A stretch of DNA of 36,469 nt from an uncultured Rhodospirillaceae bacterium (GTDB lineage Bacteria; Pseudomonadota; Alphaproteobacteria; Rhodospirillales; Magnetospirillaceae): positions 1 to 36,469 of the forward strand of contig CAIYCT010000368.1 in the NCBI GenBank assembly GCA_903924765.1. The letters are read 5' to 3'. This document shows, in pieces, positions 1 through 36,469 of this stretch (the first letter of the stretch is position 1; every line of letters begins with the position of its first letter). The position numbers and the translations under genes are program-made. A model generated the notes under the pieces. That model was not told the origin of the DNA, did not search any database, and saw only the letters and a program-made list of their open reading frames with translations.

Positions 1-2
1 TC

Positions 3-2654
3 GGTCATGCCATGACGGAAACGGAAGCTCTGGCCCATATCAAATCCGTGGCGGACAAGAATTTGATTCTGACCTCGTTGATTGGCCAAGGCTATTACGG
101 GACCTTTTTACCCAAGGTCATCCAACGCAATATTCTGGAGAACCCGGCCTGGTACACGGCCTATACGCCTTATCAGCCTGAAATAAGCCAAGGCCGGTTG
201 GAGGCTTTGCTCAATTTCCAGACCATGATCACCGATTTGACCGGCTTGGATGTGGCTAACGCGTCGTTGCTGGACGAAGCGACCGCCGCCGCCGAGGCCA
301 TGACCATGGCCAAACGAGTGGCATCCGCCAAGGGCGAGGCCTTCTTTGTCGATCAATTTTGTCATCCTCAGATCATCGCCGTGGTCAAAACCCGCGCCGA
401 GGCCATGGGATGGAACATCGTGGTCGGCGATCCGTTTGCCGATTTGGACCCGGCTGCGCTGTTCGGCGCCGTTTTGCAATATCCCGGCACCGATGGCGAG
501 GTTCGCGATTTCCGCCCAGTGATTGATCGCGTTCATGCGGTTGGCGGCATCGCCGTTGTGGCCATGGATCTGTTGGCGGCGACGTTGCTGGTTCCCGCCG
601 GCGAGATGGGGGCCGACATCGCCATCGGTTCGACCCAACGGTTCGGTGTGCCCATGGGCTATGGCGGACCACACGCCGCCTATATCGCCACTCGGGATTC
701 CCACAAGCGCTCTCTGCCGGGCCGCATTGTCGGCGTGTCGGTGGACAGCCGGGGCAACAGCGCCTATCGCCTGACCTTGCAAACGCGGGAACAACATATC
801 CGCCGGGAAAAGGCTACGTACAACATCTGCACCGCCCAAGTACTGCTGGCAATCATCGCCTCCATGTACGCGGTCTATCACGGCCCCGAAGGACTGACCG
901 CTATCGCCGCCCAGGTCCGGAGCTTGACGTGCAGGCTGGCGGCCTCGTTGACGCGGCAGGGCTGGAAGGTGGGCACCAAGACGCTGTTCGACACCCTCGT
1001 CGTCGAAACCGGCGACCGCAGCGACGCGATCATGGCCGCCGCCTTGGAGCGAGGTCTCAATTTGCGGCGGTTTGCCCAAAACGCTATCGCCATTAGCTTG
1101 GACGAGACGACCACGCTTGCAACGATCGAGACTGTGGTGCAAGCCTTTGGCGGCGACTCGGTGAGCGAGTCTCTGGATCAGGATTTGCCCCAGGAACTGC
1201 GACGCGGCTCGGTTTTCCTCACCCACCCAAATTTTCACCAATACCGATCCGAAACCGAAATGCTGCGCTATATCCGCCGCTTGGGCGACCGCGATTTGGC
1301 CTTGGATCGAGCGATGATCCCGTTGGGGTCATGCACCATGAAACTGAACGCTACCAGTGAAATGATACCAATCACATGGCCGCAATTCTCCGATCTCCAT
1401 CCCTATGCCCCCATCGACCAAGCGGAAGGCTATGGGCTTATGGTGGCGGATTTGGAGGCCAAACTGTGCGCCATAACCGGATATGACGCCTTTTCGTTCC
1501 AACCCAATTCCGGCGCCCAAGGCGAATATGCCGGACTGCTGGCCATCCGCGGCTATCATCGCAGCCGTGGCGAAGGACATCGCACCATTTGTCTGATTCC
1601 GTCATCGGCGCACGGCACCAATCCAGCCACCGCTCATTTGGCCGGAATGACCGTGGTGGTCGTGGCGTGCGACAAAGAAGGCAATGTGGATTTCGACGAT
1701 CTCAGCGCCAAAGTCCGCCTGCATGCGGATACTTTGGCGGCGGTGATGATCACCTATCCCTCGACTCACGGCGTGTTCGAGGAAAAAATCAGCGACATTT
1801 GCGCCCTTGTGCATCATGTCGGCGGGCAGGTCTATCTGGACGGCGCCAACTTGAATGCTCAGGTCGGATTGGCCCGTCCCGCCGATTACGGCGCCGATGT
1901 CGGCCATATCAATCTGCATAAAACCTTTTGCATTCCTCACGGCGGCGGCGGTCCCGGCATGGGTCCCATTGGCCTTCGCCGTCATTTAATTCCGTTCGCG
2001 CCGGGGCAACCCCATCTGCCGGATCAACACGTAGGACCGGTTTCGGCGGCGGCTCTGGGGTCGGCGGGCATTCTGGTGATTTCCTGGGCCTACATTCTGA
2101 TGATGGGCGGTCAAGGGCTGACGGATGCGTCCAAGGTCGCCATTCTGAACGCCAATTATATTGCCGCCCGGCTGAATGATCACTTTCCGTTGCTTTACCG
2201 GAATCACAAGGGGCGCGTTGCCCATGAATGCATCCTGGACCCCAGACAATTCGGGTCGGCTGCCAACGTGACGGTCGAGGACATCGCCAAGCGTCTGATC
2301 GATTTCGGTTTCCACGCCCCGACGGTCAGCTTTCCCGTGGCCGGAACCTTGATGATTGAACCGACCGAGTCCGAATCCAAGTCCGAATTGGATCGGTTCT
2401 GCGACGCCCTGATTCATATCCGCCGCGAGATCGATCAGATTTCCTGCGGGAAAATGGACAAGGCCAACAATCCGCTCAAGAATGCGCCCCACACCGTTTT
2501 CGATCTTGCCGATGATAACTGGGACCGCCCTTATACCCGGTCTGAAGGGTGCTTCCCGGTTGGCAGCGCCCGGCAGGATAAATATTGGTCGCCGGTTAAT
2601 CGCGTGGACAATGTGCAAGGCGACCGGGTTCCAATCTGCACGCTGTGTAGTTAG
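3..2654 (+). CDS. gcvP: Glycine dehydrogenase (decarboxylating), P protein, 5'-truncated by window edge
   Basis: P protein of the glycine cleavage system: PLP-dependent decarboxylation of glycine with transfer of the aminomethyl group to lipoylated GcvH in the cytosol. The frame is open to the left edge (883 residues present), and alignment from memory with E. coli GcvP (about 957 aa) suggests roughly 70 N-terminal residues lie outside, so the ATG at 12 is probably internal. Visible family blocks: [19 protein letters not shown] and the [13 protein letters not shown] stretch near the start; [13 protein letters not shown] in the middle; the PLP-lysine block [17 protein letters not shown] around residue 640; and the C-terminal [10 protein letters not shown]-terminal and C-terminal halves are fused in one chain, as in most proteobacteria, rather than split into gcvPA/gcvPB. 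gcvT and gcvH would be expected upstream, outside the window. It contains a TTA codon at 1986-1988. Confidence 0.97.
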
Positions 2655-2690
2655 AGCTGTTTACGATCCAATTGGATCAATTCCCCTCTT

Positions 2691-2802
2691 TCGTCATGCG
2701 CGGGCTTGACCCGCGTATCTACGTGTATCATCTTAAACAGCATTTAAAACAATGACTTAGGTTTCTAAACGTGGATGGCCGGATCAAGTCCGCCCATGAC
2801 GA
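2691..2802. repeat. Alphaproteobacterial dispersed palindrome (two inverted arms)
   Basis: Two 34-bp arms, 2691-2724 and 2769-2802, are inverted copies matching at about 27 of 34 positions. The left arm starts TCGTCATGCGCGGGCTTGAC; the right arm ends GTCCGCCCATGACGA. The wording (CGTCATGC...GGCTTGACCC...CATCCACG) is the dispersed element found many times in Rhodospirillales and other alphaproteobacterial genomes. The transcript could fold into a long hairpin with a 44-nt loop, so it may also end gcvP transcription. It fills most of the gcvP-cobN gap. Confidence 0.75.
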
Positions 2803-2917
2803 ACTGGGGACATATGACGCTGTAAGGTCTCTAACCGCTAGTTAGGGCGTTCAAAGGTGGGGAGCCCATCGGTTTTTGGTGTTTATCCCATCGGTGATTG
2901 CTCCTATGGTGTCGGCC

Positions 2918-5900
2918 ATGCATCTTCTGGCGGCACAACCTGGCATTATCGAAGACGATGGCGGCGCGATCGATCTGGGGCAAACGCCCGGCGATGTGGT
3001 GATCCTGTCGGCGGCGGATACCGAGCTGGCCTGTCTGGCCTCCGCTTACGACCGCCTCGACCCGCCTTTTACCCTAAGATTGGCCAATTTGACTCGGCTG
3101 TCCCATCCCATGTCGGTGGATGTGACCGTGGATCAGGTGATTAAACCGGCCAAGCTGGTGATTGTGCGCCTGTTGGGGGGGCGCTCTTATTGGTCCTATG
3201 GTTTGGATCAAGTGGCCGAAACCTGCTTACGCAACGCTATCGCCTTGATCGTGCTGCCCGGCTGCGACCAACCCGATGACGAGCTTATTTCATATTGCAC
3301 CGTAGACCGCGATATCGTTGCGTCAGTCTGGTCGGCATTGATTCTGGGCGGCGTCGATAATGCCGCTTGGGTGCTTGACGCAGCGGGAAGACTATTGGGC
3401 CATGAGACGGTCGAGCGGCTGCCGCCGCATCCTTTGCCCAAGGCGGGGCTGTACCAAGCGACGTCCGCATCGGGTGGAGCCTTGGTGGTGTTCTATCGCG
3501 CCCTGATGCTGGCGGGCGATTTGGAGCCGGTGGAGGCTCTACTCAAAAGCTTGCGCGGGCTGGGCCTGAACGCCCAGGGGCTGTATGTCAACAGTCTGAA
3601 AGACAAGGAGGCGGCGGATTTTACCGTCGAGAGCGTCGCTCGGCAGCAACCCGATGTGATCCTAAACCTGACCGCCTTTGCCGCGTCCGAGCCGGGGCGC
3701 GAAGGAAAAACGCCGTTTGCCGACGCCGATTGTCCGGTGTTGCAGGTCATTCTGTCCAGCGGAACGCGGCAGGCCTGGGTGGACGGCAAGACCGGTTTGT
3801 CTCCCCGCGACATCGCCATGAACGTGGCGCTGCCCGAGGTGGATGGGCGCATCATCACCCGCGCCGTGTCGTTCAAGGCGGCGGAGCGGCATGCTCCTAG
3901 CCAGTGCGATATTGCCCGCCATTCCCCCATCGCCGATCGCATTCATTTTGTGGCGGAAACGGCAAAATCTTGGGCATTGCTGCGCACCACAAGCGCGCCA
4001 AGCCGCAAGGTGGCGCTGGTGCTGACCAACTATCCCAACCGCGACGGGCGGGTGGGCAACGGTGTCGGTTTGGACACGCCCGCCGCAACGGTGGGGATTC
4101 TGCGGGCTATGGCCGAAGCCGGATACGGCGTGACCAGTGTTCCCGCTGACGGCGATACTTTGATTCGTTCTGTACTGGGATCATTCCGCCTGCTGTCGAT
4201 CTCCGACTATCTGGACTCGTTCGACGCTTTGCCTGCTGCCGCCCGGGAATCGGTTCTGGCGAGGTGGGGCGAGCCACAGCACGACCCGTCGATTCAAGAC
4301 GGCGCTTTCCGTTTACCCGTTCTGGATTTGGGCAAGGTGGTGGTGGGTATTCAGCCGTCGCGCGGCGCAGTGCTGGATGCCATGAAATCGGCCCACGACC
4401 TGACCTTGGCGCCCCCCCATGCCTATCTGGCGTTTTATTTTTGGTTTCGGCGCGGCTTCGGCTGCCATGCCTTGATCCATGTAGGCAAGCACGGCAATGT
4501 GGAATGGCTGCCGGGCAAAAGCATCGCCTTGTCCGACCATTGCTTCACCGAACTGTGCTTGGGGTCTGTGCCCCATCTCTATCCGTTCATTGTCAACGAT
4601 CCGGGCGAGGGCAGCCAAGCCAAGCGTCGCGCCCAGGCGGTGATCGTTGATCATCTGACTCCGCCCATGACTCGGGCCGAGACCTATGGGCCGTTGAAAG
4701 AGCTGGAACGGTTGGTGGATGAATATTTCGACGCCTCCAGCCTAGATCCCAGGCGCTTGCCGATCTTGCGCAAGGACATTCTGTCCATGATCTCCGCCAT
4801 GGGGTTGGACAAGGAATTGGGCATTGCCCCCAAGGACTCGGCGGATGCCGCCTTGACCAAGCTGGACGCCCATTTGTGCGACCTGAAAGAAATGCAAATC
4901 CGCGATGGACTGCATGTGTTCGGTCAAAGTCCCAGCGGCGATTTGCGCATCAATCTGTTGGTGGCGCTGGCGCGTTCGGACCGGGGAAGCGCCGAGTCCG
5001 AAAAATCCCTGCATCGCGCCTTGGCCAAGGATCTGGCTTTGTCCTTCGATCCGTTGGATTGCATGCTGTCCGATCCGTGGACCGGCCCCAGGCCGGATTG
5101 CCTGACCGGTGACGAGCCCTGGCGGACACTGGGCGATACGCTCGAACGATTGGAAATCCTGGCGCGGAATTTGGTGGCGGGCCTTCGCGCGCCCGACCCG
5201 TCGTGGACATCGACCTTGCCGGTGCTTGATGCCATCACTCGGCGTTTGGCCCCTGCGGTGGATGCCTGTGGCGGCTTGGAAATGGAGGGATTGCTGAAAG
5301 GTTTGAATGGACGGTTCGTACCGCCCGGACCTTCGGGCGCGCCGACGCGCGGTCGTCCCGATACCTTGCCCACCGGCAAGAACTTCTACGCTGCCGACAC
5401 CCGCATGGTGCCCACCCAGGCGGCGTGGGCGTTGGGGTGGAAATCGGCCACCTTGCTTGCCGAGCGGCACTTTCAGGATTGCGGCGAATGGCCGACGACG
5501 GTGGCTTTATCTGCGTGGGGCACCAGCGCCATGCGCACCGGCGGCGACGACATCGCGCAAGCCTTGGCCTTGATGGGGGTGCGGCCGCTGTGGGACGGAG
5601 CCTCGGGCCGGGTTACCGGGTTCGAGATCATTCCCGCCAGCCTGTTGGACCGCCCTCGGGTCGATGTCACCTTGCGCATTTCCGGGTTTTTCCGCGACGC
5701 CTTTCCGGCCCTGATTGATCTGTTCAATTCGGCGGTCCAGGCAGTGGCTGCGTTGGATGAACCCGATGCAGTCAATCCGCTGGCGGCGCGGGTGCGCCGT
5801 GACGCGCCTCGATTGGGAGCGACGGCGGGCTCGCGCATTTTCGGCTCTAAACCGGGAACCTATGGGGCAGGGTTGCAGGACAAAATCTCCACCGGCGATT

Positions 5901-6514
5901 GGACCGACCGCGCCGAACTGGCCGAGGCCTATTTGAACAGCGGCGGTTGGTCCTATGGTTCGGGCGCGGACGGCGAGGCTGCGCACGATTCGTTCCGCGA
6001 ACGCTTGGGCGCAGTGCAGGCGGTGATCCACAACCAAGACAACCGCGAACACGATCTGTTGGATTCGGATGAGTATTATGAATTCGAAGGCGGTCTGGCG
6101 GCGGCCGTCGCCGCCTTGTCGGGTCAAAATCCGGCTCAGTGGCACGCCGATCATTCCCGACCCGACGCGCCCCGCATCCTGACCTTGCAGGAAGAAATCG
6201 CCCGAGTCATCCGGGCCCGCGTGGTCAATCCCAAATGGATCGATGGCATCATGCGCCACGGTTACAAGGGCGGAGCGGAACTGGCGGCCACGGTGGATTA
6301 TTTGTTTGCCTTCGCCGCCACCACTGACGCCGTGCATAATCATCAATTCGATTTGGTGGCCCAGGCCTATCTGGGCGACCCCAAGGTGGTGGCGTTTTTG
6401 ACCGTCCACAATCCGGCGGCGCTGACCGAGATCAAGGCTCGCTTGGCCGAAGCCCTGCGCCGAGGCCTGTGGAAACCGCGCAGCAACAGCGCTCACGGCT
6501 TAGTCGATGGTTGA
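2918..6514 (+). CDS. cobN: Cobaltochelatase subunit CobN
   Basis: Large subunit of the ATP-dependent aerobic cobaltochelatase, which with CobS and CobT inserts Co2+ into hydrogenobyrinate a,c-diamide during B12 synthesis. The ATG at 2918 gives 1198 aa beginning MHLLAAQPG, a start typical of the family (relatives about 1,100-1,275 aa). The frame is open to a TTG at 2876, which would add 14 residues unlike the family. The CobN/magnesium-chelatase H signature IHVGKHGNVEWLPGKS sits near residue 521, and the C-terminal third has the CobN blocks TYGAGLQDKIS and WIDGIMRHGYKGG. I distinguish it from BchH by the start and the C-terminal blocks. No cobalamin riboswitch consensus is visible upstream, unlike many B12 genes. 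Its end overlaps the next gene by 8 bp, suggesting translational coupling. It contains a TTA codon at 3227-3229. Confidence 0.95.
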   Translation: MHLLAAQPGIIEDDGGAIDLGQTPGDVVILSAADTELACLASAYDRLDPPFTLRLANLTRLSHPMSVDVTVDQVIKPAKLVIVRLLGGRSYWSYGLDQVAETCLRNAIALIVLPGCDQPDDELISYCTVDRDIVASVWSALILGGVDNAAWVLDAAGRLLGHETVERLPPHPLPKAGLYQATSASGGALVVFYRALMLAGDLEPVEALLKSLRGLGLNAQGLYVNSLKDKEAADFTVESVARQQPDVILNLTAFAASEPGREGKTPFADADCPVLQVILSSGTRQAWVDGKTGLSPRDIAMNVALPEVDGRIITRAVSFKAAERHAPSQCDIARHSPIADRIHFVAETAKSWALLRTTSAPSRKVALVLTNYPNRDGRVGNGVGLDTPAATVGILRAMAEAGYGVTSVPADGDTLIRSVLGSFRLLSISDYLDSFDALPAAARESVLARWGEPQHDPSIQDGAFRLPVLDLGKVVVGIQPSRGAVLDAMKSAHDLTLAPPHAYLAFYFWFRRGFGCHALIHVGKHGNVEWLPGKSIALSDHCFTELCLGSVPHLYPFIVNDPGEGSQAKRRAQAVIVDHLTPPMTRAETYGPLKELERLVDEYFDASSLDPRRLPILRKDILSMISAMGLDKELGIAPKDSADAALTKLDAHLCDLKEMQIRDGLHVFGQSPSGDLRINLLVALARSDRGSAESEKSLHRALAKDLALSFDPLDCMLSDPWTGPRPDCLTGDEPWRTLGDTLERLEILARNLVAGLRAPDPSWTSTLPVLDAITRRLAPAVDACGGLEMEGLLKGLNGRFVPPGPSGAPTRGRPDTLPTGKNFYAADTRMVPTQAAWALGWKSATLLAERHFQDCGEWPTTVALSAWGTSAMRTGGDDIAQALALMGVRPLWDGASGRVTGFEIIPASLLDRPRVDVTLRISGFFRDAFPALIDLFNSAVQAVAALDEPDAVNPLAARVRRDAPRLGATAGSRIFGSKPGTYGAGLQDKISTGDWTDRAELAEAYLNSGGWSYGSGADGEAAHDSFRERLGAVQAVIHNQDNREHDLLDSDEYYEFEGGLAAAVAALSGQNPAQWHADHSRPDAPRILTLQEEIARVIRARVVNPKWIDGIMRHGYKGGAELAATVDYLFAFAATTDAVHNHQFDLVAQAYLGDPKVVAFLTVHNPAALTEIKARLAEALRRGLWKPRSNSAHGLVDG

Positions 6515-6971
6515 GCTCTATGTGGACGCCGATGCCTGCCCCGTGCGCGAGGAAGTGTTTCGTGTCGCCACCCGGCTTGAGTTGCTGGTGCATGTGGTCA
6601 GCAACGGCTCGCGCCCCATCCGTCCGCCCGGTCTTCCCAACGTGACCATGGCGCTGGTGGCCGAAGGCGCCGATGCCGCCGACGATTGGATCGCCGAACG
6701 CATCACCGCCAACGACATCTGCCTGACCAACGATATTCCCCTGGCCGCCCGCTGTCTGGCCAAAAGCGCCGGAGCCCTGGCCTTCAACGGCAAAGTCTGG
6801 AGCCAGGCCAATATCGGCAACGCCCTAGCCGGCCGCGAACTCAGCCGCCACCTGCGCGAGCTGGGCATGGATAAAGGCGGCGGGCCGAGCTTTTCCAAGA
6901 CTGACAGGTCCAAGTTCCTCAGCGCGCTGGATACGCTGGCGATGGCGAAAATCCGAGCGGCGGGGGCTTAG
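6507..6971 (+). CDS. yaiI: YaiI/YqxD family protein (UPF0178)
   Basis: A 154-aa member of the DUF188/UPF0178 family of small PIN-like proteins whose biochemical role is not established. Hallmarks are the N-terminal YVDADACPVREEVFRVA, the SNGSRPI segment, the acidic pair in EGADAADDWIAE, and LTNDIPLAARCL followed by NGKVWSQANIG. The acidic residues are arranged as in PIN-like nucleases, but nuclease activity is inference only. The start overlaps the 3' end of cobN by 8 bp, so the two are probably co-transcribed; I see no evident functional link to cobalamin. Length is normal for the family (about 150 aa). Confidence 0.9.
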   Translation: MVELYVDADACPVREEVFRVATRLELLVHVVSNGSRPIRPPGLPNVTMALVAEGADAADDWIAERITANDICLTNDIPLAARCLAKSAGALAFNGKVWSQANIGNALAGRELSRHLRELGMDKGGGPSFSKTDRSKFLSALDTLAMAKIRAAGA

Positions 6972-6995
6972 GGGGAGATGAGGCAAGCATCTTCC

Positions 6996-7511
6996 TTATC
7001 CGATATTCTGATAAACGATGAACAAGCCTCCCAATCCGATGGCGGAAAATACCCATCTGAAACACCGTGAATAACTAAAGTGTCCAGTATGAATTGGCCA
7101 TAAAGGAAGGTCTTTATGTTTTTGATCGTCAACGGAAAATAACTGCAGGACATGCGCCTTGCCGTTCTCGGACTTCAATCCATATTGGTCGTCAAGGTAT
7201 TTTAAAGCATCCTGAGAAATCTCTATCAGTTGCTTGGTGCGAAGATCAAGTTTGTAAAATATAAATGAAATAAAAAATAAGGAAAATCCAAGTCCTATTT
7301 TTAGTGATTCTGCTTCCTTGATCTCTGGTTTAGAGCCTATAGCAATCAATCCGCCAATCAATGCGGCAGACAGTGTTATATAAAACTGGAAAGTCTTGAG
7401 TCTTTGCGCTGCATAGAGATCGAAGTAGTTCCATGCATAGTCTCTGAAAGCTTCGTCCAACTTTGAACGGCTGTCGCTGCAAGTCGGCAATGGGGGGTCT
7501 GGTGTGGCCAT
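6996..7511 (-). CDS. Hypothetical membrane protein with two adjacent TM helices and a C-terminal TM
   Basis: 171 aa, not assigned to a named family. Hydrophobic spans lie at about residues 42-60, 70-88 and 152-169, with a soluble loop of about 60 residues between the second and third. The N-terminal WNYFDLYAAQRLKTFQFYIT and the post-TM FYKLDLRTKQLIE resemble, from memory, a widespread uncharacterised group of two-TM proteins with an FWKLDxR-like motif; this is a resemblance, not an assignment. It starts 33 bp downstream of the 372-aa membrane-protein gene, so the two are probably one transcript. Base composition is clearly more AT-rich than the flanking cobN and TCA genes, which suggests acquisition. 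It is convergent with the yaiI-family gene, 24 bp apart. Confidence 0.75.
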   Translation of the reverse strand: MATPDPPLPTCSDSRSKLDEAFRDYAWNYFDLYAAQRLKTFQFYITLSAALIGGLIAIGSKPEIKEAESLKIGLGFSLFFISFIFYKLDLRTKQLIEISQDALKYLDDQYGLKSENGKAHVLQLFSVDDQKHKDLPLWPIHTGHFSYSRCFRWVFSAIGLGGLFIVYQNIG

Positions 7512-7544
7512 AGTTCCTCGGTGAACAGGAGTGAGTGAGCGTCC

Positions 7545-8663
7545 TTACATTCCATCTTCCCAGAGGCAATTCAGGAAGATCACATGCGGATCTTCGCCAA
7601 TTTCCTCGAAGCCGCGTTTAAGGCCGTTTTCATCCAGCTTTACGGCGGCTGCGATGGCTTTGAATGCCGCATCTGCTGGATTTTTCTGGCCAGCTTTGTT
7701 GCTTCTCATGTCATCGTAAAGATTCGCAACCGCCATGGCCCCACGAATGCCAAAAGGACGTGTGTCCTTGAGTTTGTCTCCCAGATAAATCCAGGCCAAA
7801 GCCTGATCAACTAGGTCGATGATGGTAGAAAAGGTGTAATTGGTACGCATGGATAGTTGGATCGGATCGCAATAGGCCAATTGGGCGATGGTGGTGATGT
7901 CGGCGGCCTGTAGGCGGTCGGCGGTAAGTGCATCCACTCCGTCCAGCAAGGTAACTTGATCCGTGGTTTCCGTGCTGGAGTTGGGCGACAAATCCAGGCC
8001 TAGTTTTTTGGTGGCCCAGCGTTGCAAAATGATCTGTACAGTTTGCAGAGGAAAAGCGCCGATGATGAAGCAGACCAAGAGAACGGAACTTTTGTCAGAG
8101 ACGATTGATCCTACGGCGTACCCTACTGGCACAGCAGCTATCAAGCGGAGTGTAGCGTTTAATAACAAGGCAGGCGGTAACGTGTATTTGCTGGAATCAG
8201 CAATCAAGGCGGCGACGACCCAGATATAGGCTCCGGTAAGAGCCGCGATGGCGCGGTCAGGCAAGACGAAAAAGTTCTTTGTTGACGGATAGCTGGCTGG
8301 GTCCAAGTGGTTTAGGGCGGTCTCGGCAATCAACAGTGTCAAAGCCACCAGGGTCAAGGTTAGAATGCTAATTGGCGCAATCAGCCGATAGCGCCCGTAT
8401 CGAAAATGATAAAGCTCGGAGAAAGCTTGGGCAACATTGTTCGGGGCGGTATTTTCTTTCTGAAAGGTAGCGAAGTATTTGGCCTTGGCTGTATTTCCCA
8501 GACTCCCAAAAATATCGTTGCGCTTGATCTCCCAGCCTCTTCTCCAGAAGGCTAGAATGGGTTGGATGGGGATATAGGTCATAATCGCCGCCGCAAAAAC
8601 AACGGGCAATGGAATTCCACTGATTTGCAAGGATAGCAAATTGCTTATATCGTATGATGGCAT
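7545..8663 (-). CDS. Hypothetical polytopic membrane protein with C-terminal helix-hairpin-helix-like segment
   Basis: 372 aa, family not recognised. About five hydrophobic spans are visible (residues 16-38, 93-113, 136-156, 164-187 and 192-212), followed by a soluble C-terminal half. Residues about 236-275 (VTLLDGVDALTADRLQAADI then TTIAQLAYCDP) look like the helix-hairpin-helix-type repeat in which a protein reads 'L.GV......L...GI.T...L'. That fold often binds DNA or other proteins, but here the assignment is tentative. First gene of a probable two-gene operon with the 171-aa membrane protein downstream. Composition is AT-richer than neighbours. The ATG at 8663 begins MPSYDISNLL; no convincing alternative start precedes it. 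A membrane-anchored sensor or effector role would be speculation. Confidence 0.75.
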   Translation of the reverse strand: MPSYDISNLLSLQISGIPLPVVFAAAIMTYIPIQPILAFWRRGWEIKRNDIFGSLGNTAKAKYFATFQKENTAPNNVAQAFSELYHFRYGRYRLIAPISILTLTLVALTLLIAETALNHLDPASYPSTKNFFVLPDRAIAALTGAYIWVVAALIADSSKYTLPPALLLNATLRLIAAVPVGYAVGSIVSDKSSVLLVCFIIGAFPLQTVQIILQRWATKKLGLDLSPNSSTETTDQVTLLDGVDALTADRLQAADITTIAQLAYCDPIQLSMRTNYTFSTIIDLVDQALAWIYLGDKLKDTRPFGIRGAMAVANLYDDMRSNKAGQKNPADAAFKAIAAAVKLDENGLKRGFEEIGEDPHVIFLNCLWEDGM

Positions 8664-8759
8664 GCCGCGTCACCAAGGCAATTAATGGGAGAAGTCTAAT
8701 GTTAGCGGCGTGTATTAAATAATACAACTAAAAAAAATATACTTTTTTAAAATGGTCGC

Positions 8760-9316
8760 ACTAGGCGATAGATAACGGAGTGTAACTCCGCCAGCGCCCT
8801 CAACCACTTGACGATGGCTTGATCCCCTGACGAGGGGGGCTATGTGGTCGGAATGGATGTAAGCCGATAGGCTCGTGGCGGTTGGACCGGTGGGATCGCA
8901 GTAGGACAGAAAGATTGATGCGGGGATGACTTGCGAGCGGGTGCGGTTGCCGCTGTTCATATCGAGGAAACCGACGGATTCGTCGCCGTTTTCGGCCAGA
9001 CCATGGCTTTTGCTTTTTTGACGTTGTCCCCTTCTATTTTGAGCGCTTTTTGGCCTTCGGGGTAGTTCGCTGGGGCCACCAGGATAATGGCGGCAGGACT
9101 CTATCCTGGCGTAATGCAGCGCTCCGTTGCCGCCCAGGGCAGGGTGGGCAGATCAACAGCAAAGCCAGTTTTTTTTAAGGAATCGTCGATGATTTCAACC
9201 CGTTGCAGGTCGCGCGACTTGCCGTGTAAGACGACCACGTCGGTTGAAGCCGGGTCCACGGCCAATGTAGTTTTAGCTGCCATGACGAAGAATATCGCAA
9301 GGATAGTCCGCATCAT
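8760..9316 (-). pseudogene. Decayed alpha/beta-hydrolase gene downstream of lpdA
   Basis: Fragments of one protein appear in successive minus-strand frames. From 9316 an ATG-ATG start gives a signal peptide (MMRTILAIFFVMAAKTTLA) and the hydrolase-like start VVVLHGKSRDLQ...VDLPTLPWA, ending in a stop at 9101. From about 9094, AAIILVAPANYPEGQK matches the 'gvvaLAPGH.PE' region of such hydrolases and runs to a stop at 8957. In a third frame from about 9005, LAENGDESVGFLDMNSGNR and SIFLSYCDPTGP match the later 'DvNqGr...yLSWFDPdGPavm' region. The block that would carry the nucleophile motif GHSxGA is missing, so there is an internal deletion plus a frameshift. The start lies 11 bp after the lpdA stop, so the intact gene was probably last in the lpdA transcript. 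Family naming is from remembered motifs. Confidence 0.6.
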
Positions 9317-9327
9317 GGTCCGGCTTC

Positions 9328-10746
9328 CTACGAATGAATGGCTCGACCGTCCACCGCCAAGGCGGCTTCCTTGACCACTTCGCCTAGGGTGGGGTGGGCG
9401 TGGCAGGTACGGGCGATGTCTTCGGCGCTGGCGCCGAATTCCATGGCCATGACGCATTCGGCGATCAAATCACCGGCATTGGGACCGATGATGTGGGCAC
9501 CCAAGACGCGGTCGGTGCTGGCGCAAGCCAGGATCTTGACGAAGCCGTCGGTCTCGTTCATGGAGCGAGCGCGGCCGTTGGCGCTGAAATTGAACTTGCC
9601 GACCTTATAGGCGACGCCTTCGGTCTTCAATTGCTCTTCAGTCTTGCCCACCGAGGCCACTTCCGGCCAGGTGTAGACCACGCCGGGAATGGCGTCGTAA
9701 TTCACATGGCCGTGTTGACCGGCCAGGATTTCCGCCAGGGCCACGCCTTCTTCCTCGGCCTTGTGGGCCAACATAGCGCCGCCGATGACATCGCCAATGG
9801 CGAAGATGCCGGGGATTACGGTTTGGAAATTGCCGTCAACCGGGATGAAGCCGCGCTTGTCCACGGCGATACCGACCTTCTCCAGACCCAAGCCCTTGGT
9901 GTAAGGGATGCGGCCGATGGCCACCAAAACCGTATCGACGGTCAAGGTCTCGGACGATCCGCCAGCGGCGGCTTCCAGTGTCAGGGTGACTTTGCCCTTG
10001 GCCTTGGTTGCGCCGGTCACTTTGGTGGACAGTTTGAAGTCGAATCCTTGCTTGGCCAGGATCTTTTGCGCGGCCTTGGAAATTTCGCCGTCATTGAGCG
10101 GCAGAATGCGGTCCAGGAATTCCACCACGGTGACCTTGGCGCCCAAACGCCGCCATACGGTGCCCAGTTCCAGGCCGATAACGCCGCCGCCGATGACCGC
10201 CATAGTGGCGGGCACCTTGTCCAGGTCCAGCGCGCCGGTGGAAGACAGGATAGTCTTTTCGTCGATTTCGATGCCGGGCAAGGGGGTGACGTCCGAGCCG
10301 GTGGCGATGATGATGGCGCTGGCGGCGACATTTGACTTGCCGCCGTCGTTGGCGGTGACGGTGATCTGACCGGGCGCGGTGATTTCACCGGCGCCGATGA
10401 TGTAGGTCACCTTGTTTTTCTTGAACAGGAATTCGATGCCCTTGGTATTGTCGAGGACGACCTTTTCCTTGTGGTTCAGCATGCCGGGCAGGTCCAACTC
10501 GACCTTGCCGACCTTGCCGACCTTGACGCCGAACGAAGCCAGTTCATGACCGGCGGCTTCGAAATGGTGCGAGGCGGTCAACATAGCCTTGGAGGGAATG
10601 CAGCCTACGTTCAGGCAGGTGCCGCCCAGAGCGCCGCGCTTTTCCACGCAGGCGACCTTCATGCCCAATTGCGCGGCGCGAATGGCCGCTACATATCCGC
10701 CGGGGCCGCCCCCGATTACCACCACATCAAAGCTTTGTTCAGCCAT
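9328..10746 (-). CDS. lpdA: Dihydrolipoyl dehydrogenase (E3) of the 2-oxoglutarate dehydrogenase cluster
   Basis: Flavoprotein that reoxidises the dihydrolipoyl arm of E2 and reduces NAD+. The ATG at 10746 ([20 protein letters not shown], preceded by AGGACGCAGGACC) gives 472 aa; the frame is open further upstream but through a non-coding repeat. FAD-binding GGGPGG is at residues 12-17, the redox-active disulfide is C44/C49 in [13 protein letters not shown], the second nucleotide-binding GGGVIGLE lies near residue 185, the FAD site [19 protein letters not shown] near residue 318, and the catalytic His451-Glu456 pair in HAHPTLGE. All catalytic residues are present. Its position 3' of sucB marks it as the E3 of the 2-oxoglutarate complex, though it could also serve other lipoyl complexes. 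A 147-bp gap with a palindrome separates it from sucB. Confidence 0.96.
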
Positions 10747-10830
10747 GGTCCTGCGTCCTTCTTGGTTTTCGGGCTGAGCCCGATACCCGTTGGGGCCGTT
10801 TGGTCCCAAACCTCGTTTCAGAAGAAAGGT

Positions 10831-10850
10831 CCAGGAGGCAAGCCTCCTGG
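10831..10850. repeat. Perfect palindrome CCAGGAGGC-AA-GCCTCCTGG in sucB-lpdA gap
   Basis: Nine-base arms with a two-base centre, followed by G-rich sequence and a second small inverted pair around GGGGCAGGGCCCC. This type of palindrome is common between genes in Magnetospirillum-like genomes, where it behaves as a REP-like element. It may also protect or terminate the suc message before lpdA. No T-run follows on the minus strand. Confidence 0.6.
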
Positions 10851-10893
10851 CGGGGGGAAGCGGGGCAGGGCCCCGCATCAGGGTTGGAGTTGT

Positions 10894-12108
10894 TTACAGA
10901 TCCAGCAGCAGACGAGCCGGATCTTCGATGGATTCTTTGACGCGCACCAGGAAGCTGACCGCCTCGCGGCCATCGATGATGCGATGGTCGTAGGACAGGG
11001 CCAGATACATCAGCGGGCGGGCCTTGAAGCTGCCGTCGGGCATGACCACCGGGCGCTGCTGAATTTTGTGCAGACCCAGGATGGCCGATTGCGGCGGGTT
11101 CAAGATGGGGGTGGACAACAGCGAACCATAGACGCCACCGTTCGAGATGGTGAAGGTGCCGCCTTGCAAATCTTCCATGGCCAGTTTGCCATCGCGGGCG
11201 CGCTTGCCCAAATCGCCAATGGTCTTTTCCACGCCGGCGAAAGACAGTTGGTCGGCGTTGCGAACGACGGGGACCACCAAGCCTTGGGGCGTGCCAACGG
11301 CGACACCGATGTCATAGTACTTCTTGTAGACCAGATCCTCGCCGTCGATTTCGGCGTTGACGGCGGGCCATTCCTTCAAGCCCGCGATCACGGCCTTGAC
11401 GAAAAAGGACAGGAAACCCAAACGGACGCCATGCTTCTTTTCGAAGCTGTCTTTGTATTCGGCGCGCAGGTCATTGAGCGCGGTCATGTCCACTTCGTTG
11501 AAGGTGGTCAACATGGCGGCGGTGTTTTGCGCGTCCTTCAGACGTTCGGCGATGCGCTTGCGCAGACGGGTCATGCGTACGCGGTCTTCCAACTCGGCGC
11601 GGGCGCGGGGGCCAGACGGAGCGGCGGGTTTGGCAGCGGGCTTCGCAGGAGCGCTCAGCACGTCGCCCTTGGTGACGCGACCATCTTTTCCGGTGCCGGT
11701 CAGGCCCGACGTATCGATGCCTGCGTCAGCGGCCACTTTGCGGGCGGCGGGCAGAACGATGGGCGATCCGGCGGCTGGTTTGGCGGCGGCAACCGGGGCG
11801 GGCGCAGCGGCAGGAGCCGGGGCGGCAGCGGGAGCTGCGGCTTTGGCCGGAGCTGCGGCGACACCCTTGCCGTCCGCCGAGATCGTGCCCAGGATCGAAC
11901 CCACTTCGACGGTAGCGCCGGTTTCGGCGACGATGCCGGACAACACGCCAGCCGACGGAGAGGGAACCTCCACTGTCACCTTGTCGGTTTCCAGTTCGAC
12001 CAAAGGTTCGTCTACTTTGATGGCGTCGCCCACATTCTTCAGCCACTTGGCGATGGTGGCTTCGCTAACCGATTCGCCCAGTGCGGGCACTTTAATTTCA
12101 ATGCTCAT
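10894..12108 (-). CDS. sucB: Dihydrolipoyllysine-residue succinyltransferase (E2 of 2-oxoglutarate dehydrogenase)
   Basis: E2 core of the 2-oxoglutarate dehydrogenase complex: it takes the succinyl group from E1 onto its lipoyl arm and passes it to CoA. 404 aa, normal length. One lipoyl domain spans residues 1-75 with the modified lysine K43 in [11 protein letters not shown]. An Ala/Pro-rich linker follows at about 76-110, then the E3/E1-binding domain near 117-150 ([19 protein letters not shown]) and the catalytic domain to the end. The active-site His375 and Asp379 are in [12 protein letters not shown]. The start at 12108 ([17 protein letters not shown]) is 15 bp after the sucA stop, so the two are in one operon. 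The motif set favours succinyltransferase over the pyruvate E2. Confidence 0.96.
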
Positions 12109-12123
12109 CTTTGGTCTCTCCCC

Positions 12124-15048
12124 TTACGCCGACAGCGTCGAAAGTTTGGTCGCCCGTTGGAACGGCTGCAGCATTTTTTCCACATCACCGACCAAGGCGT
12201 CGTTACAGATTTGGGCTTGTTCCGCCGCGTGGGTCTTGGCCAAGCCGGTCGCGGGCGACGCGGCGGCCTTGCGTCCCACATAGCGGGCGCGTTTGGCTTT
12301 GATCTTCAATTCGTCGCAGGCGAATTCGATGCGGCGATCCACGAACATCCACGGCCCCATATTGGCGGGCTCTTCCTGCAACCACACCAGATCCGCGTTG
12401 GGATAGCGGGCCAGTTGTAGTTTCAGAGTGTCCTTGGGCCAGGGATAAAGTTGTTCAATGCGGACGATGGCCACATCGTCGATGCCGCGTTTGCGGCGCT
12501 CTTCCAGCACATCGTAATAGACCTTGCCTGAGCACAAGATGATGCGACGAATCTTTTTGTCGGACACTAACTTATCGGTTTCGGGCAAAATGCGTTGGAA
12601 GCTTGCGCCTTGCTTGAACTCGTCCAGCGATGAGACGCACAGCTTGTGACGCAGCAGGCTCTTGGGTTCGAACACCACTAGCGGCTTCCGGAAATTGCGA
12701 TGCATCTGACGGCGCAGCGCGTGGTAATAATTGGCCGGGGTAGTGATGTTGGCGATGGTCCAATTGTCTTCGGCGGACATCTGCAAATAGCGTTCCCAGC
12801 GGGCCGAGGAATGTTCGGGGCCTTGGCCTTCCATGCCGTGCGGCAGCAGCATGACCAAACCGGACATGCGCAACCACTTGGATTCGGACGAGCTGATGAA
12901 CTGATCCAAAATGACCTGAGCGCCGTTGGCGAAATCGCCGAACTGGGCTTCCCACAACACCAGGGCGTTGGGTTCGGCCAGGGAATAGCCGTATTCGTAG
13001 CCCAGCACGGCCTCTTCCGACAGCGGGCTGTCGATCACTTCGAAGAAGGCTTGGCCGTCTTTGACGTGGTTGAGAGGGACGAAGCGCTTTTCGTCGGCTT
13101 GATCGGTCATCACCGCGTGACGCTGCGAGAAGGTGCCCCGTCCCACGTCCTGACCGGACAGACGGATAGGCTTGCCTTCGGCCAGCAGAGTGCCGAACGC
13201 CAACGCCTCGGCGGTGGCCCAATCGATGCCTTCACCGGTTTCGATGGCGGTCTTCTTGGCCTCCAACTGACGGGCGATCTTGGGGTTCAGGTTGAAGTCC
13301 TCGGGGACCTTGGTCAGGGCCAGTCCGACGTCTTTCAAAGTCTTGAGCGGCAGACCAGTGGTTTCCTCGCGGTATTCCTCTTCCTCGGACAGTTGAACCA
13401 ATCCCTGCCATTGACCTTCCAGCCAATCGGCCTTGTTGGGCTTGTAGGCTTTGGCCGCCTCGAAATCCTGTTCCAGCACCGCTTGAAAGTCGGCGTTGAT
13501 GGCATCTGTCTGTTCCTGGGTCAGGCTGCCTTCGGTCACCAATTGCTGGGCGTACAAGGTCCGAGTGGTCGGACGCTTGGCGATTTCCTTGTACATTTGC
13601 GGCTGGGTGAAGGCTGGTTCGTCGGATTCGTTATGGCCGTGACGGCGATAACAGACCAGATCAATCACCACGTCGGCTTGGAATTCCTGACGGAATTCAA
13701 TGGCGATCTGCGACACATAGGCCACCGCTTCAGGATCGTCGCCATTGACGTGCAGGATCGGAGCCTGGATACCCTTGGCGATGTCCGAGCAATAGGGGCC
13801 CGAGCGCGAATATTGCGGCGAGGTCGTGAACCCGATCTGATTGTTGATGATCAGATGGATGGTGCCGCCGGTAGTATAGCCCTTCAATTGCGACAGCAAC
13901 AAGGTTTCGGGAACCACGCCTTGACCGGCGAAGGCGGCGTCACCGTGGATCAGCAGGCCGACGACGTGCGTGCGGTTGTCGTCTTTCTTCTGGGTCTGCT
14001 TGGCGCGAACCTTGCCGACCACCACGGGATTGACCACTTCCAAGTGCGAGGGATTGGCGGTCAACGACAAGTGGACCTTGTGTCCGCCGAATTCGCGGTC
14101 GGCCGAGGTGCCCAGATGGTATTTGACGTCTCCCGATCCTTGCACGTCGGACGGGTTGGCGGGATTGCCTTGGAATTCCGAGAACAAGGCTTGATAGGGC
14201 TTCTTCATGAAATTGGTCAGGACGCTCAGGCGACCGCGGTGGGCCATGCCGACCACGACTTCCTCAAGACCCAATTCGGCGCCGCGCTCGATCAACGAAT
14301 CCAACGAGACCAGAGTGCTCTCGCCGCCTTCAAGGCCGAACCGTTTGGTGCCGGTATATTTCATTTGCAGGAAACGCTCGAAGCCTTCGGCCTCGGTCAT
14401 GCGCTTCAGGATGTTGGTCTTTTGCGGCACCGTGTAACTGGGCTTGGTGTTTTCGATGCGACGCTGCAACCACGATTTTTGCTCGGGGTCCTGGATATGC
14501 ATGAATTCCACGCCCACATGGCCGCAATAGGTGGACAGCAGCAAGGTGACGACTTCACGCAACGTGGCGTATTCACGGCCCAGGAAACCGCTGGTGAAAA
14601 TGGTGCGGTCCAAATCGGAATCTTCAAATCCGAAGCTGTGATAATCCAACTCGGGGTGTGATGCGCGCGGCGCCAGACCCAGCGGATCCAGATCGGCCAG
14701 CAGATGACCTCGGACTCGGTAATTGCGGATCAGCATCAAGATGCGGACGGTGTCCAGCAGCGCCTGCTTATTGGCTTCTTCGCTGACCGGGGCGGCTTTT
14801 CCGTTGGGTTTCTTGGCTGGGATGACATCTGGATCGACCGCGCCGATAATCTTCAGATCGCGCTTTTGGTCGGGTGTGCCCTTAAAGTCCATGGTGACGG
14901 CGTCGCCTTCGTCGGCCAGTTCGTGGAAGAACTGAATCCAAGACGGATCCACGGAAGCGGGATCGGCGAGATATTGCCCATACAGTTCGGCAATAAAAAC
15001 GGCGTTGCCGCCGGTTAGGAAAGATGTCTCATCAATCGGAGTGCTCAT
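12124..15048 (-). CDS. sucA: 2-oxoglutarate dehydrogenase E1 component
   Basis: Thiamine-diphosphate-dependent E1 that decarboxylates 2-oxoglutarate and succinylates the E2 lipoyl arm. I choose the ATG at 15048 (MSTPIDETSFLTGGNAVFIA), giving 974 aa; a TTG at 15066 would add six residues. Family length is about 930-990 aa. Recognisable blocks: the N-terminal E2-binding helix with YGQYLADPASVDPSW, GMAHRGRLSVLTN, the ThDP/Mg site HGDAAFAGQGVV with NNQIGFTT, RRHGHNESDEP, and the C-terminal LLPHGMEGQGPEHSSAR and WLQEEPANMG. It starts 70 bp after sucD with a hairpin between, and lies 15 bp before sucB. Confidence 0.97.
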   Translation of the reverse strand: MSTPIDETSFLTGGNAVFIAELYGQYLADPASVDPSWIQFFHELADEGDAVTMDFKGTPDQKRDLKIIGAVDPDVIPAKKPNGKAAPVSEEANKQALLDTVRILMLIRNYRVRGHLLADLDPLGLAPRASHPELDYHSFGFEDSDLDRTIFTSGFLGREYATLREVVTLLLSTYCGHVGVEFMHIQDPEQKSWLQRRIENTKPSYTVPQKTNILKRMTEAEGFERFLQMKYTGTKRFGLEGGESTLVSLDSLIERGAELGLEEVVVGMAHRGRLSVLTNFMKKPYQALFSEFQGNPANPSDVQGSGDVKYHLGTSADREFGGHKVHLSLTANPSHLEVVNPVVVGKVRAKQTQKKDDNRTHVVGLLIHGDAAFAGQGVVPETLLLSQLKGYTTGGTIHLIINNQIGFTTSPQYSRSGPYCSDIAKGIQAPILHVNGDDPEAVAYVSQIAIEFRQEFQADVVIDLVCYRRHGHNESDEPAFTQPQMYKEIAKRPTTRTLYAQQLVTEGSLTQEQTDAINADFQAVLEQDFEAAKAYKPNKADWLEGQWQGLVQLSEEEEYREETTGLPLKTLKDVGLALTKVPEDFNLNPKIARQLEAKKTAIETGEGIDWATAEALAFGTLLAEGKPIRLSGQDVGRGTFSQRHAVMTDQADEKRFVPLNHVKDGQAFFEVIDSPLSEEAVLGYEYGYSLAEPNALVLWEAQFGDFANGAQVILDQFISSSESKWLRMSGLVMLLPHGMEGQGPEHSSARWERYLQMSAEDNWTIANITTPANYYHALRRQMHRNFRKPLVVFEPKSLLRHKLCVSSLDEFKQGASFQRILPETDKLVSDKKIRRIILCSGKVYYDVLEERRKRGIDDVAIVRIEQLYPWPKDTLKLQLARYPNADLVWLQEEPANMGPWMFVDRRIEFACDELKIKAKRARYVGRKAAASPATGLAKTHAAEQAQICNDALVGDVEKMLQPFQRATKLSTLSA

Positions 15049-15078
15049 GACCTGGACCTGCCCCAAAGAGATGTAAGG

Positions 15079-15107
15079 CGAAGGAGGCGGTTTGTCCGCC
15101 TCCTTCG
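15079..15107. terminator. Strong intercistronic hairpin between sucD and sucA
   Basis: Perfect 12-bp arms, CGAAGGAGGCGG (15079-15090) and CCGCCTCCTTCG (15096-15107), with a 5-nt loop. On the transcribed minus strand it lies between the sucD stop and the sucA start and is not followed by a U-run. It is more likely a partial attenuator, RNA-processing or mRNA-stability element than a full terminator. Confidence 0.5.
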
Positions 15108-15118
15108 ATCTGGAGTGA

Positions 15119-15994
15119 TTAGCGACCGAGAATCTTCAGCATGGTGGAGCCCAATGCTGCGGGCGAATCGGCGACGGTGATGCCCGCCGAACGCATGGCT
15201 TCGATCTTGAAGTCGGCGGTGTCGTTGCCGCCCGAGATCACCGCGCCGGCATGGCCCATGCGGCGGCCCGGAGGCGCGGTGCGACCGGCGATGAAGCCGA
15301 CCACCGGTTTCTTGATTTTGGACGCCTTCAAGAATTCGGCACCCTTGACTTCGGCGTCGCCGCCGATTTCACCGATCATGATGATGGCTTTGGTTTCGTC
15401 GTCATTCAGGAACATTTCCAGAGATTCGACGAAATTGGTGCCGTTAATGGGATCGCCACCGATACCGATGCAGGTGGTCTGGCCCAAACCGGCCGCCGTG
15501 GTTTGCGCCACGGCTTCGTAGGTCAGAGTGCCTGACCGCGACACGATGCCGATCATGCCCCGCTGATGAATGTGACCGGGCATGATGCCGATCTTGCATT
15601 CGCCGGGGGTGATGACGCCGGGGCAGTTGGGCCCGATCAGGCGGGTCTTGGAGTTGTTGAGCGCCCGGCGAACCGCCAGCATGTCGATGGTCGGAATGCC
15701 TTCGGTGATGCAGACCGCCAATTCGATTTCGGCGTCGATGGCTTCAAGAATGGCGTCCGCGGCAAACGGCGGCGGCACATAGATCACGGTGGCGTTGCAG
15801 CCGGTCCTGTGCTTGGCCTCGGCGACGGTGTTGAACACCGGCAGATCCAAATGGGTGGCGCCGCCCTTGCCGGGGGTGACGCCGCCCACCATCTTGGTGC
15901 CGTAAGCGATGGCTTGTTCAGAGTGGAACGTGCCTTGCGCACCGGTAAAGCCCTGACAAATCACCTTGGTGTTGGAATTAACGAGAACGGCCAT
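15119..15994 (-). CDS. sucD: Succinyl-CoA synthetase alpha subunit
   Basis: Alpha subunit of the ADP/GDP-forming succinate-CoA ligase; it binds CoA and carries the phosphohistidine during substrate-level phosphorylation in the TCA cycle. 291 aa, normal length. The CoA-binding Rossmann start reads [20 protein letters not shown]. The phosphorylated His248 is in [11 protein letters not shown], and [20 protein letters not shown] is a family signature. A strong GAAGGAGG precedes the ATG at 15994, and the sucC stop directly abuts this start, so the two subunits are translationally coupled for 1:1 assembly. Confidence 0.97.
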
Positions 15995-17191
15995 TTAGCG
16001 AGCCTCCTTCACGGCCTTGACCACCTTTTCGGCGGCATCTGCCAGATTGTCCGCGGCAATGATCGGCAGGCCCGATTGAGCCATGATCTTCTTGCCCAGT
16101 TCCACATTGGTTCCTTCTAAACGAACCACCAGGGGAACGTTCAAGGAGACTTCGCGCGCGGCAGCGACTACGCCTTCGGCGATGACGTCGCAGCGCATGA
16201 TGCCGCCGAAGATGTTGACCAAAATGCCTTCAACGTTGGGATCGGACAGGATCAGCTTGAACGCGGTGGTGACCCGTTCCTTGGTGGCGCCGCCGCCCAC
16301 GTCCAAGAAGTTGGCGGGCTCGGAACCGTACAGCTTGATGATGTCCATGGTCGCCATGGCCAGACCGGCGCCGTTGACCATGCAGCCGATATTGCCGTCC
16401 AGCTTGACGTAGTTCAGGCTGTGGCGGGCTGCTTCCAATTCCATCGGATCTTCTTCGGATTCGTCGCGAAGTTCCTCGATGTCCTTGTGACGGTACAGGG
16501 CGTTGTCGTCGAAATTGACCTTGGCGTCCAATGCCAGGATATCGCCCGAGCCGGTGACGACCAAGGGATTGATCTCGATGATCGACGCGTCCAGTTCCAT
16601 GAAGGCCTTGTACAGCGAGGCGATGAACTTGACGGCCAGATTGATTTGGCCGCCTTCCAGGCCCAGACCGAACGCCAATTGGCGGCCGTGGAATTGCTGG
16701 AAGCCGGTAGCGGGATCGACGACGGCCTTCAAGATCCGTTCCGGATGCTTGGCGGCCACTTCCTCGATTTCTACGCCGCCCTCGGTCGAGGCCATGATGG
16801 TCACGCGGCTCGTGGCGCGGTCGATCAGAAGACCCAGATACAGTTCGCGCTTGATGTCGCAGCCCTGCTCGATATAGACGCGCTTGACTTCCTTGCCTGC
16901 CGGACCGGTCTGGTGCGTGACCAGCACATTGCCCAACATGGCTTTGGCGGTTTCGCCCACATCATCGGTGGTCTTGACCACGCGGACGCCGCCCTTGCCG
17001 GACGTGTCGCCCTTGAACGTGCCCTTGCCGCGACCACCAGCATGGATCTGCGACTTGACGACCCAAACCGAGCCGCCCAACTCACCGGCGACGCGAGCCG
17101 CCTCGGCGGGAGTGTAAGCCACTCCGCCCTTCAACGTGGCAACGCCGTATTTCGACAGCAATTGCTTCGCTTGATATTCATGAATATTCAT
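15995..17191 (-). CDS. sucC: Succinyl-CoA synthetase beta subunit
   Basis: Nucleotide-binding beta subunit with an N-terminal ATP-grasp fold. The ATG at 17191 ([17 protein letters not shown]) is preceded by a G-rich ribosome site and gives 398 aa, as in E. coli (388 aa); an in-frame GTG at 17203 would add MGGH and is less likely. Family blocks: [19 protein letters not shown] (ATP-grasp), [20 protein letters not shown] with metal-binding residues, the glycine-rich [19 protein letters not shown] and [13 protein letters not shown]. It is 15 bp downstream of mdh, giving the order mdh-sucC-sucD-sucA-sucB-lpdA typical of many alphaproteobacteria. Confidence 0.97.
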
Positions 17192-17206
17192 ATGACCCCC
17201 CACAAA

Positions 17207-18446
<1,240 letters not shown>

Positions 18447-19616
18447 TTAGGTTGCTGCCAAAGTTCGGGATTGCCGGATATAGGTTTCGCTTTGCATTTC
18501 CATCAATCGCGAGACGGTGCGTTGAAATTCGAACGCCCCCGTTCCTTCCGGGTAGAGGGCCTCCGGCGGGCCTTCCGCCGAGCAGATGAACAAGGTCTTG
18601 GCTTCATAGAGCGCGTCTATCAGGGTGACAAAGCGCTTGGCCTCGTCGCGGTTGGCTGCCGACAAGGTGGGAATTTTGTCGATCATCACAGCCCCGTAGC
18701 TGTGTGACAGCGCCAGATAATCGCCTGCGCCCAAGGCATGGGCGCACAGATCGCTGAAAGTGAAGCGCGCCACCGAAAGGGATTCGGTCGCTTGCGGCAC
18801 GACGACAAAGCGACCGTTGACGTCCAATTCGCTAGCGATGATGGGCTCTCCGTCGGCCAAATCCAAAAAGGTGCGGTCCATCTCCGCTTGCGTGTCCGGT
18901 CCCAACGGCGAGTGAAAGACCTTGAATCCTTGGGTGCGGCCCAGACGATAATCCGCCGAGGCGTCCAATTGCAGCAAGTCCAATCGGGTGTTGATCAGCT
19001 GGATGAAGGGCAGAAACCGCTCGCGTTGCAAGCCGTCCTTGTAAAGATCGCTGGGCGGGCGATTGGAGGTGACCACCAGCACCACGCCATTGTCCAGCAA
19101 CGCCTGGAACAGGCGGCCGACGATCATGGCGTCGCCGATATCGGTCACCTGCAATTCGTCCAGACACAGCAACCAGGATTCTTGGGCAATGGTCTTGGCC
19201 AATTTGGGGATTGGGTCGGCATTGCCCGATTGTGGTTCCGACCGCCAGAGATGGATTTGGCGGTGAATGGTTTGCATGAATTCGTGAAAGTGGATGCGCC
19301 GTTTGGAGACGACGGGGGCCGTGTGGAAAAACAAATCCATCAACATGGATTTGCCGCGTCCCACCTGTCCGAACATGTAAAGACCCTGTTTGGGGTCTTG
19401 GTCCACCGCGTCGCCGGGCCGCCAGCCAAAGGTCGAGGGCTTGTTGCCGCGACCAAAGCGGCTGAGCCATCCGCCAGCCCCTTGATTGGGATCGTAGCGG
19501 CCAAGCGCCAGATGCAGACTTTGAAGTTTTTCCGCCGCAAGCTGCTGGGCCGGGTCGGCCTTCAGCGAGCCGTCCCGGACCAGAGTGCGATAAGCGGCAA
19601 GCGGACCGTCAGCCAT
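18447..19616 (-). CDS. zapE: Cell division protein ZapE (AFG1-like ATPase)
   Basis: AFG1/LACE1-type P-loop ATPase; in E. coli ZapE associates with FtsZ at the division site, and mitochondrial relatives act in protein quality control. 389 aa, normal length. Walker A is GQVGRGKSMLMD (residues 83-94), Walker B WLLCLDELQVTD, then sensor-like VLVVTSNRPPSDLYKDGLQR and the AFG1 block FLPFIQLI. Near the C-terminus, LVTLIDALYE-like sequence (FVTLIDALYEAK) is also family-typical. The start overlaps the end of the upstream DHH gene by 8 bp. zapE directly upstream of mdh is a common alphaproteobacterial arrangement, supporting chromosomal context. Confidence 0.93.
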   Translation of the reverse strand: MADGPLAAYRTLVRDGSLKADPAQQLAAEKLQSLHLALGRYDPNQGAGGWLSRFGRGNKPSTFGWRPGDAVDQDPKQGLYMFGQVGRGKSMLMDLFFHTAPVVSKRRIHFHEFMQTIHRQIHLWRSEPQSGNADPIPKLAKTIAQESWLLCLDELQVTDIGDAMIVGRLFQALLDNGVVLVVTSNRPPSDLYKDGLQRERFLPFIQLINTRLDLLQLDASADYRLGRTQGFKVFHSPLGPDTQAEMDRTFLDLADGEPIIASELDVNGRFVVVPQATESLSVARFTFSDLCAHALGAGDYLALSHSYGAVMIDKIPTLSAANRDEAKRFVTLIDALYEAKTLFICSAEGPPEALYPEGTGAFEFQRTVSRLMEMQSETYIRQSRTLAAT

Positions 19617-20544
19617 CCGCCGTGATACGGTTCACCAAATCGGTCAGCACCCGTTCGGAAGCTTCGTTGGGAACCTGGCAGGTTCCTGCATTGCTGTGAC
19701 CGCCGCCGCCATAGATCAGACACAACGGACCGATATCGGTCTTCGAGGTGCGGTTGACAATGGATTTGCCGATGGCGAAAACGGTGTTTTGCCGTTGCAG
19801 GCCCCACAGCGCGTGAATCGAGATGTTTTGGTCGGGATACAGGGCGTAAATCATAAAGCGGTTGCCGGGATGGATTACCGCTTCGCCGCGCAAATCCAGC
19901 ACCACTAAATTCTTGGTCACGGTGCTGCACCGGCGCAGTTGCTCCTTGAACTTGTCCTGATGCTCGAAGAACAGGTCGGTGCGTTCCTTGACGTCGGGCA
20001 AATCCATGATCTGGGTGATGTCGTGACCGGCGCAATAGGCGATCAGATCCATCATCAATTGGTAGTTTGAAACTCGGAAATCGCGGAAACGCCCCAGTCC
20101 GGTGCGGGCGTCCATGACATAATTGAGCAAGGTCCAACCGGTGGGGTTGAGAATTTCATCCAGGGAATACTTGGCCGAATCGGCCTTGTCCACCGCGCTT
20201 ATCATCTCGCCCCACGAGGCGGGGAAGCGCGCCGCGCCGCCGAAATGGTCGTAGACAACGCGGGCGGCAGACGGGGCCTTGGGATCGATGATGTGGTTGG
20301 CGTGCTTGCCCACCCGGATGGTTTCGGACAAATGATGATCGAATGCCAGATGCACGCCGTCCACGAACGGCAGGTTGGTGGTGACGTCGTTAGGTCCGAT
20401 CTCGATCACGCCGTCTTGCATGTCCTTGGGATGGACGAACTTAATGTCGTCAATCAAGTCCAGATGCTTCATTAGAACAGCACAGACCAAACCGTCAAAA
20501 TCGCTGCGCGTCACCAGACGATATTTCGCACCACCGTTAGCCAT
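19609..20544 (-). CDS. DHH-family phosphoesterase (exopolyphosphatase/NrnA-like)
   Basis: 311-aa member of the DHH superfamily, whose members hydrolyse polyphosphate, short RNA (nanoRNase) or cyclic-dinucleotide products using Mn2+. The first metal motif SDFDG is at residues 14-18 and the DHH triad at D69-H70-H71 (LAFDHHLSE). The C-terminal DHHA1-type substrate motif GGGGHSNAGTC is near residue 285. Exact substrate cannot be read from sequence; annotations of close relatives often say exopolyphosphatase, which would pair with the pap gene in this window, but that is inference. A G-rich site (GGGGGATTGGGAA) precedes the ATG at 20544. It overlaps zapE by 8 bp and is probably co-transcribed with it. 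Confidence 0.88.
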   Translation of the reverse strand: MANGGAKYRLVTRSDFDGLVCAVLMKHLDLIDDIKFVHPKDMQDGVIEIGPNDVTTNLPFVDGVHLAFDHHLSETIRVGKHANHIIDPKAPSAARVVYDHFGGAARFPASWGEMISAVDKADSAKYSLDEILNPTGWTLLNYVMDARTGLGRFRDFRVSNYQLMMDLIAYCAGHDITQIMDLPDVKERTDLFFEHQDKFKEQLRRCSTVTKNLVVLDLRGEAVIHPGNRFMIYALYPDQNISIHALWGLQRQNTVFAIGKSIVNRTSKTDIGPLCLIYGGGGHSNAGTCQVPNEASERVLTDLVNRITADG

Positions 20545-20673
20545 TTCCCAATCCCCCGATCATGAGTTTCTCTCACCATATCCTGCTCTGCGCTCCTAGA
20601 CAACAGAGTCTGACGCGTGACAGCGCCTACTCAGACTGATAAGAACGAACGAACAATTTTGCAAGGTGTCCCT

Positions 20674-21162
20674 GTGTTAAGAATCGTCGCTTTTGTCGGA
20701 TTATCGTTGCTGCTGGAGGCCTGTGAACTGGCCGAGGCGCCGTTCATCTATATAGATCCGCGGATTTCCAACGACAAGAAAAAGGGCGATTTGTTCACCC
20801 TCGGCTTGGTGCGCGTCTGTTATCACGATCCGGATTTTGACCAAGCGCAGGCCTTGGCGGTGGACGCGTGCAAAGAATACGGACTGTCCGCGTATGAAAG
20901 AAGACGGGAATTCAATCAATGCAAGTTGACAGCTCCCAATCGGGTGACGTTCCGTTGTTACGACCCGAACATGCGTTTCAGCAACGGCGCTTGGGTAAAT
21001 CCGCTCAGCAAGCAAGAGGTCAAACGTTGGCGCACGGAACAAACGGCGATCACCGGAAAGCCCCTGAACGAAATCTATGCCGGACCCATCCGCGAAATTC
21101 CCGATCTCGACGAGAACCTTGGGCGCGAGGATGAAGAGGTTCCCATGAAACTGGGGAATTAG
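20674..21162 (+). CDS. Putative small lipoprotein
   Basis: The GTG at 20674 is chosen because AAGGTG lies 5 nt upstream and the product then begins with a lipoprotein signal, MLRIVAFVGLSLLLEACELA, with lipobox LEAC (cysteine at residue 16). A GTG at 20617 would add 19 hydrophilic residues and spoil the signal. The mature part (about 146 aa) is hydrophilic, has further cysteines (VRVCYHDP, AVDACKEYG, FNQCKL, FRCYDPN) and no recognised domain. Predicted location is an outer- or inner-membrane lipoprotein facing the periplasm. It is divergent from the DHH gene and convergent with the gst gene, whose stop overlaps its own by 4 bp. Confidence 0.75.
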   Translation: MLRIVAFVGLSLLLEACELAEAPFIYIDPRISNDKKKGDLFTLGLVRVCYHDPDFDQAQALAVDACKEYGLSAYERRREFNQCKLTAPNRVTFRCYDPNMRFSNGAWVNPLSKQEVKRWRTEQTAITGKPLNEIYAGPIREIPDLDENLGREDEEVPMKLGN

Positions 21163-21779
21163 AGGTTTCGATACCCTTCCTCGGCCAAGACGCGGGCGAC
21201 GGCGGGGCGCCCGATCATGCGGCGGTAATGGGCGTCTAAGTTGGGCGGCAGTGTGATGTCGGTGCGGGTGGCCCAGAATTCCACATAGAACAGGGCGGGG
21301 TCGGCGATGGAGAAGGTGGTGCCCACATACTCCAAATCCCCCAGCAACTTTTCCACCACGGCGAACCCAGCTTCGACGATGGCGCGGCCCTTGGCGATGA
21401 CGGCCTGATGCGCCTGATCATTCTGGGCGAAATTGGCGGTGGTGAAAATGCGGGCGAAGCCCTGCATGTGGATGGTGGAGATCACGTAATCCATGATTTC
21501 GTAAACTCGTACTTCGTCGTCTATGGCGGCGGGCAGCAAACCGCGCTTGGGATATTGGCGCGCCAACCACACGGCGATGGCTTGGAATTCGGTGATGGCG
21601 GTTCCGTCGTTCTTGACCAGGGTAGGGATGGTTCCCTTGGGGTTCAGAGCCAAGTATTCCGGCTTCTGGTGGTCGCCGGCCAACAGATTGACTGGATAGA
21701 CCTCGAAGGCCAAATCCAATTCTTCCAGCAGAATATGGATGCCGGTGGTGCATGAACCGGGGGTCATGTAAAAGCGCAT
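21159..21779 (-). CDS. Glutathione S-transferase family protein, beta-class-like
   Basis: 206-aa cytosolic GST: N-terminal thioredoxin-like domain (about residues 1-80) and all-helical C-terminal domain. The start MRFYMTPGSCTTGIHILLEE resembles bacterial beta-class GSTs, in which Cys10 and a nearby Tyr act at the glutathione site. The cis-proline Pro52 is in GTIPTLV, and the glutathione gamma-glutamyl contact is at ITEFQAIAVWLA (Glu64, with Phe where Ser is usual). The C-terminal FSIADPALFYVEFW is the N-capping/hydrophobic-staple region. Substrate unknown. It lies 70 bp downstream of sdhB, after a hairpin, on the same strand. Confidence 0.9.
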   Translation of the reverse strand: MRFYMTPGSCTTGIHILLEELDLAFEVYPVNLLAGDHQKPEYLALNPKGTIPTLVKNDGTAITEFQAIAVWLARQYPKRGLLPAAIDDEVRVYEIMDYVISTIHMQGFARIFTTANFAQNDQAHQAVIAKGRAIVEAGFAVVEKLLGDLEYVGTTFSIADPALFYVEFWATRTDITLPPNLDAHYRRMIGRPAVARVLAEEGYRNL

Positions 21780-21814
21780 TGTATCCCCTCATAACGTCTG
21801 GCGGACGCTGAAGG

Positions 21815-21841
21815 CCCCCGCCTTTCTAAAAAAGGCGGGGG
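21815..21841 (-). terminator. Hairpin at end of sdh operon
   Basis: Perfect 11-bp arms CCCCCGCCTTT (21815-21825) and AAAGGCGGGGG (21831-21841) with a 5-nt loop, 8 bp beyond the sdhB stop. The minus-strand sequence after it is CC-rich rather than U-rich, so termination may be partial and gst may receive read-through. Confidence 0.6.
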
Positions 21842-21849
21842 ATACTCGA

Positions 21850-22632
21850 TTAATAGCGCCGTTCGGTGATCTTGTCCTTGATGCCGGCGATGGCCTTGGC
21901 CGGGTTCAGACCCTTGGGGCAGGTGCTGGTGCAGTTCATGATGGTGTGGCAGCGATACAGCTTGAACGGATCTTCCAACGCGTCCAGACGTTCGCCGGTG
22001 GTTTCGTCGCGGGAATCGTTGATCCAGCGGGCGGCTTGCAACAACACGGCCGGACCCAAATAGCGGTCGCCGTTCCACCAGTAGCTGGGGCACGAAGTCT
22101 GGCAGCAGAAGCACAGAATGCATTCCCACAAGCCATCCAACTTGTCGCGCTCTTCCACCGATTGCAGACGCTCGGCGTCGGGCGGCGGCGAGGAATGGGT
22201 TTCCAGCCAGGGCTTGATCGATGCCAATTGGGCGTAAGGCTGGGTCAAATCGGGGACCAAATCCTTGACCACCGGCATGTGCGGCAGGGGATAGATCTTG
22301 ACGTCGCCTTGAATGTCCTCGATGGGCTTCAAGCACGCCAGGGTGTTGGTTCCGTCGATGTTCATGGCGCACGACCCACAGATGCCTTCCCGGCACGAAC
22401 GACGGAAGGTGACGGTGGAGTCGATTTCGTTTTTGATTTTGAGCAGGGCGTCCAACACCATGGGGCCGCAATCATCCAAATCGATCATGAAGGTATCGAG
22501 CCGGGGATTGTCGCCGGTGTCGGGATTGTAGCGGTACAGCTTGAACGCCTTGACGCGGGTCGCGCCGGACGGGGCCGGAAAGGTCTTTCCGGTTTGCACC
22601 ACGGAATTGGCGGGAAGGGCGAATTCAACCAT
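21850..22632 (-). CDS. sdhB: Succinate dehydrogenase iron-sulfur subunit
   Basis: Electron-transfer subunit of complex II linking the FAD of SdhA to ubiquinone. 260 aa, normal length. The [2Fe-2S] ligands are C80, C85, C88 and C100 ([10 protein letters not shown]...LAC). The [4Fe-4S] and [3Fe-4S] ligands are C171/C174/C177 with C238 and C181/C228/C234, in [17 protein letters not shown] and [14 protein letters not shown]. The order of clusters and the SCPSYWWN block are typical of alphaproteobacterial and mitochondrial SdhB. Last gene of sdhCDAB, 12 bp after sdhA. Confidence 0.97.
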
Positions 22633-22644
22633 GGTTAACCTCTC

Positions 22645-24432
22645 CTAGTACACGCGCTTCTTGGGTTGGATGTACTCGACTTCGTTGGTCAAGGTCCAGG
22701 TATGGACCGGGCGGTAGCCCAATTTGACTTTGCCGTTTTCCACCCAAGCCAAGGAATGTTTCATCCAATTGACGTCGTCGCGATCGGGGAAATCCTCGTG
22801 GGCATGGGCGCCGCGCGATTCCTTGCGGGCCTCCGCCGACACGATCGTGGTCAGGGCGCAATCCATCAGATTGTCCAGATCCAGCGATTCCACCAGATCT
22901 GAATTCCAAATCAGCGAGCGGTCGGCGACCTTGCGGCGCGGCAACATCTCGGCGGTCTTGGACAGGTTTTCCACGCCTTCGGACAGGGTCTTGGAGGTGC
23001 GGAACACCGCCGCGTCGTTTTGCATGGTTTTTTGCATGGCCAGACGGATGCTGGAGACCGATTCCGTTCCGCTGGCATTGCGCGAGCGGTCCAAACGGGC
23101 CAAGGCGTTCTGACCGGCGTCGGCGGGCAGCGGCTTGTGCGGCGTGCCTTTGGTCAGCGTGGCTTGTGCGTGCAAGGCAGCGGCGCGGCCAAACACCACG
23201 ATATCCAGCAAAGAGTTAGTGCCCAAGCGGTTGGCGCCATGTACCGACACGCACGCCGCCTCGCCGATGGCCATCAGGCCGGGCACAGTGGCGTCGGGAT
23301 TGTCGCCGCTGGGGCGAATGACCTCGCCGTGAATGTTGGTGGGGATGCCGCCCATGTTGTAATGCACGGTCGGCAGCACCGGAATGGGCTGACGGGTCAC
23401 ATCGACGCCTGCGAAAATCTTGGCGGTTTCGCTGATGCCGGGCAGACGCAGTTCCAAGGTCTCGGCGCCCAGGTGATCCAGGTGCAAATAAATATGGTCC
23501 TTTTCCTTGCCGATGCCCCGACCTTCACGGATTTCCATGGTCATGGCGCGCGACACCACGTCGCGGCTGGCCAAGTCCTTGGCGTTGGGGGCATAGCGTT
23601 CCATGAAGCGCTCGCCGGCCGAGTTGGTCAGATAACCACCTTCGCCGCGCGCGCCTTCGGTGATCAAACAGCCCGAGCCGTAAATGCCGGTGGGGTGGAA
23701 CTGCACGAATTCCATGTCCTGCAAGGGCAAACCGGCGCGAGCAACCAAACCGTGACCGTCGCCGGTGCAGGTGTGGGCCGAGGTGGCCGAGAAATAGGCG
23801 CGGCCATAACCGCCGGTGGCCAGCACCACCTTATGGGCACGGAAGCGGTGAATGGTGCCGTCGTCCAAATTCCAGGCGACGACGCCGCGGCAATTGCCTT
23901 CGGCATCCATGATCAGATCGAGCGCGATATATTCGACGAAGAATTCGGCCTGATGCTTCAGACACTGCTGATACAACGTGTGCAGCATGGCGTGGCCGGT
24001 GCGGGCGGCGGCGGCGCAAGCGCGCTGAACCGGGGCCTCGCCGAAATTACGCATGTGGCCGCCGAACGGGCGCTGATAAATCTTGCCGTCGGTGGTGCGC
24101 GAAAACGGCATGCCGAAATGTTCCAACTCGTACACGGCGGGAATGGCCTCGCGGCACATATATTCGATGGCGTCTTGGTCACCCAGCCAGTCCGACCCCT
24201 TGACGGTGTCGTACATGTGCCAGCGCCAATCGTCCTCGGCCATGTTGCCCAAAGCGGCGCTGATGCCGCCTTGCGCGGCGACGGTGTGGCTGCGGGTGGG
24301 GAAAACTTTGGTGATGCAGGCGGTCTTAAATCCGGCCTGCCCCATGCCCATGGTGGCGCGCAAACCCGCGCCGCCGGCTCCGACCACCACCACATCATAG
24401 GTGTGATCGACAAACGTGTAGGCAGCAGCCAT
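22645..24432 (-). CDS. sdhA: Succinate dehydrogenase flavoprotein subunit
   Basis: Catalytic subunit of complex II oxidising succinate to fumarate. 595 aa, normal length. FAD-binding GAGGAG is at residues 18-23; the covalent-FAD histidine is His49 in [11 protein letters not shown]. Active-site blocks include [20 protein letters not shown] with RGEGGYL and a later [19 protein letters not shown]. All substrate-binding residues I can recognise are present. It sits 4 bp after sdhD and 12 bp before sdhB, so the four subunits share one message. Confidence 0.97.
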
Positions 24433-24436
24433 TCGA

Positions 24437-24817
24437 TTAGCCCCCCAAGGCCAGTTTCAAGGTTGACAACGACACCGAGATCGCCAGGAACGCGGCAACA
24501 AGGCGGATGAAGATCAAGGACAGATGCTTGGTCAGGGCGCCGTGGACATAATCCTCGATCACCACTTGGAAGCCCAGCAAGCCGTGCCAGATCCCGGTCA
24601 GCAGCGTCAGCAGCAGCAGCGCCGAATTATAGGGCTTGGAAGCCCAGGCCTTGACGGCGGCCAAGTCGCTGCCGGTGACGACGATCAGCGAGGCGACGAA
24701 CCACACCACCAACGGGACCAAGGCGACGGCGGTAAGGCGTTGGGCCCAGTAATGATCCGAGCCGGACCGCGAAGAGCCAAGGCCGCGAGCGCGGCCCAAG
24801 GGGGAACGAAGGATCAT
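24437..24817 (-). CDS. sdhD: Succinate dehydrogenase membrane anchor subunit D
   Basis: 126-aa membrane anchor that with SdhC holds heme b and the quinone site. Three TM spans are visible at about residues 28-49, 63-84 and 99-122. Heme ligand candidate His78 is in [11 protein letters not shown], followed by the family's VIEDYVHG (Asp89-Tyr90), where the Tyr contacts quinone. The N-terminal [15 protein letters not shown] and [10 protein letters not shown] are standard for alphaproteobacterial SdhD. It starts 14 bp after sdhC. Confidence 0.92.
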
Positions 24818-24831
24818 GGATATCCTCTTTC

Positions 24832-25212
24832 TTAGGCGAGGGCGATGAGCCAGGTTAACACGGTTAGGGCGGCTGCGACCCCGATCACCACGCGATTGGA
24901 TGCTTTGGCGCAGGGCAGGTCCAAACCTTTGCCCGTATCCCAGATCAAGTGACGAATGCCGTTGGTGAAATGGAAAAACAAGGCGGCGGTAAAGCCAAAC
25001 AAAACAACCCGCCCCAGAACCGACGTCAGAATGTCATGGATGGCTGCGTAGGAGTCCGGTCCCTGAGCGGCGGCGGACAGCCAGCATGACAACAGCAACA
25101 AGCCCAGACCCAGGCCGATGCCAGTGATGCGATGGGTGATGGAGGTTATCGCCAGCAGCGGCAAGCGATAAATTTGCACATGCGGCGACAGGGGACGGGC
25201 ATTGGTTGTCAT
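24832..25212 (-). CDS. sdhC: Succinate dehydrogenase cytochrome b556 subunit
   Basis: 126-aa cytochrome b subunit of complex II with three TM spans (about residues 29-49, 65-85 and 104-125). The family signature RPLSPHVQIYRLPLLAITSI leads to SITHRITG (residues 24-31), whose Ser and Arg line the quinone site. The heme histidine is in FFHFTNGIRHLIWD (His81, with His88 also conserved). First gene of sdhCDAB, with a good sigma70-type promoter 36-64 bp upstream. Confidence 0.94.
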   Translation of the reverse strand: MTTNARPLSPHVQIYRLPLLAITSITHRITGIGLGLGLLLLSCWLSAAAQGPDSYAAIHDILTSVLGRVVLFGFTAALFFHFTNGIRHLIWDTGKGLDLPCAKASNRVVIGVAAALTVLTWLIALA

Positions 25213-25247
25213 TGTGGAATCTACCCCGGAAATCTGATCTTGAGTGG

Positions 25248-25276
25248 TTCTAACCCCGTTCGACGACCAGTGTCAA
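25248..25276 (-). promoter_or_regulatory. Sigma70-type promoter of the sdh operon
   Basis: On the minus strand TTGACA (25276-25271) is followed after exactly 17 bp by TTAGAA (25253-25248), 36 bp before the sdhC start. The -35 is a full consensus match. The 214 bp between sdhC and ppc hold no gene and must also carry the ppc promoter, for which I found no equally good match. Confidence 0.65.
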
Positions 25277-25426
25277 CGATTCCCTCACCACCTCGAGGGG
25301 TAGGGCGGAAAGCCCGGAGAGCTACCCGATCCGACATAAATACTACACGGGCGGGGAGGTGTGTTTTGCTGTGCAACATGCCAGTATTCCTGTAATCTCT
25401 CAAAAAAAATAACGGAGTATCAAGCG

Positions 25427-28222
25427 GTGGAAGACGACAAAGAACTGCGGTCACGCGTTAAGCTTCTTGGCAATTTGTTGGGGGATGTGCTGCACGCTCA
25501 AGAATCTCCCGACGTCTTGGCGGCGGTCGAGGATTTGCGCAAGGGCTTCATCGAGCTGCGCCAAAATGACGATTCCAAACTGCGTCAGGCCTTGACTGAT
25601 CGCATCGCCGCCATGGACCCGCAAATCTGCTCGCAGGTGATCCGGGCGTTCGCTCTGTATTTTCTGCTGATCAATCTGGCCGAGGAAGACTGGGCGTTGC
25701 GCGACCGCCGGACCCAAGTGGAAAAAGGCGGTCGGTTGTGGGTCGGCTCGTTCGACGACACCTTGCGGCAATTGAAGCAAAGCGGCGTCGGCGCCGACCG
25801 TTTGTGCGAGCAATTGGCCCAATTTCGCTATCAACCGGTATTTACCGCCCATCCCACCGAAGCCAAACGCCGGGCGATCATGGAAGCCAGGCGGCGGTTG
25901 TGGGACTTGGTCCGCCAACTGAATGACGACACCCTTTTGACCCACCAACGCCGCAGGGTCGAGCAAGCCTTGCTCAACAACATCCAGGTGCTGTGGAAGA
26001 CCGACGAAGTGAGAGTGTACAAGCCCGAAGTGGCCCACGAAATCAATAACGGCCTGTTCTACTTTCGCGAAACCTTGTTTCAAGCTATCCCCCAGTTGTA
26101 CCGCAATTTTGAACGGGCCATCGGCAACACCTACGGCGATTCTTGGGATCTTCGCGCCAAGCCGCTGGCGCCGTTCGTACGCTTCGGATCGTGGATTGGC
26201 GGCGACCGCGACGGCAATCCCTTCGTTACCCATCAAGTCACGGCTCTGGCGGTGCGCATGCAGTCGCGGGAGGTTCTGAACCATTACCAGCACCGCTTGG
26301 ATTGGCTGGAGGGAGTACTGACTCATTCCTCGTCTTTGGTCACGCCATCGCAGGATTTCCAAGACAGTTTGACGGCGGATGCGGACATCGCCGGTTTGTG
26401 TTTCGCCGACAATCCCCGCCATTACAGCACAGAGCCTTATCGACGGAAGCTGGCGCTGATGCAGTTCCGCATCCAACGGCAAATTGATCGGTTGCAGGCT
26501 TTGATCGACGGATTGCCAGATCCAGGCGCGCCCGGCGCTTATCTGTCGGAAGAGGTGTTTTTGGCAGATCTGCTGGCGCTGACCGAGTCGCTGATCAGTC
26601 ACGGCGACGCCAATCTGGCCGATGCCGAGCTCAAGGATCTGATTATGTTGGTCAAGACCTTCGGTTTTTATTTGGCCGAGTTGGACGTGCGCCAGGATTC
26701 CAGCAAACATACCCAGGCGGTGACGGATCTGTTCGATCACGCCCCCAACCTGCCCGATTATCGCGGCTTGAGCGAAGAGGAACGCATCGCGGTCCTGGCC
26801 GATTTGCTGTCCCAGCGGGGCGCGCCCTTGATCTATGGCGACGATCTTTCGCCCGATACCCTGGAAATTCTGGCGGTGTTTCGCACCATGAAGGAGATCG
26901 AGACCGAAGTGTCCGCCAAGGCGTTCGGCACCTACATCATCTCCATGACCCACAACGCCAGCAACATATTGGAAGCGTTGTTCTTGGCCAGTTTCGCCGG
27001 GTTGGTGGGCGCCAAAAGCGACGGAAACCATTTCTGCCACATCCATGTCGCCCCGTTGTTTGAAACCATCGAAGATTTGTCCAAGGTGGAATCGGTGTTG
27101 GAATCGGTGCTCAGTCTGCCGCTCTACCGTAATCTGCTGGCGGTATCGGGCAACCTGCAAGAGGTCATGCTGGGCTATTCCGACTCGTGCAAGGACGGTG
27201 GCATTTTGGCGTCCAGTTGGGGGTTGCATCGGGCGCAACGGACCATCGCCGCCATCAGCGCCAAATACGGCGTCAAGCTGCGCATGTTCCACGGTCGCGG
27301 CGGCACGGTGGGTCGCGGCGGCGGCCCTACCCACGATGCCATTCTGGCGCAACCGGCGGGCACGGTTGACGGCGAGATCAAGATCACCGAACAGGGCGAA
27401 GTGTTGTCGGTCAAATATTCCAACGTGGAAACTGCGGTGTGGGAACTGACCATGGGCATCACCGGCCTGTTGAAGGCCAGCCGATCCATCGCGGGTGATT
27501 CCTTGTCCGAACCCAGCGATTTTTTCCCGGTCATGGATACCTTGGCGGAGTTGGGGGAACAAGCCTATCGCGACTTCACCGACCATACGCCGGGCATGAT
27601 CGATTATTTCTACGAAAGCACGCCCTTGGCCGAGATCGGCTATTTGAATATCGGGTCGCGTCCGTCCCATCGCTCCAAGGCGGATCGCTCCAAATATTCG
27701 GTCCGGGCCATTCCGTGGGTCTTCGCCTGGGCGCAATCGCGTCAGATCGTGCCCGCTTGGTTCGGCCTGGGCGCGGCACTGGATCAGTGGTGGAACGGCG
27801 ATTCCGATAAGCTGGCTGTACTGCAACGCATGTATCGGGACTGGCCGTTTTTCCGGGTTCTGCTCAGCAACAGCGAAATGGCCTTGGCCAAGTCAGAAAT
27901 GGCCATCGCCCATCAATATTCCAAGCTGTGCGCCGATCAAGCGGTGGCCGAGCGCATGTTCCGCTGTATCGAAGATGAATATCGGCGCGGCGTCGGTACG
28001 GTTTTGGCGGTCACTCAATCCACCGAATTGTTGGCCGACAATCCCACCCTGGCCCTGTCTCTGGCCCGCAGAAATCCTTATCTCGATCCCATCAACCACA
28101 TCCAAGTGGCGGCCTTGGCGCGCACCCGCTCGACCAATGTTTCCGAGGACAATGCGGCGTGGATGACACCTTTGTTGCGATCAATCAATGCATTGGCCGC
28201 CGGAATGCGTAATACTGGCTAA
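25427..28222 (+). CDS. ppc: Phosphoenolpyruvate carboxylase
   Basis: Carboxylates PEP with bicarbonate to oxaloacetate, refilling the TCA cycle encoded alongside. I choose the GTG at 25427 (VEDDKELRSRVKLLGNLLGD), preceded by AACGGAG about 9 nt upstream, giving 931 aa; the frame is open to an ATG at 25361 but the added residues (Cys-rich) do not fit the family. The catalytic His142 is in VFTAHPTEAKRR. The PEP-binding block is FGSWIGGDRDGNPFVT, followed by the GYSDSCKDGGILAS lysine region and the glycine-rich FHGRGGTVGRGGGPTHDAI. All signature residues are intact. It is divergent from sdhC and 30 bp upstream of pap. Confidence 0.97.
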   Translation: MEDDKELRSRVKLLGNLLGDVLHAQESPDVLAAVEDLRKGFIELRQNDDSKLRQALTDRIAAMDPQICSQVIRAFALYFLLINLAEEDWALRDRRTQVEKGGRLWVGSFDDTLRQLKQSGVGADRLCEQLAQFRYQPVFTAHPTEAKRRAIMEARRRLWDLVRQLNDDTLLTHQRRRVEQALLNNIQVLWKTDEVRVYKPEVAHEINNGLFYFRETLFQAIPQLYRNFERAIGNTYGDSWDLRAKPLAPFVRFGSWIGGDRDGNPFVTHQVTALAVRMQSREVLNHYQHRLDWLEGVLTHSSSLVTPSQDFQDSLTADADIAGLCFADNPRHYSTEPYRRKLALMQFRIQRQIDRLQALIDGLPDPGAPGAYLSEEVFLADLLALTESLISHGDANLADAELKDLIMLVKTFGFYLAELDVRQDSSKHTQAVTDLFDHAPNLPDYRGLSEEERIAVLADLLSQRGAPLIYGDDLSPDTLEILAVFRTMKEIETEVSAKAFGTYIISMTHNASNILEALFLASFAGLVGAKSDGNHFCHIHVAPLFETIEDLSKVESVLESVLSLPLYRNLLAVSGNLQEVMLGYSDSCKDGGILASSWGLHRAQRTIAAISAKYGVKLRMFHGRGGTVGRGGGPTHDAILAQPAGTVDGEIKITEQGEVLSVKYSNVETAVWELTMGITGLLKASRSIAGDSLSEPSDFFPVMDTLAELGEQAYRDFTDHTPGMIDYFYESTPLAEIGYLNIGSRPSHRSKADRSKYSVRAIPWVFAWAQSRQIVPAWFGLGAALDQWWNGDSDKLAVLQRMYRDWPFFRVLLSNSEMALAKSEMAIAHQYSKLCADQAVAERMFRCIEDEYRRGVGTVLAVTQSTELLADNPTLALSLARRNPYLDPINHIQVAALARTRSTNVSEDNAAWMTPLLRSINALAAGMRNTG

Positions 28223-28252
28223 TCCAATAACCCATCAATTGGGGGTGAAGCC

Positions 28253-29776
28253 ATGTTTGAAGCGGCCGAATTAGGGCGGAAATTATCCAAGGAAGATTTT
28301 GCGGCGGCGGCTCCAGCCTTGCGCGCCGAGATGTTGAATTTGCAGATCAAGCTGCGCGAGGCGAATTTTCCGGTGATCGTGGTGTTTGCCGGCGTGGATG
28401 GCGCGGGCAAGAACGAATCGGTCAATCTGCTGAACGAATGGCTTGACCCCCGTTGGGTGGTGACTCGGGCTTATGACAAGCCGTCGGACGAGGAACGGGA
28501 GCGCCCGGAATATTGGCGGTATTGGCGCGACTTGCCGCCTAAGGGCCGGTTCGGATTGTTTTTGTCGTCTTGGTATCACACCCCTTTGATCGGCAAGGCC
28601 TTTGGCAAGATCGATCAGGCCCAGATGGACAAAGAATTGGAGCACATCATCCGCTTCGAACAGACGCTGGCCGACGACGGGGCGTTGATCGTCAAGTTCT
28701 GGATGCACCTTTCCAAAAAAGCGCAACGCAGCCGATTAAGAAAATTGGAAAAAGATCCCGCAACCAAATGGCGGGTCGGCCCCGATGATTGGACCCATTG
28801 GAAGCAGTACGACAAATTCGTCCAAGCGGCGGAACACACCATCATGCGCACAAGCAAGGGCCATGCGCCGTGGAATATCGTCGAGGGCGAGGATGCCCGC
28901 TATCGCTCCATGGTGGTGCTGACCACCATCCGCGACGCGGTCAATCGCCATTTGGAAGCTCGCGCCGCTCAAAAAGAAACCTTGGCTATCGAGAAAGAAA
29001 TACGGGCCAAGAAACCAGCACAAGCCAAGAAAACGGTCTTATCCAAGCTTCCAACCATCCTGTCGTCGCTGGATATGACGGTGAAGCTGGACCCCAAGGA
29101 AGCGGGCGTGGTGTTGCAAGAGCAGCGCGGCCGGTTGTCGCAGCTGCATCGCAAGATCAAGGATAACGGCCTGACCGTGCTGGCGGTGTTCGAAGGATCG
29201 GACGCGGCGGGCAAGGGTGGGGCCATCCGTCGCTTGACCTCGGCCTTGTTCGCCCGCGACACCCAGGTGGTGCCGTTCGCCGCGCCGTCGTCGGAAGAAC
29301 GGGCGCAGCATTATCTGTGGCGGTTCTGGCGCTATCTGTCCCGGGCCGGCAAGGTCACGGTATTCGACCGCTCTTGGTATGGCCGTGTGTTGGTCGAGCG
29401 GGTAGAGGGCTTCTGCACCGATGACGAATGGCGGCGCTCCTACGATGAAATCAATGATTTCGAGGAACAACTGGTCGCCCATGGCATCGTTTTGGTCAAA
29501 TTCTGGCTGCACATCACCAAGGACGAACAGCTAAGGCGGTTCAAGGACCGCGAGGACATTGACTACAAGCGCTGGAAGCTGACCGAGGAAGATTGGCGCA
29601 ATCGCGAAAAGTGGGACGAATACGAACAGGCGGTTAACGAAATGGTCGAACGGACCTCGACCTTGACCGCGCCTTGGACCATGGTCGAGGCCAACGACAA
29701 GGCCTACGCCCGCGTCAAAGTCATCGCCACCGTTTGCGACGCCTTGGAAGCGGCGGTTAAAAAGCACAGCAAGTGA
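28253..29776 (+). CDS. pap: Polyphosphate:AMP phosphotransferase (two-domain PPK2)
   Basis: Uses polyphosphate to phosphorylate AMP to ADP. 507 aa made of two tandem PPK2 domains, the layout of class II PPK2/Pap. The N-terminal domain has P-loop GVDGAGKNES (residues 47-56), but the position of the second motif reads FLSSWYHTP (about 104-111), without the usual Asp-Arg. The C-terminal domain has both GSDAAGKGGA (315-324) and the full FDRSWYGRVLVERVEGF (Asp372). Activity is therefore expected from the C-terminal half, as in characterised Pap proteins. A central linker is Lys/Ala-rich. It starts 30 bp after ppc, likely in one operon, with a strong terminator after it. It has a TTA codon at 28736-28738. 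Confidence 0.93.
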   Translation: MFEAAELGRKLSKEDFAAAAPALRAEMLNLQIKLREANFPVIVVFAGVDGAGKNESVNLLNEWLDPRWVVTRAYDKPSDEERERPEYWRYWRDLPPKGRFGLFLSSWYHTPLIGKAFGKIDQAQMDKELEHIIRFEQTLADDGALIVKFWMHLSKKAQRSRLRKLEKDPATKWRVGPDDWTHWKQYDKFVQAAEHTIMRTSKGHAPWNIVEGEDARYRSMVVLTTIRDAVNRHLEARAAQKETLAIEKEIRAKKPAQAKKTVLSKLPTILSSLDMTVKLDPKEAGVVLQEQRGRLSQLHRKIKDNGLTVLAVFEGSDAAGKGGAIRRLTSALFARDTQVVPFAAPSSEERAQHYLWRFWRYLSRAGKVTVFDRSWYGRVLVERVEGFCTDDEWRRSYDEINDFEEQLVAHGIVLVKFWLHITKDEQLRRFKDREDIDYKRWKLTEEDWRNREKWDEYEQAVNEMVERTSTLTAPWTMVEANDKAYARVKVIATVCDALEAAVKKHSK

Positions 29777-29802
29777 TCTCTTCTCATCCTTAGTCCCCTT
29801 GT

Positions 29803-29846
29803 GTTAGGGTTCGCCCCCGGTTTGGTTCCGGGGGCGTTTCCCTAAC
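29803..29846 (+). terminator. Terminator of ppc-pap
   Basis: Inner arms CGCCCCCGG (29812-29820) and CCGGGGGCG (29828-29836) with a 7-nt loop are followed by TTT. Outer arms GTTAGGG (29803-29809) and CCCTAAC (29840-29846) extend the fold. It starts 26 bp after the pap stop and ends 14 bp before the split tRNA-Leu gene, whose promoter must overlap it; I cannot define that promoter. Confidence 0.8.
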
Positions 29847-29860
29847 GGGGATGACGTGCT

Positions 29861-29899
29861 GGCCTCGTGGTGGAATTGGTAGACACACACGACTTAAAA
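29861..29899 (+). pseudogene. 5' half of host tRNA-Leu(UAA), interrupted by the integrated element
   Basis: The segment gives acceptor strand GGCCTCG, linker TG, D arm GTGGAATTGGTAGACAC, the 5' anticodon stem CACGA and the whole loop CTTAAAA, then diverges into element DNA (GCAAGTC...). Joined to 36116-36161 it makes an 85-nt tRNA-Leu(UAA) with 7-bp acceptor, 5-bp anticodon stem CACGA/TCGTG, long variable arm, T arm GCGGG-TTCGAGT-CCCGC, discriminator A and encoded CCA. The element end does not restore the 3' half, so the gene is broken as it stands. The half presumably still has its promoter and would be transcribed toward the integrase. Confidence 0.9.
29891..29899 (+). repeat. attL core (GACTTAAAA)
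   Basis: Left copy of the 9-bp core shared with 36107-36115. In the uninterrupted tRNA the 7-bp loop CTTAAAA is flanked by the inverted repeat CACGA/TCGTG. That is the usual tyrosine-recombinase core layout, with a 7-bp overlap between two inverted enzyme-binding arms. Inside the element the core continues as GCAAGTC, giving a partial inverted repeat GACTT/AAGTC. Confidence 0.85.
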
Positions 29900-29923
29900 G
29901 CAAGTCATTTTATTTCGTGCTAG

Positions 29924-29952
29924 TTGATTTTTCCCAATACATTCAGTACAAT
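29924..29952 (+). promoter_or_regulatory. Sigma70-type promoter of the integrase gene
   Basis: TTGATT (29924-29929), 17-bp spacer, TACAAT (29947-29952), about 98 bp before the integrase ATG. The long leader contains the TTACACA repeats that may be integrase arm sites, so the integrase could repress its own gene. Read-through from the broken tRNA promoter is also possible. Confidence 0.6.
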
Positions 29953-29990
29953 ATGCCATGTTTTGGATGTGGTTGAGCCTCAAAAAGCCC

Positions 29991-30020
29991 TTACACATCT
30001 CTTACACAAAAACACACATT
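29991..30020 (+). promoter_or_regulatory. Candidate integrase arm-type sites, left end
   Basis: TTACACA occurs at 29991-29997 and 30002-30008, followed by an ACACACATT-like copy. The right end has TTACACAT at 36041-36048 running into TACACATTT, about 60 bp inside attR. Short direct repeats near both ends of an element fit arm-binding sites of tyrosine integrases; this is pattern-based only. Confidence 0.4.
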
Positions 30021-30049
30021 TGGCCGGTTCTCCGGCAGAAGAGTGAAAC

Positions 30050-31315
30050 ATGGCAGATCACGAACTGATGGGCGGAAGGCTCCACGTTTATAAACGCGAC
30101 AACAGCCGTTATTGGCAGTGCTCAACCTTCCTTGGCGGAAAAAATCTTCGCGTCAGCACCAAAGAAGAAAGCCTCGCCCAAGCGAAGGACTTCGCCGAGG
30201 ATTGGTATCTTGAACTCAAGGGCAAGCACCGTCGCTGCGAGTTGAAAACCGGCAAGACCTTCAAGGAGGCTTCCGAACAGTTCCTCCGCGAATATGAAAT
30301 CATCACCGAAGGCCAACGCAGCCCTGAATATGTCAAAGCCCACGGCGCTCGCCTTCGGGTTCACCTGCTGCCGTTCTTCGGCGAGATGTACCTGTCGGAC
30401 ATCACGCCAGGGCAGATTCAGGAATACCGTATCCATCGCCGTCAGAAGGCGATGGAGGAGCGCGGTGCGCCACCCGCGCGAAACACCATGCACCAGGAAA
30501 TGGTCACATTGCGGCAGACATTGAAAACCGCCAACCGCCACGGCTGGCTTCAATATATGCCGGATATGTCCGAACCCTATAAGGCTTCCGGCAAAATCTC
30601 GCACCGTGCATGGTTTTCGCCGGAGGAATATAAGAAGCTGTACGAGGCCACGCGCCGTCGGGTTCAGAACCCGCCCAAGGCGCGGTGGCAATGGGCGTGC
30701 GAACAGCTCCATGATTATGTGCTGTTCGCGGCCAACACGGGGCTTCGTCCCGACGAAGCCTACCGCCTTGAGTTTCGTGACGTGAGCATCGTCGAGGACG
30801 AAGCCACGAAGCAGACCATTCTCGAAATCGAAGTGCGTGGCAAGCGCGGGGTCGGCTATTGCAAAAGCACGACCGGCGCGGTCAAGCCGTTTGAGCGGTT
30901 GCTCAAGCGGAAGCGTCCCGATCTCTCCGAGAACGGGCGCAGCATCCGCTTGGACGCCAACGCGCAGGGCGACGAAAAGAAGCCCTTGCGCCTGCCGCAA
31001 CCCAAAGACCTGATCTTCCCGTTAAGCCATCACGAATTGTTCAACACCATCCTCGATGAGGAGGGGTTGAAATTCGACCGCGAAGGCAGCCGCCGCACGG
31101 CCTACAGCCTGCGGCATACCTATATCTGCCTTCGCTTGATGGAAGGTGCCGACATTTATCAGATTGCCAAAAACTGCCGCACCAGCGTCGAGATGATCGA
31201 GAAATACTATGCCTCGCACATCAAGACGAGACTCGATGCTGCTGCAATCAATGTCCGCCGCGCCCGTCCGAAGAAGAAAGGTGCGGAAAACAGCAGAAAT
31301 GAAGAGGAAGAATAA
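30050..31315 (+). CDS. Tyrosine-type site-specific integrase
   Basis: 421-aa phage-integrase-family recombinase, presumably catalysing insertion into and excision from the tRNA-Leu anticodon loop. The N-terminal part (about 10-60) looks like an arm-binding domain and about 70-170 is a SAM-like core-binding domain (FKEASEQFLREYEI...). The catalytic domain has the first arginine R233 in ANTGLRPDEAYRL, a lysine candidate at 265 or 272, R355-H356 in YSLRHTYICLRL, and the nucleophile in MIEKYYASH, probably Tyr387. The first box-II position is Tyr instead of His and the usual GH before the nucleophile reads NCRTS. Both substitutions are familiar in integrases of the YSLRHTY type, so I expect it to be active. 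The ATG at 30050 begins MADHELMGGRLHVYKRD. It lies 150 bp from attL, reading inward. Confidence 0.93.
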   Translation: MADHELMGGRLHVYKRDNSRYWQCSTFLGGKNLRVSTKEESLAQAKDFAEDWYLELKGKHRRCELKTGKTFKEASEQFLREYEIITEGQRSPEYVKAHGARLRVHLLPFFGEMYLSDITPGQIQEYRIHRRQKAMEERGAPPARNTMHQEMVTLRQTLKTANRHGWLQYMPDMSEPYKASGKISHRAWFSPEEYKKLYEATRRRVQNPPKARWQWACEQLHDYVLFAANTGLRPDEAYRLEFRDVSIVEDEATKQTILEIEVRGKRGVGYCKSTTGAVKPFERLLKRKRPDLSENGRSIRLDANAQGDEKKPLRLPQPKDLIFPLSHHELFNTILDEEGLKFDREGSRRTAYSLRHTYICLRLMEGADIYQIAKNCRTSVEMIEKYYASHIKTRLDAAAINVRRARPKKKGAENSRNEEEE

Positions 31316-31324
31316 CATTTTAGC

Positions 31325-31353
31325 TTGGCGGGCGGTTCATCGCCCGCTATAGG
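31325..31353 (+). promoter_or_regulatory. Promoter of the intron-bearing tRNA-Leu, with embedded hairpin
   Basis: TTGGCG (31325-31330), 17-bp spacer and TATAGG (31348-31353) place a start near 31360, just before the tRNA at 31366. The spacer overlaps a perfect hairpin GCGGGCG/CGCCCGC (31328-31347), which may terminate integrase transcription. Its arms are identical in sequence to the two strands of the tRNA acceptor stem, so the region may be a duplicated tRNA end. Confidence 0.55.
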
Positions 31354-31365
31354 TTGGGGCTTCAA

Positions 31366-31658
31366 GCGGGCGTGGCGAAACTGGTAGACGCAACGGACTT
31401 GAACAAAAATTGAGTGCTCCTTGGGAAACCTCGGATGCAGAACTGCTCAAATTCGGGGAAACCTCGCAAGTGGCAATCCCGAGCCAAGCCTGGAAACGGG
31501 AAGGTGTAGAGACTAGACGGGCAGCACCTAACGCCGACAGGCCATGGTGAAGGTATAGTCCAGACCACGAACGCGATAGCGGCGGCGAAAGTCGAAGTGG
31601 TACGAAAATCCGTAGGGCCGTAAGGCCTGTGCCGGTTCGATTCCGGCCGCCCGCACCA
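31366..31658 (+). tRNA. tRNA-Leu(UAA) carried by the element, split by a group I intron
   Basis: Exon 1 is 31366-31400 and exon 2 is 31605-31658; the spliced tRNA is 89 nt with encoded CCA. The acceptor stem is GCGGGCG/CGCCCGC, the D arm GCGAAACTGGTAGACGC, the anticodon stem ACGGA/TCCGT with loop CTTAAAA (anticodon TAA), the variable arm contains GGCC-GTAA-GGCC, and the T arm is GCCGG-TTCGATT-CCGGC. The discriminator is A, as leucyl-tRNA synthetase requires. It differs clearly from the host tRNA-Leu(UAA) it accompanies, so it is a separate lineage and not a duplicated half. The intron lies between U34 and A35 of the anticodon. Same strand as the integrase, 50 bp after its stop, with its own promoter. 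Confidence 0.93.
31401..31604 (+). ncRNA. Group I intron (IC3-like) in tRNA-Leu(UAA)
   Basis: 204-nt intron with no ORF. The 5' exon ends in U and the intron ends in G, as group I splicing requires. The internal guide GAGU (31412-31415) can pair with exon ACUU, placing a U-G wobble at the 5' splice site. Conserved core pieces are present in order: AATTCGGGGAAACC (P4/P5 side), GGCAATCCCGAGCCAAGCC, GGAAGGTGTAGAGACTAGAC (P3/P7 region) and TATAGTCCAGA (P7 3' strand, pairing with GACUA). GAAA loops occur in the P2 and P9 regions. These match, from memory, the tRNA-Ile intron of Azoarcus (205 nt) and the tRNA-Leu(UAA) introns of cyanobacteria, both subgroup IC3. Self-splicing is expected but not shown. 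Confidence 0.92.
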
Positions 31659-31674
31659 TACAATCATAACCAGT

Positions 31675-31815
31675 ACCCTCTCTGTCCGGCGATGCCGGAC
31701 ATCGGTGGCATCTGCACCCTTGGCGAGCGTCACCCGTTCCAGAACTTCGGCGATAATTTCCAGCGAGTCCGCCTGCGGTTTGCGGAGTGACAGGCGTTGA
31801 GAGATTGTGCGGAGG
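31675..31815 (-). pseudogene. Fragment of the N-terminus of a DEAD/DEAH (type III restriction-like) helicase
   Basis: Just downstream of the SNF2 gene on the same strand, one frame reads LRTISQRLSLRKPQADSLEI then IAEVLERVTLAKGAD. This resembles the N-terminal 'LSLRxPQ..SLEIL..V' block of large DEAD/DEAH helicases that accompany SNF2 helicases in defence operons. The frame then runs into the tRNA-Leu gene on the opposite strand without any helicase motif. No good start codon precedes it. I read it as what is left of a second helicase gene after a deletion that brought the tRNA next to it. Assignment is from remembered sequence character. Confidence 0.4.
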
Positions 31816-31821
31816 GGGCGG

Positions 31822-34041
31822 TTAGGATGCTAGATCAAAACGGATGTAGTGGGATGTGTCGAAAGTTCGGTCTTTTGCCGTGTTGACCAGTTGCGTAGCA
31901 AGGTTGCCTTCCGAGAGCCGGAAGAATTGCCATCCCTCCCGGTCAGCCAACGGCCATTCGGTGGTGTAGGTGATACCGCCATAATCGAAGCGTCGTCCGT
32001 CATCGTCATGGAATTGCACTTCGGGCAATTCGCCTTTGGCGACCATCAGGAGGCAACGGTCAAAATCCGTAAGGTATTGGCGGATTTCTCCGTCACGGGT
32101 TTTCAGTTGGCGGACGACTTTTTCATCGACGTTCTCCAGCAACCGTTTCCGCGCATCCAAAACCTGTTCGCTGATTTGCGATTGCAGGTCGGCTTGCAAC
32201 AGATCGAATGCGGCATCAATCTCGGTCTCGGAACGACCCTTTTGAACGATTTCCAGAATGCGGCGTTCGATATCAACGCCGCGTTCGATAACGCCCAGCA
32301 CTTCATCGCTTGCGCCAAACACGCCTTGGAAGAGATTGAATTTCTCACCAAGAAGCTGGAACACGCGCTGTTCGGCGCGGTTCTTGAGATTCAGGAAGTT
32401 GACCACCGTAACGTCGATTTTCTGACCATAACGATGGCAACGGCCAATACGCTGTTCGACCCGTTGAGGATTCCACGGCAGGTCAAAATTGATGAGCAAC
32501 GAGCAGAACTGAAGGTTGATACCTTCGGCACCGGATTCCGTGGCGATCAGAATGGACTTGCGTTCACGGAACGCTTCAACCACAGCCGCTTTCATATCGG
32601 CGGTCTTTGACCCCGATATCGCATCGGTTCCTTGATGCCGATTGATCCAGTCCCGATAGAGGGCTTGGCTGGAGGGATCGGCGTTCTGACCATTGAGCAA
32701 AACAATATCGTCGCCGTAGCCATTGGCACTCAGCAAATCGGCAAGATACCGTTGGGTACGAACGGACTCGGTGAAAATGACGGCTTTCCGTTGCCCGCCT
32801 TTCGAGACGATTTCGTCCAATACATTGGGCAGCGAGTTGACCAGTTTGTCGCCTTTGCTGTTGGCCCCAATCCTGAGAGCCAATTCCCTGAAACCCTCAA
32901 GTTCCTTGATTTCAGCGGCGAGCTTTTCTGGGTCAACGGGCGCATCGTCCTCTGACTGTTCGTCCTCGTCCATTTCCTCGGCATCTTCGTCGAGGGCATC
33001 ATAGTCAGTCAGGGTATCAGCATCAGGTCGTTGTTTGGATTTCAGGCGTTCGATGATCTTTGCCAGTGTTTCGGCGACTGCGAAGGTGGATGACCCCAAG
33101 ATTTTGCGGACGACCAGAACCACCAAAGCGTTGGTTCTTTCGCCGAACGCGATGGTATTTTCACGCTGCAAGAAGGCAGAGACACCGTTATAGAGTGCGA
33201 CCTCTTCATCGGCAGGGTCGAACTGGATCGTAAACGGATAGCGTTCGGTGTATTTGATGAGGCCAGCCTGTTGCACCTGACGGCGCAGGGTGCGCTTGCA
33301 AATCGACTCCAACCGCTTTCTCAGGAACAACACGCCGTTCTTGTTTGTGCCGGTGGCATAGGTCGAACGGAATGACGCTTCATCGCCGAAGAAATGTTCG
33401 TCGATGACGGACACCAGCCCATACAGTTCCATCAGGGAGTTTTGCAACGGCGTTGCCGTCAGCAGCACCTTGAAGTATGGCCGCGTGGCATCACGCAGAG
33501 CCTTTGCCCGAACCGACGCTCCCTTCTTATAGACGTTCCGCAGACGGTGGGCTTCGTCATAAATCACCAAGCTCCATTGAACGCGCTGGATTTCATCGGC
33601 CTTGCGGGCTGCAAATTCATAGGAGGTAATGATAATTTTATCCGGTTGATCGAAAGGGCGTTTTTGACCGGCCTTGACGGCGGCGTTATAGCCTTTGCTC
33701 TCCAAGATCACCGACGGCAGCGAAAATTTTTCCTGAAGCTCTTGGCTCCACTGCTTTCGCAGGGAGGCAGGCACGATCAGAATGATGCGCCGCTTCCGTT
33801 CTGCCCACCGTTGGGCAATGACCAGACTGGCTTCAATGGTTTTTCCCAAGCCAACTTCGTCGGCCAACACCACGCCCTTGGACAGTGGGGAAGCCAGTGC
33901 AAATAATGCGGCATCGACTTGGTGCGGATTCATATCGACGCGGGCGGTGGAAAGCGATTGGGCAAAGGCGTCCTCGCCCAATCCCTCTAATGTGATCTTG
34001 TGGGCAAAAAAGGTGCTTTGATGCGGCGTTACCGTCGTCAT
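31822..34041 (-). CDS. SNF2-family DEAD-like helicase, probably C-terminally truncated
   Basis: 739-aa superfamily 2 ATPase of the SNF2/RapA type found in phage-defence and restriction loci. Motif I is LADEVGLGKTIEAS (Lys67), motif II DEAH at 162-165 (VIYDEAHRLRN), motif III LLTATPLQNS, and the C-terminal lobe has FTESVRTQRYLADLL, TESGAEGINLQFC and motif VI QRIGRCHRYGQ. An acidic linker (residues about 350-375, rich in Asp/Glu) splits the two lobes. Relatives I recall run to about 950 aa; here the chain stops at SHYIRFDLAS, followed by a remnant of another helicase gene, so 200 or so C-terminal residues are probably deleted. Both ATPase lobes are intact. No methyltransferase or nuclease partner is nearby, so the original system is likely non-functional. 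Confidence 0.88.
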   Translation of the reverse strand: MTTVTPHQSTFFAHKITLEGLGEDAFAQSLSTARVDMNPHQVDAALFALASPLSKGVVLADEVGLGKTIEASLVIAQRWAERKRRIILIVPASLRKQWSQELQEKFSLPSVILESKGYNAAVKAGQKRPFDQPDKIIITSYEFAARKADEIQRVQWSLVIYDEAHRLRNVYKKGASVRAKALRDATRPYFKVLLTATPLQNSLMELYGLVSVIDEHFFGDEASFRSTYATGTNKNGVLFLRKRLESICKRTLRRQVQQAGLIKYTERYPFTIQFDPADEEVALYNGVSAFLQRENTIAFGERTNALVVLVVRKILGSSTFAVAETLAKIIERLKSKQRPDADTLTDYDALDEDAEEMDEDEQSEDDAPVDPEKLAAEIKELEGFRELALRIGANSKGDKLVNSLPNVLDEIVSKGGQRKAVIFTESVRTQRYLADLLSANGYGDDIVLLNGQNADPSSQALYRDWINRHQGTDAISGSKTADMKAAVVEAFRERKSILIATESGAEGINLQFCSLLINFDLPWNPQRVEQRIGRCHRYGQKIDVTVVNFLNLKNRAEQRVFQLLGEKFNLFQGVFGASDEVLGVIERGVDIERRILEIVQKGRSETEIDAAFDLLQADLQSQISEQVLDARKRLLENVDEKVVRQLKTRDGEIRQYLTDFDRCLLMVAKGELPEVQFHDDDGRRFDYGGITYTTEWPLADREGWQFFRLSEGNLATQLVNTAKDRTFDTSHYIRFDLAS

Positions 34042-34322
34042 TCCGTCCGTTCTATCTGACAGGCTGTTTTAGGCACTGTTACTCCCCCAAGGCCACGTCC
34101 GAATAGGTCAATTTACTATCTGCTATCCTCTTAGCAGAGCGCAATAAATCCAGCTAGAAAGAACTCTCAAATTGCGATGAATATCGCCATGATTCAATTA
34201 TAAGATATGGTCTCCGCCCGCCCGTCGCCTTCGCCCTGGTTGTAGGGGGCACCACCTTTTTTTTCGCTGCGCGAGGTCAGCGTGGCCTTGGCAAGCCTGG
34301 GAAGTCAAGACCGCAGCCGTCG
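34042..34322. other. Intergenic region between AbiEii and the SNF2 helicase gene
   Basis: 281 bp without a supported gene. The part nearest the helicase is AT-rich and should hold its minus-strand promoter, but I cannot pick one -35/-10 pair with confidence. The part near abiEii is GC-richer, with an eight-T run at 34257-34264 (plus strand). Confidence 0.4.
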
Positions 34323-35279
34323 TCAGCTTGCGGTGCTATGTTTTAGCCGGTTAGCGAGGGATAATATGGTGCCGAGTGCTTCGGCAAAATCAAACGCCTC
34401 GCCGTAAACCATGTCCTGTCGGAAATCCGTATAGCGCTGGAGGTAGTCGGGATCGCTTTGCAGACCGGCCACCGCACGAAGCGTTTCAGCGATTGGGTTG
34501 TCCCGATAGGCAGGGAATTGGTGCCCGTAGGCTTCGACATCGGCGAGCATGATTGTCTGTGCCAAGGCGATGACTTCGGCAGGGTCGTAGTGTTCACGGA
34601 TGACGTGCAGGTCATAGATATGGCGCACAAGTGTCTGGTCGCGTGGCCCACCGGCACCCGATTGTTCGGCTCCGGCGCGGCGGGTCAAGGCGACGAACTT
34701 TTCGGCAGCCGTCTCGGTAATGGACACGCATTCAATGGCGGGAACTTCCGGCTGTTGTTTGAGGGCTTCGGCCATATATGAAATGACCGACCGTTCAACC
34801 GAGGCGCGGCGGAGCGGCCAAACCGCCGTCTCAATCTGAATCTCCGGTCGTAAAGCACCGACACCCGAGGTGATGGGTGAGTAAGGGAGCCGATAAATGG
34901 TGTGGCGACTGGCATTACCCGACTCGCGTTGCGCCGGATTTTTGGGATCGAAGGCAAAGCCAGCATTGAGCAGGGCTTCCGTGATCTTGTCGCGCAAGGC
35001 GCGAAAGGCCGAACGTGGTGTGTTTTCATCGGCAATAATTTTTAGGTCAATGTCTTCCGACATCCGGTGAATGAGCCGGTGCGCGCGGCTTAAGGCCGTG
35101 CCGCCGCCAAACACCAACCGAAAGGGTGATGCATCAATTTTCGTGATGGCGGCGAGAGCCTTGACGACGTACCAATCCTTTTCGACCAGGGCAGCACTCG
35201 GCAGCCCGAAATGGTTCCGAACGTCGTTGAGGTCGTTGATGTTCAGATTATCAGGCAAGCCGAAGATCCACATTGCCAT
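34323..35279 (-). CDS. abiEii: AbiEii/AbiGii-type nucleotidyltransferase toxin
   Basis: 318-aa toxin of an AbiE type IV toxin-antitoxin system; AbiEii proteins are DNA polymerase beta-like nucleotidyltransferases that halt growth, and characterised relatives modify tRNA acceptor ends. The signature FGGGTALSRAHRLIHRMSED then IDLK lies at residues 57-80 and carries the GG/S and the D-x-D metal pair. A conserved lysine segment follows at TETAAEKFVALTRR and an RHIYDLHVI block near residue 230. The gene overlaps the AbiEi antitoxin gene by 29 bp. ATGs at 35279 and 35273 are both possible starts. A tRNA-modifying toxin beside a carried tRNA gene is notable, but a functional link is speculation. Confidence 0.9.
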   Translation of the reverse strand: MAMWIFGLPDNLNINDLNDVRNHFGLPSAALVEKDWYVVKALAAITKIDASPFRLVFGGGTALSRAHRLIHRMSEDIDLKIIADENTPRSAFRALRDKITEALLNAGFAFDPKNPAQRESGNASRHTIYRLPYSPITSGVGALRPEIQIETAVWPLRRASVERSVISYMAEALKQQPEVPAIECVSITETAAEKFVALTRRAGAEQSGAGGPRDQTLVRHIYDLHVIREHYDPAEVIALAQTIMLADVEAYGHQFPAYRDNPIAETLRAVAGLQSDPDYLQRYTDFRQDMVYGEAFDFAEALGTILSLANRLKHSTAS

Positions 35280-35667
35280 CGCGCAGTCGCCGTGAGAAAC
35301 GGCTGCCGACGATTCTTACGGCAGGGTTGACGGGGATTTGCGTTGAGCGGCCTTCGTTGTACGCCCGTTGCGCTTCCGTCGGCTCCCACTTCACGCCAAG
35401 TTTGTTGAGGACTTCGCGGGCTGCGCCATCCAGCCCATTGGGGCTGTCGAGAACCGCTTCCCCCGACAAGCGAGAAATCCGGGCACGGCCATAGACGCCA
35501 TAGCCCAGCCGCACCAACCGCTTGTCGCGGACAAGACCGCGCAAGGCGCGCAGTACTTGGTCTTCGCCGCTTAAGCTGGCAAACTCGCGCGGCAGGAAGA
35601 CATTCTCATCCTTCCGGCTGGCGATAACCGCTTCAATCCTCTCGCGCAATGTCTTCGCTTTTGGCAT
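35251..35667 (-). CDS. abiEi: AbiEi-like antitoxin (DUF6088-type)
   Basis: 138-aa partner of the AbiEii toxin. The N-terminal region (MPKAKTLRERIEAVIASRKD, then LRALRGLVRDKRLVRLGYGV at about 40-59) looks like the winged-helix domain of AbiEi/DUF6088 antitoxins, which repress their own operon, and the C-terminal part carries the basic tail that would meet the toxin. It is shorter than the two-domain AbiEi of lactococcal plasmids (about 200 aa) but normal for this subgroup. GTAAGG lies 7 nt before the ATG at 35667. First gene of the operon, with promoter and direct-repeat operator just upstream. Confidence 0.85.
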   Translation of the reverse strand: MPKAKTLRERIEAVIASRKDENVFLPREFASLSGEDQVLRALRGLVRDKRLVRLGYGVYGRARISRLSGEAVLDSPNGLDGAAREVLNKLGVKWEPTEAQRAYNEGRSTQIPVNPAVRIVGSRFSRRLRDGNVDLRLA

Positions 35668-35682
35668 GGTTGCACCTTACAG

Positions 35683-35717
35683 AAACCCGACACCAGTATA
35701 TGCAAAAACCCGACACC
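35683..35717 (-). promoter_or_regulatory. Two 12-bp direct repeats overlapping the abiE promoter (likely AbiEi operator)
   Basis: GGTGTCGGGTTT (minus strand) occurs exactly at 35717-35706, inside the -35/-10 spacer, and at 35694-35683, just after the -10. The repeats are 23 bp apart, about two helical turns, so bound proteins would sit on one face and cover the promoter. This fits negative autoregulation by AbiEi, which is known for the family, although other AbiE operators are usually described as inverted repeats. Confidence 0.65.
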
Positions 35718-35723
35718 TATCAA
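35695..35723 (-). promoter_or_regulatory. Sigma70-type promoter of the abiE operon
   Basis: On the minus strand TTGATA (35723-35718), exact 17-bp spacer, then TATACT (35700-35695), about 28 bp before the AbiEi start. Both hexamers are near consensus. Confidence 0.8.
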
Positions 35724-35749
35724 GAATAATTGTATATTATTCAATGGCC

Positions 35750-36106
35750 TATAAAAACATAATCTATCTAATTGAGATGTATGGGCAATCTGCCCAAGAG
35801 CGACCTGTCGCCTTCGCTTCGGTCGCGCCATCGGACGCCAGTCTTTTTGCCGCATGGGCGATGCGGCTTCAACAGATGCGACATCCCTTCGGCTGTCGCA
35901 GGAGAGAGAAAAGGAGGCTGCCAACTTGCGGCCATTCGATTCCCGTGCTACCCCGTTGGGACATCAAAAATGGGCAAGCGCATGGGGCGCACGGCTCTGG
36001 CAAGCCAGGGAGGGAAAAATGCGGAAATTTTCACAGAAATTTACACATACACATTTTTTAGACGAGATTAGTTAATAAATACAGTAAGATAGCAGTAGAC
36101 TGGCCG
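35750..36106. other. Non-coding right end of the element
   Basis: About 350 bp without a convincing gene. Short open frames here have unlikely, Arg/Cys-rich products. The middle is GC-rich with several small inverted repeats (for example GCATGGGCGATGCGG and GCGACATCCC...CTGTCGC). The last 80 bp is AT-rich and holds TTACACAT (36041-36048), a candidate integrase arm site. Confidence 0.4.
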
Positions 36107-36115
36107 GACTTAAAA
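36107..36115 (+). repeat. attR core (GACTTAAAA)
   Basis: Right copy of the 9-bp core. On the element side the sequence reads GGCCG before the core, so the joined circle would carry CGGACTTAAAAGCAAG. Eleven bases of this (CGGACTTAAAA) equal the exon junction of the element's own spliced tRNA-Leu. Confidence 0.85.
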
Positions 36116-36161
36116 TCGTGCGATTTCGATCATGCGGGTTCGAGTCCCGCCGAGGCCACCA
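36107..36161 (+). pseudogene. 3' half of host tRNA-Leu(UAA)
   Basis: After the core, TCGTG completes the anticodon stem. It is followed by the variable arm, T arm GCGGG-TTCGAGT-CCCGC, acceptor strand CGAGGCC, A and CCA. The acceptor strand pairs with GGCCTCG at 29861-29867, more than 6 kb away. The bases before the core (GTAGACTGGCCG) do not resemble a tRNA 5' half, so this copy cannot make a tRNA alone. Confidence 0.9.
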
Positions 36162-36245
36162 AGCAAAAACAAGGCTCTAAGCCCAGACTTCTCCGATGAA
36201 ACTTGGAATTTGGCGCAAATTTGGTACACTCGCTATCAGTTGAGT

Positions 36246-36469
36246 CTACTGAGTGGTGGTGCGCCGTGGCGACATTGCCTCAGCAAACTCTGGCTGTATA
36301 ATTGCTGCTACTTGACAAATGTCGGACCATAATTGTGTTTTTGCTTTATTTATTTCAGAAATATCCGGCTCAATATTTCCAAAAGCGTTAGCGACTCCAA
36401 GATATTTTCCTAAAAACTCATTTTTATACTGTAGTATTGTTCCGGAAATTCCAATAAGAGAATTCTCAA
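36246..36469 (-). CDS. 3' end of an unidentified AT-rich gene, cut by the window edge
   Basis: One minus-strand frame is open from the right edge to a stop at 36246-36248, giving at least 73 residues (fragments: GISGTILQYKNEFLGKYLGV, DISEINKAKTQLWSDICQV). No start is inside the window and no family is recognised. Its AT-rich codon use differs strongly from the core genes, so the region beyond the tRNA is probably also foreign. It lies 84 bp downstream of the tRNA 3' half, converging on it. The stretch between holds nothing I can name. Confidence 0.5.
   Translation of the reverse strand, partial: ENSLIGISGTILQYKNEFLGKYLGVANAFGNIEPDISEINKAKTQLWSDICQVAAIIQPEFAEAMSPRRTTTQ

Follow-up and report, generated by a model that had tools for sequence, protein, structure and literature searches.

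A mobile element that breaks a host tRNA-Leu(UAA) gene and probably replaces it with an intron-split copy

How does a bacterium read UUA codons when an integrative element lies inside its tRNA-Leu(UAA) gene? This question is raised by a stretch of 36,469 nucleotides from an uncultured Rhodospirillaceae bacterium (GenBank assembly GCA_903924765.1, contig CAIYCT010000368.1), which we call the window. In the answer that we hold with good confidence, a 6.2-kb integrative element occupies the anticodon loop of the host gene and leaves it unrestored, and the element's own intron-split tRNA-Leu(UAA), hereafter the spare, likely decodes UUA instead. Coordinates of all features are listed in Table 1.

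Table 1. Features of the element and its junctions (window positions).
Feature	Position	Strand	Basis
Host tRNA-Leu(UAA) 5' part, left junction	29861..29899	+	100% to nt 1-39 of joined 85-nt gene; ends in att core
att core GACTTAAAA, left copy, 9 nt, anticodon loop	29891..29899	+	Sequence; overlap of both half-gene matches
Two CTTACACA repeats, putative arm-type integrase sites	29990..30008	+	Motif positions; role inferred
Tyrosine integrase, 421 aa	30050..31315	+	Pfam PF14659/PF13102
Spare tRNA-Leu(UAA) exon 1, ends at U34	31366..31400	+	ARAGORN with introns
Group I intron, 204 nt, after U34, ends in G	31401..31604	+	Rfam RF00028; consensus structure of 27 intron tRNAs
Spare tRNA-Leu(UAA) exon 2 with CCA	31605..31658	+	ARAGORN with introns; predicted 89-nt spliced form folds as cloverleaf
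SNF2-type helicase related to DISARM DrmD	31822..34041	-	PF00176/PF00271; PADLOC DrmD 619.8 bits; below NCBIfam cut-off
AbiEii-like toxin, type IV toxin-antitoxin pair	34323..35279	-	PF08843; PADLOC AbiEii
AbiEi-like antitoxin (DUF6088)	35251..35667	-	PF19570; PADLOC AbiEi
TTACACAT, putative arm-type integrase site, right end	36041..36048	+	Motif position; role inferred
att core GACTTAAAA, right copy, 9 nt	36107..36115	+	Opens 3' part of broken host tRNA-Leu(UAA)
Host tRNA-Leu(UAA) 3' part with CCA	36107..36161	+	100% to nt 31-85 of joined gene; starts with right att core

An earlier note on this DNA had claimed that the host tRNA halves rebuild perfectly and that the gene is restored at neither end of the element. 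Both points hold: the two parts match a single joined 85-nt tRNA-Leu(UAA) without a mismatch, and they pair at 7 of 7 positions in the acceptor and 5 of 5 in the anticodon stem. ARAGORN, run with introns off, finds no intact tRNA in the whole window, and allowing introns reveals none at either element end. The regenerated target and displaced fragment of a classical restoring island are absent; there are two halves and no rebuilt gene. The note had also proposed a comparison with element-free relatives, and this agrees, with an empty site consisting of a PPK2 gene followed by an intact tRNA-Leu(UAA) in four of the six relatives with an intact UAA gene that were examined.

The note's second, distinct tRNA-Leu with the same anticodon, split by a group I intron, is likewise found. 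ARAGORN with introns allowed places it at 31366-31658, with anticodon TAA and the intron after nt 35, so that the isotype encoded by the element matches the one it disrupts. The gene starts 50 bp behind the tyrosine integrase and differs in sequence from the host gene. Its intron is called by a second program as well, scoring 57.4 bits against the Rfam group I model RF00028 (gathering score 50) with the whole model covered. Among 27 aligned intron tRNAs, a single fold is kept, with compensatory change in 36 of 77 pairs, and the splice-site U.G is present in all 27. The window intron, whose 3' end reads ...ACG, thus has the conserved core and fold, the 5' exon U paired to G, and the terminal G of a group I intron. 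In the tRNA-Leu(UAA) of cyanobacteria, the group I intron is likewise inserted after U34. Because ARAGORN with introns allowed misplaces the intron of some spares and misnames them (as Phe, Ser or Arg), anticodons were taken from exon ends. Tools that scan for tRNAs without regard to introns overlook the spare, which may be the sole UUA-reading tRNA of such genomes.

The tyrosine integrase (PF14659) and the short 9-nt core agree with the use of an attB site inside the host tRNA gene. As judged from the junctions, the integrase would recombine the roughly 9-nt core of attP with the identical core in the tRNA gene. TTACACA repeats similar to CTTACACA precede the integrases of several relatives. 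None of the three annotated cargo ORFs, the helicase and the AbiE-like pair, is recognized as a phage gene, and a search of 50,697 phage records yields no relative of this integrase at E<=1e-20. By these two results, the element in the window is not a temperate phage. Relatives of the integrase are carried by four predicted viral contigs, two of them (L146 and L147) in a broken tRNA-Leu, so that some elements of the family may stem from phages; 14 plasmid records carry relatives as well.

The layout is not peculiar to this contig. Homologues of the integrase number 7166 at E<=0.001 (of 7999 candidates scored) and, judging from record titles and tree labels of mostly metagenome-assembled genomes, the family spans Pseudomonadota, Acidobacteriota, Planctomycetota and Binatota. 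Among 149 genomes of the order, seven contain the integrase, our own included. Isolates that share the layout include Pelagibacterium luteolum, Granulicella sp. L46 and Edaphobacter lichenicola M8US30. We classed 127 integrase loci after removing 22 duplicate places; one duplicate (L274, of L107) and a near-copy pair (L121/L123) remain in this number. tRNA-Leu(UAA) is broken in 49 of the 127. An intron-split spare accompanies 43 of these, which upholds the association of spare and integrase family and argues that the layout is not due to chance. Two more have an intronless UAA spare, two (L122 and L146) show none within the searched 1.7 kb, and two lie at a contig end. Where tRNA-Leu is broken without restoration, the spare mostly lies 28-313 bp behind the integrase, and its anticodon is that of the target in 55 of 56 readable pairs. 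Another 38 loci involve tRNA-Leu(CAA), and at 18 of these a spare is missing from the 1.7 kb next to the integrase. Right halves were located in 19 of 30 UAA genomes, and 17 were scored against the left half: all 17 pairs match at 7 of 7 acceptor positions, and in 16 the anticodon stem pairs at 4-5 of 5 positions, the seventeenth (G164) having come from a shifted match.

Why should the spare contain an intron? The earlier note assigned the intron no role; within the arrangement, the more novel feature is that the intron straddles the att core. The intron splits the DNA of the spare inside the core (CTT^AAAA), and in all 42 readable intron spares (49 in all) the core would be rebuilt only upon splicing. 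We regard as evenly balanced the proposal that the group I intron serves as camouflage against the integrase, with a self-splicing RNA concealing in the DNA of the spare an att site that is needed in RNA. Because the core is interrupted in DNA, the integrase would not see the intron-bearing spare as attB, and splicing would restore an identical anticodon loop in the RNA. Elements with intronless spares would meet the same problem through base-pair changes in the anticodon stem or loop, such as a flipped 30-40 pair. Of 24 intronless spares adjoining an integrase, 20 differ from their own target core. A universal rule, under which no intronless spare would keep the core, was rejected, as L077/L078, L089 and L259 retain the target core and so does a CAA gene inside the L106 element. 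For CAA, the difference in the core could by itself be chance, because GATTCAAAATC is present in about 27 of 125 CAA genes native to relatives.

A competing explanation, which we consider a serious possibility though not a probable one, accepts the replacement and makes the intron a mere passenger that spreads to tRNA anticodon loops independently, was picked up with tRNA-Leu and has no part in integration. In its favor, group I introns match in 23 of the 149 genomes (own included), many of them in other tRNA genes, and that of cyanobacterial tRNA-Leu(UAA) has long been known, as the available text of PMC4476775 indicates. Moreover, four of seven intron-split tRNA-Leu loci of relatives (L233, L234, L236 and L237) show no broken half or trace of an element in the stretch covered, so an intron-split tRNA-Leu may also be native. 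A passenger does not readily explain why the core is perfect in 42 of 42 readable intron spares but changed in 20 of 24 intronless ones. Nor does it account for two CAA cases (L075 and the remnant L232/L044), in which the intron lies elsewhere, after U33, yet again falls inside the core. If the camouflage proposal is true, the intron is a component of the integration system. The proposal offers a testable function for a type of intron that is commonly regarded as a passenger. An essential tRNA in bacteria of several phyla would then have been replaced by a mobile copy made whole by splicing alone.

Whether the cell relies on the spare is a separate matter. The host gene is left as two halves, neither of them a tRNA, and the cell would live on a spare that is presumably spliced, charged and needed. 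Counted across 14 host ORFs of the window, UUA codons occur one to four times each in 7 and are absent from the other 7. Our own genome was searched by tRNA family and by DNA. Among 33 tRNA matches, with Leu anticodons CAA, UAG, GAG and CAG, there is no second tRNA-Leu(UAA), which is weak evidence alone because the 542-contig assembly also yields no Phe, Asn, Cys, Trp and other matches. A second UAA gene could therefore be unassembled, and the spare might be an ordinary extra tRNA in a host made independent by that gene. Another intact, intronless UAA gene is in fact present in 6 of 30 UAA-element genomes. Even so, we find this improbable: spare and target have the same anticodon in 55 of the 56 readable pairs, and in one relative a 1.5-kb remnant, where no integrase was found, has kept the spare. 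Further, a UAA pattern, in the 60 of 149 relatives in which it matched, did so once per genome. An attempt to relate intact UAA genes to the presence of the integrase across the 149 genomes was dropped because the UAA patterns are too insensitive (55 of 149 matched with the strict form, 60 with the looser). Dependence of the host on the spare tRNA-Leu(UAA) is likely. That the spare makes the host "addicted" to the element is plausible; the 1.5-kb remnant fits this idea, and the second intact genes in six genomes count against it. Small remnants that retain the spare suggest a route by which an essential host gene becomes owned by a mobile element.

A decayed classical island, having lost its restoring tRNA part and standing beside the spare by chance, is disfavored to the point of being very improbable: kin of the integrase at tRNA-Met and tRNA-Phe do restore their target with the tRNA 3' part (for the restoring element in G187, the far end was not found within the 80 kb looked at), and an intact tRNA-Leu(CAA) lies at the left end of L263 and, in the genome of L116, where the right end would be, but at tRNA-Leu the layout without restoration is seen repeatedly across the whole integrase family.

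The earlier note had taken the arrangement to be undescribed. For replacement itself, this claim fails because tRNA-dependent lysogeny of actinophages was published in 2024 (PMC10865867, as far as its available text goes), with replacement and the need for the spare both shown experimentally, for phages such as Fionnbharth, LeBron and Gaia. In that system as in ours, restoring and non-restoring kin occur within one integrase family. However, its carriers are temperate phages of Actinobacteria, whereas the window element has no recognized phage gene among its annotated cargo ORFs and its family belongs to other phyla; also, the available text of PMC10865867 mentions no intron in actinophage spares, and here the spare has one across the core. 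Our data extend tRNA-dependent integration beyond actinophages, to a large family of integrases in the four phyla named above. Islander islands, in the accessible part of PMC4383910, likewise have a tyrosine integrase beside a tRNA att site, with the anticodon-loop crossover as a known sub-site, but they restore the target and the window element does not. The cyanobacterial intron (PMC4476775, in its available portion) resides in the same gene and is chromosomal.

Closest to the proposed role of the intron is the hypothesis of Randau and Soell, in which introns guard tRNA genes against mobile elements, as cited in the available text of PMC4390854 and PMC3293823. The latter, in the same portion, describes an archaeal tRNA-Thr in which an intron also lies within the att site, and already suggests that an element could profit from bringing in an intron because other elements are then kept out. 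That case involves protein-spliced introns, the target gene itself and one population, unlike the predicted self-splicing type, separate spare gene and dozens of bacterial elements found here. As far as our literature searches go, the intron-split spare and the spread into elements outside known phages are new. The idea that tRNA introns shield att sites thereby gains a natural experiment, in which one integrase family presents two alternative solutions.

The two halves of the host tRNA-Leu(UAA) gene on either side of the element rebuild one gene, as the earlier note had claimed, because each matches its part of the joined 85-nt tRNA at 100%. Their overlap, GACTTAAAA, comprises the anticodon loop and two stem bases. 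Likeness to a tRNA stops directly after the left copy of this 9-nt core, and element sequence stands ahead of the right copy; thus neither junction carries a tRNA, and ARAGORN, run with introns disallowed, calls no tRNA anywhere in the window. The claim that neither element end restores the target is thereby upheld. With introns allowed, the same program finds a single tRNA-Leu(TAA), a second gene carried by the element (the spare). Its group I intron scores 57.4 bits against an Rfam gathering score of 50, and its predicted spliced form has 89 nt, a cloverleaf fold, a variable arm and CCA. The CTTACACA and TTACACAT motifs near the ends fit what would be expected of arm-type integrase sites.

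Features of the element and of the tRNA gene that it breaks, in window positions
Feature	Position	Remarks
Left half of host tRNA-Leu(UAA)	29861-29899	nt 1-39 of joined gene, 100% identity
CTTACACA repeats	29990 and 30001	putative arm-type integrase sites
Integrase	30050-31315	PF14659, PF13102
Spare tRNA-Leu(TAA)	31366-31658	204-nt intron after nt 35
SNF2-type helicase, related to DISARM DrmD		PADLOC 619.8 bits; under NCBIfam cut-off
AbiEii-like gene and AbiEi-like gene		element cargo
TTACACAT	36041	putative arm-type integrase site
Right half of host tRNA-Leu(UAA)	36107-36161	nt 31-85 of joined gene, 100% identity

The source assembly (3.75 Mb, 542 contigs, completeness 97.2%) yields 33 tRNA matches, with Leu anticodons CAA, UAG, GAG and CAG. 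No second UAA gene is among them; Phe, Asn, Cys, Trp and others are likewise missing, so the assembly is incomplete for tRNAs. The intact gene sought by the earlier note in element-free relatives does exist. Six relatives in which the UAA gene is intact were compared, and four of them, all in the same family, show the empty site: PPK2 lies close to the intact tRNA-Leu(UAA), about 2.2 kb from it in G002, 420 bp in G003, 570 bp in G004 and 60 bp in G007, with 65-66% identity to the PPK2 that lies 84 bp before the left host half in the window. PPK2 was not seen beside the intact gene in G018 or G029.

Integrase homologues numbered 7166 at E<=0.001, out of 7999 scored candidates. Scanning a single genome for each species confirmed at least 546 relatives, of which 80 were taken further, and a viral collection held 4. 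The integrase is present in 7 of 149 genomes around the host (its own included), and in 23 of 391 and 32 of 299 genomes of the Bradyrhizobium and Edaphobacter families (centres included). Relatives at 54-58% also occur on the alphaproteobacterial plasmids NZ_CP017076.1, CP041206.1 and NZ_AP018829.1. Removal of 22 duplicate places left 127 loci for classification: 49 with a broken tRNA-Leu(UAA), 38 with a broken tRNA-Leu(CAA), 13 (L260 and L289 doubtfully) with a core-like stretch ahead of the integrase and no tRNA half, read as tandem or free forms, 11 with an intact tRNA-Met, -Arg or -Phe adjoining the integrase, and 16 unclassifiable. This count still includes one duplicate, L274 being the same as L107, and a pair of near-copies, L121/L123; it becomes 125 without them. 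Where the core was parsed, it lies 127-244 bp upstream of the integrase match.

Relatives of the integrase do stand next to intron-bearing tRNA-Leu genes, for which the note had proposed a search: 43 of the 49 UAA loci have an intron spare. Two others have an intronless UAA spare (L247, L259), two have no spare within the searched 1.7 kb (L122, L146), and two are at a contig end. The 38 CAA loci comprise 16 with an intronless CAA spare, two with an intron spare (L075 with CAA; L287 with UAA), 18 with none within 1.7 kb, and two at a contig end. Five of those 18 can be described further: an intact tRNA-Leu(CAA) stands at the left end of L263 and within the L106 element, ~5 kb from the right half of the latter, and one is present somewhere in the genome in the case of L115, L116 and L124. 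Spare and target anticodons are identical in 55 of 56 pairs with both readable (54 of 55 among the 125 loci). The sole mismatch is L287 (genome G781), with a tRNA-Leu(CAA) target and an intron-split tRNA-Leu(UAA) spare, where the contig ends soon after. Another intact intronless UAA gene occurs in 6 of 30 UAA-element genomes (G151, G161, G168, G169, G173, G177); one of them, G168, is the source of the spare-less locus L122. Absences in the UAA and CAA genome counts are weak evidence, because the search pattern misses some tRNAs. Replacement of the host tRNA by the spare is well supported.

One fold fits 27 aligned intron-bearing tRNAs (22 of the 49 tabulated intron spares and five of the intron-split tRNA-Leu loci of relatives treated below, L231 and L233-L236). 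It has 77 pairs, of which 36 show compensatory change. The internal guide of the intron pairs with exon 1, and the splice-site U.G is present in 27 of 27. In UAA genes the intron follows U34; in the CAA genes (L075, L232) it follows U33. Readable exon ends of 42 intron spares join to GACTTAAAATC, the core of UAA targets, in 41 cases and to GACTCAAAATC, the core of CAA targets, in one (L075). Intronless spares beside the integrase differ from their own target within the first nine bases of the core in 20 of 24 cases (19 of 23 among the 125 loci): pair 30-40 is flipped in 6, pair 31-39 in 4 (either class may also include a change at base 32), A31 is changed to G in 3, and C32 to U in 7. The exceptions, which keep the target core, are L077/L078, L089, L259 and the gene inside L106. 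Clustered at 75% identity, the integrases form 16 intron clusters versus 13 changed and 3 unchanged intronless clusters. Native UAA matches have GACTTAAAATC in 55 of 60 cases. The 125 native CAA matches in 149 genomes, counted by hand, include about 92 with GACTCAAAATC, 27 with GATTCAAAATC, 4 with a flipped pair and 2 others; against this background, C32 to U alone is weak evidence, and flipped pairs are stronger. The complementary pattern, the two insertion points and the conserved exon ends suggest that the intron might hide the spare: by interrupting the core in its DNA, it would keep the integrase from recognizing the spare as attB. We consider this role about equally likely to be right or wrong.

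Seven intron-split tRNA-Leu loci of relatives were viewed over wider stretches (4-14 kb), and no integrase relative is present among ORFs of >=110 aa on any of them. G064 (L232) has a 1.5-kb remnant: two tRNA-Leu(CAA) halves enclose both an intron-split tRNA-Leu(CAA) and, beside it, a 280-aa ORF (5326-6168) of unassigned function. G054 and G105 have a broken tRNA-Leu(UAA) half 186 and 144 bp upstream of an intron-split tRNA-Leu(UAA). A spare kept without an integrase is what host dependence on the spare predicts. G030, G090, G127 and G104 show neither a tRNA half nor an integrase in the stretch examined, and are either old remnants or native intron-bearing genes; the latter would weaken the link between intron and element. 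By eye, group I introns also seem to occur in non-Leu tRNA genes of this order (L045, L048, L049, L053, L055, L056, L058, L059, L061-L064).

A core followed by the 3' half turned up in 19 of the 30 genomes with a UAA element and in 10 of the 30 with a CAA element (one of the latter right ends, L188, is called as a tRNA by ARAGORN). Scored against their own left halves, 17 of the 19 UAA right halves give 7 of 7 acceptor pairs in every case and 4-5 of 5 anticodon stem pairs in 16; G164 gives 2 of 5 from a shifted match, and its listed match would pair 5 of 5 by eye. Sizes, computed only where both halves share a contig, are 6.2 kb in the window, 11.2 kb (L094), 15.0 kb (L113), 33.2 kb (L105), 46.9 kb (L085, Bradyrhizobium sp. 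CCGUVB4N) and 63.2 kb (L087). Other elements that were sampled carry, among their cargo, restriction-modification genes, a coupling protein, and DndB-like and Fic proteins. Some elements may be prophages, because two predicted viral contigs hold the integrase inside a broken tRNA-Leu gene, UAA in L146 and CAA in L147, and L147 also has a CAA spare. On its right side, the L076 element ends in two tRNA-Leu(UAA) 3' halves 128 bp apart (G153:C4:358379 and 358507; L154, L173). In L103, a tRNA-Leu(UAA) 3' half at 5044 precedes the integrase and its intronless pair-flipped UAA spare, both within 6582-7940; the contig may thus be permuted or hold a tandem array. In L102 (Planctomycetaceae), a tRNA-Leu(UAG) at 11253-11337 stands behind the integrase; its target was not found.

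Four integrase relatives were followed toward the far element end. The classical restoring arrangement is plain in G230 (61% integrase identity; intact tRNA-Met, 47-nt 3' copy 40 kb off) and G070 (67%; tRNA-Phe, 47-nt copy 26 kb off). G409 (58%; tRNA-Met) has an exact 18-nt 3' copy, then divergent, 45 kb off; in G187, no 3' tRNA copy was found in 80 kb. Restoring and non-restoring solutions thus coexist within one integrase family. Elsewhere, in L081 (2217-2460) and L139 (9746-9891), 5' tRNA fragments of 42 nt and 19 nt, respectively, lie ahead of the intact tRNA-Met or tRNA-Arg adjoining the integrase, perhaps reflecting a tandem or a replaced target.

The note knew of no description of such an arrangement, but tRNA replacement is already defined as tRNA-dependent lysogeny in PMC10865867, in which plasmid and phage mutants show that the spare is needed and Lactobacillus prophage Lj965 is also noted. 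A substituted tRNA in Sinorhizobium is mentioned in PMC11476347, and prophages at tRNA-Leu(UAA) described in PMC12429752 restore their target. Protection of att sites by tRNA introns has been proposed for Archaea, together with the idea that such an intron could serve the element (PMC4390854, PMC3293823). The available portions of PMC10865867, whose main text uses the word "intron" once, hold no mention of an intron in a spare, and no paper describing a mobile element whose replacement tRNA is linked to a group I intron was found in a search that covered subscription journals little, so novelty is unproven. Like the present integrases, the actinophage integrase family of PMC10865867 is reported to include both solutions.
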